Source: Paenibacillus ottowii
GTDB lineage: Bacteria > Bacillota > Bacilli > Paenibacillales > Paenibacillaceae
NCBI RefSeq assembly: GCF_006874425.1
Contig: NZ_VIJZ01000001.1
Coordinates: 496,001 to 560,000, forward strand
DNA length: 64,000 bases
Reading direction: 5' to 3'
The notes below the pieces were generated by a model, which saw only the letters and a list, made by a program, of their open reading frames with translations, did not search any database and had not been told where the DNA came from. The position numbers and the translations under genes were made by a program. Within the stretch, counting starts at the first letter, position 1. Each line of letters starts with the position of its first letter. Of this stretch, positions 1-64,000 are shown in pieces.

Positions 1-1
1 A

Positions 2-409
2 TACACAGCATCAGCAACAGTACATGGTGGGAGAGACGGTTCAGTTGCTTCTTCCGACGGGGTTTTGAAGCATAAGCTGAGCACGCCGAAGGAGCTGGGT
101 GGCGCAGGTGGAGACGCTACGAATCCGGAGCAGCTGTTTGCAGCAGGCTACGGCGCATGCTATGAGAGCGCGTTGGCGAATGTGGCCCGGAAAGCCAAGG
201 TAAAGGTAGACAATGTAGAGGTCACCAGCCACGTATCGATTGGCAAGGACTCTAGCGACGGCGGCTTCCAGCTAGCAGTGCGTCTGGATGTGAAAATGCC
301 AGGAATCGAGCGTTCCCAGGCTGAAGATTTGGCGCGCCAAGCACATGATTTTTGTCCGTACTCCAAAGCAACTCGCGGTAACATTGATGTTGAACTTAAC
401 GTCATTTGA
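2..409 (+). CDS. ohr: Organic hydroperoxide resistance protein (Ohr/OsmC family), 5' end missing
   Basis: Thiol peroxidase that reduces organic and lipid hydroperoxides in the cytosol. The open frame runs from the left edge (first full codon at base 2) and reads TASATVHGGRDG, the usual Ohr N-terminus, so only a few codons are missing. A TTG at 65 exists but is internal. Both family cysteines are present: the peroxidatic one in GACYES and the resolving one in DFCPYSKA. The C-terminus NIDVELNVI is also typical of Ohr. A strong hairpin terminator follows. Any upstream OhrR-type regulator would lie outside the window. The family call is very secure; Ohr rather than OsmC rests on the motif context and length. 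Confidence 0.95.
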   Translation, partial: YTASATVHGGRDGSVASSDGVLKHKLSTPKELGGAGGDATNPEQLFAAGYGACYESALANVARKAKVKVDNVEVTSHVSIGKDSSDGGFQLAVRLDVKMPGIERSQAEDLARQAHDFCPYSKATRGNIDVELNVI

Positions 410-435
410 CCGTATTTTTAAAAGTTCTACATGCG

Positions 436-459
436 GCCGCCGATTGATCGGCGGCTTTT
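436..459 (+). terminator. Intrinsic terminator after ohr
   Basis: A perfect GC-rich stem (GCCGCCGA pairing with TCGGCGGC) with a tiny loop is followed by TTTT. It lies 26 bases after the ohr stop. Confidence 0.85.
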
Positions 460-581
460 GCACCTAGATCCTGGCTGCTGAGATTTGCGACCATTTGACA
501 TCATCGCCAAAATTCATTAAGATGTCATAGGTGATTCTGGTCATCAGGTACGAAACAAATTTGAAAAATACGGGTGATATG

Positions 582-857
582 ATGTCTTACAGACCGAATA
601 TTGTTAATTTCACGCTGGCTGGCAGCAACGAAAAGGAAGGGCTTTATGAGTTTGAAATGAGTTTGGCCGATGGAACGGAGTGCCGCGTTTTTTCTCAACG
701 TAATCCGGAGTGGACTTTGACGAATATTAGTCGACTGCTAACGACACCTTGCCCGGTATGCCATAAGGATTTTATCTGCAAGTGTATGGATCAGTTCCAT
801 GATGAGTTTTTAGAGCAAATTAATGCAAAACAGCTGTTTGAGAAAGCGTTGAGCTAG
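582..857 (+). CDS. Small Cys-cluster protein of unknown function
   Basis: A 91-residue protein that I do not recognise. From the second of two adjacent ATGs it has a short GGGTG ribosome site 5 bases upstream; an upstream in-frame start at 531 adds residues with no family look. The first half is beta-like (NFTLAGSNEKEGLYEF). The second half carries a compact cluster, C57-x2-C60-H61-x4-C66-x-C68, followed by an acidic helical tail. The cluster could bind zinc or another metal. The gene stands alone between two terminators. It is probably a real gene because the coding frame is clean and well bounded, but no function is claimed. Confidence 0.65.
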   Translation: MSYRPNIVNFTLAGSNEKEGLYEFEMSLADGTECRVFSQRNPEWTLTNISRLLTTPCPVCHKDFICKCMDQFHDEFLEQINAKQLFEKALS

Positions 858-892
858 TTTTTCGAACAGGATAAGGATTATACATTCCTAAA

Positions 893-922
893 CAAGCGTC
901 GGATACTTTCGGCGTTTTTTTG
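893..922 (+). terminator. Terminator after the Cys-cluster gene
   Basis: A hairpin (CGTCGGA pairing with TTCGGCG, with two G-T pairs) is followed by seven T residues. Flanking AACAA and TTGTT could lengthen the stem. Confidence 0.7.
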
Positions 923-980
923 TTTATAATCGTATCGTTGTGTTTCCATGCCGTTGATTTCTCTGTGGAGGTGAAATACG

Positions 981-1409
981 TTGATGAACCAGTCTGATCA
1001 TGTGCATACTGGACATTCCATTGTATTGGTGGATGGGGTATGCCACTTTTGTCAGGGAGCAACCCGCTTCATTATCAAACGTGATCCTAAGGGAATATTT
1101 CATTTTGGTTCCCTGCAATCCGAGGTGGGACAGGAACTTTTACATGCAGGTGGACTGTCTACAGATCAGCTGGATACGTTCGTACTGATTGAAGACGGTA
1201 CGTATTATACAAGGTCTACCGCAGCTTTGCGGATTGCCAAGCGCCTTCGTTTTCCGTATCCGGTGGCCTATGTGCTCATCTTGGTTCCCCGCTTTGTACG
1301 CGATGCTGTCTATAACTGGGTAGCGCGTAACCGATATCGTTGGTTTGGCAAGGATGAAGAGGATCAATGCCAGATCCCCCCACCAGAAATTAGGAAACGA
1401 TTTTTTTAG
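981..1409 (+). CDS. DCC-family thiol-disulfide oxidoreductase-like protein (DUF393, YuxK-like)
   Basis: A small cytosolic protein of the DUF393/DCC family. The N-terminal motif VDGVCHFC gives the defining Asp plus C21-x2-C24, and the rest follows the family pattern (a FHFGSLQS strand, then LSTDQLDTFVL and a C-terminal RYRWFGK). The family is predicted to be thioredoxin-like with redox activity, but its substrates are generally unknown. GGAGGTG at 967-973 serves either the TTG at 981 (7 bases away) or the ATG at 984; I take 981. The last 4 bases overlap the 3' end of the convergent lipoprotein gene, so there is no room for a separate terminator. Confidence 0.85.
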   Translation: MMNQSDHVHTGHSIVLVDGVCHFCQGATRFIIKRDPKGIFHFGSLQSEVGQELLHAGGLSTDQLDTFVLIEDGTYYTRSTAALRIAKRLRFPYPVAYVLILVPRFVRDAVYNWVARNRYRWFGKDEEDQCQIPPPEIRKRFF

Positions 1410-2194
1410 TTGTCTTTTTTATGTTTATTTTTGCGACGGTAATTATGAATCAGTAGTATCACGGCTACCACGATCAGTATGAGCCCCGTAACCGATACAT
1501 ACACGATATGTCGTACATTGGGTACGTTGACCGACAATTTTAGCTCGTTAGGCTCTAATGGAGCAATGTCCCAATAGAGTGTTTTTCCGTCATCCGACAC
1601 CCGGTCCGCATTGCTGGAAGCAGGCTGGATAGGTAGGGAGAGACTGAAGTTAAGGTCCAATTGTCGCTCTAGTAATTTGCGTGCAAACACATTCATTTGT
1701 TCTAATTTATCACTCAGGCCACGGGCTTCTTCAGGAAGCATCCGAGGCAGATCAAGCTTAAGCGTAAGATCCATATTTGTTGTGAAAAAATGCTGGCTCA
1801 CAGCGCGTTTTATTTCTAATCCCTCAGGCAGATGTAAACCCTGATCGGGATTTTTTTGGTTTGTGCTCCAATCCCCTTGATAATGCCCCTTTATTTGATA
1901 TCCCTTCCGCCCCTGTTCCGATAGCGGCTTTACATTTACATTGTTGCTTTGTATACGTTGAACTAATCGGTCGAGCAGGCCGGGATTGTCCAACATCACC
2001 AGTGTCTGGTTGTTTACACTGAATGTTGCATCCATATCTACACTTTGATCGAGATGAACATCTACATGGATGTCACCCCGAGCACAGGAGGTTAAGGCAA
2101 GCAGACAACACACCAGCATAAAAATGAGTAGTATTTTTCGTAACTGGATATGCCGACGTTTGTTCCAATAAGGACCATATCCTGCTGGGTTCAT
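1406..2194 (-). CDS. Membrane-anchored lipoprotein, DUF3153/LppM-like
   Basis: A predicted 262-residue lipoprotein. It has a basic N-terminus, a hydrophobic stretch and a lipobox LTSC with the lipidated Cys at about 37. A beta-rich extracytoplasmic domain follows (IHVDVHLDQSVDMDATFSVN and onward). Near the C-terminus is one transmembrane helix (VYVSVTGLILIVVAVILLI) and a Lys/Arg-rich tail, so the protein may be tethered at both ends. The layout fits Firmicutes DUF3153 proteins. The ATG at 2194 is preferred over a GTG three codons upstream because AGAAGG sits 9 bases before it. Function is unknown. It converges on the DCC gene. Confidence 0.75.
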   Translation of the reverse strand: MNPAGYGPYWNKRRHIQLRKILLIFMLVCCLLALTSCARGDIHVDVHLDQSVDMDATFSVNNQTLVMLDNPGLLDRLVQRIQSNNVNVKPLSEQGRKGYQIKGHYQGDWSTNQKNPDQGLHLPEGLEIKRAVSQHFFTTNMDLTLKLDLPRMLPEEARGLSDKLEQMNVFARKLLERQLDLNFSLSLPIQPASSNADRVSDDGKTLYWDIAPLEPNELKLSVNVPNVRHIVYVSVTGLILIVVAVILLIHNYRRKNKHKKDN

Positions 2195-2318
2195 GACCTG
2201 CACCTTCTTTTTGTATGATTTCTTTGATTTAACCGACTGACATCTCCTATATATTACACATTCGAAGAGCCAAAATCGAACGTTATAAAAGAAAAGATAA
2301 GATTTATATCTTAAAAAT

Positions 2319-2336
2319 GTTTCCTTAGGTAAAAAC
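2319..2336. promoter_or_regulatory. Candidate MntR operator upstream of mntA
   Basis: An 18-base imperfect palindrome. Its reverse strand (ACCTAAGGAAAC core) closely resembles the Bacillus MntR box as I remember it. A possible -10 TATACT lies at 2344-2349, so bound repressor would cover the promoter. This implies Mn-dependent repression of the transporter; it is inference from similarity and position. Confidence 0.55.
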
Positions 2337-2433
2337 TTTGGTATATACTCTAAAATATAGACTCGATAAAAAATAATTGTCTCAAGGAAATAGTTTGTCC
2401 CAAAAATAAATATTAAAAGGAGGATTTTAAAAC

Positions 2434-3405
2434 ATGAACAAGCAGTTTAAGAAGGCTTTGCCGCAGTGGGTGGCGACGGTTGGCGTGTTGTCTCTAGCTC
2501 TGGTTCTAGCGACTGCATGTACCGATCCCAAGAAGACAGAGCAGGGAGCAGCGAGAGGGAAGGGACAAAAAATAAAGGCTACGGCTACCATCGGCATGAT
2601 CTCTGACATTGTCGGGAAGGTCGGTGGTGCTCATGTGGAGGTCACGGGAATTATGAAGTCAGGCGTTGACCCGCATTTGTACAAGGCGTCCCAAGGAGAT
2701 ATGCGTAAGCTGGACGAAGCCGACGTCATTTTTTATAACGGGTTGCATCTGGAAGGAAAAATGCAGGACATTCTGGAGAAAATCAGCAAGCAAAAACCTG
2801 TTATACCCGTGTCTAAAAACATTGCCCAGAATCAATTGCGTGCAGCTAGCCCGGAAATGGGGTCTGAGTATGATCCACATATCTGGTTTGATGTACAAAA
2901 CTGGATGTCTGCGGTAGAAACTGTCAGAGATGAATTGTCGGAACTGGATGCTACTCATGCAAAGGATTATAAGGCCAATGCCGAGGCTTATCTCGCTGAG
3001 CTACGAGAGCTAGACGATTACACGAGAGAGCAGATTGCCAGTATACCGCAGGCTCAGCGCGTTCTTGTCACGGCACATGATGCCTTTGGGTATTTCGGAG
3101 ACGCTTACCAGATTGAAGTAAGAGGACTTCAAGGCATGAGTACAGAGTCAGAGGCGGGCTCACAAGATGTGACCAAGCTGAGAGATTATCTGGTGGAACA
3201 TAAAATTAAAGCCATATTTCTAGAATCAAGTGTTCCGAGAAAGGCCATAGACGCGGTTATTCAGGGCGCAGAACAGCAAGGTCATACCCTAAAGGTTGGC
3301 GGCGAGCTGTATTCGGATGCGATGGGTGCAGAGGGTACGGAAGATGGAACATATATTGGAATGGTCAAGCATAACGTGAATACGATCGTCAAAGCTCTTA
3401 AATAA
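2434..3405 (+). CDS. mntA: Mn/Zn ABC transporter substrate-binding lipoprotein (TroA/MntA family)
   Basis: Extracytoplasmic cluster A-I (TroA-type) receptor that captures Mn2+ or Zn2+ and delivers it to the MntCD permease. It has a signal peptide with lipobox ATAC (lipid Cys at 29). The four metal ligands are visible: H81 (DPHLY), H149 (DPHIW), H215 (TAHDAF) and D295 (YSDAM). The third ligand is His as in TroA rather than Glu as in PsaA, so metal choice cannot be read from ligands alone. The MntR-like box and gene order favour manganese. AAAGGAGG lies 8 bases upstream of the ATG. It is the first gene of a four-gene operon. Confidence 0.9.
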   Translation: MNKQFKKALPQWVATVGVLSLALVLATACTDPKKTEQGAARGKGQKIKATATIGMISDIVGKVGGAHVEVTGIMKSGVDPHLYKASQGDMRKLDEADVIFYNGLHLEGKMQDILEKISKQKPVIPVSKNIAQNQLRAASPEMGSEYDPHIWFDVQNWMSAVETVRDELSELDATHAKDYKANAEAYLAELRELDDYTREQIASIPQAQRVLVTAHDAFGYFGDAYQIEVRGLQGMSTESEAGSQDVTKLRDYLVEHKIKAIFLESSVPRKAIDAVIQGAEQQGHTLKVGGELYSDAMGAEGTEDGTYIGMVKHNVNTIVKALK

Positions 3406-3419
3406 GGAGGCGTAGACAG

Positions 3420-4184
3420 ATGGTACATTCACCACTTGTTGTTCGTGATTTATCGGTAGCCTATCAAAAAAAGCCCGTATTGTTCGAAGTCTCTTTTGAG
3501 GTGCCAGAAGGCAAGCTGATTGGTATTATCGGCCCCAACGGGGCTGGTAAATCTACATTGATCAAGGCCGTGCTTGAACTGATTCCAAGACTGAAGGGCG
3601 AGGTGCTGGTCTACGGCAAACCTTATAAGCAACAGTTGCTCAAGGTTGGATATGTACCACAGCGTGAATCGGTAGATTGGGATTTCCCGACAAACGCTCT
3701 GGATGTGGTTATGATGGGACGGTACGGAAGACTGGGCTGGTTTAAGCGTCCGGGAGCAGCAGACCGCCAGGCTGCGATGGAGAGTTTGGATAAGGTTGGA
3801 ATGAGTTCATTTGCAGACAGGCAGATTAGTCAATTGTCAGGCGGCCAGCAACAACGTGTTTTTTTGGCGAGAGCACTTGCGCAGGATGCTCAGCTTTATT
3901 TTATGGATGAACCGTTTGTCGGTGTGGACGCCGCCACAGAAAAAGCTATTATTTCATTGCTTAATGATCTGAAACAGCAGGGGAAAACCGTGCTTGTTGT
4001 TCATCATGATTTATCTACGGTTACGGATTATTTTGACCAAGTTATGCTGCTGAATGGGCATTTGATGGCGTTTGGAGAGACAGCAGATGTTTTTACCGAG
4101 GGAAATCTGCAACGTACGTATGGCGGGTGTCTGAGTATACTCAAAACAGGTTCGGAATCCGGCACGATACTCGGAGTGAGGTGA
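3420..4184 (+). CDS. mntB: Mn/Zn ABC transporter ATP-binding protein
   Basis: ATPase subunit that powers metal uptake with the MntA receptor and the two permeases. The ABC motifs are complete: Walker A GPNGAGKS, Q-loop YVPQRE, signature LSGGQQQR, Walker B LYFMDEP and the switch His in VHHD. The length of 254 residues is normal for this family. AGGAGG lies 10 bases before the ATG, and the gap to mntA is only 14 bases. The order receptor-ATPase-permease-permease matches mntABCD of Bacillus subtilis, from which the name is taken. Confidence 0.9.
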   Translation: MVHSPLVVRDLSVAYQKKPVLFEVSFEVPEGKLIGIIGPNGAGKSTLIKAVLELIPRLKGEVLVYGKPYKQQLLKVGYVPQRESVDWDFPTNALDVVMMGRYGRLGWFKRPGAADRQAAMESLDKVGMSSFADRQISQLSGGQQQRVFLARALAQDAQLYFMDEPFVGVDAATEKAIISLLNDLKQQGKTVLVVHHDLSTVTDYFDQVMLLNGHLMAFGETADVFTEGNLQRTYGGCLSILKTGSESGTILGVR

Positions 4185-4189
4185 GCAAT

Positions 4190-5119
4190 ATGACGAGCTT
4201 GGCGACGCTTTTGACAGACCCAAACATGCAGTGGATTTTGCTAGGCTGCATTTTACTTGGTTTAAGCAGCGGGGTGATTGGCAGTTTTATGTATTTGCGT
4301 AAGCAATCGCTTATGGGAGATGCTTTGGCCCATGCAGCTTTGCCGGGGGTATGTGTGGCTTTTATGATCACAGGTACCAAATCCGTGTTTGGATTTATGA
4401 TTGGAGCAGCCATTGCAGGGATGGCTGCTACCTTTGCTATCAGTGCGTTAACCCGGTATTCGCGAATTAAAAGCGATTCGGCGATTGCGGCGGTGTTGTC
4501 CGTATTTTTTGGCTTCGGCATAATGTTGTTGACCGAAATTCAGCATCGTGGCGCAGGCAACCAAAGTGGGTTGGATAAATTTTTATTTGGCCAGGCTGCG
4601 GCAATGGTATCGTCTGATATCTATACGATGGCGGTAATTTCGGTGGTGCTCATCGGAATATGTTTATTATTTTTCAAGGAATTTAAGCTGCTTAGCTTTG
4701 ATCCCGGCTTTGCCCGTGGACTTGGTTTTCCGGCAGGTTTACTGGATAAGTTGTTGATGCTGTTGATCGTTATTGCGGTAGTTGCTGGCATTCAGGCCGT
4801 GGGCGTCATTATGATGGCTGCCCTGCTAATTACCCCAGCCGTGTCGGCCAGATACTGGACAGAGAAGCTGGGTGTTATGGTGTGCCTATCAGGCTTATTT
4901 GGTGCCATAGCGGGTCTGGGTGGGACCGTTATTAGCTCTCTGGGACAAAATCTGCCAACAGGGCCGTTGTGCGTGTTGTGTGCGACTGTGGTGTTTGGTG
5001 TAAGTCTGATCTTTGCGCCGCAGCGCGGGATGATTTCCAAAGCTATCGTTCGGATACACGCCAGAAAAGGTCTAAAGCAGGGAGTCGGAACACGGCCAAG
5101 GGAGGAGCGTGCCCTATGA
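4190..5119 (+). CDS. mntC: Mn/Zn ABC transporter permease
   Basis: Membrane subunit of the ABC-3 family (ZnuB/MntC type), with about eight or nine hydrophobic segments. The family motif MGDALAHAALPG sits near the first cytoplasmic loop and SFDPGFARGLG in the middle, followed by the conserved VGVIMMAALLITPA stretch. The ATG at 4190 is chosen because GAGGTGAG lies just upstream and it follows the mntB stop by 5 bases; an earlier in-frame start would overlap mntB. The stop overlaps the mntD start (ATGA), so the two permeases are translationally coupled and probably form the heterodimeric channel. Confidence 0.9.
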   Translation: MTSLATLLTDPNMQWILLGCILLGLSSGVIGSFMYLRKQSLMGDALAHAALPGVCVAFMITGTKSVFGFMIGAAIAGMAATFAISALTRYSRIKSDSAIAAVLSVFFGFGIMLLTEIQHRGAGNQSGLDKFLFGQAAAMVSSDIYTMAVISVVLIGICLLFFKEFKLLSFDPGFARGLGFPAGLLDKLLMLLIVIAVVAGIQAVGVIMMAALLITPAVSARYWTEKLGVMVCLSGLFGAIAGLGGTVISSLGQNLPTGPLCVLCATVVFGVSLIFAPQRGMISKAIVRIHARKGLKQGVGTRPREERAL

Positions 5120-6003
5120 GTTCATTTTATGTAATTCTGACGGGAATGTTAGTGGCAGGGGGATGCAGTATTGTTGGCTGCTTTCTCGTGCTTCGGAAAA
5201 TGGCTATGATCGGTGATGCGATCAGTCATGCGGTACTACCTGGTATTGTCATTGCTTTTCTCATTAGCGGATCAAGGGATTCGGTGTGGATGATGTTTGG
5301 TGCGGCTGTGCTGGGGCTGCTAACGGTATATCTGATCCAGCTATTCCAACAAAGTGGCCTGCAAAGTGATGCTGCGATTGGCGTGGTATTTACAACACAG
5401 TTTGCTATCGGTGTATTACTGATCAGTGTGTTTGCTTCCAATGCCCATCTGGATATGGACCACGTTTTGTATGGGGAAATTGCTTATGTCCCGTGGAATA
5501 CGCTAGAGATTGCCGGCTTTGACGTAGGTCCGAGGGCTGTGTGGATTACGGGCGCGATGTTTTTGATCAATCTGCTTGTGGTAGGAGGATTTTTCAAGCA
5601 ATTTAAAGTCAGCTCCTTTGATCCCGCCTTGGCAGCTTCCTTGGGCATTCCGGTTGTATTTTTTCATTATCTGCTGATGAGTCTCGTATCGCTAACAACG
5701 GTAGCGTCATTTGAGAGCGTGGGTGCAATTCTAGTGGTTGGCATGCTCGTTGTACCTCCTCTTACCGCTTATTTGCTGACAGAGAAGCTGTCTCTTATGA
5801 TTGCATACAGTGTGGGAGTTGGCGCCATTAGCTCGATCATAGGCTTTTATGCGGCAAGTGTACTAGATGCTTCTATTGCGGCATGTATGCTGTGTGTATC
5901 GGGTGTGTTGCTGCTTTTGGCTTTTCTCTTTTCCCCATCTCATGGTGTAGTATGGCGAAAGTTATTTCAACAATGGGGAATCGTTGTTGGAGATAGCAAG
6001 TAA
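5116..6003 (+). CDS. mntD: Mn/Zn ABC transporter permease
   Basis: Second ABC-3 permease of the metal importer, 295 residues. It is similar in layout to its neighbour: IGDAISHAVLPG early, SFDPALAASLG in the middle and VGAILVVGMLVVPP late. The ATG at 5116 overlaps the mntC stop by 4 bases and is preceded by GGGAGGAG. An upstream in-frame start at 4969 would sit well inside mntC. The operon ends with a strong terminator 40 bases downstream. Confidence 0.9.
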   Translation: MSSFYVILTGMLVAGGCSIVGCFLVLRKMAMIGDAISHAVLPGIVIAFLISGSRDSVWMMFGAAVLGLLTVYLIQLFQQSGLQSDAAIGVVFTTQFAIGVLLISVFASNAHLDMDHVLYGEIAYVPWNTLEIAGFDVGPRAVWITGAMFLINLLVVGGFFKQFKVSSFDPALAASLGIPVVFFHYLLMSLVSLTTVASFESVGAILVVGMLVVPPLTAYLLTEKLSLMIAYSVGVGAISSIIGFYAASVLDASIAACMLCVSGVLLLLAFLFSPSHGVVWRKLFQQWGIVVGDSK

Positions 6004-6042
6004 ATGTCGTAGGAAGTGATCCTATATGAATTACTCAAAATA

Positions 6043-6083
6043 GCGTGCAAACGGGCATTAAGTGCCTGAATGCACGCTTTTTT
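6043..6083 (+). terminator. Terminator after mntABCD
   Basis: GCGTGCA pairs with TGCACGC around an inner hairpin (GGGCA with TGCCT) and is followed by six T residues. Confidence 0.85.
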
Positions 6084-6220
6084 ACGCTTATGCTAAGCTG
6101 TGCGTTTTTTTTTGAGGCAAGCTTGCTGGATCATCTTGAATTAACCGGGACACGGGAGTACATTCTTTACAACTACACAGGAGGGGCGGAACAAGCTGTT
6201 ATCTTCGGGGAGGGACGAGA

Positions 6221-8548
6221 TTGGAGAGCTTCAAACGTAAATCACCAGAGGAAATACTGGATTCGATTAACAAACTGCATCGGGGCAGACTCAAAATATA
6301 CATTGGTGCGGTCAGTGGCTCGGGCAAAACGTATCATATGCTGCAAGAGGGACAAACGTTGCAACATGAGGGAATTGATGTTGTGATTTGTGCGGTATCG
6401 ACCCTGCAGCGGCGTGAGACCGTGGAGCAGGTCGGCTCGCTGGAGCGAGTGCCCAGTATTCATTGGATGAAGGATGGCGAAGAACAAAAGGATCTGAATG
6501 TGGAAGCTTTAGTGGCACGAAATCCTGAGGTAGTGCTGGTGGACCATTTGGCACATCATAATCGAAAAGACGCCCCATTTCCAACAAGGCTGGAGGATAT
6601 TCGGTATTTGCTGGAGCTGGGCATTAGCGTCATTACAACGGTCAATGTTTATGAACTCGAAGGAATCACAGAGTGGGTATATCAGCTGACAGGTTTTGAA
6701 GCGGAATCTACAGTCCCTGTGGATACATTGGAGCTGGCGGATGAAATTCGTCTAATTGATGCCACTCCAGAAATGATTTTGGAGCGGCTGGCGAAAGGTT
6801 ACATGCATACGCCCAATCCTGAGATGTTTCACCGGGGAAATCTGGGTAAATTGCGTGAGCTCGCTCTGCGACTGGTGGCAGAGGATGTGAATGATTCGCT
6901 GGAACGGCACCGGGAGGAGTTAGGCTTGCACGGGGCGTCAGGAGCAGCGGAGCGTATTTTGGTGCCTGTCCAATATCATTGGAATGGGTCCATTTATGTG
7001 CGCAGAGGGGAACAGGTGGCTAAGCGTTTGGGTGGAGATATGCTGGTGGTCTCCTTTGTCAGCTCGAAGCGCAAGCTGTCCAAGGAATCAGCAGCCTTCA
7101 GGCGTTCCATTGAACAGCTGGCTGACAAGATCGGATCGACCTTTGAAGAAATCCCTCTCCTTTCCCGCAGAAGGCTGCCACGTCAACTTATCCATTATGC
7201 GGTGACTCACAATGTTACCCGAATTGTTATGGGGCACTCTCGGCAGACTCCGTGGCAGGAGTTGGTTAAAGGATCATTGGTGAACGGAATTTTAAAACGA
7301 ATGAAAAATATGGATCTGCTGCTGATTGCGGACCGAGCCGAACAGGAAGGGGAACGGATTTTGCCAACGATGAGACAGGAGGAAGGAGATACTGACCCGT
7401 ATCATCGTTTGAGCGTTGAGGAAGTACAGGCTGAGGAAGCCAAAATCCTACGGGGCAAGCTCAAGGTATACATTGGTGCTGCTCCGGGGGTCGGCAAAAC
7501 ATACACCATGCTGAGAGAGGGGAATGATCTGCTGGAAACCGGGATTGATGTGGTCATCGGATTGCTGGAAACGCACGGAAGAGCAGAAACGCTGGCCCAG
7601 GTAGGCTCTTTGGAGATGATTCCCCGTCAGTCTATTGAGCGTCATGGTGCATATTTGGAAGAGATGGACACTGAAGCTATCCTTAGGCGTAATCCTGAGG
7701 TAGTGCTAATAGACGAGCTGGCACATACCAACATTCCGGGAAGTCTGAAATCTAAGCGTTATCAGGATGTACTGGTCATTTTGGAACATGGTATTTCTGT
7801 TATATCCACAATGAATGTGCAGCATCTGGAGAGCTTGAATGACGCAGTAGAACAAATTACTGGTATTCGGGTGAGAGAGACTGTCCCTGACCATATGCTG
7901 CGTTTGGCCGATGAAGTACAGCTTGTTGATGTGGCTCCCAAATCGTTGCAGCAGCGTATGCGTGAGGGGAAGATTTACGATCCTGCGAAGGTGGAGCAGG
8001 CACTTAGTCACTTTTTTAAGCTGGGTAATCTGATTGCGCTGCGTGAACTTGCTTTGCGGGAATTGGCAGATGATGTAGATGAGCGGCTGGAGTCCTGGGA
8101 TCGACACGAATCACTTCGGGGACCGTGGCGCAGGGAGGAAGTGATTTTTGTAGGCGTGACGCTAACCGACAATGCTGAAAGGCTGATTCGCCGCGGCTTT
8201 CGCATTGCTTTTCGTCTGAAGGCTATGTGGATTGTAACTTATGTTCATGTTGGTGAACGTGTACCGGAGAAGCTGAACCTTCGTCTGGAACAACTAAAGC
8301 TGCTGACCCACCGACTGGGGGGAACCTTTGAAATTCGGCTTGCTTCCAGTCGACGCGAGATTGCCGACATTTTAATTGCTCCAGTGGAAGGATATTCGGG
8401 TACGCAGCTTATCGTGGGACAGTCTTCCCGAAGTAGCTGTTGGGGGAAGACTGCGGTTGTGCCGAGGATTCTCCGTCAAGCACGTCATATGGATGTTCTC
8501 ATCGTGGCGGATTATGATCCGGACATCAAGTTGGAAACAGATTATTAA
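6221..8548 (+). CDS. Kinase-less protein with two tandem KdpD sensor modules
   Basis: A 775-residue cytosolic protein made of two copies of the KdpD N-terminal sensor region, each followed by a USP-like domain. Copy 1 starts near residue 20: Walker A GAVSGSGKT at 29-37 and a Walker-B-like VVLVDHLAHHN near 103-113. Copy 2 has Walker A GAAPGVGKT at 419-427 and the canonical VVLIDELAHTN. The USP-like parts are roughly 245-370 and 640-765. There are no membrane segments, phosphoacceptor His domain or ATPase kinase domain, and no kdpFABC or kdpE nearby. In copy 1 the usual Glu after Asp is His, suggesting divergence. The KdpD USP domain binds c-di-AMP in Staphylococcus aureus, so a role in K+/c-di-AMP sensing is possible but unproven. 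The TTG start has GGGGAGGG 6 bases upstream. Confidence 0.85.
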   Translation: MESFKRKSPEEILDSINKLHRGRLKIYIGAVSGSGKTYHMLQEGQTLQHEGIDVVICAVSTLQRRETVEQVGSLERVPSIHWMKDGEEQKDLNVEALVARNPEVVLVDHLAHHNRKDAPFPTRLEDIRYLLELGISVITTVNVYELEGITEWVYQLTGFEAESTVPVDTLELADEIRLIDATPEMILERLAKGYMHTPNPEMFHRGNLGKLRELALRLVAEDVNDSLERHREELGLHGASGAAERILVPVQYHWNGSIYVRRGEQVAKRLGGDMLVVSFVSSKRKLSKESAAFRRSIEQLADKIGSTFEEIPLLSRRRLPRQLIHYAVTHNVTRIVMGHSRQTPWQELVKGSLVNGILKRMKNMDLLLIADRAEQEGERILPTMRQEEGDTDPYHRLSVEEVQAEEAKILRGKLKVYIGAAPGVGKTYTMLREGNDLLETGIDVVIGLLETHGRAETLAQVGSLEMIPRQSIERHGAYLEEMDTEAILRRNPEVVLIDELAHTNIPGSLKSKRYQDVLVILEHGISVISTMNVQHLESLNDAVEQITGIRVRETVPDHMLRLADEVQLVDVAPKSLQQRMREGKIYDPAKVEQALSHFFKLGNLIALRELALRELADDVDERLESWDRHESLRGPWRREEVIFVGVTLTDNAERLIRRGFRIAFRLKAMWIVTYVHVGERVPEKLNLRLEQLKLLTHRLGGTFEIRLASSRREIADILIAPVEGYSGTQLIVGQSSRSSCWGKTAVVPRILRQARHMDVLIVADYDPDIKLETDY

Positions 8549-8586
8549 CAAAGCCTAATTGATTCATAAATAGTTATATGCTGGTT

Positions 8587-8614
8587 ACCGGTTATTCACT
8601 GCTTCCATAGTATA
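8587..8614 (+). promoter_or_regulatory. Candidate sigma-K promoter for the His-rich gene
   Basis: AC at 8587-8588, a 17-base spacer and CATAGTATA at 8606-8614 match the sigma-K pattern AC-N16/17-CATANNNTA. It lies 31 bases before the start codon, which fits a short leader. This would mean late mother-cell expression. Confidence 0.45.
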
Positions 8615-8645
8615 TTCTATCTCAAAGAAATGGAGGCGAGATTGA

Positions 8646-8861
8646 ATGTTTAAACATCGTAAACATTTTTGTCATTTTCCAAAGCCAAGAAAACGTGTGA
8701 CTAAGAAAATCATTAAGGTGACTGTCATCAAGTTTAAGCCAAGATTTAAACATGAAGACTTTGAAAAGAGATGTCACTGCCGCAAACGTCGTCACCATCA
8801 CCATCATCACTGCCACCATCGTCATCATGAATGTCATCGTCGTCATCACAAATTCTACTAA
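8646..8861 (+). CDS. Small, very basic His/Cys-rich protein, possibly a spore-coat or metal-binding protein
   Basis: A 71-residue protein of unknown family. It contains 18 His and 5 Cys, with Lys/Arg making up much of the rest. The first two thirds alternate basic and aromatic residues (KHRKHFCHF near the start). The last third is a dense His/Cys tract: RHHHHHHCHHRHHECHRRHH. GGAGGCGAG lies 5 bases before the ATG, and a sigma-K-like promoter lies upstream. Low-complexity basic or His-rich proteins are common in Bacillales spore coats, and His/Cys clusters also bind Ni, Zn or Cu, so both roles fit. The opposite strand is also open but mirrors the His codons and has no ribosome site. Confidence 0.75.
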   Translation: MFKHRKHFCHFPKPRKRVTKKIIKVTVIKFKPRFKHEDFEKRCHCRKRRHHHHHHCHHRHHECHRRHHKFY

Positions 8862-8876
8862 GTTGAAGATCGTAGG

Positions 8877-8899
8877 AGGCGGGGCTAGACTGCCCGCCT
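8877..8899 (+). terminator. Hairpin after the His-rich gene
   Basis: AGGCGGG pairs with CCCGCCT around a 9-base loop. There is no T run after it, so termination is uncertain. Confidence 0.4.
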
Positions 8900-8923
8900 T
8901 CTCCTAGTACCAGGATTTCAGGA

Positions 8924-8946
8924 AAGTATTTGTACAAAAAATACTT
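8924..8946. promoter_or_regulatory. Perfect 8-base inverted repeat before the Tad operon
   Basis: AAGTATTT and AAATACTT are separated by 7 bases, and the right arm runs into the -35 element of the Tad promoter. This is the classic placement of a repressor operator. I do not recognise the regulator. Confidence 0.5.
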
Positions 8947-8973
8947 GCTCTAAAATAGGTGCTATGCTATCCT
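8945..8973 (+). promoter_or_regulatory. Candidate sigma-A promoter of the Tad operon
   Basis: TTGCTC and TATCCT are separated by 17 bases. An alternative extended -10 (TGCTATGCT) overlaps. The predicted transcript starts near 8980, giving a leader of about 100 bases before tadZ. Confidence 0.5.
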
Positions 8974-9000
8974 ACCAGTAAATAGAATTTCTGTGACGGA

Positions 9001-9052
9001 AGCACCGTTCACCAACCGTATGTACTTACGGATGGATGAGCGGTGCTTTTTT
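9001..9052 (+). terminator. Terminator inside the Tad operon leader (possible attenuator)
   Basis: AGCACCG pairs with CGGTGCT, an inner stem CCGTA/TACGG sits within, and six T residues follow. It lies between the predicted promoter and the first gene, so it could regulate read-through. If the promoter call is wrong, it is simply the terminator of the upstream gene. Confidence 0.7.
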
Positions 9053-9084
9053 GCGTTGTTCCGTTGGGAAAGGGGATGAGCGTT

Positions 9085-10242
9085 ATGGTTCCGGTAAAAG
9101 TGGTATTGGCCGTAGAAGATCGGGATTATATTGAACCACTGCTGAATTATGTACATGGAAGTGAATACGCCAGAAGGCTGAGAATAACGGCATTTTCGCA
9201 GCCAGAGGCATTTCACCAATACATGATAGAAACCAGTGGAATGAAAAGGCCTGAGGTGGTAGTAGGTGAAGCAGCTTTTCTGAATTTATGGACAACCCGG
9301 GAAAATGCAGATATTCCTTATTTGGTTTTATATGAGGGGGAACAAGTGAGCGAATATGAACAGCTTTTATTAAAATATCAGCCTTTATCTGAGTTGGTCA
9401 GTTCTATTTTGGAAACGGCGAGACAGAGATCGAATAGTCGGAAAAGCGTAAACAGTCAGGAAGGTGGAATGATTATTGGCATGGTAGCAGCTTCTGGTGG
9501 ATTGGGTAAAACAACGACCGCGCTCAATATGTCAAAGCAACTGGGCAATGAGGGATATTCGGTATTCTATTTGAATCTGGAAACGATGGATTCAAGCGCG
9601 TTGTTCACTGGTTCAGACGGTTCAAGCGGATCACAAGAAGAAGGACTATCTAGGCTGCTGTATGACCTCAAATCGGAGGGGAAGGAGGGCGCTTTATTAT
9701 CTATGGCTTCCTATTGTGTGCATCGCCCTGAAATTCAGGCAGATACTTTTCAACCTGTCTATAATCGCAAGGAATTGATGGATATGACTTGTGATGAAGC
9801 AAAAGAGCTCATTCGGACGATTGCTGAAAGCGGGCAGTATGATGTGGTAATCGTAGATGGTGATTCTGAACATGGTGAGCGGGCTCAAGCTGTACTTGAG
9901 GCCAGTCATAAGCTGATCTGGTTGCTGGCTGACGATTTAATGAGCATGCACAAGTGTGGATTATGGCTGGATGTTTTAGCAACCACGCAGCCTGAAGGGC
10001 TTAAAGCCATGATATGCAAAACCAGCTTTGTGGTGAATCGCTACATGGGAACTATGATCAACTCGTTACCTCGTGACTTTATAGAGCTAAACGGAGCGTT
10101 ACCCTATATCCCTTCATGGAAGCAAATGCAGCATCCTGAGCTGCTGCTTAGTTCACCGATTTATCAGCGGGAAATCCGCCATTTGTGCCGCGAGTTGTTG
10201 GATATGGAAAGCTCAGCACAACCGTCGGTTGCTTGGTCTTAA
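9085..10242 (+). CDS. tadZ: TadZ/CpaE-like ParA-family ATPase of the Tad pilus
   Basis: A MinD/ParA-type ATPase that in Tad systems localises the pilus machine to a cell site. It has an N-terminal receiver-like region of about 120 residues, then the P-loop ASGGLGKTTT followed by ALNMSKQL. Further on are VVIVDGDS (Walker B-like) and a C-terminal alpha/beta region. The P-loop lacks the signature Lys of the usual KGGxGKT, which may alter dimerisation. The ATG at 9085 is chosen because AAAGGGG ends 9 bases before it; ATG 9076 sits directly on that site. It is the first gene of the operon and tadA follows after 13 bases. Confidence 0.8.
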   Translation: MVPVKVVLAVEDRDYIEPLLNYVHGSEYARRLRITAFSQPEAFHQYMIETSGMKRPEVVVGEAAFLNLWTTRENADIPYLVLYEGEQVSEYEQLLLKYQPLSELVSSILETARQRSNSRKSVNSQEGGMIIGMVAASGGLGKTTTALNMSKQLGNEGYSVFYLNLETMDSSALFTGSDGSSGSQEEGLSRLLYDLKSEGKEGALLSMASYCVHRPEIQADTFQPVYNRKELMDMTCDEAKELIRTIAESGQYDVVIVDGDSEHGERAQAVLEASHKLIWLLADDLMSMHKCGLWLDVLATTQPEGLKAMICKTSFVVNRYMGTMINSLPRDFIELNGALPYIPSWKQMQHPELLLSSPIYQREIRHLCRELLDMESSAQPSVAWS

Positions 10243-10255
10243 GGGGATGATGAAT

Positions 10256-11503
10256 ATGAATGAGGAACAATTTAAGGCATTGCGCGCGGATATCCGTAAC
10301 GGGCTGGACGTAACCTCCTCAGTCAAGGATACAGATCTGGTACGGCATATCGAAAAGCGAATTCTAAATGATGTCGAGCTGGCGAGCTTAACTTCCCGAG
10401 AGAAGCACGCACTTGTCCGCAAAATGTTCAACTCTTTCCGTGGGCTGGATGTGCTCCAGCCATTGATTGACGACCCGACCGTTACGGAAATTATGATCAA
10501 CAGTCATCGGGAAATTTTTGTGGAGCGGGCAGGTGAGGTGATTCAGGTGCCCGAGCAATTCGAATCCCGCGAGCGGCTGGAGGATTTGATCCAGACGATT
10601 GTAGCTGGGGTGAACCGAATTGTAAATGAGGCTTCCCCCATTGTGGATGCCCGGTTAAAGGATGGATCACGCGTAAATATTGTACTGCCGCCGGTTGCTC
10701 TCAAGGGACCGACGATGACCATACGGAAGTTTCCCGAGCGTCCCATGACGATGGATGATTTGATACGAATGGGTGCGCTGGATGCAGAAGCAGCCGCTAT
10801 GCTCAAGGACTTGGTATGTAGCAAGTACAACATTTTTATAAGCGGCGGAACGGGCTCTGGTAAAACAACCTTTCTGAATGCATTATCCCAGTTCATCCCT
10901 TCATCTGAGCGAATTATTACAATTGAAGATTCGGCAGAGCTACAAATTGTGACGGTCCCAAACCTGGTATCCATGGAAACACGGAATGCAAACACCGAAG
11001 GGAAGGGAGAAATCACGATTCGTGATCTGATTCGTTCCTCCTTGCGTATGCGGCCCAACCGCATTGTGGTGGGTGAGGTCAGAGGGAGTGAAGCGTTGGA
11101 TATGCTGCAAGCAATGAACACAGGACACGATGGATCGTTGTCAACCGGTCATGCGAATAATATCCGCGATATGGTCAGTCGGCTGGAAACGATGGTGCTT
11201 GGCGGGGCAGAACTTCCGCTTGGAGTAGTACGGCAGCAGATCAGCTCGGCCATTGATATATTTGTTCATCTATCACGCCTACGCGACAAGTCCAGAAGAG
11301 TACTGGAAATTAGCGAAGTGATTGGCTTTGAAAATGGCGAGGTGACGCTGAATCCTCTTTATCGCTTCCGGGAGAGCGGAGAAAGTAAAGGACAAATTGT
11401 AGGGGGACTAGAACGTTGTGGCGGAGGACTGCAACATACTTTGAAGTTGCAAATGGCCGGGATCAAGCCGGAAAGCTGGCACAGGAAGGGAGTATCGATA
11501 TGA
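10256..11503 (+). CDS. tadA: TadA/CpaF-family pilus assembly ATPase
   Basis: Hexameric secretion ATPase that drives pilus assembly from the cytoplasmic face. An N-terminal helical domain is followed by the family block PTVTEIMINS and then Walker A GGTGSGKTT, Asp-box ITIEDSAELQ, and the catalytic Arg and His boxes (RPNRIVVGEVRG, GHDGSLSTGHANN). The length of about 415 residues is normal for CpaF. Three in-frame ATGs cluster at 10247-10258; the last is 9 bases after AGGGG and is preferred. The stop overlaps the start of the TadB-like gene (ATGA). Confidence 0.92.
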   Translation: MNEEQFKALRADIRNGLDVTSSVKDTDLVRHIEKRILNDVELASLTSREKHALVRKMFNSFRGLDVLQPLIDDPTVTEIMINSHREIFVERAGEVIQVPEQFESRERLEDLIQTIVAGVNRIVNEASPIVDARLKDGSRVNIVLPPVALKGPTMTIRKFPERPMTMDDLIRMGALDAEAAAMLKDLVCSKYNIFISGGTGSGKTTFLNALSQFIPSSERIITIEDSAELQIVTVPNLVSMETRNANTEGKGEITIRDLIRSSLRMRPNRIVVGEVRGSEALDMLQAMNTGHDGSLSTGHANNIRDMVSRLETMVLGGAELPLGVVRQQISSAIDIFVHLSRLRDKSRRVLEISEVIGFENGEVTLNPLYRFRESGESKGQIVGGLERCGGGLQHTLKLQMAGIKPESWHRKGVSI

Positions 11504-12291
11504 GAACAAGAAAGGCAACTGCCAAGCAAGTGTCACATGAGGTCCCTTCTCTGCCAGATTATACGGTGTATACCTTATCGACTGTACAAAAAAGTCTATG
11601 CATTCTTTTTAGTGGTGTGCTGTTTGCGATGATCGGATATCTATTTTATCACCAATGGATATTATCATTGCTATACGCTGCTGGAGCTGTGGTGACCCCT
11701 CGTTATTTTAGGAGGTTTTTGCTGCAACGACGTAGGTCTGCTTTAAGCATTCAATTCAAGCAGGCTCTATACTCGCTTTCATCTTCTCTTTCAGCGGGTA
11801 GGTCAGTGGAAAATGGGTTTCGTGAGGCTGTAGAGGATTTAAGGCTGCTTAGTCCAGATGGAGACCACGAATTGATCTTTGAATTTAACATTATTACAGC
11901 CTGCCTCGAAATCGGACAGCCTGTAGAGGCTGCTTTGCAGGATTTGGCTCGTCGGGCTCAGATGGAGGATATTACGAATTTTGCAGACGTATTTAGGGCT
12001 TGTAAACGAACCGGAGGGGATCTGGTAGAAGTCGTACGACGGGCTTCAAGTGTCATTGGTGAGAAGCTGGACATTCAGCAGGAGATCGGTGTAATGATTG
12101 CGCAGAAACGATTTGAATCTAGGGTTATGTTTGCAGCGCCTTTTTTGTTTGTTTTGTTTATGACAGTGACAGCAGGAGACTACATGATGCCCTTATACAG
12201 CGGTACAGGTATGATTTTATCAACTTTTTGTCTATCGGTGCTTGGTGGTTGTCTCGTGTGGATCAATCACATTATGAAGATTGAAGTGTAA
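11500..12291 (+). CDS. tadB: TadB-like inner-membrane platform protein (T2SSF domain)
   Basis: Polytopic protein forming the membrane platform on which the TadA ATPase works. Two hydrophobic segments lie near the N-terminus (about residues 33-70). A cytoplasmic helical T2SSF domain follows, with ALYSLSSSLSAGRSVENGF and GQPVEAALQDLARR. Two C-terminal helices end the protein (FLFVLFMTVTAG and MILSTFCLSVLGGCLVW). The ATG at 11500 overlaps the tadA stop by 4 bases and has GGAAGGGAG upstream. At 263 residues it is a little shorter than proteobacterial TadB. Confidence 0.85.
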   Translation: MRTRKATAKQVSHEVPSLPDYTVYTLSTVQKSLCILFSGVLFAMIGYLFYHQWILSLLYAAGAVVTPRYFRRFLLQRRRSALSIQFKQALYSLSSSLSAGRSVENGFREAVEDLRLLSPDGDHELIFEFNIITACLEIGQPVEAALQDLARRAQMEDITNFADVFRACKRTGGDLVEVVRRASSVIGEKLDIQQEIGVMIAQKRFESRVMFAAPFLFVLFMTVTAGDYMMPLYSGTGMILSTFCLSVLGGCLVWINHIMKIEV

Positions 12292-12303
12292 GGAGTGATG
12301 GGT

Positions 12304-13182
12304 GTGTTGATGTTGGTTTGTCTGGTCATGCTGGTTCTGCAAGTGGGAGGTTGGGTGGTGCTGAACCAAATGTACGCTGCTAAGTATGCACATTTTCGCC
12401 ATATGAAGCTGGAAGGACTGCGGCTACAAAAACTTTCGGTGCCATTTGTTCACATGCTTCATGTTTCACGTGCTACTCAAAGGCTGCCTTTGCTGATGTT
12501 CAAGCTTCAGCGATCGATACAGAAACTGTATGGTATGCGCAACAGTGGAGAAAAGACGATGCTTTTTCTGGCCGAAATGTTGGGTTACGGATATATGGTG
12601 GCTGCTGGTGGAGCATTAATATCGCTCATGTTGGGCGGGGAAGCGACTGGACTGGTGCTTGGCTTGGGGCTCGGTGTCCTGGTGCCAGTTGCGTTGGTCA
12701 AGGATCTGCTTGGGAAAGTACAGAAGCGGGATCAGCAGATTTTAATGGAATTGCCTGAACTATTGAGTAAAATAATGCTTTTAGTTGGTGCGGGGGAGAC
12801 GGTACAGCGGGCTTTGCTGCATTGTGTGGAACGAAAAGGGGAGGATACGGTACATCCATTGTATCGGGAATTGCGGCAGACAGTGGGGGAATGGAAAAGC
12901 GGCTATTCCTTTCAACAGGCATTTGAACATCTGAGCAAACGTTGTGGTATTCAGGAAGTGACGATATTTACAACGACAGTTTTATTGAATATGAGGCGCG
13001 GCGGGAGCGATTTTGTAATGGCTTTACGTGAGTTGTCTCAGACATTATGGAGCAAGCGGACTTCAATTAGCCGCACAAGAGGGGAACAGGCTTCTTCAAA
13101 ATTAGTTTTCCCGATGGCGCTAATCCTGCTTACGGTTATTGTGTTGGTGGGCGCTCCGGCTTTAATGATGATGAACATGTAG
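12304..13182 (+). CDS. tadC: TadC-like inner-membrane platform protein (T2SSF domain)
   Basis: Second T2SSF protein of the Tad platform, paired with TadB. It has an N-terminal transmembrane segment, a basic cytoplasmic stretch and central helices (MVAAGGALISLMLGG, VLGLGLGVLVPVALV). The T2SSF core follows (LPELLSKIMLLVGAGETVQRAL, GGSDFVMALRELSQTLW), then a last helix near the C-terminus. The start is uncertain: AAGGAG at 12290-12295 suits the GTG at 12304 (8-base spacing), while ATG 12298 is too close and ATG 12310 is 14 bases away. It begins 12 bases after tadB. Confidence 0.85.
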   Translation: MLMLVCLVMLVLQVGGWVVLNQMYAAKYAHFRHMKLEGLRLQKLSVPFVHMLHVSRATQRLPLLMFKLQRSIQKLYGMRNSGEKTMLFLAEMLGYGYMVAAGGALISLMLGGEATGLVLGLGLGVLVPVALVKDLLGKVQKRDQQILMELPELLSKIMLLVGAGETVQRALLHCVERKGEDTVHPLYRELRQTVGEWKSGYSFQQAFEHLSKRCGIQEVTIFTTTVLLNMRRGGSDFVMALRELSQTLWSKRTSISRTRGEQASSKLVFPMALILLTVIVLVGAPALMMMNM

Positions 13183-13191
13183 GAGGATAAA

Positions 13192-13386
13192 ATGATGACG
13201 ACATTAGTAGCAGGCAGTATTCGTAAATTGTACAAGGATGAGGATGGTTTGGGGACGTTAGAAATGATCCTGATCATTGCGATTCTGATTGCGGTAGCAA
13301 TTATTTTTAAGGATCAGATCAAGAAAATTGTAGAAGGGCTGTTGAAAAAGGCGGATAAAAAAAGTAACGATTTTATGGATTCATAA
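13192..13386 (+). CDS. flp: Flp-type class IVb pilin precursor
   Basis: The probable major pilin, 64 residues. A short charged leader ends in DEDG, followed by LGTLEMILIIAILIAVAIIF. Cleavage after that Gly would place Glu at +5, the hallmark of type IV pilins, and leave a mature protein of about 43 residues with one hydrophobic helix and a Lys-rich tail (KKIVEGLLKKADKK). The likely processing enzyme is the A24 peptidase encoded downstream. GGAGGATAAA precedes the ATG. Its stop shares a base with the next start codon (TAATG). Confidence 0.85.
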   Translation: MMTTLVAGSIRKLYKDEDGLGTLEMILIIAILIAVAIIFKDQIKKIVEGLLKKADKKSNDFMDS

Positions 13387-14054
13387 TGCAGCGCAAATTA
13401 GCACAAAAAGAGGATGGGAGCTTCTCCTTGGAAGCTTCCCTCGTCTTTCCCATTTTGCTGCTGGTCATTTTTGTAATGTTATTTTTTTGCCTGTACATAT
13501 ATCAAAAATCTATATTGGTGCAGGTTGCTTCTACTGCTTCAGAAAGAGCTGCTTACAGCTGGGATAACAGCTTTAAGGACCCACGTACAGGAGCTTTTGC
13601 GCAAGGACAACGGGATTCTCTCTATTGGCGTTTGAAGGATGACGTGATGTTAGCCGCTCTGTTTGGCTGGGCCAGAGCCGATAATCAGGAACGTGTACAG
13701 GTGCCGGGCGGCACTGGAGGAGGGGGGATACCTACTCAGAAGCTATCCAATGCAGCAAACAGAATGCCAATGGGCATGCAGGGGCAGATGGCATATGAGA
13801 ACAGTATAATACGCCGTAGGGTTACCACAGAGCTCAATAAGATGGTGAAGGTTCCTTTGCTGAATCAATTTTTAGATCAGACAGATTTACAAGGAAAAAT
13901 GAGCTCGGGTGTGGTAGAACCTGTGGAATGGATTCGTACGGTAGAGATGGTCCGTTATTATGGTGCAAAGTTTATGGGTAGAGGCTCAGGTGAAAAGGTA
14001 GATCCGTCAGTTGCAGGTAAAGTATTGATGCAATATGGGCAAAACGGTCGTTAA
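13386..14054 (+). CDS. TadE-like pseudopilin
   Basis: Minor pilin/pseudopilin of 222 residues. The short basic leader ends in Gly, followed by SFSLEASLVFPILLLVIFVML, giving Glu at +5 and a long hydrophobic helix as in the TadE family. The rest is an extracytoplasmic domain with a Gly-rich loop (GGTGGGGIP). Probably processed by the downstream prepilin peptidase. Translation is coupled to flp through the TAATG overlap. TadE-type proteins are thought to prime or cap Tad pili. Confidence 0.8.
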   Translation: MQRKLAQKEDGSFSLEASLVFPILLLVIFVMLFFCLYIYQKSILVQVASTASERAAYSWDNSFKDPRTGAFAQGQRDSLYWRLKDDVMLAALFGWARADNQERVQVPGGTGGGGIPTQKLSNAANRMPMGMQGQMAYENSIIRRRVTTELNKMVKVPLLNQFLDQTDLQGKMSSGVVEPVEWIRTVEMVRYYGAKFMGRGSGEKVDPSVAGKVLMQYGQNGR

Positions 14055-14070
14055 GGAGTAGGTAGCGGGA

Positions 14071-16311
14071 ATGTCACTGGAAAGGAGGAAGCGGGTGTTT
14101 GGTAAGGGACGTAATACAAAGGACGGGGAATCAGGTGCTGTCACGGTCTTCCTCATTCTGATTTTGGCGGTCATGTTCGGTTTTATTGCTGTATTTATTG
14201 ATTATGCGAGAATTGCTGCGTTGCATGTGCAGACCGAACGGCTGACCCATGCGGCGGTACGGTCAGTGATGTCTGCTTATGACCCGGCATTACAACAGGA
14301 GTACGGTTTATTTGCTTATGGTGAAGGCGGCGGAGAACAAATTATGGTCAAAGTGCTGAATGACAGTGCTCGGCGTACGGCGCGCGCGGAAACGCTGCCG
14401 CTTTTGAATATGAAGCTGGATTCCAGCTCCCTGCAAATGGAAAGGGAGCTTGGTAAATATGCCACATTCAACGAGCAGATCCGTGAAGAGATGAAGTATA
14501 AGGCACCTGTCGATTTTACGTTTGAAGTGCTCGAAAAGTTGAAGCCACTCTCTCAAAATATGAAGGAAGCTTCACACACGGTAGATTTGCTGAAACGGCT
14601 GCAAAAGCTGTATGACAGACGAGAAGGCAAACTGGATGACATGCTGGAGAAACAGCGTAAGGCAGGAGTATATATGGAAGAGGTTCGTAAACGGATTACT
14701 AAACAGAGGGGTGCATATATGCCTAATCAGTATATATGGGATCCACTTGAGGTTGTAGCCGATATTGCTGCTCAGTATAAGCATTACGTGCATGTATATG
14801 AGGATAACAAGAAGAGTGTGGACGACGTAAAAATCATGCAAATGGAGAAGTATGCAAGAAGGGCAAGAACAGCACTGGATCGCCTGCAACAGGTCATGGT
14901 TAAGGCTGGAGAGGAGCATGACAAGCTGCTTGTGGAAGCCCAAGATCCGTTGAATGAAGCCCGGCAGATTAATGAGGAGATGCGCAAAGTCATTGCCCAA
15001 TATAAGCAGAGGGCGGCCAATGCAGGCTATGACGAGATTTCCGCAGCCCCCACTCCAAGTGGAGGAGGCTACAATGCCGATCAGGCTGTAGGAAGTGCCC
15101 GGCAAAAGGCAGAGGATTTGTTGATTCCCGATAATGAGTTTGAGCAATGGGCAGCAGAAATCGAAAAGCAACGGACAGCTATAAATACTGCTAACAATAG
15201 AATAACGAGTATGATGCGTACCTTGTCCTTTTATACAGATCCATTTTTGAATGCAGACATGCTCAAGCAAGAAGTCGCTTCGACGCTTAAGGAGATAGAT
15301 AAATACTTAAATGCGTATGCTTGGACTGGACCCGCAAATGTACTCGACGGTGAAGCCAGAACGATGGACACGCGACGCGGTCCGGACAAAGAACGCAAGA
15401 AAATGGAAAAAGAGGCGAAAAACAAGCTCAAGCAAGCTTATCGGATCATTGAGGTTCTTTCTAAAGGTAAACAAAGCGCTGAGCAATTCCGAGAGGTCGA
15501 GCAGTATTACAATGAAAGTATTTTGTTTAATCAGTCCACAACCAGTCCATCTATATCTGCTGATTTGTCCTATGACACCTATGATGCAGCGGGGTCTTCC
15601 ATGGATAGTATGGATGGATTATACGAGGCGGCATCCAATTTACTGACTCAGCTGGGAGACGAGTTTTACCAGAACGAATATGCGCTTTCCTACTTTCATC
15701 ACGTAGACTTCAGCCGATTTGGCAGTTTGACCGGATCAGGTGGAAAGGTAGGGAATGCCGCACAGATTTTAGGGGATCAACTGGAAGTGAATAATCAGGA
15801 AGTTGAGTACATCTTGTATGGATTCCATAATCCGACGGGTAATCTGGCATCTGCCTATGGGGAAATTTTTGCTATGAGGCTTGCCATTAGAACGATGGAG
15901 GGATTAGTTAAAAATAGCTCAAAAGGTAACCCGTTGGTCGTATTGGCGGCAGCCTTGTTATATGGAGTAGAGAAGGCGATTGAAGACATGGTCATGCTGG
16001 CACAAAAAGGGGATGTGCCTTTGTCTGACTTTCTGAAATTTCGAATGACGTATAAGGATCATTTGCGATTGTTCCTGATGCTCCATAGCAATAATGAGCG
16101 GAAAATGTCCCGTATGCTTGCTCTGATTCGCCTGAATACAGATGTCAATCCAGCTGAGCGGCGTACGTATGTAAAGGGTGAAGTCAAGAATGGGATGAGA
16201 CTGTGGTTTCTACCGGGAGTGATGAAGATGCTTGGAGCTGCCTCCCAAGAAGGGGAGAGCATTAAGGGAAGTGTGTACTATGTCACGAAAACAGCGCATT
16301 TTTCCTACTAA
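14071..16311 (+). CDS. Large TadG-like membrane-anchored protein (DUF5702-type)
   Basis: A 746-residue protein with a pseudopilin-like N-terminus: basic leader, DGESGAVTVF, then one transmembrane helix (LILILAVMFGFIAVFI), Glu-poor at +5. The first 100 residues resemble DUF5702/TadG-like proteins (ALHVQTERLTHAAVRSVMSAYD, LQQEYGLFAY). A long, highly charged helical region (about 150-470) is likely coiled coil, followed by a globular C-terminal part. It probably sits outside the membrane as a structural or adhesive component. It lies between two TadE-like genes, 16 bases after the first, and its 3' end overlaps the next gene by 32 bases. Confidence 0.7.
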   Translation: MSLERRKRVFGKGRNTKDGESGAVTVFLILILAVMFGFIAVFIDYARIAALHVQTERLTHAAVRSVMSAYDPALQQEYGLFAYGEGGGEQIMVKVLNDSARRTARAETLPLLNMKLDSSSLQMERELGKYATFNEQIREEMKYKAPVDFTFEVLEKLKPLSQNMKEASHTVDLLKRLQKLYDRREGKLDDMLEKQRKAGVYMEEVRKRITKQRGAYMPNQYIWDPLEVVADIAAQYKHYVHVYEDNKKSVDDVKIMQMEKYARRARTALDRLQQVMVKAGEEHDKLLVEAQDPLNEARQINEEMRKVIAQYKQRAANAGYDEISAAPTPSGGGYNADQAVGSARQKAEDLLIPDNEFEQWAAEIEKQRTAINTANNRITSMMRTLSFYTDPFLNADMLKQEVASTLKEIDKYLNAYAWTGPANVLDGEARTMDTRRGPDKERKKMEKEAKNKLKQAYRIIEVLSKGKQSAEQFREVEQYYNESILFNQSTTSPSISADLSYDTYDAAGSSMDSMDGLYEAASNLLTQLGDEFYQNEYALSYFHHVDFSRFGSLTGSGGKVGNAAQILGDQLEVNNQEVEYILYGFHNPTGNLASAYGEIFAMRLAIRTMEGLVKNSSKGNPLVVLAAALLYGVEKAIEDMVMLAQKGDVPLSDFLKFRMTYKDHLRLFLMLHSNNERKMSRMLALIRLNTDVNPAERRTYVKGEVKNGMRLWFLPGVMKMLGAASQEGESIKGSVYYVTKTAHFSY

Positions 16312-17275
16312 TCAGCATCTACGCCAGGTTTGTGGACAGGAGCAGCGTGAACAAGGAAGTATTGTTTTAGAAGCGTCACTGGTGCTGCCATTGTTTTTAT
16401 TCTTTATTATTTTTCTCATTTATATGGTCCAAATGACGCTGGTATCTACAGCCTTGCAGACTACTGCTTCAGAAGCGGTTAAGCAGGTTTCGGCTAAAAT
16501 CTATCCCGTATCTCTAGCTGTGGAGGCGGCGTCCGCGAAAATAGATGCAGCCCACGAACCGCTGGATGAACTGCCTAAGTTATCCGTGAGTGAATATGCA
16601 AGCCAATTCGCTGCCCAACTGCCACCTCCAATCGGTGATTGGGTAGAAAGTGCTGTTCAAGGCGGCAAAAAGCCACTGGAGGAGCTAAAGGGACGCTTGA
16701 CGGAGGCTGTACTTGATCCTGTGCTGAAACCGATGCTAAAGCCTTTTATGGAGACAAGCATTCTGGAGTATGAACGTGTCCATATAACGAGCGTGCATAT
16801 ACCCTCTCTTACAGAAACTAAGGCCCCTTATTTTAGAGTAGAGCTATCGTATGAGCTACCGATGAAGGTCCCCTTTCTGTATCGCAACATTGTGCTCCAA
16901 GCTGCAGCCGAGGAACGTCTTTGGATCGGCGATACAGGAGAGGGAGCAGGTACAGGTGATGCGACAGGGGATAAGGATGCGAAGAATTCCATACAGCTGC
17001 TCGTCAAACCTGAACCTGCTGTGAAGGGAGTTTACAATTTGATCAAGGCCAAGGTTGAACCCGGGACGAATGCAAGCCTTTCTGTACTTTATAAGTCAGG
17101 TGAAAGCACGGCTCAGCACTTGGGCTGGGCCTCGGCTGATGCAGGTGGGATTATTGAATGGAATTGGTTCGTGGGAACGAACACGACACCAGGTCAATGG
17201 AGCTTTGTGATTGAAACGGAGGATGGCCAACGTATCGAGGTTCCGTTTTCTGTGCAGAAGACAACTGATGGATAG
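16280..17275 (+). CDS. Second TadE-like pseudopilin with beta-rich C-terminal domain
   Basis: A 331-residue protein. Its leader ends QREQG, followed by SIVLEASLVLPLFLFFIIFLIY with Glu at +5, so it is a type IVb pseudopilin. The middle is amphipathic and helical (EEL KGRL TEAV region). The last 100 residues look like an immunoglobulin-type beta domain (KVEPGTNASLSVLYKSGE and WNWFVGTNTTPGQW near the end), suggesting a tip adhesin role. The ATG at 16280 lies inside the previous gene's end and has AAGGGAAG upstream. Downstream, 91 bases separate it from the peptidase gene. Confidence 0.75.
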   Translation: MSRKQRIFPTNQHLRQVCGQEQREQGSIVLEASLVLPLFLFFIIFLIYMVQMTLVSTALQTTASEAVKQVSAKIYPVSLAVEAASAKIDAAHEPLDELPKLSVSEYASQFAAQLPPPIGDWVESAVQGGKKPLEELKGRLTEAVLDPVLKPMLKPFMETSILEYERVHITSVHIPSLTETKAPYFRVELSYELPMKVPFLYRNIVLQAAAEERLWIGDTGEGAGTGDATGDKDAKNSIQLLVKPEPAVKGVYNLIKAKVEPGTNASLSVLYKSGESTAQHLGWASADAGGIIEWNWFVGTNTTPGQWSFVIETEDGQRIEVPFSVQKTTDG

Positions 17276-17366
17276 GCGAAATATAGACGTTTAGAGATAA
17301 CTATGATTGATGGAAAAGGGTTGGCAGTCCTACAAATTTCTATTTTTATAAAGGGGAAAGATCACA

Positions 17367-17879
17367 TTGACGTGGATGTATATTGTGTGCGGAATTCTGC
17401 TGACGATTGCGCTGGTCACGGATTTAAGAAGCATGAAAATCCCTAATAAGCTTACAGTGCCTGGCATAGCAGTAGGCTTGCTGTTCAATACTCTGTTTGG
17501 GGGCTGGCACGGTTTTTTATTTGCTGTTGCTGGTCTTGGAACAGGCTTTGGATTCATGCTGATTTTGTACTGGATGGGAGCTATTGGTGCAGGAGATGTA
17601 AAGTTGTTCGGCTTAATTGGAGCATGGACAGGTGCTGCTTTTGCGTGGCAATCGGCTCTATATTCGATTTTTTTTGCAGGCATTATTGGTATAGGGATTT
17701 TACTATGGAGGAGAGAAACCATCATGAGATTGCGACGTGTGGCGTTTAATTTAGGAGGACTTTTCCTATTTCGTAGCGGCAAGGCGCTGATCAGTGGGAG
17801 AGAAGCGCATATCAGGTTTCCTTTTATGACGGCAGTCATTCCGGGGGTGGTCAGTGCTTATCTTTACTTCTTGTCATGA
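17367..17879 (+). CDS. tadV: Prepilin peptidase, A24 family (TadV/CpaA)
   Basis: Membrane aspartyl protease that removes the leader from Flp pilin and pseudopilins. At 170 residues with about five or six membrane segments, it is the short form without the methylase domain. Both catalytic aspartates are visible, in VTDLRSMKIPN and in the GxGD motif GAGDVKLF. The TTG start follows AAAGGGGAAAG; ATG 17376, three codons on, is the alternative. It completes the processing part of the operon. Confidence 0.85.
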   Translation: MTWMYIVCGILLTIALVTDLRSMKIPNKLTVPGIAVGLLFNTLFGGWHGFLFAVAGLGTGFGFMLILYWMGAIGAGDVKLFGLIGAWTGAAFAWQSALYSIFFAGIIGIGILLWRRETIMRLRRVAFNLGGLFLFRSGKALISGREAHIRFPFMTAVIPGVVSAYLYFLS

Positions 17880-17941
17880 CGTGTCCGCTTTGGGAGATCA
17901 TGCTACCTCAGGAAATAAGAAAGGGTTAAGGAGGTCATGAA

Positions 17942-19720
17942 TTGTTTGGTTTAAGCAGGGATTTTGCCCGGAATGGCGGGACCTTTATGATTCTAAACAA
18001 GGAAGGTGGGCTCAAGACCGATGATTTAAATTCTGTACAGACCAGAATGTTGACTAGTAATCGGATTCCTGGTCTGCTGGAACTTAGAATAAAAGAAGTC
18101 GATTTTCAGATCGAGTTACATTACGATATTTCGGGGAAACGTATGCTTTCCCAAGTATGGAAAGGTGGGAGTGTATCGACTTCTGATTTCTACCGAATTC
18201 TCTTTGAAGTAGCAGATACTCTTCATCGTAGTCCGCAATATATGTTAAATATCCGCCAGTTTATGTTGCACGAGGATTACATTTTTGTAAGCGGGTCGGG
18301 TACAAGGGAGACCGTCAGTTTAACCTATATTCCTTTGTGCAGTGTACAGTATCCAGAACAAACAGGCAGTTATTTTAAACAGATGATTATTCGTTTGCTG
18401 ACTCGTGTGGCTCACGCTCAGGGAGGATTTATACAGCGCATACTTGATCTATGCGATAGAAATGAATTTGAGGTGGGTGCGTTAAAGGAATTACTGTTGC
18501 AGGGGATGGCGGCTGGTGAACAAAGCGTAGGCGGTCAGGATGAGGATAAATCATCTATTCATTCCTCTCATACCCTACAGGGTAACTATACAGATCGTGG
18601 CGAAAGAACGTACAGGCAAGAGCACCGGGAGACTCTGCAGGAAATCCAGGAGCTTAAGCGGGTCAATCAACTCAAGCAGTCTATAAAACCTGAAGAGAAC
18701 GTCGAGGTAGGAACCGACGAAGAAATGGAAGATGCGGAGCCTAAATTGCAACAGTATAAAACATACATTGCTCTCGGATGTCTGCTCGCCTCGGCTATCG
18801 TTTGGCGCTACATTTATTTGGATCATCCAGAGACAGTGCCCTTGCTTATTTCAATTGTGCTGACTTTGGTACTTGTCGCTGTTGCTTATATAAGCTGGAT
18901 GGGGAAATTAGAGCGTAATCGAGCTTCAGCTCATCTTTATAGTGAAGCAGTTCCTGTATTGGATTCGGAATGGTTAGGAACCACACCTTCAGCACAACGG
19001 AAAAATGACCGTTATCAGGTAGATAAGTTGACTGGGTTTGTAGCAGGACGCCATCGCCAAGATAAACAATCCTTCGATTCGAGTGATCAAGGGCGGGAGA
19101 GCTGGCGTTGGACTCTTCCAAACTCAGAATCTAAAGGCGTGGGAAACCAAGCGGCGGGGGATCGAGAGAAAGTAAGTGCGAATTATGATTTACACGAGCC
19201 TTCGAGGAAAGGTATCGCGTGTGTAAATGAATTGGACGACAGTGATACCAGCGAGGCTTATTATAAGTCCTTATCCGGTGTCACGGAACTACTCAATACG
19301 ATGTCCAAGCAGGAAACCGTGCTGCTTCGTCCGGATCAAGAGATACAGAGTCCACCTAATCAGCATTCGCCAATTGCTTGCTTGGATCGTAAGTTGCCCC
19401 GAAGTGGAGAGACCGAGCGCATACGGTTGCAGCCAGACCAATTCGTTGGAGGCAGCTTTATCATCGGAAGAGATCCACAGTTGGTCCAGTTTGTAGAGCA
19501 CACGGATGGAGTCTCCCGTTCTCATATTGAGCTTTGCATAGTTGCAGGAGGACAAAACCATATGGTTAAGGATTTATCCTCGACGAACGGAACTGTGCTG
19601 AATGGAGAGCCTATGGTGCCTTATAAGGAGTATGCAATAAAGGAAGGAGACACTTTTAAAATCGCCGGAGTCTCTTATACTTATCGGTTGGACTCTTTTA
19701 AATCCTCCGATGCATCTTGA
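17942..19720 (+). CDS. FHA-domain membrane protein of the Tad locus (DUF6382-like N-terminus)
   Basis: A 592-residue protein. The N-terminal domain of about 200 residues resembles the DUF6382 region found with Tad loci in Firmicutes. It is followed by a charged linker, two transmembrane helices (about 280-325), a long polar linker and a C-terminal FHA domain with IIGRDP, VSRSHIEL and STNGT. FHA domains bind phosphothreonine, so the pilus machine may be under Ser/Thr kinase control; no kinase is encoded next to it. The TTG start has AAGGAGG 7 bases upstream. It is the last gene of the operon. Confidence 0.82.
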   Translation: MFGLSRDFARNGGTFMILNKEGGLKTDDLNSVQTRMLTSNRIPGLLELRIKEVDFQIELHYDISGKRMLSQVWKGGSVSTSDFYRILFEVADTLHRSPQYMLNIRQFMLHEDYIFVSGSGTRETVSLTYIPLCSVQYPEQTGSYFKQMIIRLLTRVAHAQGGFIQRILDLCDRNEFEVGALKELLLQGMAAGEQSVGGQDEDKSSIHSSHTLQGNYTDRGERTYRQEHRETLQEIQELKRVNQLKQSIKPEENVEVGTDEEMEDAEPKLQQYKTYIALGCLLASAIVWRYIYLDHPETVPLLISIVLTLVLVAVAYISWMGKLERNRASAHLYSEAVPVLDSEWLGTTPSAQRKNDRYQVDKLTGFVAGRHRQDKQSFDSSDQGRESWRWTLPNSESKGVGNQAAGDREKVSANYDLHEPSRKGIACVNELDDSDTSEAYYKSLSGVTELLNTMSKQETVLLRPDQEIQSPPNQHSPIACLDRKLPRSGETERIRLQPDQFVGGSFIIGRDPQLVQFVEHTDGVSRSHIELCIVAGGQNHMVKDLSSTNGTVLNGEPMVPYKEYAIKEGDTFKIAGVSYTYRLDSFKSSDAS

Positions 19721-19744
19721 GTAAAGATTAAATGAATATATGTT

Positions 19745-19779
19745 AAGAAGAGGCCTATTGTATTCTGGGCTTCTTTTTA
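19745..19779 (+). terminator. Terminator of the Tad operon
   Basis: AAGAAG-A-GGCC pairs with GGGCTTCTT and is followed by a T run. Confidence 0.75.
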
Positions 19780-19860
19780 TAAATAGATTACCATTCATAG
19801 GCCTAAAACGTTGCAGCTTAAAGATTTTACTTCATATATCTATCATCCACAGAATCCATT

Positions 19861-20775
19861 TTAACGCTGTTTGTGAGGAGAACGGAGTTCCTCTAGCGCT
19901 TCTTGCAGTGAAGGATAGTTAAACTTAAATCCGTGCTCCAGCGCTTTGCGCGGTATTACCTTTTGACCGTCCAATACAAGCGTGCTCATCTCACCCAATA
20001 GCTTTTGAACGAGAATGCCAGGAACGGAAAACCAGTGCGGACGGCGGTATACCTTAGCTACTGTTTTCCCGAACTGGTCGTTCGTCATGGGATGTGGTGA
20101 CGAAGCGTTTACTGCCCCGGAAATCTCGGGTGTATGGATACAATACGAGATCAGACGAACGATATCCCCAATATGAATCCAGCTCATCCATTGATGGCCA
20201 CTCCCTATTTTACCACCAATTCCGAAGACGTAAGGCATCTTCATGAGTGGGAAGGCTCCTTCTTTTCTGTCCAGCACAAGGCTGATGCGTAACTTAATTA
20301 GACGGGCATCGGCAGGATAGGCATTGGCAGCTTCCTCCCATTGCTCAACCACCTGGGACAGAAAATCTTCCGAACGACACGGACTTTTTTCGTCAAATGT
20401 TTCGGTCAGGGATGTGCCATAGGCCGCTACAGCCGAAGCCTGTATGATGACTTTTGGTTTTTTTTGCAGAGCATTCAACGCTTGAGCCAATCGGGCAACG
20501 GATTGCAGTCGTGATTGAAGAATTCTTTGTTTAGACTTGTTCGTCCAGCGCTGATTCAGCGTCTCTCCTGCTAAATTAACGACCGTATCCGTGCCCTCCA
20601 GTAATTCAGGCTTTTGTTTTAATTCGTTCCAGCTCATATATTGCAAGCGAGGGCTCTCTTCATGGCTTACCAGCGGCTTGCGGGTAATGACTTTCACGGT
20701 ATATCCGTCATCTAGCAGACTTTTGACCAGTGCACTCCCCACCAATCCAGTTCCTCCGCATACGATGATGTTCAT
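19861..20775 (-). CDS. TIGR01777-family NAD-dependent epimerase/dehydratase (YfcH-like)
   Basis: A short-chain-dehydrogenase-fold protein of 304 residues. The N-terminal nucleotide-binding motif is GGTGLVGSALVKSL. The TIGR01777 block VVNLAGETLNQRWTNKSKQ and the late DUF1731-type segment RKALEHGFKFNYPSLQEAL identify the family. Its substrate is unknown; plant and bacterial relatives affect cell division and plastid function. The ATG at 20775 is chosen because AAGGAGG lies 9 bases upstream; the reading frame continues a few codons further without a better site. Its neighbours on both sides are on the opposite strand. Confidence 0.88.
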   Translation of the reverse strand: MNIIVCGGTGLVGSALVKSLLDDGYTVKVITRKPLVSHEESPRLQYMSWNELKQKPELLEGTDTVVNLAGETLNQRWTNKSKQRILQSRLQSVARLAQALNALQKKPKVIIQASAVAAYGTSLTETFDEKSPCRSEDFLSQVVEQWEEAANAYPADARLIKLRISLVLDRKEGAFPLMKMPYVFGIGGKIGSGHQWMSWIHIGDIVRLISYCIHTPEISGAVNASSPHPMTNDQFGKTVAKVYRRPHWFSVPGILVQKLLGEMSTLVLDGQKVIPRKALEHGFKFNYPSLQEALEELRSPHKQR

Positions 20776-21039
20776 CCAGCCTATCCTCCTTCCCATTCAA
20801 AAAAATGTTCCTGTTATAAAATATAACCTTTTTTGCTAAAAAAACATCATGTTGAATGTATCTGTATACGCTACAGGAGGTTGATTTATTCTGATGTGTA
20901 CTTTGTTCGTATATTCCTTTTATGGAGTCATCTAAAAAAAGCTGCCATAAAAGCTATGTTGTTTGATTTCAATAATCACGTTAAAATGATTAAATTAAAA
21001 TAAGACAAGCATAACAGGATAAGGGGATGAATCAAAATC

Positions 21040-22167
21040 ATGCTGAAAATTGGTTCTCATGTGTCCTTCTCGGACAAGGGTCTGCTCAGCGCTACAAAAG
21101 AAGCGTCTTCTTACGGGTCCAGCTCGTTTATGATATACACGGGAGCACCCCAAAACACGCGCCGGAAGCCGATGGAGTCCATGTATTTAGAGGAAGGCAA
21201 GCAGCTGATGGCGGAAAAGGGAATGGAAGATATCGTGGTGCATGCCCCGTATATCATCAATCTCGGCTCTTACAAGGAAAATACCTATGAGCTTGCGGTC
21301 AGCTTTCTTCAGGAGGAAATCCGGCGTACACATGCAATTGGTGTGAGAAATATCGTGCTGCATCCGGGAGCTTTTACAGATAAAGATGCAGAGTACGGAA
21401 TTGGGCGTATTGCCGATGGTTTGAACGAGGTACTGAACGGTGTGAAGGAGACCGATGTCAATATTGCACTTGAAACGATGGCAGGCAAAGGCACCGAAAT
21501 GGGACGCAGCTTTGAGGAAATTGCCTCTATTATAGATAAAGTAGAGCGTAACGAACGTCTTACGGTTTGTATGGACACTTGTCACATTCATGATGCGGGC
21601 TATGATATTGTCAATGATCTGGACGGTGTACTGGAGCAATTTGACCGTGTTGTCGGCTTGGATCGCATCGCAGTTGTTCACATTAATGACAGCAAAAACC
21701 CAGTTGGCGCTCATAAAGACCGCCATACTCCGATTGGATCGGGCTGGATTGGCTACCAGACCATTCATAATGTGGTTCACCATGAAGCACTTCAAGGACG
21801 TCCGTTTATTTTAGAGACACCGTGGATAGGAAAAGAAGCTAAAACTCAGCGACCCATGTATGAGGTTGAGATCGCCTTGCTTCGTGGTAATGTAAAAGAA
21901 CGCTTTGGAGATGAGTTTTTGGGTCAGGTAGAGCAGCTGCATTCGTTTTTCAAAAAACAGGATGTGGATGTCCGAAAATTTGTGCTGGATACCTGGGCTC
22001 TGCTGAAAAATGATGCTAAAGCAAGAAAAGCAGATCCACGTGAGCCGCTGGAACGTCTGTATGACATGGTAACGGAAGCAGCGCTTTTTCCAGAGATGAG
22101 CGAAGAACACATTAATCAACGATTAATTGCCTGGTTTGCTGGTAGTCATTTGCCAGTGACGGTATAA
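21040..22167 (+). CDS. nfo: Endonuclease IV (AP endonuclease) with C-terminal extension
   Basis: Zn-dependent base-excision repair enzyme that cuts DNA 5' of abasic sites. All nine metal ligands can be placed: H68, H108, E145, D179, H182, H214, D227, H229 and E259. The catalytic core ends near residue 282, close to the usual 285-297 residue length. About 90 further residues follow, helical and charged, which standard Nfo proteins lack. AGGGG lies 14 bases upstream of the ATG, rather far, but the protein begins at the expected [10 protein letters not shown]. It is followed 10 bases later by the purU ribosome site and is probably co-transcribed. Confidence 0.95.
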
Positions 22168-22189
22168 GATAAGGGGGATGAATAGCCAC

Positions 22190-23089
22190 ATGGAACTTCA
22201 CGTAAAACATCAGCCAAATAGCACTTCATCTACACATGAAAACCGTGCGCGCATGCTTGTATCTTGTCCAGATGGACCAGGTATTGTAGCGACTGTGTCC
22301 CGCTTTTTGTATGAGCATGGAGCCAATATCGTTCAATCTGATCAATATACAATGGACCCGTCCGGCGGTATGTTTTTTATGCGGATTGAATTTGATCTGC
22401 CCAATTTGAGTGCAGCACTGCTGCAATTGGAGCAGGACTTTGTCGCTGTTGCCGAGCAATTCCGTATGGAGTGGACGATTTCAGCGGTCAGCCGCAAGAA
22501 AAAGCTGGCTATTTTTGTGTCCAAAGAAGATCACTGTCTGGTAGAGCTACTGTGGCAATGGCAAGCAGGGGATCTGGACGCGGATATTTCATTGGTGGTT
22601 AGTAATCATCCGGATATGAAGGAGTATGTGGAGTCCTTTGGCATTCCTTATCACCACATACCGGTGACAGCTGATACCAAGCCAGAGGCAGAGCGCCGTC
22701 AGCTAGAGGTCATTGGCGAAGAGATTGACGTGATCATTCTGGCCCGGTATATGCAGATTATTTCGCCCAAGTTTATTGAGCATTACCGCAACCGAATTAT
22801 CAATATTCATCATTCCTTTCTACCTGCTTTTGTGGGTGGCAAGCCGTATGCCCAAGCTTATAATCGCGGTGTAAAAATTATTGGTGCTACTGCGCATTAT
22901 GTAACCGAGGAATTGGACGGCGGTCCGATCATTGAGCAGGACGTACAGCGGGTAAGCCACGGAGATGATGTAAATGAGCTAAAACGGATCGGTCGCACGA
23001 TTGAACGGGTTGTTTTGGCAAGAGCCGTGAAGTGGCATACAGAGGATCGTATACTGGTTCATGAGAACAAAACGGTCGTTTTTAATTGA
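22190..23089 (+). CDS. purU: Formyltetrahydrofolate deformylase
   Basis: Hydrolyses 10-formyl-THF to formate and THF, balancing one-carbon pools and feeding formate to purine synthesis. An N-terminal ACT domain (VSCPDGPGIVATVSRFLYEHG) is followed by a formyltransferase-like domain with the catalytic stretch NIHHSFLPAF and IGATAHYVTEELDGGPIIEQD. About 300 residues is normal. ATG 22190 lies 12 bases after AAGGGGG; ATG 22178 directly touches it and adds only four residues, so the start is uncertain. It sits just after nfo. Confidence 0.95.
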   Translation: MELHVKHQPNSTSSTHENRARMLVSCPDGPGIVATVSRFLYEHGANIVQSDQYTMDPSGGMFFMRIEFDLPNLSAALLQLEQDFVAVAEQFRMEWTISAVSRKKKLAIFVSKEDHCLVELLWQWQAGDLDADISLVVSNHPDMKEYVESFGIPYHHIPVTADTKPEAERRQLEVIGEEIDVIILARYMQIISPKFIEHYRNRIINIHHSFLPAFVGGKPYAQAYNRGVKIIGATAHYVTEELDGGPIIEQDVQRVSHGDDVNELKRIGRTIERVVLARAVKWHTEDRILVHENKTVVFN

Positions 23090-23138
23090 ACTTCATATTT
23101 CAAAATGATGAAAACTTGTGAATACACATTTCGGATAA

Positions 23139-23176
23139 AACAAAGCCTAACTCATAATGGGCTTTGTTTTTTTTTT
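23139..23176 (+). terminator. Terminator after purU
   Basis: AACAAAGCC pairs with GGCTTTGTT and is followed by a run of T residues. Confidence 0.92.
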
Positions 23177-23478
23177 GTGGTGTTTGCGTCACAGGCCCCT
23201 ATATAAATTTTTTTGCGATTTTTCTTATTTTTTAAATGAGGTTGATACATAACGGGTATATTGATATGAGGGCTCAGTACAATTCGACAATCATCTTTAC
23301 AAACGATCTGGCAAACTTCCACGGCAAATGGTACAATACTTATGAGTGTATAAGTCATATTGAAACATTCAAGCAGATTCACTCACTTCAATAGTCTCTG
23401 TCTCTATATGGGACGGTGATATTGAAGAGTATGACCGAATGCAATTGACATACTTCATACAATATGAGGAGGCAAACC
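23177..23478 (+). other. Upstream region of tkt
   Basis: AT-rich leader with no convincing gene; a 76-codon opposite-strand frame here has no ribosome site. A weak promoter candidate is TGGCAA (23309-23314), 17 bases, TACAAT (23332-23337). If used, the tkt leader is about 135 bases; I see no known riboswitch in it. Confidence 0.4.
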
Positions 23479-25524
23479 ATGACTGACCAGAACCAAGCGA
23501 TTCAAAAGGATGAAAACTCCATGATCGACAATTTGTCCATCACAACCATTCGTACGTTGGCAATTGATGCCATCGAGAAAGCGAATTCAGGACACCCTGG
23601 TATGCCGATGGGCTCCGCGCCAATGGGCTACCAACTTTTTGCTAAAACAATGAACCATAACCCAGATCACCCTACATGGGTGAACCGTGACCGTTTTGTA
23701 CTGTCTGCAGGACACGGTTCTATGTTGCTATACAGCCTGCTGCACCTGAGCGGCTATGACCTGCCTATGGAAGAGCTGAAGCAATTCCGCCAATGGGGCA
23801 GCCGTACACCGGGTCACCCTGAGTTTGGACACACTGCTGGTGTAGATGCTACCACTGGACCTCTGGGACAAGGTTTGGCAATGTCCGTAGGTATGGCTAT
23901 GGCAGAAGCACAACTGGGTGCAACATATAATAAAGACGGATTTAAAGTTGTGGATCACTTCACATATGCTATCTGTGGCGATGGCGATCTAATGGAAGGG
24001 ATTTCGCATGAAGCCGCTTCGCTGGCTGGTCGCCTTCAACTGGGTAAGCTGATCGTATTGTTTGATTCCAATGATATTACACTGGATGGCAAACTTAATC
24101 TGTCCTCTTCCGAGAGTGTTGCCAAACGTTTTGAAGCATACAACTGGCAAGTGCTGCGTGTAGAAGATGGTAATGATCTTCCAGCTATCCAAAAAGCAAT
24201 TGAAGAAGCGCAAGCTGATGCAACCCGTCCTACGTTGATTGAAGTGAAAACAGTTATCGGCTACGGAAGCCCGAACAAACAAGGTAAAGGCGGACACGGC
24301 GGTACTCATGGTTCCCCGCTGGGAGCAGAAGAAGCCAAGCTGACTAAAGAATTCTACAAATGGGTATACGAAGAGGACTTCCATGTACCACAAGAGGTTC
24401 GCGAGCACTTTGCTAAAGTAAAAGAGCGCGGTATCGCAGCTAATAAAGCATGGGATGAACAATTCGCGAAATACAAAGCAGCTCACCCTGATTTGGCAGC
24501 TCAGTTCGAAACAGCTGTAAAGGGCGATCTTCCTGAAGGTTGGGATCGTGATCTTCCGAAATACTCTACAGAAGACAAAGCGGTTTCAACTCGCGTAGCT
24601 TCTGGTAATGCATTGAACGGATTGGCTCCAAATGTTCCTTTCCTGACAGGTGGATCTGCTGACTTGGAAAGCTCCACGATGACACATTTGAACAACCTGA
24701 CGAACTTTACGCCAGAAGATTACGCTGGCCGTAATATTTACTTCGGTATCCGCGAGTTCGGTATGGCTGCTGCGATGAACGGTATGGCGCTGCACCAAGG
24801 TGTAAAAGTATTTGGCGGTACATTCTTCGTATTTACAGATTATCTGCGTCCGGCTGTTCGTCTGGCGGCTCTGATGGGATTGCCTGTAACCTACGTTCTG
24901 ACTCACGACAGTATTGCTGTCGGTGAAGATGGCCCAACTCATGAGCCGATCGAACAATTGGCTTCTCTGCGCATTATCCCGAACTTGACGGTCATTCGTC
25001 CGGCTGACGGTAATGAAACTTCTGCTGCTTGGGCTTACACGCTGGAAAACAAGAAAAACCCGGTTGCACTGGTATTGACTCGTCAAAACTTGCCAATCCT
25101 GGCTGCTACTGCTGAACATGCACGCGAAGGAATCAAACGCGGTGCTTATGTGGTTGCAGATGCAACAGACGGCAAACCGGTTGCTCAAATTCTGGCTACA
25201 GGCTCCGAAGTACAACTGGCTGTTAAAGCACAGGAAGCATTGGCAGAGCAAGGTATTCAGGTTCGCGTTATCAGCTTCCCAAGCTGGGATCTGTTCGAAA
25301 AACAAGACAAAGCTTACAAAGATTCCGTTCTGCTGCCTGAAGTTAAAGCTCGTTTGGCTGTAGAAATGGCGTATCCACTGGGATGGGAAAAATATGTTGG
25401 CGACCAAGGCGACATTCTCGGTATCAGCACATTTGGCGCATCCGCTCCTGGTGACCGCGTAATTAAGGAATACGGTTTTACAGTAGAGAACGTGGTTAGC
25501 CGTGTAAAAGCTTTGTTGAAATAA
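23479..25524 (+). CDS. tkt: Transketolase
   Basis: Thiamine-diphosphate enzyme of the pentose phosphate pathway that moves two-carbon ketol units between sugar phosphates in the cytosol. At 681 residues it has the usual three domains. Visible motifs are [10 protein letters not shown] near the start, [13 protein letters not shown], the ThDP/Mg motif [13 protein letters not shown], and ESSTMTHL and [13 protein letters not shown] in the middle domain. The ATG at 23479 has GAGGAGGCA just upstream; an in-frame ATG at 23464 is part of that site. It has smooth, regular codon use typical of a highly expressed gene. Confidence 0.97.
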
Positions 25525-25618
25525 ACCACTGGAGCAGCAATTAGGAAGAGTTTGTCCATAAAGCAATGATCGTGTATTGCTGGCAAACGACCTACCTGAT
25601 CGTGGCAATCCATGTATT

Positions 25619-25660
25619 ACAAACAGTCGTAACCTGAGTAAGGCTTACGGCTGTTTGTTT
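25619..25660 (+). terminator. Terminator after tkt
   Basis: ACAAACAG-x-CGTAA pairs with TTACG-x-CTGTTTGT, with T-rich sequence after the stem. Confidence 0.8.
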
Positions 25661-25812
25661 CATACATTTGTATTTTGCGGAAAAATGTCTTTTGGATGAT
25701 CGTCTATAGAGTACACCGATACAGTGTGTATTTTCATACTGAAACTGGAATCCAAATTATGTTATGATGCACCATATTCATTCACCATTGAGAGCAGATG
25801 AGGGGATAACGA

Positions 25813-26127
25813 ATGACACAGTTCGATGGAGTAAGCGTAATTAAAAAAGCAAATGTTTATTACGATGGTCAGGTTACAAGTCGTACAGTTATCCTGGGTG
25901 ACGGTAGTAAGGTAACACTGGGGATTATGCTGCCGGGAACGTACGAATTCGGTACGGATTCCCGTGAGATCATGGAGATTTTGGCAGGGGATCTGAGAGT
26001 GTTGCTTCCAGGTTCCGAGGAATGGCTGGAAATACAAGGCACGTCAACCTTTCATGTACCTGCGAAGTCTTCCTTCAAGCTGGAAGTGCGAAGTGTAACG
26101 GATTATTGCTGTTCTTATCCTGAATAA
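25813..26127 (+). CDS. ppnP: Pyrimidine/purine nucleoside phosphorylase (PpnP, DUF1255 family)
   Basis: Small single-cupin enzyme that phosphorolyses various nucleosides to free bases and ribose-1-phosphate. The 104-residue sequence shows the family pattern: [39 protein letters not shown] and a final [20 protein letters not shown] precedes the ATG by 3-9 bases. It stands alone and faces a convergent dehydrogenase gene across a shared hairpin. Confidence 0.92.
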
Positions 26128-26137
26128 TTAGCTGAAA

Positions 26138-26180
26138 AGGGTAAGAGCACTCAGGCTACAAGCCAAGTGTTCTTACCCTA
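26138..26180 (-). terminator. Strong hairpin between ppnP and the convergent dehydrogenase gene
   Basis: AGGGTAAGAGCACT pairs with AGTGTTCTTACCCT (one mismatch) around a 14-base loop. Read on the minus strand it is followed by TTTT, so it best serves the dehydrogenase gene, and may also stop ppnP transcription. Confidence 0.75.
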
Positions 26181-26228
26181 AAGCTGTGTCATCATTAACG
26201 CACAGCATTATGCTTACAAAGAAACGGC

Positions 26229-27128
26229 TTACTCAAGAGGCTGACCACCAATGGTGCGGCCAATCCATGCTTCGTATGTTTTTACGACGGCAGATAGATC
26301 CTCATCGCCGTAGCCTTGTGTTTGTCCGGCTTGAAACAAGCTTTTGGCTATGGACAACATGGGCGTAGGGATGGACAGGCTGTCTGTTAGTGAGGAAGCG
26401 AGCTTCAAATCCTTGAGCATCAGAGCAAGTGAGAACTGGTTGCTAAAATCATGCTCAATGATTTTGCGCCCTTTGAGGTCAGCGGCTTTGCTGCCTGCCG
26501 ATCCGAGCTGTACCAATTCTAGGAAGCTGTCTGCTGGAATGCCGGATTTAGCCGCGATAGCAAAGCCTTCAGCCAGAGCGAGGTTATTTATACCGACCAT
26601 CGTATTGTGAGCAAGCTTGGCTACGGCTCCGCTGCCATTTGGCCCCATATGGAGCACTTTTTTGCCCAAGGTATCAAAAACATCTGACTGTGCCGCAATC
26701 ACTTCTGCATGACCGCCGACCATGAACACGAGTGTTCCATCAACAGCGGCAGGCTTGCTGCCTGTTACGGGTGCATCAATGAAGGAACAGCCCAGCTTGT
26801 CCGCTTCAGCAGCCAGTTGTTTGACCAGCTCAGGTGAAATCGTGCTGTTGTCCATCACGGTCATACCAGCCGTAAGACCAGCAAACACACCGTCCTGACC
26901 GTAATAGACGTCACGTATTGATTGATCATCGCTGACCATGGTAATGACCAGGTGCTGCCCTTCGGCCGCTTCACGAGGGGTTGAAGCTGTACGTGCGCCT
27001 TGCTCTACCAAGGGTTCGCAGCGCGAAGCAGTACGATTATAAACTGTGACTCCGAATCCCTGTTTTAGCAGATTGGATGCCATCGGGGCGCCCATCGTGC
27101 CCAGTCCGATAAATCCGATGTTTTTCAT
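26229..27128 (-). CDS. NAD(P)-dependent beta-hydroxyacid dehydrogenase (3-hydroxyisobutyrate dehydrogenase family)
   Basis: A 299-residue oxidoreductase. The N-terminal Rossmann motif is GFIGLGTMGAPMASNLL. The substrate-binding signature is DAPVTGSKPAA, and the catalytic Lys lies in KLAHNTMVG. The all-helical C-terminal domain follows. The family includes 3-hydroxyisobutyrate, tartronate-semialdehyde and glyoxylate/succinic-semialdehyde reductases; the exact substrate cannot be read from sequence. AAAGGTG lies 8 bases before the ATG. Neighbours give no pathway context. Confidence 0.88.
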   Translation of the reverse strand: MKNIGFIGLGTMGAPMASNLLKQGFGVTVYNRTASRCEPLVEQGARTASTPREAAEGQHLVITMVSDDQSIRDVYYGQDGVFAGLTAGMTVMDNSTISPELVKQLAAEADKLGCSFIDAPVTGSKPAAVDGTLVFMVGGHAEVIAAQSDVFDTLGKKVLHMGPNGSGAVAKLAHNTMVGINNLALAEGFAIAAKSGIPADSFLELVQLGSAGSKAADLKGRKIIEHDFSNQFSLALMLKDLKLASSLTDSLSIPTPMLSIAKSLFQAGQTQGYGDEDLSAVVKTYEAWIGRTIGGQPLE

Positions 27129-27289
27129 TGCTAATCACCTTTCTTGTTGGAAGTTGCCGTCCGATGCAGATGCGAGTTCGGCTTGAATTGAATATTGAAA
27201 CAATTGTTCTATGTTTCATTGTAGCATGGGCATGCTAGCCTATCTACAGCAGGGTCTGACAAGGCACAGGACATATAGGTAACGCAAGC

Positions 27290-27318
27290 TTGTCAGGCTC
27301 AGCAAATTAAAGTATCCT
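27290..27318 (+). promoter_or_regulatory. Candidate promoter of pgi, overlapping an inverted repeat
   Basis: TTGTCA and TATCCT are separated by 17 bases. The -35 element lies in the right arm of an inverted repeat, CTGACAAG (27256-27263) and CTTGTCAG (27289-27296), which may be an operator. Confidence 0.45.
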
Positions 27319-27378
27319 ATTCCTAAGTCCTTATGTTCGTATTCTGGTCTTAGTAATACCAAACAGGAGGTTCCAAAC

Positions 27379-28734
27379 ATGTCTAAAAAAGTTATTTTTG
27401 ATTACACGAAAGCCCTCTCCTTTGTAGGTCAGCATGAAATTGATTATTTTGCAGAGCCTATCAAGTTGGCTCATGAGCAATTGCACAACCAAACAGGCGT
27501 AGGCTCCGATTTCTTGGGTTGGATTGACCTGCCTACCAATTATGATAAAGAAGAATTTGCGCGCATCCAAAAGGCTGCTGCTAAAATTCAAAGCGATTCC
27601 GAAGTATTGATTGTAATCGGTATCGGCGGTTCTTACCTTGGAGCACGTGCTGCGATCGAAATGCTGTCGCATTCCTTCTATAATGCGCTGCCTAAAGATC
27701 AACGCAAGGGTCCAGCCATCTATTTTGCAGGCAACAACATCAGCTCTACATATATGAATCATTTGTTGGAACTGATTGAAGGAAAAGACTTCTCTGTCAA
27801 TGTCATCTCCAAATCAGGTACAACAACAGAGCCTGCTATCGCTTTCCGCGTATTCCGTGCAGCTCTGGAGAAAAAATATGGTAAAGAAGAAGCGCGCAAA
27901 CGTATTTACGCGACAACGGACAAAGAACGTGGCGCTTTGAAAAAGCTCGCTAACGAGGAAGGTTATGAATCTTTCGTTATTCCTGATGATGTCGGTGGTC
28001 GTTACTCCGTACTGACAGCTGTAGGCTTGTTGCCGATTGCTACAGCAGGCATTAACATCGAGGAAATGATGCAGGGCGCGGCAGACGCTTCCAAAGAATA
28101 CAGCAATCCGAATGTTGCTGAGAACGAGGCTTATCAATATGCAGCCGTTCGTAACGCTTTGTATCGCAAAGGTAAAGCAATTGAGATTCTCGTAAACTAT
28201 GAGCCGTCTTTGCATTTCGTATCCGAATGGTGGAAACAGTTGTACGGAGAAAGCGAAGGTAAGGATTATAAAGGCATTTATCCAGCTTCTGTTGATTTCT
28301 CGACAGACCTTCACTCTATGGGACAATTCATTCAGGAAGGCAGTCGTAACATTTTCGAAACGGTAATTCAAGTAGAAAATGTACCTAGTCACATCACCAT
28401 CGAAGCAGATGAAGATGATCTGGATGGACTGAATTTCCTGGCAGGCAAAACGGTGGATTTTGTAAATAAAAAAGCATTCCAAGGTACATTACTGGCTCAC
28501 ACAGACGGACAAGTACCAAACCTGATTGTAAATATTCCTGACTTGAGCCCTTACTCCTTTGGCTACCTTGCTTATTTCTTCGAAAAGGCTTGCGGCATCA
28601 GCGGCTACCTGTTGGGCGTAAATCCGTTCGATCAACCGGGTGTAGAAGCTTACAAAAAGAACATGTTTGCTCTGCTTGGCAAACCGGGCTTCGAAAAAGA
28701 AAAAGCGGAGCTTGAAGCAAGATTGTCTGAATAA
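27379..28734 (+). CDS. pgi: Glucose-6-phosphate isomerase
   Basis: Interconverts glucose-6-phosphate and fructose-6-phosphate in glycolysis and gluconeogenesis. At 451 residues it is the short bacterial form. Visible signatures are [30 protein letters not shown], the [17 protein letters not shown] block and [16 protein letters not shown] lies 8 bases before the ATG. It is monocistronic, with its own promoter candidate and terminator. Confidence 0.97.
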
Positions 28735-28807
28735 GGGAGCTATAATCTCTGATTCGAAACAGGTTTCGGTCAGAAGCGTTATGGTGTATAGCAACATTTA
28801 AGTACAG

Positions 28808-28850
28808 GAAAGCAGTTCGCCAGCTGCCAGAAGCGGGGAACTGCTTTCTT
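28808..28850 (+). terminator. Terminator after pgi
   Basis: GAAAGCAGTTC pairs perfectly with GAACTGCTTTC, with an inner CC/GG pair and TT after the stem. Confidence 0.8.
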
Positions 28851-28880
28851 GTAAAATGAAGTAAGGAAGGTTATACGTGT

Positions 28881-29513
28881 ATGTTGGAACAATACCGAAC
28901 CGTACGCGGTGCCGGCAACAAGGAAATTGTAATCCGAAAATCCCGTTTTATCGGCCATATTCAGCCTGTTGAAACTGAGGAAGAAGCAGTTGCTTTCATA
29001 GAACGCATCAAGAAAGAGCATTGGAACGCTACCCATAATTGTTCGGCTTATATGATTGGGGAAAGAGACGAAATCCAAAAGCAATCGGATGACGGAGAAC
29101 CAAGCGGGACGGCAGGAAAGCCTATTTTGGAGGTCATCCGCAATCAGAAGCTGAAAAATGTCGCTATTGTGGTTACCCGTTACTTTGGCGGAATTATGCT
29201 GGGAGCAGGCGGACTGATTCGCGCATACTCAGATGGTGCTGTTGCAGCTATTGAGGCAGGGGATGCGATTACGCGTGTGCTGCATCGTGAGGTTTTTGTG
29301 GAATTGGATTATACCTGGTTGGGCAAAGTGGAAAATGAATTACGCAATCGCAGCATCCGTACCGGAGAAACGATGTTTACGGATAAAGTTACTTTAACCT
29401 GTCTGCCGCTGGCTGGTGATGCGGAATCCTTCTGCAACTGGATAACCGACTTGACACAAGGACAATCGCTTGTGTCGGAGGGAGAGCAGCTTTACTTTAT
29501 TGAAGGGGAATAA
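28881..29513 (+). CDS. YigZ/IMPACT-family protein
   Basis: A 210-residue member of the UPF0029/IMPACT family, related to eukaryotic Impact, a translation-stress regulator. The N-terminal domain has KSRFIGHIQPV, HNCSAYMIGE and the core DDGEPSGTAGKPIL, then VVTRYFGGIMLGAGGLIRAYS. The C-terminal DUF1949 part completes it. The bacterial role is not settled; a link to ribosomes or protein turnover is inferred from homologues. AAGGAAGG lies about 11 bases before the ATG. A TetR-type regulator gene begins 5 bases after its stop, so the two are likely coupled. Confidence 0.9.
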   Translation: MLEQYRTVRGAGNKEIVIRKSRFIGHIQPVETEEEAVAFIERIKKEHWNATHNCSAYMIGERDEIQKQSDDGEPSGTAGKPILEVIRNQKLKNVAIVVTRYFGGIMLGAGGLIRAYSDGAVAAIEAGDAITRVLHREVFVELDYTWLGKVENELRNRSIRTGETMFTDKVTLTCLPLAGDAESFCNWITDLTQGQSLVSEGEQLYFIEGE

Positions 29514-29518
29514 ATAAT

Positions 29519-30100
29519 ATGGCTAGAAGAGCAGTAGAACAGGAGTTGTCAAGAGGGCGGATTCTGGAAGCGGCCAGGCACTTGTTTATCACCAAGGGCT
29601 ACCGTGCGATTTCAATGCGCAGCATTGGCCAGCATCTGGGTTACAGTCATGGTTCATTATATTATCATTTTAAAGAGAAGGCTGAACTGTTCTACGCCAT
29701 TGTGATTGAAGATTTCAATACCTTGCGTGGGATTCTACTGCAAGCAACAACAGGCACGCCTGATGATGGCTTGAGCAGATTGGAGTACTTGATGCTGGAA
29801 TATATCCGTTTTGGCTTGGAAAATCCATATCAGTACGAAATTATGTTCATGATGCATGATGAAGAACTATTTGCATACTGTCGTACAGAACAAAACCGTT
29901 GTGTAGAATTATTCGCATCTATGATTCGCCAGGAATTGAGTGATCAGGGACATTCGGAGGAAGAATGCTCCAGGGTACCGAAAAGTCTGTTTTTATCCAT
30001 GCATGGCTTTGTGTCATTTTATATTCAGGACGGATTAACATTTGAAGAGATCAGGCCTGCTGCTTTAGCACATGTAAAGCTGCTGTGCAGACACCTATGA
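29519..30100 (+). CDS. TetR/AcrR-family transcriptional regulator
   Basis: A 193-residue regulator. The N-terminal helix-turn-helix is typical: RILEAARHLFITKGYRAIS, MRSIGQHLGYSHGSLYYHF, KEKAELFYAIV. The C-terminal ligand domain is all-helical and anonymous. Its ribosome site (GAAGGGG) lies inside the end of yigZ, implying translational coupling. The target genes are unknown; regulators of this type often control their own operon, so yigZ could be one target. No obvious palindromic operator was noticed upstream of yigZ. Confidence 0.88.
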   Translation: MARRAVEQELSRGRILEAARHLFITKGYRAISMRSIGQHLGYSHGSLYYHFKEKAELFYAIVIEDFNTLRGILLQATTGTPDDGLSRLEYLMLEYIRFGLENPYQYEIMFMMHDEELFAYCRTEQNRCVELFASMIRQELSDQGHSEEECSRVPKSLFLSMHGFVSFYIQDGLTFEEIRPAALAHVKLLCRHL

Positions 30101-30215
30101 GCGTACCTGCATTCACACGCTTCAGCCATAAACATGTAGGGCGCTTTTTTGGGTGCTTTCACTTCATGACGGTGACTAATCATTACGGTACTTTGCGAAA
30201 GCGACTAAGAATTTA

Positions 30216-30263
30216 ACAGACGATGATGTATCCAGCGGGAGAATATCATCGTCTGTTTTTTTT
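30216..30263 (+). terminator. Terminator after the tetR gene
   Basis: ACAGACGATGAT pairs perfectly with ATCATCGTCTGT and is followed by seven or eight T residues. It also lies just past the end of the convergent yjbQ gene. Confidence 0.92.
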
Positions 30264-30274
30264 GTACGTCCCCG

Positions 30275-30676
30275 TCAGCCCTTCATAATTTTGACATAGT
30301 ACTGACGTCTGCGTGGGCCGTCGAATTCACAAAAATAAAGTCCCTGCCATCGCCCAAGCAACAGCTTACCCTCATGAATGATAACCGTTTGTGAGGGGCC
30401 TGTCGTAATGGATTTTAGGTGGGACGCCGTATTTCCCTCCATATGACGATATTGGGGATGCTCCCATGGATAAACCTCATCCAGCCTCAAAATAACATCA
30501 TGTTTGACATCAGGGTCGGCATTTTCATTAATAGCGATGCCGGCTGTCGTGTGTGGACAATAAATTAATGCTGTTCCTTGCTGCACCCCGCTTTTTTCGA
30601 TGAGGGCTGCAACTTCGCGTGTAATATCACGCATTTCATCTCGCCGTGTCGTAGATAATTCAAAAGTATGCAACAT
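30275..30676 (-). CDS. yjbQ: YjbQ family protein (UPF0047)
   Basis: A small trimeric-type protein of 133 residues. The family block [20 protein letters not shown] is clear, as are [12 protein letters not shown] and [20 protein letters not shown]. coli YjbQ has weak thiamine-phosphate synthase activity in vivo, but the true role is unsettled. AAAGGAG lies 7 bases before the ATG. It converges on the tetR gene and diverges from cysA. Confidence 0.9.
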
Positions 30677-30736
30677 GAATCCATCTCCTTTCTATGTATT
30701 ACTTTACCCTTTTCATACTCAAGATAATATATAGAG

Positions 30737-30766
30737 TTGACGAAAATTGCTTTCCTTTGATAAAGT
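30737..30766 (+). promoter_or_regulatory. Candidate promoter upstream of cysA
   Basis: TTGACG, an 18-base spacer, TAAAGT. The leader to cysA would be about 120 bases. I saw no S-box or T-box signature in it. Confidence 0.4.
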
Positions 30767-30895
30767 ATCACATAAGAAAAACAAAGTAAGTTTATTGGAA
30801 TAATTAAATGCTCTCAAAATAGGTGCGTGCTTTGCGGTTAGCAAGGTTGCTGCTGTTCCTAAACGGGTCCAGAGGCGGAAAGGAAGTGTACGGAT

Positions 30896-31957
30896 ATGCA
30901 TGTGGAAGTAAGAGGGTTAAACAAGCATTTCGGTAATTTTCATGCGGTAAAGGACGTATCTTTTGATATTCAGACGGGCCATCTTATTGGTTTGCTTGGT
31001 CCAAGTGGCGGGGGGAAGACCTCCATTCTTCGCATTTTGGCGGGGCTGGAGCAGCCGGATGCAGGAGAGATCCATTTTCACGGAAAAAGGGTAAACGAGC
31101 TGGCACCACAAGAGCGTGGAATCGGATTTGTATTTCAAAACTATGCTTTGTTTAAGCATATGAGCGTGTACGACAATATTGCCTTTGGCTTGAAAGTGAA
31201 AAAAAGCTCCAAAACTCACATCAAGGAAAAAGTCGCTGAACTGGTTGAACTAACGGGGCTCAAAGGCTTTGAGCATCGTTATCCGCATCAGCTGTCGGGT
31301 GGACAGCGACAGCGGGTTGCTTTTGCGCGTGCTTTGGCACCAGAGCCTCAACTGCTGCTGCTGGATGAGCCGTTTGCAGCTATTGATGCCAAGATTCGCC
31401 AGGAGCTGCGCACCTGGTTGCGAGAGCTGATTGAGCGAGTGGGTATTACGTCTATTTTCGTCACCCATGATCAGGATGAGGCGATTGAAGTAGCGGATGA
31501 AATTATGGTGATTAATCAAGGACGGCTGGAGCAGAAGGGAACGCCTTGGGATATTTATAAAAAACCGGGAACCCCGTTTGTGGCTTCCTTTATTGGGGAA
31601 TCCACGGTGATTGAACAGGCGGGTAGTCTCAGGGGCTTTGAGGAGGCGGCCGGAGTGGGAACACGTGCCTTGATTCGTCCAGAGTACATTGATGTCGGAC
31701 CGAGTGAGGAATTTGCGCTCCTGTCGGCAACCGAGGAAGGCATAGTGAAGCATTTGCATTTTCGCGGGAGTGAATGGATGGTTGAAGTACAGGTCGGTGA
31801 CCAGCGTCTCATAACATACCGTTCGCTGGAGAAATCTACGCTGGAGCCTGGTCAGCAGGTGCGAGTGTTGGTGCATCGGGCCTATCTATATAATGAGGAG
31901 TCCAGCTGGATGGTGGAGAACCGTCTGAAGGAAGACCCGATGCCTATCATCATTTAA
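30896..31957 (+). CDS. cysA: Sulfate/molybdate-type ABC transporter ATP-binding protein (CysA-like), without neighbouring permease genes
   Basis: ATPase of the CysA family, 353 residues. The motifs are Walker A GPSGGGKT, Q-loop FVFQNYALF, signature LSGGQRQR, Walker B LLLLDEPFAAID and the switch His in FVTHDQDEA. The C-terminal TOBE-like domain (GTRALIRPEYIDVGPSEE) matches sulfate importers. No cysP, cysT or cysW lies beside it, so it either serves permeases encoded elsewhere or another oxyanion system. The ATG at 30896 has GGAAAGGAAG upstream. It is flanked by its own promoter candidate and terminator. Confidence 0.85.
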   Translation: MHVEVRGLNKHFGNFHAVKDVSFDIQTGHLIGLLGPSGGGKTSILRILAGLEQPDAGEIHFHGKRVNELAPQERGIGFVFQNYALFKHMSVYDNIAFGLKVKKSSKTHIKEKVAELVELTGLKGFEHRYPHQLSGGQRQRVAFARALAPEPQLLLLDEPFAAIDAKIRQELRTWLRELIERVGITSIFVTHDQDEAIEVADEIMVINQGRLEQKGTPWDIYKKPGTPFVASFIGESTVIEQAGSLRGFEEAAGVGTRALIRPEYIDVGPSEEFALLSATEEGIVKHLHFRGSEWMVEVQVGDQRLITYRSLEKSTLEPGQQVRVLVHRAYLYNEESSWMVENRLKEDPMPIII

Positions 31958-31983
31958 AAATAAAACGATCACGACTGAGGGGG

Positions 31984-32025
31984 TGTCTAGCCTGATTTTC
32001 CGGCTTTAGACATGCTCTTTTTGTC
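31984..32025 (+). terminator. Terminator after cysA
   Basis: TGTCTA-GCC pairs with GGC-TTTAGACA and is followed by a T-rich stretch. Confidence 0.75.
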
Positions 32026-32108
32026 GTTGATTGCTGGACTGATTTACGCAGACTTGGTATGTTCGTTATAATAGTAGTAAAAACACCCAGATAGATAGGA
32101 GTTAAATC

Positions 32109-32879
32109 ATGAATCGGCTTATTTTTCTTGGCACGGGGGATGCAATGGGGGTTCCACGTGTATATTGTGATTGTCCTGTGTGCATGGAGGCTCGCACGAC
32201 AGGAGCGAATGTAAGGTTGAGGTCGTCTGTGCTGATTGAAAGCGAGACAGAGGATTTTATGATTGATTGTGGCCCCGATTGGCGCAGACAGCTGGAATTG
32301 CGCGGCCTGCGTTTTATCCCTACGATCCTTGTGACGCATGCACACTTTGACCATATTGGAGGATTGCCAGAATGGGCGGATGCCTGTCGCTGGACCGGGA
32401 ACCGAGGGCGCTTGTTCGCTCCACAGGAAGTGATCGATACGATCTTACGTCAATTTTCCTGGCTCTCTGGAAACTTGGACCTTATTCCAGTAGATCAGGG
32501 AGTCCAACTTGGCGGATGGAACATCCGGGGCTGGCGTGTGAATCACGGGAAGAACGGATATGCTTACGCTTATCGTCTGGAAAAAGACGGCTTCTCATGG
32601 GCCTACTGTTCGGATTCAATCGGACTGAATGAGGCGGAGATTTTGCCTCTACATAACCTGAATTTACTCGTGCTGGGAACAAGTTTTTACCATGAAGAGG
32701 CCGAGTATGCCACCCGCTCGGTATATGACATGCTGGAAGCTCAGGAGCTTGTAGGAAGACTGAAGCCCGGAAGCACGGTATTTACACATATGTCCCATGA
32801 TGTGGATATCACACACAACTACGGGCTGCTGGAAGGGATTAGTTTGGCACACACCGGCATGAGTTTGCCGTTAGAATAA
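32109..32879 (+). CDS. PhnP-like metallo-beta-lactamase-fold hydrolase
   Basis: A 256-residue phosphodiesterase-type hydrolase. The N-terminus LIFLGTGDAMGVPRVYCDC followed by CPVC is characteristic of PhnP, whose Cys cluster binds a structural zinc. The dinuclear metal motif is THAHFDHIGG, with a further His in RVNHGK and the late HMSHDVD. E. coli PhnP cleaves 2',3'-cyclic phosphates in phosphonate use; there are no phn genes here, so the substrate is open. A weak AGGAG lies 9 bases before the ATG. It converges on the mocR gene with only 4 bases between the stops. Confidence 0.85.
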   Translation: MNRLIFLGTGDAMGVPRVYCDCPVCMEARTTGANVRLRSSVLIESETEDFMIDCGPDWRRQLELRGLRFIPTILVTHAHFDHIGGLPEWADACRWTGNRGRLFAPQEVIDTILRQFSWLSGNLDLIPVDQGVQLGGWNIRGWRVNHGKNGYAYAYRLEKDGFSWAYCSDSIGLNEAEILPLHNLNLLVLGTSFYHEEAEYATRSVYDMLEAQELVGRLKPGSTVFTHMSHDVDITHNYGLLEGISLAHTGMSLPLE

Positions 32880-32883
32880 CGAT

Positions 32884-34392
32884 TCACATCGTTCGGCTGA
32901 TGCGTAGAAGTGTGGAGATCCCTTCTCTGATTTGCAGCTCATTAGCGTAGGAATAGGACAACCGTATATGCGTTTTACCCTCTGCGCCGATGGGATCAAA
33001 TACATTGCCCGGCACAAAGGAAACAGACTTTTGTATACTTTTGGCCAGCAGCTCATTGGGTTTGATCGTAGAGGGTAGCTGGAGCCACAGGTTGAGTCCT
33101 CCCGTCGGACTAGTCCATGTCCAGCCTGAATCACGGAGACTGGTCTCCATCATTTCCTTGCGAATCTGGAGCGCGATGCATAGCTTTTTTAGATGCTGCT
33201 GCATACGTGGGGATTGAAAGTATTGTAAAAACAGCTTTTGATTCAGCAGCGGTGATCCATTGTCCACTAGCGCTTTGACGCTTAGCAGGCTGTTCATGAG
33301 CTGACGCCGACAGGTAACGGCTGCGATTCGCAGACCAGGTGCAACATATTTGCTGTAGCTCCGAATATAGACGACGCTTCCTGAGATATCATAGGCGAAA
33401 ATGGGGGAAGGCGGCTTTTGCCCAAAGCTGATATCATAGGTGCTGTCATCCTCGACAATAAGACAGCCGTAGCGCTCGGCCAGTTCGGGCAGTCGTTTGC
33501 GCTGCTCATCAGGGATCGTAAAGCCAGTCGGATTGTGAAATGTCGGATTCATATAAAAGAGACGAGGTTTTTCCGTTTTCAGGCACCATTCAATGTGATC
33601 CATATCATAACCTTCCGGTCGTATATCCGTTACAGTCAGGCGGGCGCCTTGTCTGCGGAATATTTCCATGGCGGGGCCATAGGCTGGACGTTCGATTAAT
33701 ACACGATCTCCTGTACGGATCAGAGAACGGGAAACCAGGTCAATGGCTTGCTGTGCGCCGGAGGTAATCAGTACTTCGTCGGTTGATACTGCGAAATGCT
33801 TATCTGTGCTAAAATGCTGCGCCATGGCATCACGAAGCTCAGCGTCTCCTTGTACAGCAGAATAAGTAGCCGCGATTTTCGGATGCTTTTCAAACACCTG
33901 CATCATTAGTTCTCTCCAATATCGGTTGGGTAGGAGAGAGGGATCAATCAGGGCCTTGGAAAATTGGAAATCCGCGTTTACGGCATGAACCTGGGTGAGT
34001 CCATCCATCCCCCTCCAGACAGAAACAGACGGATCGTCTGCCATGTAAGTGGATTCTGAATGGAAGATCCGTCTTGTGGATGAACGCTCCGAATAGGTAG
34101 TAAATGGCCCCAATTCTGCTGCATGGGAAGCATGAGCGTAATATCCCGATTTATCCTTTACATAGATACGTCCTTGTTGCTTTAACTCCTGATATGCCCG
34201 GAATACAGTTAACCGGTGTACACCCAGTTCCTGAGCCAGGCTTCGCACAGACGGCAATTTAGCGTCTGCTGGCCAGTCCCCGCGCTCCATCCGCACATTT
34301 ATGTAATGGACGACCTGCTCATACAGCTTTAAGCCCGGATATGTCGAGATCTGTTCCGTTGAAAACAATAATTCGCTGTTATCTTTGCCCAT
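32884..34392 (-). CDS. MocR/PdxR-family regulator (GntR HTH fused to aminotransferase domain)
   Basis: A 502-residue fusion protein. The N-terminal GntR-type winged helix has LPSVRSLAQELGVHRLTVFRA and YQELKQQGRIYVKDKSGYY. It is followed by a fold-type I aminotransferase domain with NPTFHNPTGFTI and the PLP-binding Lys in SYSKYVAPGLR. Such proteins sense PLP or amino-acid adducts and control a neighbouring gene. The divergent neighbour is an EamA exporter, the expected target. ATG 34392 is chosen because AAAGGAG lies 10 bases upstream. Its promoter and direct-repeat operator candidates lie in the shared intergenic region. Confidence 0.92.
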   Translation of the reverse strand: MGKDNSELLFSTEQISTYPGLKLYEQVVHYINVRMERGDWPADAKLPSVRSLAQELGVHRLTVFRAYQELKQQGRIYVKDKSGYYAHASHAAELGPFTTYSERSSTRRIFHSESTYMADDPSVSVWRGMDGLTQVHAVNADFQFSKALIDPSLLPNRYWRELMMQVFEKHPKIAATYSAVQGDAELRDAMAQHFSTDKHFAVSTDEVLITSGAQQAIDLVSRSLIRTGDRVLIERPAYGPAMEIFRRQGARLTVTDIRPEGYDMDHIEWCLKTEKPRLFYMNPTFHNPTGFTIPDEQRKRLPELAERYGCLIVEDDSTYDISFGQKPPSPIFAYDISGSVVYIRSYSKYVAPGLRIAAVTCRRQLMNSLLSVKALVDNGSPLLNQKLFLQYFQSPRMQQHLKKLCIALQIRKEMMETSLRDSGWTWTSPTGGLNLWLQLPSTIKPNELLAKSIQKSVSFVPGNVFDPIGAEGKTHIRLSYSYANELQIREGISTLLRISRTM

Positions 34393-34420
34393 GCGGTCCA
34401 CGCTCCTTTGTGTGTATTGT

Positions 34421-34477
34421 ACTATACAGCACTTCAAAAACGTGTACAACTGTTCTGTGGTTGCCCATCTGTTCTGT
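34421..34477 (-). promoter_or_regulatory. mocR promoter and direct-repeat operator candidate
   Basis: On the minus strand TTGTAC (34449-34444), a 17-base spacer and TATAGT (34426-34421) form a good sigma-A promoter. Two direct repeats of CA(A/T)CTGTTCTGT lie at 34447-34458 and 34466-34477, with a 19-base period; the first overlaps the -35 element. MocR-type regulators such as GabR and PdxR bind direct repeats, so this is a likely operator for autoregulation and transporter control. Confidence 0.55.
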
Positions 34478-34524
34478 CTGTCTCCTTGTATGCTTGTGAG
34501 TAATAGAAAGGAGAGGGAAGTGTC

Positions 34525-35436
34525 ATGGTTGGTATCGCCTTTACAGTTATGTGTCTTATTTTTGGCACCACATTTTTGGCTATCAAAGTGGGGGTGGAAG
34601 CTGGACTTCCACCATTCCTATCGGCAGGCACACGTTTTATGGTAGCTGGGGCAATTTTGTTTATAGCGATGAGACTTTTGGGAAAGGTTCGGTGGTCGTT
34701 ATTATGGCGTAAGGAAATACTGCTGATTGGAACGGGAACGACCTTCGGCACATTCTCAACACTGTATTGGGCAGAGCAATATGTCAGCTCGGGAATTGGT
34801 GCTATTTTATCAGCCACCGGACCGATGATGATTGTGCTGATGCAGTCTGCAATACTGCGGCAAAAAACGACGAGAATTACGCTCATGGGCTGCATGATCA
34901 GCTTTCTTGGGGTCGTACTGGTGGTATTGCCCGGCTTGGCCGTTCAAATCAGCGGTCTGTGGTTGGCAGGTTGCATGGCCATTTTGCTGGGTGAACTGTG
35001 TTATTCGGGTGGAGCTCTGTATTCCAAACGAGTCATGGATGCGTTTCGTGATACGAACCCGATTGCCTTGAATGCGGCACAAATGTTCCATGGTGGTTGG
35101 ATGCTGCTAGTGCTGTCGGCTTTCACAGAGCCTTGGAATTCTGGGGAGTGGAATCTGCTGCCTGCTATGGGATCTCTATTTTATTTGATTTTGTTTGGTT
35201 CTATGATTGCGCAGACACTCTTTTACTGGCTTATGGCGCGTACGAATCCCTTGTTTCCGACTACATGGCTCTATATTTCACCACCGATTGCTGTAGGCCT
35301 GGGTGCTTTTTTATATGGAGAGCACGTAAGCTGGTGGATGCTGGCAGGGGTGCTGCTCATCGTGATCGGATTGATGTGTATGAACAATGGAATCATTCGT
35401 CTGGTGAACAGACGTAAAGTACGTTCTGTAGCCTGA
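34525..35436 (+). CDS. EamA-family (DMT) transporter
   Basis: A 303-residue membrane protein with ten predicted helices in two EamA repeats. The first begins CLIFGTTFLAIKVGVEAGLPPF, a typical DMT start, and the second begins near residue 155 (MAILLGELCYSGGALYSK). Members export amino acids and related metabolites. The divergent MocR regulator supports an amino-acid or amine substrate, possibly PLP-linked. AAAGGAGAGG lies before the ATG. A terminator follows. Confidence 0.88.
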   Translation: MVGIAFTVMCLIFGTTFLAIKVGVEAGLPPFLSAGTRFMVAGAILFIAMRLLGKVRWSLLWRKEILLIGTGTTFGTFSTLYWAEQYVSSGIGAILSATGPMMIVLMQSAILRQKTTRITLMGCMISFLGVVLVVLPGLAVQISGLWLAGCMAILLGELCYSGGALYSKRVMDAFRDTNPIALNAAQMFHGGWMLLVLSAFTEPWNSGEWNLLPAMGSLFYLILFGSMIAQTLFYWLMARTNPLFPTTWLYISPPIAVGLGAFLYGEHVSWWMLAGVLLIVIGLMCMNNGIIRLVNRRKVRSVA

Positions 35437-35492
35437 TATTTTGAAAGTTGTTAGATTATTATGAGACATGACAGAATGAGATATGACAGAAG

Positions 35493-35543
35493 AAGCCTCC
35501 AAACTGCCGTATGTAACTAAACAAGCGGCGTTTGGAGGCTTTG
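35493..35543 (+). terminator. Terminator after the EamA gene
   Basis: AAGCCTCCAAAC-x-GCCG pairs with CGGC-GTTTGGAGGCTT. The stem is nearly perfect, followed by a short T-rich tail, and may act on both strands. Confidence 0.82.
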
Positions 35544-35593
35544 TTGATGTAATTTGTTCATTTAGGTATATCCGTTAACAGTCACTTTTTTGC

Positions 35594-36394
35594 TTATTCA
35601 ACATTGAGTATAAATTTATCGATGGCATGCTTGACACCGTCTTCGTTATTGCTGCGAGTAATGTAATCAGCCAGCTTTTTCAAATCAGGAATCGCATTCT
35701 CCATCGCGATGCCAAGACCAGCACATTCCAGCATTTCATGGTCATTCCAAGAGTCGCCAATGGCAATGGTCTCCGACAGATCACAGCCAAAATGGTTTGC
35801 AAGGAAGGTAAGCGCGTGGCCCTTGGTGCCTTCATGATGCATGATTTCCAGAAAATGAGGCTTTGATTTTGTGATATGCACCTCGCTGCCAAGCAGCTCA
35901 CGCAGTTCGGGAATTAATTCATCCAGCACTTCCGGCTCGTCAATAATCAGCAATTTAGGAGCAGGTTGCTCTATAACTTTACTGAACACAGGCTCGACAA
36001 AATATTCCGTGTTATTCAGCTCGGTGTAATCTTTAATTTTCTGATTATCTTCACGTGTGTACAATTTGTCATCTATATACGTTTGCAGATGCAGATTGCG
36101 TTCCACACAGAATTCATAGAGACGACGTGCAGCTACGAGTGGAACATAACGCTCATACAGTACTTTTTCGTCCAGCAAGTTTTTAACCAGAGCTCCCTGG
36201 TACGTAATGATCGGTACGTTTAACCCCGTCTGGCGTGCAATTTTGTGCGCGGAAGCATAAGCACGTCCAGTCGCGAGAGTAACCACCACACCTTTAGCTA
36301 CAGCAGCTTCCAAAGCCTGTTGTGTCGCTGGAGTAACTTCTTTCTGGTCATTAATGAGAGTATCATCAATATCAATGGCAATTAATTTATACAT
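35594..36394 (-). CDS. Cof-type HAD-IIB phosphatase
   Basis: A 266-residue sugar-phosphate-type phosphatase with a class IIB cap. The catalytic motif I is AIDIDDTLIN, motif II lies in VVTLATGRA and motif IV is IAIGDSWNDHEML. Family members dephosphorylate hexose phosphates, PLP or flavin intermediates; the substrate is not predictable here. ATG 36394 follows AAAGGAGAG by 10 bases, and it yields the family's usual MYKLIAIDIDDT start. Confidence 0.9.
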   Translation of the reverse strand: MYKLIAIDIDDTLINDQKEVTPATQQALEAAVAKGVVVTLATGRAYASAHKIARQTGLNVPIITYQGALVKNLLDEKVLYERYVPLVAARRLYEFCVERNLHLQTYIDDKLYTREDNQKIKDYTELNNTEYFVEPVFSKVIEQPAPKLLIIDEPEVLDELIPELRELLGSEVHITKSKPHFLEIMHHEGTKGHALTFLANHFGCDLSETIAIGDSWNDHEMLECAGLGIAMENAIPDLKKLADYITRSNNEDGVKHAIDKFILNVE

Positions 36395-36474
36395 ATCGGT
36401 ATTCTCTCCTTTATCTCTATCATGGGGCAATATTAAAATTGTATCTTATAATATTCAAAATGACAATATTGCAT

Positions 36475-36510
36475 TAAAAAAGGGACGGCGCCCATAAGAG
36501 CCCATCCCCT
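36475..36510 (-). terminator. Terminator after lplA
   Basis: On the minus strand GGGATGG pairs with CCGTCCC (one G-T pair) and is followed by TTTTTT. Confidence 0.82.
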
Positions 36511-36556
36511 TATAACCACTGAAGTATTGGTTTGAAACCATGGAAAAAAGTAACGG

Positions 36557-37558
36557 TTAGTCTTCCAAAAATACAAGTCCAACAAAGTCGTCTAGCTCAA
36601 TATTACCGAAGTAATGCTTCAAATCGAGAGAGGATAGAGCTTGACGGACCTCGCCTTCCTCATAGCGCTTGCCGCGCAGGATATTTTCAATATCAGCGAC
36701 ATCACCTACGCCGAAGAAATCCCCGTAGATTTTAATATCACGGATGTAGCCTTCCTTCAGATCCATACGGATATCTATAATACCGACCGGGAATTTACGT
36801 GTGTGCTTGATATTACTCTCCGGAGATAGACCGTAGTTCCAATCCCACGACTGATAGCGTTCTTTGGAAATTTTATGGATTTTAGCCCAATCCTCATCGG
36901 TGAGCTTATATTGAGGCACCTGATCCAATTCTGAGCCAAAGATGGAGCGCAGCAGTTCCTCGCGAAATTGTTCTATGGTCATTTCACGGTCCATCAGCTC
37001 GCTGATATTAGCCACGCGACTGCGGACGGATTTTGTGCTTTTGGATTTGAATTTTTCGGGATTGGCGTGCAGCGATGCAGCCACATTGTCCAGATTCAGG
37101 TTGAACATCAATGTACCGTGGCTGAACATGCGTCCACGTGTGGCAAATTGGGCGTTTCCTGAAATTTTACGTTCTCCGACCTGCAGATCGTTGCGTCCTG
37201 TCATTTCGGCTTCTACTCCCATTTGGTGCAAGGCGTCAATCACAGGTTGCGTAAATTTGAGGAAATTATGAAAGGACTCCCCGTTATCCTTGGTAATGAA
37301 GCTGAAATTTAAATTACCGAGATCATGATATACAGCCCCACCGCCGGACAGGCGACGAACGACTTGAATATTGTTGTCTCTCACAAATTCAGCGTTGATT
37401 TCTTCAACGGTGTTTTGATGCTTGCCTATAATAATAGAAGGCTGATTAATGTAAAACAGCAGATAGCTGTCGTCCAGCGGTAAATGCTTGAGCGCATATT
37501 CCTCAATAGCAAGATTAATGGCTGGGTCGTGTATGCCCTGGTTGTCGATGAACAGCAT
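36557..37558 (-). CDS. lplA: Lipoate-protein ligase
   Basis: Activates free lipoate with ATP and attaches it to lipoyl domains of 2-oxoacid dehydrogenases and GcvH. At 333 residues it has the full bacterial layout: RRLSGGGAVYHDLGNLNFSF, the region GRNDLQVGERKISGNAQ with the catalytic Lys, and the C-terminal accessory domain. ATG 37558 is chosen over ATG 37564 because GGAGG ends 7 bases before it, while the earlier ATG abuts it. The gene is monocistronic and ends at its own terminator. The name lplJ is used in Bacillus. Confidence 0.93.
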   Translation of the reverse strand: MLFIDNQGIHDPAINLAIEEYALKHLPLDDSYLLFYINQPSIIIGKHQNTVEEINAEFVRDNNIQVVRRLSGGGAVYHDLGNLNFSFITKDNGESFHNFLKFTQPVIDALHQMGVEAEMTGRNDLQVGERKISGNAQFATRGRMFSHGTLMFNLNLDNVAASLHANPEKFKSKSTKSVRSRVANISELMDREMTIEQFREELLRSIFGSELDQVPQYKLTDEDWAKIHKISKERYQSWDWNYGLSPESNIKHTRKFPVGIIDIRMDLKEGYIRDIKIYGDFFGVGDVADIENILRGKRYEEGEVRQALSSLDLKHYFGNIELDDFVGLVFLED

Positions 37559-37646
37559 GTCCATTCCTCCGTATATAAACTGTGTAATTTATGTGTGCCT
37601 CCTTCTATTGTAACCCAAGTGAGCTATGTACAAAAGCTCATTTGCA

Positions 37647-37676
37647 TTGACGGAACGCAAAAAGCAGCCTCATAAT
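37647..37676 (+). promoter_or_regulatory. Candidate sigma-A promoter for cobD-cbiB-cobC
   Basis: TTGACG, an 18-base spacer, CATAAT. The leader to the cobD start would be only about 35 bases, too short for a cobalamin riboswitch. Confidence 0.5.
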
Positions 37677-37717
37677 GGAGCTAAATGATTGGAAACGGGC
37701 GGAAAGGATGAGAGGCA

Positions 37718-38821
37718 ATGATAGAGGTTTACGGTCATGGCGGGGACAGGGAAACAGCTGCCGCGACATTTGGCGGAGCTGCGGCTGATTTTGTGGATTT
37801 TAGTGCGAATATTAATCCGCTCGGTCCGCCACCGGAGGTGCTTGAAGCGCTGCAAAGCTCATTTGACACGGTGATTCGCTATCCAGACCCTGGACACCGC
37901 CATTTTAAAAATATGCTCGCACGGCGGCTGCATGTTCCACCCGAGTCGCTGAGTATCGGTAACGGCGCGGCTGAAAGCATGGCGCTCCTGCTATTAGGAT
38001 TGGCTCCCAAGCGTGTGGGTACTGTGGAGCCGTGTTTTTCCGAATATGCTGAGCTGGCTGGTAAATTCGGAGCCGAGGTTCACCGGGTATACGGGAAGGC
38101 CTCGCTTCAATGGAAGGCGGATGTGGAAGACATCTTTCAGCTCATGGAGCAGGTAGATGTATTGTTCCTAGGGCAGCCGAATAATCCGAACGGGGTGCAA
38201 TATGGCGAGCAGGAGCTATACGAACTGGCAGAGTCGGCTGGCAGATCGGGTACCGTGCTGGTGGTAGATGAAGCATTTATTGATTTTATCCCACTGGAAC
38301 GGCAAATCTCGCTACTGCCTGTGCTGGAGCGCTATCCTCATGTGATTTTGATCCGATCGATGACCAAATTTTATGCCATTCCTGGCTTACGATTGGGCTA
38401 TGCGATTGCTCATCCGGACTATATCCGGCGAATGACGGCCAAACAGGTGACCTGGAGTGTTAATGGATTGGCGTTGCTGGCTGGCGAGGCCTGTCTGAGA
38501 AGCGGACAAGCTTATGAACGCCGCACACAGGAACTGATCGCTACGGAGCGCAGTCGCTTATTGGCTGCCTTGGCGGAATGGGGCTGCGGTGTCGTTCCTG
38601 GCGAAGCCAATTACGTGCTGGCAAGAGCACCGGGAACGTGGAGTGCATCGGCTATTCAGCGGGCGCTTGGACAACGTGGAATTCTTATACGTAGTTGTGC
38701 CATGTATCCAGGACTGTCGGCGAGTCATTTTCGAGTTGCGGTCAAGGACGCCGAAGCCAATGATAGGCTGCTGACTGCACTGGGTGAAGTGCTGGAGGAG
38801 GATCAGCGGCGTGATCGTTAG
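37718..38821 (+). CDS. cobD: Threonine-phosphate decarboxylase (cobalamin side arm)
   Basis: PLP enzyme that makes (R)-1-amino-2-propanol O-2-phosphate, the linker of the cobalamin nucleotide loop. At 367 residues it has the aminotransferase fold. The start YGHGGDRETAA and DFSANINPLGPP are diagnostic of this family. The pyridoxal Lys lies in RSMTKFYAIPGLRLGY. GAGAGGCA precedes the ATG. Its 3' end overlaps cbiB, which encodes the next enzyme to use its product. Bacterial naming differs (CobC in Pseudomonas). Confidence 0.93.
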   Translation: MIEVYGHGGDRETAAATFGGAAADFVDFSANINPLGPPPEVLEALQSSFDTVIRYPDPGHRHFKNMLARRLHVPPESLSIGNGAAESMALLLLGLAPKRVGTVEPCFSEYAELAGKFGAEVHRVYGKASLQWKADVEDIFQLMEQVDVLFLGQPNNPNGVQYGEQELYELAESAGRSGTVLVVDEAFIDFIPLERQISLLPVLERYPHVILIRSMTKFYAIPGLRLGYAIAHPDYIRRMTAKQVTWSVNGLALLAGEACLRSGQAYERRTQELIATERSRLLAALAEWGCGVVPGEANYVLARAPGTWSASAIQRALGQRGILIRSCAMYPGLSASHFRVAVKDAEANDRLLTALGEVLEEDQRRDR

Positions 38822-39782
38822 CTTGGTAATCATGGCAGCCTATCTACTGGACAGGCTAATCGGTGATCCGAGATGGTTGCCGCATCCAGTCATCGGGATG
38901 GGACATGCCATTTCAGCATTGGAAAAAGCGATTCGTCGTAAGGTCCGTAGTGACCGGGGACTGAAACGCGCGGGCATACTGCTCCCACTCATAGTGGCAG
39001 GAGGCTCCTTTGTGCTTGCTTGGGGACTGTTGCGTGTGCTTGCATGGATTCACCCGTGGCTGTCTGTCGTCGTAGAAATTGTTCTGATCGCTACAACAAT
39101 TGCTTCCAAAGGGCTAAAGGATGCAGGGATGGCCGTATACCGAGCGTTGCAGGCGAACGACCTGGCTGCGGCACGTCGGGAGCTAGGCATGATTGTCGGG
39201 AGGGATACGCAGCAGCTTGACGAGCCTGAAATTGTGCGTGGTACCGTCGAAACGGTCGCTGAAAATATCGTGGACGCCATTATTTCCCCACTTTTTTATG
39301 CTCTGATCGGGGGAGCTCCCTTGGCACTAGCATATCGAGCTGTAAATACGCTTGATTCGATGGTCGGCTACAAAAATGAAAAGTATCTGTATTTAGGCTG
39401 GGCCTCAGCACGTCTGGATGATGTAGCTAATTACATTCCGGCTCGCCTGACAGCAGCTATGCTTGTAATAGCGGCCTGGTTGCATCGGCTGGATGCTGTA
39501 CGAAGCTGGCGCACAGTCAAGCGGGATGCCCGTCTGCACCCAAGCCCCAACAGCGGCTTCCCCGAATCAGCGGTGGCAGGTGCACTGGGGATTCGTCTTG
39601 GTGGCTATAACGTCTACCACGGCGTACGCTCCTTTCGTGCCTACATGGGCGAAGGGCTACGACCGCTGGAGTCGCAGGATATCCGGCATACGATCCGGCT
39701 GATGTTCGCTGTATCCACTATGTTTGTTGGATTGTGCTTGCTAGGAGCCGCAGGGTATTTTGCCTTGGGATGGGTGCAATGA
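38811..39782 (+). CDS. cbiB: Adenosylcobinamide-phosphate synthase
   Basis: Integral membrane enzyme that joins aminopropanol phosphate to adenosylcobyric acid. The opening AAYLLDRLIGDPRWLPHPV and GRDTQQLDEPEIVRGTVETVAEN are family hallmarks, along with NTLDSMVGYKNEKY and the late HPSPNSGFPESAVAGALG. Several membrane helices are visible. The GTG at 38811 follows GGAGGAGG by 9 bases and overlaps cobD by 11 bases. Confidence 0.93.
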   Translation: MIVSLVIMAAYLLDRLIGDPRWLPHPVIGMGHAISALEKAIRRKVRSDRGLKRAGILLPLIVAGGSFVLAWGLLRVLAWIHPWLSVVVEIVLIATTIASKGLKDAGMAVYRALQANDLAAARRELGMIVGRDTQQLDEPEIVRGTVETVAENIVDAIISPLFYALIGGAPLALAYRAVNTLDSMVGYKNEKYLYLGWASARLDDVANYIPARLTAAMLVIAAWLHRLDAVRSWRTVKRDARLHPSPNSGFPESAVAGALGIRLGGYNVYHGVRSFRAYMGEGLRPLESQDIRHTIRLMFAVSTMFVGLCLLGAAGYFALGWVQ

Positions 39783-39793
39783 GGAGTGACATC

Positions 39794-40528
39794 ATGTTGA
39801 GACAAGATATAGAAGGGAAAATAACGCAAGAATGTGTACTAAGTCCGAGCTTACAACAGGTTAATGAGCCGCATGATGCTAAAGAAGATCCACAGTGGGA
39901 CATGGAGCTCATGCTAGTTCGTCATGGCACAACCTTATGGAATAAGGAACGTCGATATCTGGGACACACCGACTTGGGTTTGCTATCAGGAACTGAGCAG
40001 GAGTTACAGCCTTTACAGGAAAAATTGCAGGGGCATTCCTTTGCTCGAATCTATTGCAGCGATTTGATGCGATGTCGCCAGACCTTGCAGATCATTTTGC
40101 CGGAATCAACATTATCTGTTATGCCTCCTATGATGGAACCCCGTCTGCGAGAGCTTCACTTTGGCGAGTGGGATGGACAAACGTATGACATGCTCAAGGA
40201 TGTGGCGCTATATCGTGCTTGGATTGATGAGCCGCAACGAATCACCCCACCTGGAGGAGAGTCATGGAACCATTTTGTGAATCGTCTGCGTGAATTCCTT
40301 GGCTCTCTGTTTGCGAGGCGCACTGCTTTGAAGGTTCAGCCCACAGAGTCGAATGCTGAGCCGCCCTCTGTTTTGATTGTCACGCATGGTGGTGTAATTC
40401 GCCAATTAGCCTGCATGCTGATACCTGGACATGATTTTTGGAGCCTGAATCCAAAACCGGGAGAAGCGTCTAGGATTCAGTTAAGATGGGCAGGACCGCA
40501 CAAATGTATAGCAAGATTGCTTTCTTAA
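39794..40528 (+). CDS. cobC: Histidine phosphatase, probable alpha-ribazole phosphatase
   Basis: Phosphoglycerate-mutase-fold phosphatase of 244 residues, expected to remove the phosphate from alpha-ribazole phosphate or cobalamin phosphate. The catalytic His lies in LVRHGTTLWN, the acid in LRELHFGEWDG and the second His in IVTHGGVIRQL. About 45 extra residues precede the catalytic domain. ATG 39794 has GAGGAG 7 bases upstream; an ATG at 39779 overlaps the cbiB stop but lacks a site. The role is inferred from position after cbiB, since this fold is used widely. Confidence 0.8.
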   Translation: MLRQDIEGKITQECVLSPSLQQVNEPHDAKEDPQWDMELMLVRHGTTLWNKERRYLGHTDLGLLSGTEQELQPLQEKLQGHSFARIYCSDLMRCRQTLQIILPESTLSVMPPMMEPRLRELHFGEWDGQTYDMLKDVALYRAWIDEPQRITPPGGESWNHFVNRLREFLGSLFARRTALKVQPTESNAEPPSVLIVTHGGVIRQLACMLIPGHDFWSLNPKPGEASRIQLRWAGPHKCIARLLS

Positions 40529-40564
40529 TTAGAGAAGAGACGGTGAATAAAGCGGCAGTTTGGG

Positions 40565-40593
40565 TTGTAAGCCGACTCTTTTTAACCTATAAT
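40565..40593 (+). promoter_or_regulatory. Candidate promoter of the cobalamin-riboswitch leader
   Basis: TTGTAA and a perfect TATAAT are separated by 17 bases. Transcription from near 40600 gives a leader of about 455 bases carrying the riboswitch and its terminator. Confidence 0.6.
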
Positions 40594-40649
40594 CATCAAG
40601 TAAAAGAACGGCTTGACTACCACTACATCAAATATCCAGCAGACGAGGT

Positions 40650-40840
40650 CGGCGCCGTGTGAGGAAACTATGGTTTCCTTCATTGCGTTGTTAAAAGGGA
40701 AGTCGGTGTGAATCCGACACGGTCCCGCCACTGTAAATGGAAACATGTTCGCTAGCCCTGCTTTATGTGCCGCCAAGCATATAAAAGCATATCAGGACAT
40801 GCATCTTCCATAAGTCAGGATACCTGCCCATCTGCCTGTC
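40650..40840 (+). promoter_or_regulatory. Cobalamin (B12) riboswitch
   Basis: The core elements appear in order: AAAAGGGAA near 40693, the GGTGTGAATCC element, GGTCCCGCCACTGTAA at 40721-40736 and the B12 box AAGTCAGGATACCTGCC at 40812-40828. A long arm is inserted between the last two. Binding of adenosylcobalamin would favour the downstream terminator and shut off btuFCD-cobTUS-cobQ. The outer boundaries are approximate. Confidence 0.93.
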
Positions 40841-40931
40841 ACCATAATCCTTCGAGGAAAGGATGACGTGTTCGCAGTGACTGTCCATGCGGAAAGAAGC
40901 TGCCCGCCTGCATACAATCTGTGCTTACGTG

Positions 40932-40967
40932 ACCCCTGCGTCCTGATATGAGGATGCGGGGGTTTTT
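40932..40967 (+). terminator. Terminator of the B12 leader
   Basis: CCCCTGCGTCCT pairs with AGGATGCGGGGG and is followed by five T residues. It lies between the riboswitch and btuF, as expected for the off-switch. Confidence 0.85.
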
Positions 40968-41054
40968 GATAGGAAAAGAAGGCTGGAATGAGGGAAATAT
41001 CGGATGAAGTTCAAGTAACGCTCTTAACGATTTTTATATGAAGGGGTGCAAAAC

Positions 41055-42062
41055 ATGGCAGGGAAAAAAATAAAGGTATGGTCAACAGGTCTATTGGCAC
41101 TGATATTGGCAGTTGTGCTGAGTGCATGTGGCACGAATGGAAAAAATGTTGAGAATAAAGAGGGCCAAACTTCCTCACAGCAGTCGGGACAGACCGTAAC
41201 TGCCCAAGAACCTCCGGGCAAAACGGTTTACCCGCTAACGGTTAAGGATGCAACAGGGCAGGAATTTACATTTAAAAAGGCTCCGAACAAGATCGTTTCC
41301 GTCTCCCCGGCAGAAACCGAGGCACTGTTTGCCATCGGGCTGGATCAGGAAATTGTCGGTGTTTCGGATTACTCTGATTATCCGGAAGCGGCTACGAAAA
41401 AGCCTAAAGTGGGCGGTATTATGAAGCCGAACGAGGAGGCGATCATTGCTGCGAATCCTGATGTCGTTTTTGCAGGGATTTCACTTAGTGAACAGGCTAC
41501 GACCAAACTGCGTGACATGGGAATTATGATTTTTAAAACGGAACCGAAAACCGTTGAAGATGTCATAGCTAACATCGAATTGTATGGGAAAATCACCGAT
41601 CATCAGAAAGAAGCGAGAGCGGTGACCGACAAGATGAGAGCAGATGTAGCGGAAGTGAAAGAAGGAGTTAAAAACATCGGCAAAGGGCAGAAGCTGCGGG
41701 TATACGTCGAGTTTTCACCAGGCTGGACAGTGGGTAAAGGCGAATTTATGGACGAGCTGATTACGTTGGCGGGAGGAGAAAACGTAGGTGCCACGCAGAA
41801 GGGCTGGTATCAAATCAGTGAGGAAAATATTATAGCTGCCAACCCTGACGTGATTTTGTACAGCAAAAGTGTCAAGGATGACAAAACAGGTCAAACCCTC
41901 GGCGATATCATTAAAGCTCGCAGTGGATGGGATCAAATATCGGCTGTCCGTAACAACCGTGTATTTGCCGTGGATGATAATTTGATCAGCCGTCCAGGTC
42001 CACGCGTAACGGAAGGACTCAAGGAAGTAGCCAAGGGCGTGTATCCTGAAATTTTCAAATGA
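41055..42062 (+). CDS. btuF: Cobalamin ABC transporter substrate-binding lipoprotein (BtuF-like)
   Basis: Extracytoplasmic class III receptor of 335 residues that delivers corrinoids to BtuCD. It has a signal peptide with lipobox LSAC (lipid Cys at 25) and then a Gln/Ser-rich linker. The family motif KIVSVSPAETEALFAIGL is clear, as is EAIIAANPDVVFAG. Class III receptors also bind siderophores, so the substrate rests on position behind the B12 riboswitch and within the cob cluster. ATG 41055 follows AAGGGGTG. The stop overlaps the btuC start (ATGA). Confidence 0.88.
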   Translation: MAGKKIKVWSTGLLALILAVVLSACGTNGKNVENKEGQTSSQQSGQTVTAQEPPGKTVYPLTVKDATGQEFTFKKAPNKIVSVSPAETEALFAIGLDQEIVGVSDYSDYPEAATKKPKVGGIMKPNEEAIIAANPDVVFAGISLSEQATTKLRDMGIMIFKTEPKTVEDVIANIELYGKITDHQKEARAVTDKMRADVAEVKEGVKNIGKGQKLRVYVEFSPGWTVGKGEFMDELITLAGGENVGATQKGWYQISEENIIAANPDVILYSKSVKDDKTGQTLGDIIKARSGWDQISAVRNNRVFAVDDNLISRPGPRVTEGLKEVAKGVYPEIFK

Positions 42063-43105
42063 ACCGCAGACTGATCGGTTTTGGAGGGACAGGTCTTGTT
42101 TTGCTGCTGCTGACGCTGCTGCTCTGTCTTGGCATCGGCTCGGTCAGTCTTCCGGTCAGCCAGATCACAGGTATTTTGATCAACCACCTACCATGGTTAG
42201 GTGATACGTTTACACCGGACTGGAATACATCCGCAGAGCAGATTATTTTGAAGGTTAGACTGCCACGTGTGTTACTTGGAATGTTGGTCGGAGCAGCGCT
42301 GGCGCTAGCGGGAGCCGGATTTCAGGGTGTGCTGCGTAATCCCCTGGCTGATCCGTATACACTGGGGGTATCCTCGGGGGCTTCGGTAGGAGCGGCAGTA
42401 CTGATTTATTGGGGACTTCAATTTTCATTCGTGGGGATATGGACGCTTCCGCTAGTCGCGTTTATAACCGGCATGCTGACGCTGTGGATGGTGCTGACGT
42501 TGGCGCGTGAAGGTGGGAAAATTCCCACACAAAGCCTCATTTTATCAGGTGTGGTGATGCAATCTTTTTTAGGAGCTATTGTTTCTTTTTTGACAGCCAT
42601 GTCGAAGGAAACAGTCAATGAAATATTGTACTGGACGATGGGAAGTCTCAGTCTGCGAGGCTGGTCATATACAGGAATTCTGTTACCTTACGTGATCATA
42701 GGACTGGTGTTCCTGTGGAATCGGGCACGGGTACTGAATATTCTGGCTTTGGGTGAACGTCAGGCAGCACATATGGGAGTTCATGTAGATGCGACGAAGC
42801 TATCTGTCCTGATCATATCTACCTTGCTCACAGCGGCCGCTGTCTCGGTATGTGGTGTCATTGGTTTTGTCGGACTCGTTGTACCTCATATCATCCGTCT
42901 GATGACAGGTCCCGATTACCGGATGATTGTTCCGTTATCTGCACTGGGTGGGGCTATTTTTATGGCTTGGGCAGATACCGCAGCTCGCACGTTGTTAGCA
43001 CCAACGGAAATTCCCTTAGGCGTGATGACTGCCTTTGTGGGAGCACCGTTCTTTGCATATCTCCTGTATCGGAACAAGAAGCTGCGCAGGGGGGATCTGC
43101 TGTGA
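42059..43105 (+). CDS. btuC: Cobalamin ABC transporter permease (FecCD/BtuC family)
   Basis: A 348-residue permease with about ten membrane helices. Family motifs are LPRVLLGMLVGAALALAGAG, FQGVLRNPLADPYTLGVSSG and a late GFVGLVVPHIIRLMTGPD, which contacts the ATPase. It probably forms a dimer with two BtuD subunits. The start overlaps the end of btuF by 4 bases and the stop overlaps the GTG of btuD. Confidence 0.9.
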   Translation: MNRRLIGFGGTGLVLLLLTLLLCLGIGSVSLPVSQITGILINHLPWLGDTFTPDWNTSAEQIILKVRLPRVLLGMLVGAALALAGAGFQGVLRNPLADPYTLGVSSGASVGAAVLIYWGLQFSFVGIWTLPLVAFITGMLTLWMVLTLAREGGKIPTQSLILSGVVMQSFLGAIVSFLTAMSKETVNEILYWTMGSLSLRGWSYTGILLPYVIIGLVFLWNRARVLNILALGERQAAHMGVHVDATKLSVLIISTLLTAAAVSVCGVIGFVGLVVPHIIRLMTGPDYRMIVPLSALGGAIFMAWADTAARTLLAPTEIPLGVMTAFVGAPFFAYLLYRNKKLRRGDLL

Positions 43106-43983
43106 CCGAACAAAGTGAATTACTGAAGGTGCGTGATCGAGCATTAGAGGTAGCGGGCCTGAGCCGTGCTTATGGGGAATCCCATGTGCTAAAGAATGTT
43201 AGCTGGAACGTAGACGAAGGAGCTTGGTGGGGGATCATTGGTCCGAACGGGAGTGGAAAATCGACCTTGCTGCATCTGCTTTCTGGCGTAGACCAGCCGA
43301 CCTCTGGAAGTGTTCATATCTATGGTAAAAAAATCGATAGCTACAGCAGAAAAGAGCTTTCCCGATTTGTAGCCGTACTCCAGCAGGAAGGGATTCCTCC
43401 AGTAAGATACACGGTCAGGGAAGTTATAGAAATGGGTCGCTTCCCTCATCAGGACTGGCTTGGCAGGGAAAAAGGAGTCGACGTAGAGGCGATTACGGAT
43501 CGAGTTCTAGCGCGATTGAGTCTAACTTCACTAGCCGACAGGACATTGGACCGCTTGAGTGGGGGACAGCGACAGCGTGTAGCTTTGGCGAAGGTGATGG
43601 TGCAGGAGCCACAGATATTGCTGCTGGACGAACCTACGACCTATCTGGATTTGCGATATCAGCTTGAATTTATGGAATTGCTTGCAGAATGGCGCCAAGA
43701 AACGGGTGTGACGATCGTTGCTGTTTTGCATGATCTGAATTTGGCGGCTCAATTTTGCGATAATTTGCTTGTACTTAAGGATGGAATGGTTGAAGGATTG
43801 GGTACTTCATCGGATTTGCTGACAGAGGATCGGATTCGGCGTGTATATGGTGTTGAGCCTGTGATGCTTCCGCATCCCGATAGCGGTGTGCCGCAGCTCT
43901 TGCTGCGCAGAAGCACTGCGTCTACAGCAGAATCAATAGGAGATTGTGAACATACTAAAAAGAGCAGGGAGTGGAAAGTATGA
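43102..43983 (+). CDS. btuD: Cobalamin ABC transporter ATP-binding protein
   Basis: A 293-residue ATPase. The motifs are Walker A GPNGSGKS, signature LSGGQRQR, Walker B LLLDEPTTYLD and the switch His in VLHDLNLA. About 50 residues after the ABC domain are unremarkable. The GTG at 43102 overlaps the btuC stop; GGGGGGATC precedes it. The longer open frame upstream overlaps btuC and is not used. Its stop overlaps the cobT ATG. Confidence 0.9.
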   Translation: MTEQSELLKVRDRALEVAGLSRAYGESHVLKNVSWNVDEGAWWGIIGPNGSGKSTLLHLLSGVDQPTSGSVHIYGKKIDSYSRKELSRFVAVLQQEGIPPVRYTVREVIEMGRFPHQDWLGREKGVDVEAITDRVLARLSLTSLADRTLDRLSGGQRQRVALAKVMVQEPQILLLDEPTTYLDLRYQLEFMELLAEWRQETGVTIVAVLHDLNLAAQFCDNLLVLKDGMVEGLGTSSDLLTEDRIRRVYGVEPVMLPHPDSGVPQLLLRRSTASTAESIGDCEHTKKSREWKV

Positions 43984-45062
43984 ACGACAAGCTGCGTCAG
44001 CTGATTGATAGCATTGCCCAGCCTGATGGGGTGGCGGCTTCGGCAGCGTCAGCACATTTGGACCAATTAACAAAGCCACCTGGCAGTCTTGGAAAGCTGG
44101 AGAGTTTGGCCATCCAGTTAGCAGGAATTACTGGCGTGGACAAGCCTGAATTTGATCGTAAAACGGTAATGGTCATGGCTGCGGATCATGGAGTGTGTGA
44201 AGAGGGAGTTAGCGCCTTTCCAGCAGAGGTGACGCAGCAAATGCTGTATAACATGCTGTCAGGCGGCGCGGCAATTAATGTGTTGGCACGTCATGCGGGC
44301 GCCGATGTCCAAGTAATAGATGTTGGTGTGAATGCGGATGTTGCTCATCCGGATTTGGTGAACCGTAAGGTACGCATGGGCACTTCAAATATAGCTAAAG
44401 GGCCAGCGATGCTGCGTACGGAAGCGGAACAGGCGGTTTTAGCCGGAGCTGAAGCCGTAGCAGAAGCCGTAGCAGAAGCCGTTAAAAGGGGCACACGGCT
44501 ATTCGTTACCGGAGAGCTGGGGATCGGGAATACGACAGCCAGCGCTGCGGTTGTATGTGCGCTCACCGGGCTTGAGCCGGAAGTTATCGTAGGCCGAGGG
44601 ACGGGGGTAGATTCAGCGGGGCTTACCCGTAAAATAGCCGTTGTCTGCCGTGCATTGGATGTGAATCAGCCGGATGCTAATGACGCTTTGGACGTGCTGA
44701 CCAAGGTCGGCGGTCTGGAGATTGCCGCCCTGGCAGGCGTCATCCTCGGCGCAGCCGCACATCGCTGTCCAGTGGTGCTGGACGGCTTTATTTCCGGCGC
44801 GGCTGCCCTCGCTGCACGCGCACTTGCGCCTGCGAGCGCGGCGTACATGCTTGCTTCGCACGCCTCGGATGAGCGCGGACACGCGGCGGTGCTCCGCCAG
44901 CTCAAGCTGGAGCCTATGCTTCAGCTGGACATGCGGCTCGGAGAGGGCACGGGCGGTGCGCTTAGCTTGCACCTGATTGACGCGGCGTGCCGCATTATGC
45001 GCGAAATGGCGACCTTTGCCGATGCAGGTGTATCGGACGGTCAGGGAGCCGCGCAGCGATGA
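43980..45062 (+). CDS. cobT: Nicotinate-nucleotide-dimethylbenzimidazole phosphoribosyltransferase
   Basis: Makes alpha-ribazole phosphate from nicotinate mononucleotide and dimethylbenzimidazole, activating the lower ligand of cobalamin. Of 360 residues, visible motifs are LTKPPGSLGKLE, MAADHGVCEEGVS, TGELGIGNTTASAA, VGRGTGVDS and the catalytic Glu region RLGEGTGGALS. Three in-frame 12-base repeats at 44451-44483 encode an AEAV run. From about 44,720 the base composition becomes much more GC-rich, continuing into cobU. ATG 43980 overlaps the btuD stop. Confidence 0.95.
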   Translation: MNDKLRQLIDSIAQPDGVAASAASAHLDQLTKPPGSLGKLESLAIQLAGITGVDKPEFDRKTVMVMAADHGVCEEGVSAFPAEVTQQMLYNMLSGGAAINVLARHAGADVQVIDVGVNADVAHPDLVNRKVRMGTSNIAKGPAMLRTEAEQAVLAGAEAVAEAVAEAVKRGTRLFVTGELGIGNTTASAAVVCALTGLEPEVIVGRGTGVDSAGLTRKIAVVCRALDVNQPDANDALDVLTKVGGLEIAALAGVILGAAAHRCPVVLDGFISGAAALAARALAPASAAYMLASHASDERGHAAVLRQLKLEPMLQLDMRLGEGTGGALSLHLIDAACRIMREMATFADAGVSDGQGAAQR

Positions 45063-45625
45063 AGGCGCTCGTGACCGGCGGGGCACGCAGCGGAAAAAGC
45101 GGCTTTGCCGAGCGATTATGCATGACGCGCGCCCCGCGCGCCTGCTACATTGCAACGGCGCAAGCCTATGATGTGGAGATGAAGGAGCGCATCGCCCTTC
45201 ATCGACTCCAGCGCGATTCTGCCGGGTATGACTGGCAGACGCTGGAGGAAGCGCAGGCGCTGCCGGAGCTGCTGCGGCGGCTTGGCGGCACGCAAGCGTC
45301 GCAGCCTTCACCTGCGCCTATGGTGCTGGTCGACTGCCTGACCCTATGGCTGTCGAATGTGCTGCTGGCCGCAGGTGAGGACGGCGAAGCTACGGCCAGA
45401 GCCGCCATGGATGAGCTGGCGGCAGCTGTGGAGCAGTATCCGGGATCGCTCGTCATCGTCACCAATGAGGTCGGTGATGGTATTGTACCAGAATATCCGC
45501 TTGGCAGGTTGTACCGGGATTTGAGCGGGATGATGAATCAGCAGATCGCCCGTCTTTGTGATGAAGTTTTTTTAGTGACGGTGGGCATTCCCGTAGAACT
45601 TAAACAGTTGGAATATAAGCTATGA
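45059..45625 (+). CDS. cobU: Adenosylcobinamide kinase / guanylyltransferase
   Basis: Bifunctional enzyme that phosphorylates adenosylcobinamide and then activates it with GMP. Of 188 residues, the P-loop is GGARSGKS near the start, the His that carries GMP lies in RIALHRLQR, and DCLTLWLSN and NEVGDGIVPEYPLGR are diagnostic. The first two thirds of the gene are GC-rich, with Ala/Arg-heavy codons. It overlaps cobT and cobS by 4 bases on each side. Confidence 0.93.
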   Translation: MKALVTGGARSGKSGFAERLCMTRAPRACYIATAQAYDVEMKERIALHRLQRDSAGYDWQTLEEAQALPELLRRLGGTQASQPSPAPMVLVDCLTLWLSNVLLAAGEDGEATARAAMDELAAAVEQYPGSLVIVTNEVGDGIVPEYPLGRLYRDLSGMMNQQIARLCDEVFLVTVGIPVELKQLEYKL

Positions 45626-46491
45626 GCCGCGAACGTCAGGCTATTGCTGCAGCTTTTCAATTTTTAACCCGTCTACCGATCAAGGCGGAGCTGGATTTCT
45701 CCCCGGAGCTGCTGAAACGCAGTGCAAGCTATTATCCGCTGGTTGGAGTGGTTATTGGCATTATCGTCTGGGGCTTTGCAGCGATTACTGCTATGGTGCT
45801 GCCACCACTGCCGTGTGCAATTCTTACCCTTGCTATCTGGGTATGGTTGACAGGCGGCCTGCATCTGGACGGGTGGATGGATGCGGCTGATGCCTTGTTC
45901 AGCTACAGGTCCCGTGAACGGATGCTGGAGATTATGAAGGATAGCCGTGTAGGAGCGATGGGTGTGATTGCTTGTGTACTGCTACTCATGCTCAAGGCTT
46001 CTTTGCTGTATACGGTGCTGGTTGAACGGAATGTATCCGGCCTGTTGATACTTCCGATGGTTTGGAGCCGTTGGTTCATGGTACATGCGATGATGCGCTG
46101 GCCTAAAGCCCGGAACGATGATGGACTGGCGGCGCGTTTTGCTGATATGAATAGTAGACGTGTCGGACTGGCCGTATTCTGGGCAGTATTAGTGACGCTA
46201 TGTGCTGCCGCAGGGCAATATATCTTTGCAGATTTTGCTATAGCGACTGAGGAAGCAGGAGGACTATCGTTGGCAGGGGCATACTTACAGATGCTTCTTT
46301 CATATTCTGGCTCTCTTCCAATCTGGCTAGGCTTTGCGTTGCTTCCGCTCTTGGCTTACGGAGTTGGAAGCTTTACAGCAAACCGTATTAACTGCCGCCT
46401 AGGGGGACTTACGGGGGATATATACGGAGCTTTGAACGAATTGCTGGAGGCGGTTTTGTTGCTGTGTATTGTCATTTTGTACGGATTGTGA
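45622..46491 (+). CDS. cobS: Cobalamin synthase (adenosylcobinamide-GDP ribazoletransferase)
   Basis: Membrane enzyme that joins adenosylcobinamide-GDP with alpha-ribazole (phosphate), completing the nucleotide loop. Of 289 residues, the acidic Mg-binding region GGLHLDGWMDAADALFSY and KDSRVGAMG are diagnostic. Several hydrophobic helices follow. It overlaps cobU by 4 bases (ATGA). Downstream, 38 bases separate it from cobQ. Confidence 0.93.
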   Translation: MSRERQAIAAAFQFLTRLPIKAELDFSPELLKRSASYYPLVGVVIGIIVWGFAAITAMVLPPLPCAILTLAIWVWLTGGLHLDGWMDAADALFSYRSRERMLEIMKDSRVGAMGVIACVLLLMLKASLLYTVLVERNVSGLLILPMVWSRWFMVHAMMRWPKARNDDGLAARFADMNSRRVGLAVFWAVLVTLCAAAGQYIFADFAIATEEAGGLSLAGAYLQMLLSYSGSLPIWLGFALLPLLAYGVGSFTANRINCRLGGLTGDIYGALNELLEAVLLLCIVILYGL

Positions 46492-46529
46492 CCAAATTTG
46501 AATTGAATTCGTTAAAGGGGAAGAGGCAA

Positions 46530-48149
46530 TTGTCAACTTTCAAACCGTCCTGCACAAACCCGGCCGCTATATTGATGCTTCAAGGAACAGCGTCGGATGT
46601 GGGCAAAAGCGTGGTGACGACCGCGCTGTGCCGGATCTTTAAGCAGGATGGCTATCGTCCCGCACCGTTTAAGTCACAAAATATGGCGTTAAACTCTTAT
46701 GTTACTGAGGACGGCAAGGAAATTGGACGTGCTCAGGGTGTGCAGGCCGAGGCTTGTGGTATTGAGGCGACGACCGATATGAATCCGATTCTGATTAAGC
46801 CGGTCAAGGATATGCACTCACAAATTGTTGTACACGGTGTACCTTATGCCTATATGAGCGCCTCCGATTACCGAAAGGATTTTTTGCCACAAGCCAAGCA
46901 TACCGTTATGGATGCGCTGAATCGGCTGCGCGATACCTATGATATTGTACTTATGGAAGGAGCGGGCAGCCCCGCAGAGATTAATTTAAAGGACCGCGAT
47001 ATTGTAAATATGAACCTTGCAGGCTGGGCGGATGCTCCAGTATTGCTGGTTTCGGATATCGACCGGGGCGGTGTCTTTGCCTCTCTGGTAGGGACTATCG
47101 AATTGCTGGAACCCCATGAAGTACAGCGTATCCGTGGATTTATCATTAACAAATTCAGAGGCGATTTGTCCCTGCTTCAACCGGGATTAGACTGGCTGGA
47201 AGAACGGACAGGCATTCCTGTGCTCGGTGTATTGCCCTATTTGCCGGACATTCGTATTGAAGCAGAGGATTCGGTCGTACTGGACAAGATGCCTAAGCGG
47301 TCAGTAAAGGATAAAGAATTGGATATTGCAGTGATACGATATCCGCGTATTTCCAATTTTACGGACACGGATGCTTTGGCCGCAGAGCCTGACGTGAGCG
47401 TACGTTATGTCACAGAGACCGGACAATTGGGCGTACCGGACGTCATCATCTTACCGGGAACCAAAGATACCATCGGAGACCTGCTGGAATTGCGTGAAAG
47501 AGGGTTGGAGGATGACATTCGAGAGGCCATGAAGACGGGACGCACGCAGCTGGTTGGTATTTGTGGGGGCTATCAGATGCTGGGTACAGCGCTATTTGAC
47601 CCTGATGCTGTCGAATCTGGGTTGCCGCAGCAGGCAGATGGATTAGGTTGGCTATCTTTATCCACAACCTTCTTAAAGGAAAAGCAAACCGTGCGTGTTC
47701 AAGGAATCCTGTCTAGTCATTGTCCACTTTTGCTAAGCACTGCCCCTGACTCAGGTTCTGCCTCCAAACCAGTCATTGAAGGTTATGAAATACATATGGG
47801 TGTGACGGAGCATGTCACAGAACCACATGTATCTATAGACAGAACTTTAGACTCAACGAATATGAAAACATTATTCCAGATTCAGCGTGGAGAAGGAAAC
47901 ACCTTTGATGAAGGTTGGGGCACGACTGACGGTAAGGTATGGGGAACTTACTTGCATGGTGTGTTTGATAATGACCGTTTTCGCCGATCCTGGTTGGATG
48001 GACTGAGACAAGCCAAGGGCTTAAAGCCTTTGGACAGCACTTTTACTGTGCGTGAAGCCAAGGAACGGGAGTTTGATCGTGTCGCAGAGGTAGTACGTGC
48101 TCATTTGGATATGGAGCAAATCTATCGCATTCTGGGGATGAATTCATAA
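46530..48149 (+). CDS. cobQ: Cobyric acid synthase
   Basis: Glutamine-dependent amidase that converts adenosylcobyrinate a,c-diamide to adenosylcobyric acid (CbiP in Salmonella). The N-terminal P-loop-like region is LQGTASDVGKSVVTTALCR, followed by FKSQNMALNSYVT. The C-terminal glutaminase domain has the nucleophile Cys in LVGICGGYQML and the His in TYLHGVFDN. At 539 residues it is somewhat longer than average. The TTG at 46530 has GGGGAAGAGG upstream and is preferred to starts inside cobS. It is the last gene of the riboswitch-controlled operon. Confidence 0.92.
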   Translation: MSTFKPSCTNPAAILMLQGTASDVGKSVVTTALCRIFKQDGYRPAPFKSQNMALNSYVTEDGKEIGRAQGVQAEACGIEATTDMNPILIKPVKDMHSQIVVHGVPYAYMSASDYRKDFLPQAKHTVMDALNRLRDTYDIVLMEGAGSPAEINLKDRDIVNMNLAGWADAPVLLVSDIDRGGVFASLVGTIELLEPHEVQRIRGFIINKFRGDLSLLQPGLDWLEERTGIPVLGVLPYLPDIRIEAEDSVVLDKMPKRSVKDKELDIAVIRYPRISNFTDTDALAAEPDVSVRYVTETGQLGVPDVIILPGTKDTIGDLLELRERGLEDDIREAMKTGRTQLVGICGGYQMLGTALFDPDAVESGLPQQADGLGWLSLSTTFLKEKQTVRVQGILSSHCPLLLSTAPDSGSASKPVIEGYEIHMGVTEHVTEPHVSIDRTLDSTNMKTLFQIQRGEGNTFDEGWGTTDGKVWGTYLHGVFDNDRFRRSWLDGLRQAKGLKPLDSTFTVREAKEREFDRVAEVVRAHLDMEQIYRILGMNS

Positions 48150-48187
48150 AATTCTTCATGGAAGTTCCTTTAAATCGCTTTAAAAAA

Positions 48188-48237
48188 ATAAAGAGGTATC
48201 TCTACAGTCATTTTTGTGACTGAGAGATACCTCTTTT
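48188..48237. terminator. Bidirectional terminator between cobQ and the chemoreceptor gene
   Basis: AAAGAGGTATCTCT pairs with AGAGATACCTCTTT around an inner AGTCA/TGACT stem. A-rich on the left and T-rich on the right, it can serve both convergent genes. Confidence 0.92.
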
Positions 48238-48248
48238 AGGATATCAGC

Positions 48249-49952
48249 TTACTTAATTTTAAACTTTTCAACCGCTTTTTGCAGCTCCGTTGCTTGTTGG
48301 CTTAATTGACGAACAACCTCACTGTGGCTTTCCATTTCATTCAGTTGCTCATCGGCATTTAAACCGATTTCCTGAATCATATGCTGTGCATTGGCAGCGA
48401 TGAGAGCTGTTTCTTCCACGGAAGCAGATACTTCCTCCGAACTGGCGGATACTTGTTCCGTTGCTGCGGATACGGTTTGAATCGTAGCGTTAATCTTTTG
48501 CATGAGCTCACTCAGCTGGCTAAAGGCAAAACTTGCTTGCTGAACCATCTCCGTTCCCGAGTGAATCTCACGGCTAACCTGGGTCACAGAGTCCACCGAT
48601 TGCTTCGATACTTCCTGAATAGTAACCAAATAGTCCGAAATCTCCTGTGTTGCTTCTTTGGATTGCTCTGCGAGCTTGCGAACTTCTCCGGCAACTACAG
48701 CAAAGCCCCGTCCATGTTCGCCTGCGCGGGCAGCCTCAATGGAGGCATTCAGAGACAACATTTGAATCTGCTTTGTAATATCGAAAATTGCAGAAACGAT
48801 GCTGCCAATGGCTTCTGAGCGTTCGTTCATACTATGTATGTGTCGAAGCGACTCATCGGCAACATGTCCTACCTGTGACATTTGAGCTACAGCTTTTTGA
48901 GCGAGCGTATTCCCGTTGACCGTTTCTTTCGTCGCTTCGCTGATTTGATCAGATACATCGTTGGCGGAGGAGGCGATATACTGAACCCCTTGAGCGATCT
49001 CCTCCATAGCCTGCGCATTTTCAGCAGCGGCCGAAGCGATGCTGGTACTGCCCTTGGCTACTTCTTCAGCAGCAGCTGTAGAGTCCTGTACTTTTACACT
49101 CATAGCCTCAGTCCGACGAAGCAGCTCGTCCGAGCCTTCAACAACCGCCCCTGATGTAGAAAGGACATGACCAATCATTTCTTTTAAGTTATGAGACATA
49201 GATTGGAAGCTGCGGGCAAGTTGAGCAATTTCATTAACACCATGAACTTTCGCTTCTTGCGACAGATCACCTTGGGCAATTTTTTCACTATGACGAACCA
49301 ATTCGGCAATGGGCTGCACAACTTTACGTATGACAAGGGTAGAAATAATTCCGCCTAGCAGGAGTGTTACCAAGGTAATACCTATGCAAATCCATAGTAT
49401 TTGTTGGGATTTTTCCTGTACAAATCCGACATCTTCGTTCACGCCAAGAACTAGATTACTGCCTGATATGGCAAAGAAGGCGGTTTTGTGAATTCCGTGC
49501 GGATCACTGTACATGTCACTAATATTCATCTCGCCTTGCTTTGCTTTTTTAATATCTTCCACAGGTACGAGCGTATCCTTAACCTTGTATGCTGCTTTTA
49601 CGTTTCGTGCGACAACTTCGGCCTTACCATCATCCTTCAGAACCGCAATATATGCCGATTCTAATTTGAGGGTGTCGACCTTGTCTTGAAGATAAGCTTC
49701 CATCTGCATAGCAGAGCCCGAATCAGAACCACTTCCTTGACCAGCCTGAACCGCTAAGGAAATATTGAGATCCTGGTACACATTTTTTGCTCCAGTTTCT
49801 AGCAGTTGATCTACTTGAGGCATGACACTGCTATTAATGATACTCATGGCTACTGCATAGAAACTGATGCTGAACAAAAGGGACGCAAAGAGCTGAATCA
49901 ACAAAAACATAATCCGTAATTTTGCGCCTAGAGAACGATTAAAAAGCTTCAT
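48249..49952 (-). CDS. Methyl-accepting chemotaxis protein
   Basis: A 567-residue transmembrane chemoreceptor. TM1 lies at about 13-37, then an extracytoplasmic sensor of about 150 residues (short Cache-like), TM2 near 185-210, a HAMP domain (VIRKVVQPIAELVRHSEKIA) and the cytoplasmic coiled coil. The signalling tip that contacts CheA/CheW is NASIEAARAGEHGRGFAVVA. The ligand is unknown. The sensor has a Gly/Ser-rich loop (GQGSGSDSGSA). ATG 49952 has GAGGAG upstream and starts the basic MKLFNRSLGAKLR. It converges on cobQ. Confidence 0.92.
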   Translation of the reverse strand: MKLFNRSLGAKLRIMFLLIQLFASLLFSISFYAVAMSIINSSVMPQVDQLLETGAKNVYQDLNISLAVQAGQGSGSDSGSAMQMEAYLQDKVDTLKLESAYIAVLKDDGKAEVVARNVKAAYKVKDTLVPVEDIKKAKQGEMNISDMYSDPHGIHKTAFFAISGSNLVLGVNEDVGFVQEKSQQILWICIGITLVTLLLGGIISTLVIRKVVQPIAELVRHSEKIAQGDLSQEAKVHGVNEIAQLARSFQSMSHNLKEMIGHVLSTSGAVVEGSDELLRRTEAMSVKVQDSTAAAEEVAKGSTSIASAAAENAQAMEEIAQGVQYIASSANDVSDQISEATKETVNGNTLAQKAVAQMSQVGHVADESLRHIHSMNERSEAIGSIVSAIFDITKQIQMLSLNASIEAARAGEHGRGFAVVAGEVRKLAEQSKEATQEISDYLVTIQEVSKQSVDSVTQVSREIHSGTEMVQQASFAFSQLSELMQKINATIQTVSAATEQVSASSEEVSASVEETALIAANAQHMIQEIGLNADEQLNEMESHSEVVRQLSQQATELQKAVEKFKIK

Positions 49953-50329
49953 GAAAATTCTCCTCTCACATAATGGTAATAAAACAGACGATTGCCCTGC
50001 TTGATGTAGGCCGCTTGTCCAATGAGGTACTAGACAGCCATGATCTACTTGTTTTCCTTTCTTTACTTGAAGAAAAGACTGAAAATGTTCGGATTCTATG
50101 TATATTTCAGCTGTATTCAAGGGACAAGAATGAGAAAGGGAAGTAATCCATGATTTACTAAAAAGTAGGTTAGACCTATTTTACATAATTAACAGACGGT
50201 TGAATAGTCATATTTGCCCAAAAAGAAACAAAAAATATGAAACTATGGTCTTGGGTGTTTAGATGTAAGTTTGATGTAAATTATCAGAAATAAGAAATTT
50301 AAAAAGCTTTATCTGTGTTTTTGTAACTA
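49953..50329. other. Gene-free stretch between the chemoreceptor and the PTS remnant
   Basis: AT-rich and without a supported gene. An in-frame TAA at 50324-50326 abuts the PTS remnant, so the missing EIIB part is not recoverable here. I see no antiterminator (RAT) hairpin of the LicT type. Confidence 0.45.
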
Positions 50330-50914
50330 TTGTATAACCCGATCAGTCGTCTGTTTGATTTTATCTCAGGCGTATTCACTCCGCTCTTGCCATTGCTAAT
50401 TGGTGGAGAAATCATTCAGGGAATTGCGACTGCTTTATTGGTCTTAGATTTTTTTTCTGATACTCAAGCCTTTACCGCTGTAGGGTACATTGGTGGAAGC
50501 GTATTTTATTTTTTGCCCGTAATGATAGCGATCAATGCAGCAAGAAAGCTTGGTAGCAATATATTTATTGCGGCGGCAATTGGGGCCTGCCCTTATTCTC
50601 CCGGCATTATAGAGCTGCTGCAATCCAGCCTGAAAATGAACTCAGACGGTTTACCCGTGGTGGAGCAACAGTATCTCGCTTCTTTTATACTGATCCTTAT
50701 TGGTGTCTGGCTTGCATTGAAGATTGAAAAAGGATTGAAAAGGTTCGACCGCTATTCAATTCAACTGCTGGTCGTTCCGACATTGACGCTTATCGTTATT
50801 GTACCTTTATTGCTGTTTGTTTTTGGCCCGCTGTGGACGACCCTGGCACATAATTTGTCGTATGGTTTTGCTTCACTTTTTGACGATGCGGAAGTATTGG
50901 CGGGCATGCTGTAG
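50330..50914 (+). pseudogene. Remnant of a PTS EIIBC(A) beta-glucoside/sucrose-type permease: N-terminal half of EIIC
   Basis: The translation PISRLFDFISGVFTPLLPLL is the start of the EIIC domain of sugar PTS permeases of the glucose/beta-glucoside superfamily, followed by AAAIGACPYSPGI-type loops and membrane helices. The preceding EIIB domain is absent: a stop codon lies just upstream, the only start is a TTG and there is no ribosome site. The frame ends at TAG (50912-50914) after LAGML, about half-way through a normal EIIC. With no EIIB and half the channel missing, transport is impossible, so I call it a decayed gene. Confidence 0.8.
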
Positions 50915-51195
50915 GCTTGGTGAGTGATTCAGGACTTGAAATGCTCATTCACGTGGGGATGGACACTGTTAAACTAAAAGGACTTCATTTTACGTCTCAT
51001 CTTAAAGCAGGAGATCGCGTGAAGGTAGGCGACCTTATACTGGAGTTTGATCTGGTGGAAATCCGCAAGGCTGGTTACGAAACGATTACGCCTGTTATTG
51101 TTACGAATGTGGATCAGTATAGCGAGTTGGAGCCTGCTGGAAATCAGCATAAAGTGGTTAAGGAACAAGAACTGCTATACACAGTGATTGTCTAA
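50905..51195 (+). pseudogene. Remnant of the same PTS permease: C-terminal half of EIIA
   Basis: In a different frame from the EIIC remnant, the sequence from 50905 reads HAVGLVSDSGLEMLIHVGMD and TVKLKGLHFTSHLKAGDRVK, the second half of a Crr-type EIIA domain, ending with TPVIVTNVDQY and a normal stop at 51195. The active-site His of EIIA is the one in LIHVGMDTV. The first half of EIIA, with the other conserved His, is missing. The two remnants meet at about 50905-50911, so a deletion removed the middle of the gene. A small peptide could be made from TTG 50917 but has no ribosome site. Confidence 0.8.
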
Positions 51196-51248
51196 CCGTT
51201 GGAAAATTCTACCCCTAAATTGAATACGAACCGTTGTGTTCAGAATAA

Positions 51249-51290
51249 CAAACAGCAAGCCTTCATTCTTACGAAGGCTTGCTGTTTTGG
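51249..51290 (+). terminator. Terminator of the former PTS gene
   Basis: AACAGCAAGCCTTC pairs perfectly with GAAGGCTTGCTGTT and is followed by TT. It is intact although the gene is not. Confidence 0.82.
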
Positions 51291-51440
51291 CATTTACCTA
51301 AAGCCTACAGCTGAAGCAACTTTATTATTTTTATTTCAATAAAACCTACAAAAATAGTTGGCTTTGTGATATAGTAATCTTCGGATTGAAGGGTCGCTTT
51401 TTTTAAAACATCTTACGTTTAAGTTTGGAGGAAATGATAT

Positions 51441-52838
51441 ATGGATACCTTCTTTATTATTTTGAATGTCATCGTGCTGCTTGCACTGCTCGGCGTGTTG
51501 GTCTGGTTGCAGAAAAAGCGCATCTCTTTTACAAAAAGAGTATTTACCGGGCTCGGCTTCGGACTGATCTACGGGGCTATTCTTCAATACGCTTATGGGG
51601 CCAGCTCAGAGGTCATTACCAAATCGGTCGATTGGTTCAACCTTGCAGGTAATGGTTATGTCCGTTTGCTGCAAATGGTCGTTATTCCGCTGATCATGGT
51701 GTCGATTATTTCAGCTATTATGAATCTAAAGGGAAGACAGAACCTTGGCAAAATAAGCGTGTCCATTATTGCAGTACTACTGATTACAACGGCAATTGCT
51801 GCTTCAGTAAGTATTGTAACCAGTCTGTCTTTTGATCTAAAAGCAATTGAAATTCAAAAAGGGGACAAGGAGCAAGCGCAGGGCCTGAAGATGGAAGAAC
51901 GTCTGGGAACAGTCCAGGATATGACCATTCCACAGCAGGTATTGGAGTTTATTCCTTCGAATCCTTTTGAAGATATGACGGGGGCACGCCGTACATCGAC
52001 CTTGGCCGTGGTTATCTTCTCGGCTTTTATTGGGGTAGCAGTACTCGGTTTGGATCGTAAAAAACCGGAGCAGGCGCAAACTTTCCGCAAAGTGATCGAC
52101 GCAGTGTACGCTGTAGTGATGCGGATTGTAACGCTAGTGCTGAGATTAACGCCTTATGGTATTTTAGCACTGATCACGAAAGTGGTAGCTACGACAAATC
52201 CGGATGAAATCTTGAAGCTGATCAAGTTTGTACTTGCTTCTTATGTGGCTTTATTGGTGATGTTCGTTATTCATCTTATTTTGCTGGCCTTGTTCGGCTA
52301 CAATCCAGTGACATATGTGAAGAAGGTATTGCCTACACTGGTTTTTGCCTTTACTTCTCGTTCCAGTGCAGCGACCATTCCATTAAATGTTGAAACACAA
52401 ACGAAAAAGCTTGGTGTGTCCGACGGCATCGCGAATCTGTCCGCGACCCTGGGAGCGACCATTGGGCAAAACGGCTGTGCGGGTATTTATCCGGCGATGC
52501 TGGCCGTCATGATTGCTCCAACAGTGGGCATAGATCCTACAAGTTGGAATTTTATCCTCACGCTTATTCTGGTTGTTACGATCAGCTCGTTTGGTGTGGC
52601 AGGTGTAGGCGGTGGGGCCACCTTCGCTTCCCTGATCGTGCTTTCTACCATGAACCTACCTGTGGCCTTGGCAGGATTGCTCATTTCTGTTGAACCGTTG
52701 ATTGATATGGGACGTACTGCGTTAAATGTTAATGACTCGATTACAGCAGGTCTCATTTCAGGCAAGGTACTCAAGGAGAACGATCACGACGTGTTTAACA
52801 ACCATGGCATGGATCTGGATGCAACGGCGCACTCCTAA
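51441..52838 (+). CDS. tcyP: Cystine:cation symporter (TcyP-like, DAACS family)
   Basis: A 465-residue membrane symporter of the dicarboxylate/amino acid:cation family. Similarity in layout to TcyP of Bacillus subtilis is strong: NGYVRLLQMVVIPLIMVSII, TSRSSAATIPLNVETQTKKLG, LGATIGQNGCAGIYPAMLAV and the late VEPLIDMGRTALNVNDS. The insertion with IPQQVLEFIPSNPFEDMTG is typical of TcyP. It probably imports L-cystine with Na+ or H+. GGAGGAAATG lies upstream. No CymR site was confidently seen. It is monocistronic. Confidence 0.88.
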   Translation: MDTFFIILNVIVLLALLGVLVWLQKKRISFTKRVFTGLGFGLIYGAILQYAYGASSEVITKSVDWFNLAGNGYVRLLQMVVIPLIMVSIISAIMNLKGRQNLGKISVSIIAVLLITTAIAASVSIVTSLSFDLKAIEIQKGDKEQAQGLKMEERLGTVQDMTIPQQVLEFIPSNPFEDMTGARRTSTLAVVIFSAFIGVAVLGLDRKKPEQAQTFRKVIDAVYAVVMRIVTLVLRLTPYGILALITKVVATTNPDEILKLIKFVLASYVALLVMFVIHLILLALFGYNPVTYVKKVLPTLVFAFTSRSSAATIPLNVETQTKKLGVSDGIANLSATLGATIGQNGCAGIYPAMLAVMIAPTVGIDPTSWNFILTLILVVTISSFGVAGVGGGATFASLIVLSTMNLPVALAGLLISVEPLIDMGRTALNVNDSITAGLISGKVLKENDHDVFNNHGMDLDATAHS

Positions 52839-52923
52839 TTAAAAAGATAAACGGATGGTGTTCACTACAGTCTCATATCGCATCTATAGCATATGTATAT
52901 GTGTAGTGTGTACCTCCATACTC

Positions 52924-52950
52924 AGAGCCGACCCTAAGGTCGGCTCTTTA
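52924..52950 (+). terminator. Terminator after tcyP
   Basis: AGAGCCGACC pairs perfectly with GGTCGGCTCT around CTAA and is followed by T-rich sequence. Confidence 0.92.
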
Positions 52951-53042
52951 TATTGAACTTATGACCGTGTAAATTATAGCTGTTCACAAATCCTAATCTA
53001 TGATACATTAAAATAATGTTTTTCCGGCTTGTTCGGATGAAC

Positions 53043-53081
53043 CGCGGTTCGCAACCATCCCGCGCTATCAAAACTAGGAGG
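53043..53081 (+). promoter_or_regulatory. preQ1-I riboswitch
   Basis: Stem P1 is CGCGG (53043-53047) with CCGCG (53060-53064), enclosing UUCGCAACCAUC. The A-rich tail CAAAACUAGGAGG contains the ribosome binding site of the next gene. This matches the H-type pseudoknot of preQ1-I riboswitches, closest in arrangement to the Thermoanaerobacter example. Ligand binding would hide the GGAGG and lower translation of the transporter. Confidence 0.8.
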
Positions 53082-53086
53082 CTTTC

Positions 53087-53785
53087 ATGTTTAATCTGTT
53101 ATGGGGGATAGCATTTGTCCTCGTCAATTTTATGTTCTTTTTGCTATGTTATCGGTTGTTCGGTAAAAAAGGGCTGTACGCCTGGATTGGCGTTGCTACT
53201 GTATTGGCCAATATTCAGGTAACCAAAACCATTGATCTGCTTGGCATTACCACGACATTGGGAAATACAATGTATGTATCTATGTATATGGCCAGCGACT
53301 TACTAAATGAGAAGTATGGGCCTAAAGAGGCACGAAAAGCTGTATGGTTTGGCTTTTTCACTCTGATTATGACGACGATCACGATGCAGATGGTGCTGTT
53401 GTTTGAGCCTACTGCCACGGATTTTGCCCAGACACCTATGCAACAGCTCTTTGGATTGTTGCCAAGGCTTGCGCTTGCCAGCTTGACAGCCTATGCGGTT
53501 AGTCAATTGCTGGACGTGCGTCTATACGCCTGGATTCGTAAATTTTTCCCGGAGCGTCATCAGCTCTGGATTCGCGGCAATGGCAGCACGATGATCAGCT
53601 CGTTTATAGACACCCTCATTTTCTGTAGTATTGCCTTTTACGGCTATGCGTGGGGGATATGGATCGAGCTGCTGTTTACCACCTACATCTTAAAATTTAT
53701 ACTGACTGCGGCGGGTACACCAATTTTGTACATCGCACGCAATTTCCGTTTGATGGAAGAGGAGGAGCAAACCCTCAAGCCGTGA
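53087..53785 (+). CDS. Queuosine precursor transporter (YhhQ/QPTR, DUF165)
   Basis: A 232-residue membrane protein with about six helices that imports queuine, preQ0 or preQ1 for tRNA queuosine. Family features are VLANIQVTKTIDLLG, SMYMASDLLNEKYGPKEARK and RGNGSTMISSFIDTLIFCSIAF. The upstream preQ1-I riboswitch independently supports the role. GGAGG at 53078-53082 is both the ribosome site and part of the riboswitch. It is followed by a convergent peptidase gene with little space between. Confidence 0.93.
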   Translation: MFNLLWGIAFVLVNFMFFLLCYRLFGKKGLYAWIGVATVLANIQVTKTIDLLGITTTLGNTMYVSMYMASDLLNEKYGPKEARKAVWFGFFTLIMTTITMQMVLLFEPTATDFAQTPMQQLFGLLPRLALASLTAYAVSQLLDVRLYAWIRKFFPERHQLWIRGNGSTMISSFIDTLIFCSIAFYGYAWGIWIELLFTTYILKFILTAAGTPILYIARNFRLMEEEEQTLKP

Positions 53786-53852
53786 TTGGCTTGGGGTTGC
53801 CCCTCTTTTTTTTCATACTTCTAACCTATAAATTACAAACAATAACGATAGA

Positions 53853-54941
53853 TTACCCTAGCACGGTCAGTTCCTTCGGAAATGAGGTCAGTACTTCCAC
53901 ACCCTTAGAGGTGACCAGAACATCATCTTCAATCCGCACGCCTCCGAGACCTGGCACGTAGATGCCGGGCTCGATGGTGAACACGAAGCCTTCATGAAGC
54001 AGATCGCTATTGCCTCCGTGTACAGACGGATATTCATGAACACTCATGCCAAGACCATGTCCAACCCGATGGTTAAAAGCTGGTCCATATCCAGCGGCTT
54101 CAACAACGGCTCGTGCTGCCTGGTCTACGGATGCACAGGAAACTCCAGGGCGAATGGCGGCAATTCCGGCTTCGTTTGAACGAAGAACCGTATTATAAAT
54201 CGTTTCCAGCTCTGCCGACAGCTTGCCAAAGGCAAACGTACGCGTAATATCCGAAGCATAACCACCCGAATATACGCCCATATCAAACATAAGCAGATCG
54301 CCATGTTGTAGCTTGCGGGTCCCCGGAACCCCATGAGGTAAGGCTGTTTTGGGTCCAGACAAGACCGTAGTGTCAAAGGATGGACCATCTGCCCCAAGCT
54401 TTTTCATCTGGTATTCGATTTCAGCTACCAGCTCGACTTCCGTCACCCCTTCACGAACATGCGTTAGGCCGTGACGAAGAGCATCTTCCACCAAACGAGC
54501 TGCGTGTTTCAGACGTTGTACTTCCTCAGGTGTTTTTCTCACACGCATTTCTTGAAGCACCGGACCCAGGTCCACATATTGAGCCGCACCAATGGCAGTA
54601 TGTAATTGTTCGTAACGGAGGACGGAGACGTGCTCCTTTTCCAGTGCGAATGCTTTCACACTAGTACCCGTGCGTTGGCGCAACAGATCATATGGATTGT
54701 CCGTATCGGTGTGGGTGGATATACGCTTCACGGAAGAAGCGGCTTGGGCTGCTTCGGCATCCAGGGCGGGTACAATCAGTTCTGGTTCTTGGTCACGAAG
54801 CAGCACGAGACCTAGAAAACGCTCATGCGGATCACTCGCAAAGCCTGTCAGGTAGTAAATATGCTTGGGATCGGTCACAAGTAGGCCATCCCAAGCTTGT
54901 GACTTTAGTTCATCATACAATTTGGCAATTTTATCATTCAT
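53853..54941 (-). CDS. Xaa-Pro peptidase (M24 family, aminopeptidase P/prolidase)
   Basis: A 362-residue cytosolic metallopeptidase acting on peptide bonds before proline. The N-terminal creatinase-like domain starts WDGLLVTDPKHIYYLTGF. The five metal ligands are visible: Asp in LMFDMGV, Asp in ASDITRT, His in HRVGHGLG, Glu in TIEPGIY and Glu in RIEDD. The length fits bacterial YqhT/YpdF-type enzymes. AAAGGAATGAG lies upstream of the ATG. A separate MBL-fold gene follows upstream on the same strand with a 70-base gap. Confidence 0.93.
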   Translation of the reverse strand: MNDKIAKLYDELKSQAWDGLLVTDPKHIYYLTGFASDPHERFLGLVLLRDQEPELIVPALDAEAAQAASSVKRISTHTDTDNPYDLLRQRTGTSVKAFALEKEHVSVLRYEQLHTAIGAAQYVDLGPVLQEMRVRKTPEEVQRLKHAARLVEDALRHGLTHVREGVTEVELVAEIEYQMKKLGADGPSFDTTVLSGPKTALPHGVPGTRKLQHGDLLMFDMGVYSGGYASDITRTFAFGKLSAELETIYNTVLRSNEAGIAAIRPGVSCASVDQAARAVVEAAGYGPAFNHRVGHGLGMSVHEYPSVHGGNSDLLHEGFVFTIEPGIYVPGLGGVRIEDDVLVTSKGVEVLTSFPKELTVLG

Positions 54942-55013
54942 AGAGTCTCATTCCTTTCTGTCCATTTATTCATTATAGCTCTTATTACATCCTAATTTAT
55001 ATTTATAAATGGG

Positions 55014-55742
55014 TTATTCTTTTGTCTGACTTAATGCTTGTAGACGTGCCTGTACATTTTGATCATAGTAACCACCATGGTAGCAGAGTACCTTATCAAC
55101 ATCCAATACCGTCAGCTTATCGAGGCTTTTCAGCGCCAACGGCATATCTGGCGTAGCCGACTCGGCAGGACCGACCAGCTCACCTTCGACTACGCGCAGT
55201 TCATCTGCTGCCAACAGCAGCTTCTGTGCAGGCACATACAAGCTGATATGTCCGGGCGTGTGACCGGGTGTATGAATAATTTGTATACCCCCACCATAAG
55301 GCAGATGCTCACCGTCCTCAAGAATATGAGCAAAGCGCAAGTCTGGCAGGCGGCGAACCATATCCTCTGCTTGCTGCTTGAGCGCAGCATCCATCAGATT
55401 AATGCGTTCCGGCGTCAGCTTCACAAATGGTCGCTCTCCTGTCATATAAGGAATGTCATCCTTATGGGCCAGTAGGGCAATATTCGGCAGCAAGTCCAAT
55501 AGTGCATGAACATTTCCGATATGATCAATATCCTGATGTGTTAAAATAATTCTTTTCAAACGGCTTATATCCTCACCCACATCGGAAATAGCCTTGCGTA
55601 GTGGCTCCAATTGCCCGAGCATTCCCGTGTCAACCAGTGTAAGTCCATCCTCATCCTTGATCAGTACAGGATAAATGGTCGATTTTCCAAAAAAAGATTC
55701 CATAGGGACTTCCAAAATCAAAATTTGAGTTCCAATATTCAT
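55014..55742 (-). CDS. Metallo-beta-lactamase-fold hydrolase
   Basis: A glyoxalase II-like MBL protein of about 242 residues. The metal-binding motif is ILTHQDIDHIGN (Gln in place of the usual middle His of HxHxDH), followed by HTPGHTPGHISLY, Asp in LLAADELR and His in CYHGGYYD. The Gln substitution would weaken one zinc site. The start is ambiguous: the ATG at 55742 lacks a close ribosome site, while GTG at 55778 follows AGGAGG too closely. The substrate is unknown. Confidence 0.82.
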   Translation of the reverse strand: MNIGTQILILEVPMESFFGKSTIYPVLIKDEDGLTLVDTGMLGQLEPLRKAISDVGEDISRLKRIILTHQDIDHIGNVHALLDLLPNIALLAHKDDIPYMTGERPFVKLTPERINLMDAALKQQAEDMVRRLPDLRFAHILEDGEHLPYGGGIQIIHTPGHTPGHISLYVPAQKLLLAADELRVVEGELVGPAESATPDMPLALKSLDKLTVLDVDKVLCYHGGYYDQNVQARLQALSQTKE

Positions 55743-55949
55743 ATTAAGCTGCTTCAGATTCCCTTGACTCCGAAGCACACCTCCTGTCTCATGTCGTTAT
55801 ATCGGTTAACTAGTGTTGGCGTTTCTTCAAACCCTATTATAAGGCTCTTTGGGACGAATCCGCAAAACAACTCGATATGGCTGTTCGGGCGCTTGTCCTG
55901 TACAATAAATAAATAAATAAATCACCACAATAGGGGGGCAGATACGATA

Positions 55950-56459
55950 ATGAACAAGGACCAATCTTTTTCCATTGAAATTGCATGCAGAGAGGATCTT
56001 CCCGATATTGTGGATATTTATAATTCTACGATTGCAGGACGAATGGTCACGGCAGACCTGGAGCCTGTTACAGTGGAGAGCCGTATTCCCTGGTTTGAGG
56101 CTCATGAGGAAAATCACCGCCCTTTGTGGGTACTCAGACAAAAGGGAACCATTGGCGGATGGGCCAGCCTTCAGTCCTTTTACGGACGTCCAGCTTATAA
56201 CAGCACAGCGGAAATTAGCATCTATGTCCATGAGGATGCTCGTGGAACCGGAACTGGAAGCCGTTTGGTACAGCACTTGCTAGATGAATGCCCTAGATTG
56301 GGAATTACAACGCTGTTGGGTTTTGTGTTTGGTCATAATGAGCCGAGTATTGCGCTGCTGCGGAAGTTTGGCTTTGAGCAGTGGGGGTATTATCCACGTG
56401 TGGCTGTACTGGACAGTATAGAGCGAGATTTGGCTATATTGGGTAAGCGAGTAGGTTAA
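55950..56459 (+). CDS. GNAT acetyltransferase, phosphinothricin N-acetyltransferase-like
   Basis: A 169-residue acetyl-CoA-dependent N-acetyltransferase. The pattern [19 protein letters not shown] and [13 protein letters not shown] is typical of the PAT/YwnH group. The acetyl-CoA loop is [14 protein letters not shown], and [13 protein letters not shown] follows. The natural substrate is likely an amino acid analogue. GGGGGGC lies 13 bases before the ATG. A short AAAT repeat lies upstream. Confidence 0.88.
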
Positions 56460-56469
56460 TATTGAGCGT

Positions 56470-56537
56470 AGAAAAAGGCTGTCTCCAACATCGTCTCATA
56501 CACTGTCAGTGTAGCGATTTGGGGCCAGCCTATTTTT
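56470..56537. terminator. Imperfect terminator between the GNAT and ThrE-like genes
   Basis: AAAAAGGCTG and CAGCCTATTTTTA form the base of a long imperfect stem that includes CTCCAACATCG opposite CGATTTGGGG. Both ends are A/T rich, so it may work in both directions. Confidence 0.6.
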
Positions 56538-56991
56538 ACTTGCTATCACTTTGCCTTGGACACCGAGGTTTAAAACGAATGCTGTGAAAAATTTGATTAA
56601 GCACCTCAGACATCACCAAACCAACTGCTATCGCCCCTGCGATCATCAGTGTGTTTATAGCCAGCTCCAGTGCCTGAGGATAATGTTGTTGTACGAATTG
56701 GCGCATGGCATTATAGGCCATTCCTCCTGGCACGAGGGGGATCATGCCTGCCACGCTGAAAATAATCACAGGCATTTTGTACAGTCTGGCAAAACCTTGA
56801 CTGACAATGCCAATAAGGATCGTGGCTAAAAGGCTGGCGGTCACAGGTCCCATGCTATCCGTGGTTGAATAATAGACGAGCCAGCCCAGCATACCGACAA
56901 AACCACATTGCAGCAGCGAGCGTTTGGGGGCATGGAACAGTATACCGAAAGCAGCGGTAGCAATAAAGCTTGTGAATAATTGTGCAAGCAT
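56536..56991 (-). CDS. ThrE-family exporter, small subunit (DUF3815-like)
   Basis: A 151-residue membrane protein with four or five helices, corresponding to the second half of the threonine/serine exporter ThrE. IPLVPGGMAYNAMRQFV is the diagnostic motif. ATG 56991 follows GGAGGAG by 10 bases. The larger open frame upstream overlaps the partner gene and is not used. It works as a two-gene pair with the gene upstream, which ends 20 bases before it. Substrates are inferred from homology. Confidence 0.82.
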   Translation of the reverse strand: MLAQLFTSFIATAAFGILFHAPKRSLLQCGFVGMLGWLVYYSTTDSMGPVTASLLATILIGIVSQGFARLYKMPVIIFSVAGMIPLVPGGMAYNAMRQFVQQHYPQALELAINTLMIAGAIAVGLVMSEVLNQIFHSIRFKPRCPRQSDSK

Positions 56992-57011
56992 AAGCTTGAA
57001 TCTCCTCCAAA

Positions 57012-57767
57012 TTACATATAAGAAATGATAACTGCAACACCAGCCCCAATGGCAAAAGACGTCAGGCAAGCATCTGCGCCTTTGGAGAGCCCTGAGACGA
57101 GGTGCCCGGACATTAAATCCCGAAGGGCATTTGTAATTAATAAGCCCGGTACCAATGGCATGACGGAACCGATGATAATCTTATCCATCATCTGTCCCCA
57201 GCCGACGATCACTAACAGAGCCGCCAGCAAGCCGATTAGAAAAGATGCAGAAAATTCTGAGAAAAACTTAACCTTAACGAGTCTGTGAAAATATTGTAAG
57301 GCTGCAAATCCGATACCGCCGCACAACACAGCTGAGGGGAAATCTCGCCAGATTCCACCAAACATGATCATAAAGCAACCGCTGGCCAGTGCCGCAGCGA
57401 TCAGCTGTACACGATTGGAATAGCGGAGGGGTCCACGTTCAATTTCCGAAAGCTCTTTTACGGCTGCGCTTGGAGACAAGGCGCCTGTGCTGATTTTACG
57501 TGAAATAGAATTGACCTCTGTCACCTTGTGCAAATCTGTGGTTCGCTCTACAATCCGGATGAGCTTGGCAGGTTCCGAATCATTGATGGCAAAAAAAATT
57601 CCAGTTGGCGTTACATAGCTATGGGACTCGGGTATGCCATAGGCCGAAGCAATGCGAGACATCGTGTCTTCAACACGATAGGTTTCGGCTCCATTTTGCA
57701 TCATCAGTTTGCCAGCTAGCAGACAAACCTCAATGATTTCAGGAGTAGGATAGGAATGATTATTCAT
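57012..57767 (-). CDS. ThrE-family exporter, large subunit (DUF1212)
   Basis: A 251-residue protein corresponding to the first half of ThrE. The soluble N-terminal part has AGKLMMQNGAETYRVEDTM and SHSYVTPTGIFFAI, and it is followed by five helices with MPLVPGLLITNALRDLMSG. In Corynebacterium the two parts are one polypeptide; in Firmicutes they are usually split as here. Predicted to export threonine/serine or similar small hydrophilic molecules. AAAGAGAGCG precedes the ATG. Confidence 0.85.
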   Translation of the reverse strand: MNNHSYPTPEIIEVCLLAGKLMMQNGAETYRVEDTMSRIASAYGIPESHSYVTPTGIFFAINDSEPAKLIRIVERTTDLHKVTEVNSISRKISTGALSPSAAVKELSEIERGPLRYSNRVQLIAAALASGCFMIMFGGIWRDFPSAVLCGGIGFAALQYFHRLVKVKFFSEFSASFLIGLLAALLVIVGWGQMMDKIIIGSVMPLVPGLLITNALRDLMSGHLVSGLSKGADACLTSFAIGAGVAVIISYM

Positions 57768-57826
57768 GCTCGCTCTCTTTCATGCGTCCGGGTCGTTGGA
57801 CCCTGTTGTTTTCATTTATTGTAGCA

Positions 57827-57853
57827 CAAAAAGCCGCCTTTTCAGAGGCGGTT
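57827..57853 (-). terminator. Terminator of the 57879-58733 gene
   Basis: On the minus strand AACCGCCT pairs with AAGGCGG-C and is followed by TTTTT. Confidence 0.75.
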
Positions 57854-57878
57854 AGATGGGGCGAATCTAGGGAATTTA

Positions 57879-58733
57879 TCAAGATTCTATCGTATCGGGA
57901 ATAACGGTATAGTAGGACTCTTCTAGGTATGTTGCAGCCTCAGACAAGCCCATCAATTTAAGCTGTCCTGTTACAAAAGCACGAAGAGCTGAATGGGTGA
58001 ACAGATGCTGTGTCTGAGCGTCCCGAATAAAGGCAAGTCTGGCTTCACGCGAACCGCTACGGAACAACTCACGTACAGCTTCACCTTGTTGTTCCCAAAG
58101 GAATGGCTCCGTAACGTTCAAGAAGTTGCTTTCAATAGAAGAGCTGTGCTTTGTCGAAGAAGATGCCTGAATACCCAACCCATTCAATGTAGGAGCAACT
58201 TCATTTTGCTTTCGTTCTGTTCGCAAGCTGTCGATATAGGCAGCCATATCTTGAATGGGGAGAATGCCAAAGCGTTCACGAAAGCATTCGCGTACAAATA
58301 CAGTACGTTCATCTACAGCCTGCGCAGGACGCTGACCAGCATGTCCAGAATAATCAGCTCCACTGGCGTAGTACCGTTTTAATGAACTGTTTTCTGTATA
58401 AACCACGTTTAAAAAATCCTGCAAATGGCGGGCAACCACCCATACCCCCGTCCAATCGACGGGAGAAACGCATACAATCGGAGCCCTTGAAAGGTCCTTT
58501 TCAAGACCAAAATCGGTTAAAAAGCCATAATGTATCCCGTCCACCCCAGCATGTGCAAAAGGAATAACATCAGGCGGTGTAGCCATATATCGCGGAGCGC
58601 GGCCCTGTTCCATAATCAATCCCAAATCAAAACTCAGAGAATGCCGGTTCGCTTCAAGCTCCTGTTCAAACTCTATAAGTGCCTCAATCAAAGGTGTGGC
58701 TGATCCATAGGCTAGGTTAGAACCGGAATCCAT
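57879..58733 (-). CDS. Protein of unknown function, possibly SUKH/SMI1-like
   Basis: A 284-residue soluble protein that I cannot assign. The N-terminal half contains VIPFAHAGVDGIHYGFLTDFG and PIVCVSPVDWTGVWVVARHL, a pattern weakly reminiscent of SMI1/KNR4-like (SUKH) proteins. The second half is helical and includes a Ser-rich linker (ASSSTKHSSSIESN). Some SUKH proteins are immunity proteins to toxins, but no toxin gene lies nearby. AGGGAGG lies 8 bases before the ATG. It is monocistronic with its own terminator. Confidence 0.75.
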   Translation of the reverse strand: MDSGSNLAYGSATPLIEALIEFEQELEANRHSLSFDLGLIMEQGRAPRYMATPPDVIPFAHAGVDGIHYGFLTDFGLEKDLSRAPIVCVSPVDWTGVWVVARHLQDFLNVVYTENSSLKRYYASGADYSGHAGQRPAQAVDERTVFVRECFRERFGILPIQDMAAYIDSLRTERKQNEVAPTLNGLGIQASSSTKHSSSIESNFLNVTEPFLWEQQGEAVRELFRSGSREARLAFIRDAQTQHLFTHSALRAFVTGQLKLMGLSEAATYLEESYYTVIPDTIES

Positions 58734-59093
58734 TGCATATACCTCCCTTTTTCAAGTACATCTGTAAAGCGTTCATCCCTAAAAGGTACGTGATTTTACA
58801 CGAAATGTAAACCTGTATGACGAATATTTTCAAAAATGTGACCTTTTACCCGTGTGTTGTCAAATAAAACGCTTACGTTCAAACCAGGACAAGATACCTA
58901 TGTTAGCGCAGCAGAGAAGTAAAGCGAGCCTGCGAAAATGACAGTTTTTTTAGTGTATGTTATCACCTGTGAAGTGTGAATGCGAGCTACAACTCAGTAA
59001 GGACAGGGTGCATCGTAATAGGTCAACGGGTATAATATCAGGACAAGGTAAAGAGGAGCCTCATCCAAAGAATGAACAGAAAGAAGTGGGCAT
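58734..59093. other. Divergent intergenic region
   Basis: No gene is supported. A TATAAT at 59031-59036 could serve the HAD gene but lacks a good -35. On the minus strand a TTGACA is present near 58863 without a good -10. Confidence 0.4.
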
Positions 59094-59825
59094 ATGAACT
59101 TGCAAAAGAAGGCAGTCTTTTTTGATGTGGATGATACAATGTACGATCATTTGCACCCTACACGTGATGCATTGCGTACAGTATTAGGGTTGAGTGAGCA
59201 TTTTCCTTATGAGGAAGCCTACCACCGTATTCGCTATTACAGCGATTTGCTATCGGCTAAAGGAGGACTATTGGAGGGGAAGGCAGGAGCGAATGAACTG
59301 GATGATATGAGGGAAGGTCGTTTTATTCTGGCATTACAAGAATTTGGGGTAGATCTTACCCGTGAGCAGGCGGTTCAGGTCCAACAAGAATACTTGGATC
59401 GTCAGTACCGAATTGAGTCTTTTGAGGGGGCTACCTCGTTAATCGATGAATTGAGCTCGGCTGGCTATGTGGTTGGTTTGATTACGAACGGTCTTGAAGA
59501 ACACCAGATGAGTAAAATTAAAGCTATGACATTGGAAAATCATGTTGCAGCAGAGCATATTTTTGTGTCTGGGACGGTTGGTTATGCCAAGCCTGATCCG
59601 CGCATTTTCGAAGTAGTAAACGAACGCACAGGAACTTTACCAGAGCATTGCTGCTACATTGGGGATTCCTGGCGCAATGATGTAGCGGGAGCTATCGCTG
59701 CCAATTGGCAGGTAATTTGGTTCAATCACAGGAACGCTACTCCGGAATCTGACGTGGCGGGGGTCTATAAAACAGCGGCTAGCTACGCAGAGTTAAGAAG
59801 GCTGCTCCTGCCGGACGCACATTAG
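59094..59825 (+). CDS. HAD-superfamily hydrolase
   Basis: A 243-residue phosphatase-type HAD with a helical cap. Motif I is FFDVDDTMYD, motif II lies in GLITNGLEEH, the Lys of motif III in GYAKPDPRIF and motif IV in YIGDSWRNDVAGA. The pattern is close to YjjG/YsbA-type nucleotidase-like proteins, but the substrate is open. AAGAAGTGGG lies upstream. The gene appears to be monocistronic. Confidence 0.88.
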   Translation: MNLQKKAVFFDVDDTMYDHLHPTRDALRTVLGLSEHFPYEEAYHRIRYYSDLLSAKGGLLEGKAGANELDDMREGRFILALQEFGVDLTREQAVQVQQEYLDRQYRIESFEGATSLIDELSSAGYVVGLITNGLEEHQMSKIKAMTLENHVAAEHIFVSGTVGYAKPDPRIFEVVNERTGTLPEHCCYIGDSWRNDVAGAIAANWQVIWFNHRNATPESDVAGVYKTAASYAELRRLLLPDAH

Positions 59826-59960
59826 AACGGTATATACCATGTTTTTAAAAAGAATTCAACCTTTTTTGAAGCTATTTCAAAAGCTGGTCCGTAATACTAT
59901 TCATCTGTTATAAATCTAACTTCATTTGAAATTAGTAGAACAGAGAAGGAGGGATCGCAC

Positions 59961-60641
59961 ATGGTAGAACAATGGAGACAGGCAGACGACATCATAAGTC
60001 AAGTAACCGTATATAGTACGGAAGATAATGATCCAGTTACCATTAAAACAGCCACCCCAGGGGTTCGCTGTATTGGCATTGGGACAGATGCGGCCGTATT
60101 TACGCTCGATACGTTGCCAGGCTATGCGTTCAAGGTGTACTCAGACATGGCGATCGAGAAAAAAGATGCAGAGGCCGATGTGTATGAGCGTTTGCGAGGG
60201 TCTGATTTTTTTCCTCATTATTATGGAAAAGGCGATAAGTACATTGTCATTAGTTACGAATCCGGTATTACGTTGCTGGATTGCCTGCTGCAAGGAATTC
60301 CGGTGCCGGAGCAGGTCATTCTGGACGTGGAAGAGGCGAGGGAATTCGTCAGGTCCAAGGGGTTGAATCCTCGTGATATTCATCTCAAGAATGTACTCAT
60401 GCAAGACGGACGCGCCAAGGTATTGGACGTATCTGAATATGTAAAAGAAGGCGATGACAAGCGGTGGGAGCATTTGGTGTGGGCATACCATACGCTGTAT
60501 TCCAGTTTCTCCGAGGTTAAGGTTCCCTCATGGATTTTGGATACGATCAAAAAATGGTATTACAAGCTGGACAACTCCAGCATCAATCTGGAGGAGTTTG
60601 CCCAGCGTGCCAGTCAATTGTTTTCTAGATGGAGATCATAA
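59961..60641 (+). CDS. Atypical protein-kinase-fold protein (YrzF-like)
   Basis: A 226-residue kinase-like protein. The N-lobe has a Gly-rich-like IGIGTDAAVFTL and a possible ATP-binding Lys in AFKVYSD. The catalytic loop is present as RDIHLKNVLM (Asp and Asn in the expected spacing), and the metal-binding Asp lies in VLDVSEY, replacing DFG by DVS. It resembles B. subtilis YrzF-type proteins annotated as Ser/Thr kinases. Activity is plausible, but the altered motif and small C-lobe leave it uncertain. GAAGGAGGGA lies upstream. Confidence 0.75.
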   Translation: MVEQWRQADDIISQVTVYSTEDNDPVTIKTATPGVRCIGIGTDAAVFTLDTLPGYAFKVYSDMAIEKKDAEADVYERLRGSDFFPHYYGKGDKYIVISYESGITLLDCLLQGIPVPEQVILDVEEAREFVRSKGLNPRDIHLKNVLMQDGRAKVLDVSEYVKEGDDKRWEHLVWAYHTLYSSFSEVKVPSWILDTIKKWYYKLDNSSINLEEFAQRASQLFSRWRS

Positions 60642-60683
60642 CCGCTGTGACAGGTAACCGAATACAACTGTATGTTTCAATAC

Positions 60684-60725
60684 AAAAGGATTGCACCCGC
60701 TTTACGGGAGCAATCCTTTTCTTTT
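60684..60725. terminator. Bidirectional terminator
   Basis: AAAAGGATTGC pairs with GCAATCCTTTT around CCCG/CGGG, with CTTTT to the right. It separates the kinase-like gene from the convergent malic enzyme gene. Confidence 0.88.
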
Positions 60726-62142
60726 ATCTGAAATCTCTAGGCACTCTTCTGGCTGTACCGCTCGCAATCGCGGCTTGAATCACCTTTTTACGCACCTGTT
60801 GCACCGCACCTTCGTTAAATACACCCGGGATAATATACAGTTTGTTCAATTCATCGGGACGGATAGTGCCTGCGATGGCTTCTGCGGCCGCCAGCTTCAT
60901 CTCTTCGTTAATTTCACGGGCGCGGCAGTCCAGTGCTGCTCGGAATATGCCAGGGAAGCACAGTACATTGTTAATCTGGTTTGGATAGTCCGAACGCCCA
61001 GTGGCGATGACCCCTGCAATGTCCTCGACGTCCTCCGGGTTAATTTCCGGAACCGGGTTAGCCATGGTGAACAGGACAGGCGCTTCCTTCATACGCTTTA
61101 CATCTTCTCGTTGCAGTATTCCACCTGCCGACAGACCGATAAACACATCCGCGTCTTTTAGAACCTCCGATAGCGTGCCTGACAGCCGTTCAGGGTTGGT
61201 ATGCTGTGCATACCAATTCCACATCGGATGCTCATATGTTTCATCGGCTGTAAGTGCACCGTGTCGGTCAACACCAATGATGTTGACTGCTCCTGCCGAT
61301 AGCAAAATTTTGGTACAGGCCACACCAGCAGCCCCGATACCACAGACAACAATTTTGACATCAGACAGAGATTTGCCGACCACTTTGAGCGCGTTAATCA
61401 GCCCTGCATACAAAACGACAGCTGTGCCGTGCTGATCGTCATGAAAAACAGGGATGTCCAGCTCATCACGTAACCGCTGTTCAATTTCGAAGCAGCGTGG
61501 TGATGAAATATCCTCTAGATTAATACCGCCAAAGGCTGGGGCCAGCTGCTTAATGGCCTTAATGATTTCTTCGGTGTCCTGCGTATCCAGGCAGATCGGG
61601 AAAGCATCGACGGACCCGAGCTGCTTGAACAGCATGGCCTTCCCTTCCATAACTGGCATAGCTGCATACGGACCGATGTTGCCGAGTCCGAGGACAGCGC
61701 TTCCGTCAGACACGACAGCGACGGTGTTGCGCTTAATCGTTAGTCGGAAGGCTTTGTCCTGCTCCTCATGGATGGCCATGCATACGCGCGCCACATCAGG
61801 AGTGTACACTCTGGATAAGTCGTCGCGGTTTTGAATCGGGACCTTGGGCTGCATTTCAATCTTGCCCCCGAGATGTAAGAGGAAGGTGCGATCAGAGATG
61901 GACAGTACCTTTACACCTTGTGCTTTTTTAATCCGGGCGATCATTCGGTCGATTTCTGCTGGATCAGCAATGGTGACTGTAATATCTCTCACAGTGGCCT
62001 TCTCAGAGGTGCGGATGACGTCAATGGCAATGACATCTCCGCCATGTTCGTTTACCAATGTAATCAATTGACCAAACTGGATGTGCTCGGTGGAAATTTC
62101 CAGTCGTAAAATAATATTTTTACCGCCAATACCGCCTTGCAT
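60724..62142 (-). CDS. NAD(P)-dependent malic enzyme with N-terminal ACT domain
   Basis: Oxidative decarboxylation of malate to pyruvate. The 472-residue protein begins with an ACT domain (about 8-85), then the malic N-terminal domain with SRVYTPDVARVC and GSAVLGLGNIGPYAAMPVMEGK, the metal region PVFHDDQHGTAVV, and the NAD-binding VVCGIGAAGVACTKILL. The ACT domain suggests allosteric control by an amino acid or similar ligand. ATG 62142 follows AAAGGAGG; codons upstream of it have no site. Resembles YtsJ/MaeA-type enzymes. Confidence 0.93.
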   Translation of the reverse strand: MQGGIGGKNIILRLEISTEHIQFGQLITLVNEHGGDVIAIDVIRTSEKATVRDITVTIADPAEIDRMIARIKKAQGVKVLSISDRTFLLHLGGKIEMQPKVPIQNRDDLSRVYTPDVARVCMAIHEEQDKAFRLTIKRNTVAVVSDGSAVLGLGNIGPYAAMPVMEGKAMLFKQLGSVDAFPICLDTQDTEEIIKAIKQLAPAFGGINLEDISSPRCFEIEQRLRDELDIPVFHDDQHGTAVVLYAGLINALKVVGKSLSDVKIVVCGIGAAGVACTKILLSAGAVNIIGVDRHGALTADETYEHPMWNWYAQHTNPERLSGTLSEVLKDADVFIGLSAGGILQREDVKRMKEAPVLFTMANPVPEINPEDVEDIAGVIATGRSDYPNQINNVLCFPGIFRAALDCRAREINEEMKLAAAEAIAGTIRPDELNKLYIIPGVFNEGAVQQVRKKVIQAAIASGTARRVPRDFR

Positions 62143-62317
62143 ACAAATTCCTCCTTTGTCTTTCATAACAAAATAGTGAGATCAATTGATTGCGCTTACA
62201 ATTAGGGGCAAGTCTAAAATCTGGATGATAGTTAAAATTAGTGGTTTCTTTCCCTATCATAGTGAACATTCTTCCACTTGTACAGATCAAGCTGAGCAAT
62301 CTCTAAATTTTTGTAGC

Positions 62318-62366
62318 CAAAAAGGACGAGAGCTGGGCTGAATTTCAGTCCAAGCAATCGTCCTTT
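62318..62366 (-). terminator. Terminator after speD
   Basis: On the minus strand AAAGGACGA pairs perfectly with TCGTCCTTT, followed by TT. Confidence 0.75.
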
Positions 62367-62392
62367 GTGCAACATTATGATCCATCTTTTGT

Positions 62393-63199
62393 TTACGTCA
62401 TATTTTTGCCGTAGTAAATTTCGTCCATTTCGATTTTAAGTCGTGCGGATATATTCTGTTGCTCTTGTTCACTCAGACTTTCCTTCGTGTAGCCAAACAG
62501 ATAGTTGTCCAGATCAAATTGTTTTAGCTTGCATTTGGTATGGAAAATATTTTCCTGATACACGTTCACGTCGATCATGTCATACTGATTGCGTACTTCG
62601 TCGGGAATATAGTTTTGAATCGAGGCAATATCATGGTCTATAAAAAGCTTGTGACCATTCGTATCACGTGTAAAGCCGCGTACCCGGTAATCAATCGTCA
62701 TAATGTCCGTGTCAAAAGAATGAGTCAAATAGTGAAGTGCCTTGAGCGGGGAGATTTCCCCACAGGTAGAAACATCAATATCTGCACGAAACGTGCTGAT
62801 TCCTTCGTCTGGATGGTATTCAGGGTAGGTGTGAACCGTAATATGACTTTTATCCAGCTGGATCACGACAGACTCAGGTAAAGGGCCTGGTGATTCTGCA
62901 TACGATTCAGTCGGCACCTCCACAATAGGCCCTTCGGATATAAGTACCGTCACGCTCGCTCCTTGAGGGACATAATCCTGTTGGGCCACGTTGAGCACAT
63001 GGGCGCCGATTATATCAGACACATTTTTCAAAATAGCTGTCAGTCGATCTGAGTTATATTGTTCATCAATATATTCGATATAGGCCTCGCGTTCCTCTTT
63101 CGTTTTGGTGTAGCAAATATCGTACATATTGAAGCTCAATGATTTGGTCAAATTGTTAAATCCGTGCAGGGTAATCCGCTGTTCCGGTGTTATGGTCAT
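62393..63199 (-). CDS. speD: S-adenosylmethionine decarboxylase proenzyme
   Basis: Makes decarboxylated SAM, the aminopropyl donor for spermidine. At 268 residues it is the long class 1a form, as in E. coli, rather than the short Bacillus form. Self-cleavage at Ser118 in [13 protein letters not shown] would create the pyruvoyl cofactor and the two chains. AAGGGGAAA lies upstream of the ATG. No speE is adjacent. Confidence 0.92.
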
Positions 63200-63765
63200 A
63201 GGCTATTTCCCCTTATAGTCGCAGTATTCATACGTAATATTCCCAACACGCCTCTTCATATACCGATTCATACAATCCACTCTGTAACGGACAAAATAAA
63301 GACCTGAATATGTATGTCTTACCCGTTTGACATCATTAAAAACAGGCAGCATCACTTGAGATCCTCTTGATTTTACATGTATGGGAATTTAACGTTAATA
63401 TACTTTATTTCTTACTCAGCGTTTTTTTAGTAACAGAGCTTATAATGTGGACTATGTATACAGGAAAGGAACGAAATTGACAGTGGATTCGTAATATAAC
63501 AGAAGATTTAGGTTCGTAATTCCTGAATTTAATGTATCTTATCTTCATAATGTTCAAATCTTAACCGAATATGATTATAGACCCTCAAAAATAGTGATTT
63601 TGTACATTGCGTAAAACGAGAAAAGCAACTTCAGCTACTGATGTGCGTATAATGAAATAAACGTAACAAGCTAAGAATTATGAAGTTAAATGAATTTTTG
63701 ATCGCAAACTCATTTTATAAACCTATCTCATGTTACTGTAAGAAAATGGTGGAAGGAGTATCAAG
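63200..63765. other. AT-rich gene-free region
   Basis: I see no supported gene or RNA. A perfect TATAAT at 63648-63653 precedes the last gene but has no good -35 at 17 bases. No repeat structure stands out. Confidence 0.4.
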
Positions 63766-64000
63766 ATGCTGGCTTTGTCCGATCCGGTCTGGACTCTGCT
63801 CCAAGGCCCCTACGGTTCTTCTCAATACGTCCCAGAAATGTTAAAACAGCTCCAAGCCGGATATGATGGCGAAATAGCTGACACCTTGTATTGGGAGGAA
63901 TTATATCACCAAAATACGTTGTATACTTGTACATTCGCGGCTGTACCTTATCTAGTAGACATTGCGCTAAAAAGTTCTGATATAGGAATTCGGGCAGATA
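63766..64000 (+). CDS. Unknown protein, 3' end beyond the window (possibly HEAT-like)
   Basis: The first 78 codons of a gene, beginning MLALSDPVWTLLQGPYGSS. The segment YWEELYHQNTLYTCTFAAVPYL is reminiscent of soluble HEAT-like hypothetical proteins with an HQGTVY-x-A-x-AVPFL pattern. GGAAGGAG lies 7 bases before the ATG, making the start secure. The remainder is outside, so family and function are tentative. Confidence 0.6.
   Translation, partial: MLALSDPVWTLLQGPYGSSQYVPEMLKQLQAGYDGEIADTLYWEELYHQNTLYTCTFAAVPYLVDIALKSSDIGIRAD

Follow-up and report, generated by a model that had tools for sequence, protein, structure and literature searches.

A Tad/Flp pilus operon of Paenibacillus ottowii preceded by a conserved leader with a putative attenuator

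The Tad/Flp locus and its proteins

The window analysed here, the whole stretch of 64,000 nucleotides, contains a ten-gene Tad/Flp unit that lies entirely on the + strand at about 9085–19720. It opens with tadZ (9085–10242), which encodes a ParA-like ATPase (Pfam AAA_31, 28.2 bits against a cut-off of 27) and whose probable start at 9085 was set from its ribosome-binding site, followed by tadA for the Tad motor ATPase (10256–11503; Pfam T2SSE, 8e-56) and the platform genes tadB (11500–12291; T2SSF, 2e-10) and tadC (12304–13182; T2SSF, 2e-6). Then come the major pilin gene flp (13192–13386; Pfam Flp1_like, 3e-20), the pseudopilin gene tadE1 (13386–14054; Pfam TadE, 1e-9), a gene for a 746-residue DUF5702 protein with one N-terminal hydrophobic segment (14071–16311; Pfam DUF5702, 4e-8), the pseudopilin gene tadE2 (16280–17275; TadE, 20.2 bits, below the cut-off of 22.9), an A24 prepilin peptidase gene (17367–17879; Pfam Peptidase_A24, 1e-18) and a gene whose product carries a DUF6382 domain (2e-24), hydrophobic sequence and an FHA domain (17942–19720; FHA, 3e-11). 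The starts of tadA, tadB, tadC and tadE2 are predicted positions.

A CpaF/TadA-type motor, paired TadB and TadC, an Flp pilin and an A24 peptidase are found in one locus, which is the set expected of a Tad/Flp system. The closest solved relatives of TadA are CpaF motors (PDB search, 4e-94), and the protein scores 301 bits with TIGR03819, the TadA model (below its cut-off of 373), versus 65.8 bits for ComGA, 55.0 for GspE and 46.3 for PilB; a competence or type IVa pilus was rejected because the ATPase is not nearest to any of these three. The earlier note was right in recognising Tad/Flp machinery in a Paenibacillus-type bacterium: the outcome it had named as fatal, an ATPase of a competence or secretion family, did not occur, since Pfam and PDB place the ATPase nearest Tad/CpaF and not competence or type II secretion. 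By eye, G followed by E at +5 is present in Flp, TadE1 and TadE2 and absent from the DUF5702 protein, in agreement with the two Glu+5 pseudopilins described there, of which TadE2 has the sub-threshold TadE match.

The comparison of synteny proposed in that note gave the same gene order across relatives (loci L141–L180, picked via DUF5702 matches, which left out 8 of 59 relatives without such a match), and TadA was found in 294 of 296 sampled genomes of Paenibacillales. The ten-gene locus is real and is ordinary for its relatives. The FHA and DUF5702 proteins, presented before as extras, are present and belong to the usual set of relatives, so they are not special to this locus. The ten-gene unit was borne out as such; its proposed start at 8924 precedes every gene in it.

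Compared with the Cpa-type Tad/Flp (type IVc) pili of Caulobacter, the locus shares the motor, two platform proteins, Flp, TadE-like pseudopilins, an A24 peptidase and a ParA-like TadZ. It differs in that neither a secretin nor a CpaB/RcpC-like gene was seen among the ten genes, and in having the DUF5702 and DUF6382-FHA proteins and a predicted leader attenuator. Tad systems of monoderms have been surveyed (PMC6668835). In Paenibacillus sp. NAIST15-1, motility was unchanged after deletion of Tad-like genes, a point against the reading proposed below. Surface attachment is the likely use of this pilus. The literature searched held no account of the timing of expression of Paenibacillales tad loci.

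In the FHA protein, residues G509, R510, S525, H528, N549 and G550, which we take to be the phosphothreonine contacts of the FHA binding face, do not vary among all 14 aligned proteins, and neither does T459, a threonine N-terminal to the FHA domain. This conservation suggests a phosphothreonine-binding FHA domain and lends support to the idea of phospho-regulation put forward earlier. Two hydrophobic stretches can be seen by eye, as in the two-helix protein first described, whereas a Kyte–Doolittle scan marked only one. The same DUF6382-FHA pair occurs in TseJ/TsfJ of type VII secretion, and TsfJ likewise has two predicted membrane helices (PMC11217815); here the DUF6382-FHA protein is encoded by the last gene of a Tad operon, and inspection of the region's listed open frames showed no type VII genes. 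The C-terminal domain of TadE2, one of the features from which the earlier note suggested a putative adhesive tip, is conserved in alignment A1, which omits L011, L013 and L015, loci without this domain; TadE2 is too short to hold it in 3 of 13 relatives. The TadE2 profile matched no PDB sequence, and the DUF5702 profile matched only helical or coiled-coil PDB chains, which is not informative. Models of defence systems gave no match for the four proteins scanned, and no description of DUF5702 or DUF6382 was found in the literature searched.

The leader of the operon and its conservation

Upstream of tadZ lie a promoter-like site and a terminator (8945–9052), which were absent from the earlier note. 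The promoter-like site (8945–8973, + strand) consists of TTGCTC, a 17-base spacer with TG ahead of the second hexamer, and TATCCT; the same layout is found upstream of tadZ in relatives. After a leader of roughly 20 nt, an intrinsic terminator follows on the same strand (9000–9052; AAGCACCG... paired with ...GGTGCTT and six T), ending about 32 nt upstream of tadZ, and the region 8960–9060 has a fold z-score of −5.0. A second hairpin, P1 (8993–9012, + strand; GTGACGG, loop AAGCA, CCGTTCAC), has about 5 bp and contains the core CGGAAGCACCG (CGG-AAGCA-CCG, 8997–9007, + strand), which the 5′ arm of the terminator overlaps. P1 and the terminator exclude each other, since the 3′ half of the former serves as the 5′ arm of the latter; CGG sits outside the terminator stem. 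Such competition between a terminator and a second hairpin in the leader is predicted here, as expected of a transcription attenuator, and the conserved leader looks like an on/off switch of the tad operon.

Terminators are also present in the leaders of relatives. Of 54 Paenibacillales tad loci, 50 carry terminator and core in the same position immediately before tadZ. L175 was kept out of this set because the identity of its tadA match is only 28%, and L012 and L017–L082, except L023, lie outside Paenibacillales or did not enter the count. All 50 tad leaders found by a 9-mer that does not contain CGG nevertheless have CGG. No element was found in L180, and the terminator read for L152 ends early at an internal T-run. 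Among the matches listed, the element lies 1197–1439 bases upstream of tadA in 38 of 39 further genomes, picked by hand from those matches. Its pattern is present in 250 of the 296 genomes of Paenibacillales, the exact pattern being missing in 46, and the reversed pattern gave no match in the same genomes among the matches listed.

The bases flanking CGG...CCG covary. The first flanking pair forms in 63 of 72 leaders and fails in 9 (shuffle mean 40.7; 0 of 5000 shuffles reach 63), and the second in 42 of 72 (mean 32.6; 30 of 5000 as high), values that overstate covariation because the shuffles ignore relatedness. The third flanking position pairs less than chance (13/73, mean 23.5), and a control in which the second position was slid by 1 shows a small excess (28/72 against 22.1; 215/5000). 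The shared base can pair in both P1 and the terminator in 60 of 72 leaders. The count used 72 of 73 representatives, L239 being dropped for a motif outside the hairpin; earlier runs of the same test had 105 and 73 rows. A fold filter had removed 6 of 120 elements (L171, L176, the second copy in L253, L240, L007 and L015), four of which are real tad leaders; L007, L015, L171 and L176 failed it with a 3′ arm or T-run that deviates from the rule. Promoter-like sites precede 50 of the 72 leaders (shuffled mean 19.9), and in 41 of these 50 the second hexamer ends 22–29 nt ahead of CGG.

These data bear on two readings that need no RNA switch. A terminator acting without a regulator, as a fixed damper with a constant level of read-through or as an insulator that shields costly surface operons from upstream transcription, would require no additional factor and would suit the strong stems and T-runs of the kept leaders (median fold −28.3); it is unlikely, however, since it leaves the conserved CGG outside the stem and the covariation of P1 unexplained and does not account for the constancy of 11 bases in a terminator hairpin that otherwise varies freely. 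Somewhat less likely still is a DNA operator, in which CGG-N5-CCG would be an imperfect palindrome bound by a repressor or activator just past the transcription start, its overlap with the terminator being secondary. Covarying flanks fit a DNA palindrome too, as does the fairly fixed spacing to the promoter-like sites, but the conserved AAGCA centre lacks symmetry, most leaders retain the 3′ arm and the T-run, and AGG/CCT variants, found in three plasmid-type loci, keep the hairpin and its pairing.

Copies of the element elsewhere

Extra copies of the element were found upstream of secretion-system, nuclease and S-layer-homology genes, one replicon having copies ahead of several operons; the conservation of most of these copies is partly by construction, since the search pattern contains the motif. 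A narrower pattern allowed too short a gap for the hairpin of the window and therefore gave 0 matches in the own genome. The covariance model R1, run over 54 sources, gave clear matches only in Paenibacillales; outside this order, L017 (Blautia) scored 26.9 bits (E 0.0018) and L062 18.5 bits (E 0.32). The L017 match, GGAAACACCG...CGGTGTTTTTTT, lies about 1.4 kb upstream of tadA, shortly after the end of a reading frame, and lacks the CGG/CCG hairpin; it was therefore rejected as the element and taken for an ordinary terminator, though it may be a distant relative. Of 10 matches in viral contigs, L272 alone has a strong fold in which both arms close on the motif.

Possible control of the operon, and insertions in tadA

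We propose, with a probability of about 0.6 and on the basis of sequence comparison, that the Tad/Flp pilus operon is controlled by the conserved leader attenuator. By default the terminator would form and the operon would stay off, with release of a leader RNA roughly 75 nt long. A factor acting in trans, most likely an antiterminator that binds RNA, would hold P1 or read the same bases in the elongating complex; the terminator could then not form and RNA polymerase would read into the tad operon. As in other Tad pili, TadZ would then position the machine, and TadA would power TadB and TadC in adding Flp subunits processed by the A24 peptidase; roles in starting, capping or anchoring the fibre may fall to the TadE-like and DUF5702 proteins, and the FHA protein may link assembly to threonine phosphorylation.

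Recruitment of a NusG-type antiterminator, as a Gram-positive analogue of RfaH/ops or LoaP, appears improbable, although the general NusG may still have a part in it. In its favour, the element precedes pilus, conjugation-type secretion and surface-protein genes, which resemble the types of operon that RfaH targets, and LoaP is encoded in the own genome, where it heads a polyketide-type cluster, which counts against a role here. CGGWAGC equals bases C3–C9 of ops with W at position 6; ops is a CGGTAG core with a TG pause at positions 11–12 (PMC5995543), and these TG bases are missing here, so that the seven-base likeness is weak and an RfaH/ops site was rejected. LoaP is unlikely as a general partner by distribution, being above the cut-off in 53 of 296 genomes and absent from most genomes carrying the element. 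The dfn leader controlled by LoaP shares a hairpin and an intrinsic terminator at the head of a long operon, but known LoaP hairpins are of the UNCG type and are upstream of and separate from the terminator (PMC12691694); here, the loop is AAGCA and the two overlap, and a LoaP-controlled leader was rejected.

Other antitermination systems show partial likeness. The ANTAR sites of EutV share a small hairpin with conserved loop bases that overlaps the 5′ part of the terminator, and the same short sequence stands ahead of several operons, but they have two hairpins with hexaloops bearing A first and G fourth (PMC3369931); an ANTAR target was rejected here, there being a single hairpin, the pentaloop AAGCA and about 20 nt of leader before it. 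The conAn system of pLS20-type operons shares termination-level control of a Gram-positive conjugation operon but combines a protein and an RNA heading one operon (PMC8955417), whereas here a short leader is repeated at several operons and is also found on chromosomes. No description of this leader or its kind was found in the literature searched. A very small riboswitch, or a stable small RNA acting in trans after termination, would match the predicted short terminated transcript and the invariant loop but is highly improbable, given only about 20 nt before the terminator without further strong conservation, downstream genes that are mostly not metabolic among those scanned, no Rfam match at gathering score at the leader (window and eight loci with the element) and only unrelated weak matches in a permissive search of 8540–9120.

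Returning to the attenuator, a more tentative extension, less likely than not, is an order-wide regulon of Paenibacillales in which a single trans-acting antiterminator would recognise (N)CGGWAGCACCG(N) as a hairpin. It would jointly open the Tad pilus operons of chromosomes, conjugation-type secretion operons on plasmids, and the genes for Rpn/Uma2-type nucleases and S-layer-homology proteins. If true, this regulon would be the Gram-positive equivalent of RfaH/ops, with an RNA switch as its basis. One factor serving both Tad pili and plasmid secretion systems would connect gene transfer in soil and plant bacteria with their attachment to surfaces, and would add a class of antitermination to the Gram-positive ones known. 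Tad loci occur in nearly all sampled Paenibacillales. A switch in their conserved leader would offer a direct handle: a control element, mutations to make and a reporter.

As a separate observation, tadA is a recurrent insertion site, with a prophage in at least one case, among 12 genomes picked for weak, multiple or no TadA matches or, in the case of G500, for an element located elsewhere. Insertions in tadA were not described in the literature searched; their repetition, at least one being a prophage, suggests that mobile elements also meet this pilus.

The tad unit in Paenibacillales

The ten-gene Tad/Flp unit proposed in the earlier note is present as claimed, all ten genes lying on the + strand at about 9085–19720 of the window. 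Open frames and a Pfam family search gave TadZ (ParA-like), TadA, TadB, TadC, Flp, a TadE-like protein, DUF5702, an A24 peptidase and DUF6382-FHA, with a second TadE-like protein scoring slightly below the cut-off. The ATPase falls on the Tad side, as the same note had expected: CpaF motors are the closest solved relatives of TadA in a PDB search, and the genome has two T2SSE matches, of which the TadA of the tad locus alone is over the cut-off.

The synteny recurs in loci picked by TadA or DUF5702 matches. The order of all ten genes is kept in 13/13 named Paenibacillaceae loci (L003–L011, L013–L016) and in 32/33 loci of the same genus (L141–L173), L153 having no FHA match; in many of these loci the same opposite-strand gene comes next after the unit. 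TadA is found at E ≤ 1e-30 in 294/296 genomes of the order Paenibacillales, and DUF5702 in 51/59 relatives versus 25/398 genomes sampled across the phylum. According to the available sections of PMC6668835, secretin-free Tad systems are already known in monoderms. The locus itself belongs to a known type.

In the FHA protein, residues G509, R510, S525, H528, N549, G550 and T459 are invariant in 14/14 aligned proteins, a sequence pattern consistent with phosphothreonine binding; T459 is a possible self-ligand, by analogy with FHA proteins elsewhere. The available sections of PMC11217815 place the DUF6382-FHA pair also in type VII secretion components and describe one type VII variant that adjoins Tad genes in Paenibacillus. 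The C-terminal part of the second pseudopilin, TadE2, is conserved across 11 aligned proteins; three further relatives have a shorter TadE2 without this part, and a TadE2 profile gave zero sequence matches in the PDB.

Upstream of the unit, a single 775-aa open frame (6221–8548) appears by eye to hold two tandem KdpD-like sensor halves. A 71-residue protein rich in His, Lys and Arg (8646–8861), directly upstream of the leader, has tblastn matches of 59–76% identity in the closest relatives.

Leader element upstream of tadZ

The region upstream of tadZ folds much more strongly than its own shuffles (z −5.0). A promoter-like site, TTGCTC-17-TATCCT, is followed by the stem AAGCACCG...GGTGCTT and six T, about 32 bases from the likely tadZ start; judged by sequence, stem and T-run are an intrinsic terminator, which overlaps the core CGG-AAGCA-CCG (8997–9007).

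Among the 54 Paenibacillales tad loci counted (the window, L003–L011, L013–L016, L023, L141–L174 and L176–L180), 50 carry the 9-mer GAAGCACCG no more than 1.5 kb upstream of tadA, directly preceded by CG in all 50. As to the four exceptions, L023 has CGGTAGCACCG in place of the 9-mer; at L174, where tadA is split, the leader lies 50 kb off, at L259; at L179 tadZ was not found, and the same contig has, on the same strand and about 45 kb upstream, an element that would fit another insertion; at L180, 9-mer, variant and covariance-model searches did not find the element. Among the matches listed, the element lies 1197–1439 bases before tadA in 38 of 39 genomes, the 39th (G500) having the two on different contigs.

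Twelve genomes were re-searched owing to odd tadA or element matches, and in seven of them (G162, G688, G473, G559, G479, G671 and G629) tadA is broken into two pieces, with the junction at about residues 290–306; in G479 the first piece reaches residue 318, with stops. The pieces lie 15–109 kb apart in the six genomes that have both on one contig. Fetched split loci are L257 (G688), L259 and L174 (G162) and L267 (G473). Large serine recombinases adjoin the break in G162 and G688. In G473 the opening 20 kb of the insert code for a serine integrase, RecE, a DnaD-like helicase loader, RusA and a methyltransferase, a gene content that marks the insert as a prophage. Since the split falls at about the same place in 7/12 re-searched genomes, tadA is a recurrent insertion site, comparable to comK in Listeria.

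The pattern CGGAAGCACCG-N20..50-TGCTTTTT occurs in 250/296 genomes of the order, covering 36/48 genera, and once in the genome studied here; the reversed pattern, used as a control in the same 296 genomes, was absent among the matches listed. Across the phylum it occurs in 9/398 genomes, seven of them from the same family; the motif of the remaining two, G309 and G450, fails to close the hairpin. Rfam returned no family for the element in the window, the leader region or other loci carrying it, and literature searches for the leader or its kind found no description. The leader is a well-supported conserved element. The sole Rfam match within the window is a cobalamin riboswitch (40654–40845). 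In a Blautia tad locus (L017:8407–8488), the diverged hairpin GGAAACACCG...CGGTGTTTTTTT, some 1.4 kb upstream of tadA, is probably an ordinary terminator.

Pairing in the leader and its possible action

The CGG lies outside the terminator stem; its pairing with CCG would yield a small hairpin, P1, with the loop AAGCA, made with the terminator's 5' arm. In 72 leaders selected for mutual unlikeness, the first bases flanking CGG/CCG make a standard base pair in 63 (shuffle mean 40.7, 0/5000 shuffles as high) and the second in 42 (32.6, 30/5000), the strongest of seven slid or crossed controls reaching 28/72 against 22.1 (215/5000), figures that overstate certainty because the shuffles ignore relatedness. 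At the third position pairing is rarer than chance (13/73 versus 23.5). First-position pairs (n = 73) are GC 31, AT 21, GT 5, CG 3, TG 2 and TA 2, with 9 mismatches; pairing there holds in 20/20 tad leaders (shuffle mean 16.5) and 22/29 non-tad leaders (12.1). The shared flanking base is also paired in the terminator in 60/72 leaders, and in the leaders of three plasmid-type loci AGG/CCT replaces CGG/CCG with pairing kept.

From these sequence features we infer attenuation as the simplest account, with the leader as a switch: by default the terminator would form, and holding P1 would allow read-through. The leader shares CGGWAGC with the RfaH ops site but lacks its TG pause bases, as ops is given in the available part of PMC5995543, so that the likeness is short and at most suggestive. 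LoaP as the factor acting on the leader is unlikely, since it is over the cut-off in just 53/296 genomes of the order, and the genome's single LoaP antiterminator (L265, G000:C12:13031–13540) heads a polyketide-type biosynthetic cluster. That the element, with its paired flanks, is instead a DNA operator we consider unlikely, and an ANTAR target was rejected because the leader departs from the ANTAR rules in the portion of the source available.

Copies of the element before other genes

Forty copies were fetched, mostly as seemingly non-tad, and four proved to be tad (L215, L257, L259, L260). Pfam was run on the first downstream gene of 14 of the remaining 36, which gave a TrbC/VirB2 pilin followed by PrgI and a VirB4-like ATPase (L244), a TraG/TraD-type coupling protein (L219), Transposase_31 with a score exactly at the cut-off (L212), the PD-(D/E)XK transposase family (L255), Uma2 (L217), S-layer homology (L221, L262), and DsbA-like (L245), spermine-synthase-like (L253) and transport permease (L227) proteins; at L222, L225, L230 and L247 no family was over the cut-off. 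By eye, additional copies sit before relatives of the L244, L219, L212, L247 and L225 genes, and some copies, including L229, L256, L258 and L261, have no clear gene near downstream.

G014, whose TadA is 96% identical to that of the window, has a replicon of 366,576 bases; in the 981-base stretch that was compared, this replicon matches the P. polymyxa M1 plasmid pPPM1a. On pPPM1a, four model matches fall inside 50 kb, each directly before an annotated gene, for a TraM-recognition protein, a hypothetical protein, TrbC/VirB2 and a thioredoxin-domain protein. In PLSDB the plasmid is typed as non-mobilizable and has mating-pair genes of type MPF_F, so that its conjugative nature is something we infer. 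One leader sequence at several operons of one replicon argues for a shared trans-acting factor.

At L224, L225, L226, L228 and L231 the element precedes secreted, helix-rich proteins that look alike by eye; L225 is the one of the five scanned with Pfam. On a viral contig of 61 kb (L272), the element stands in good form upstream of an open frame.
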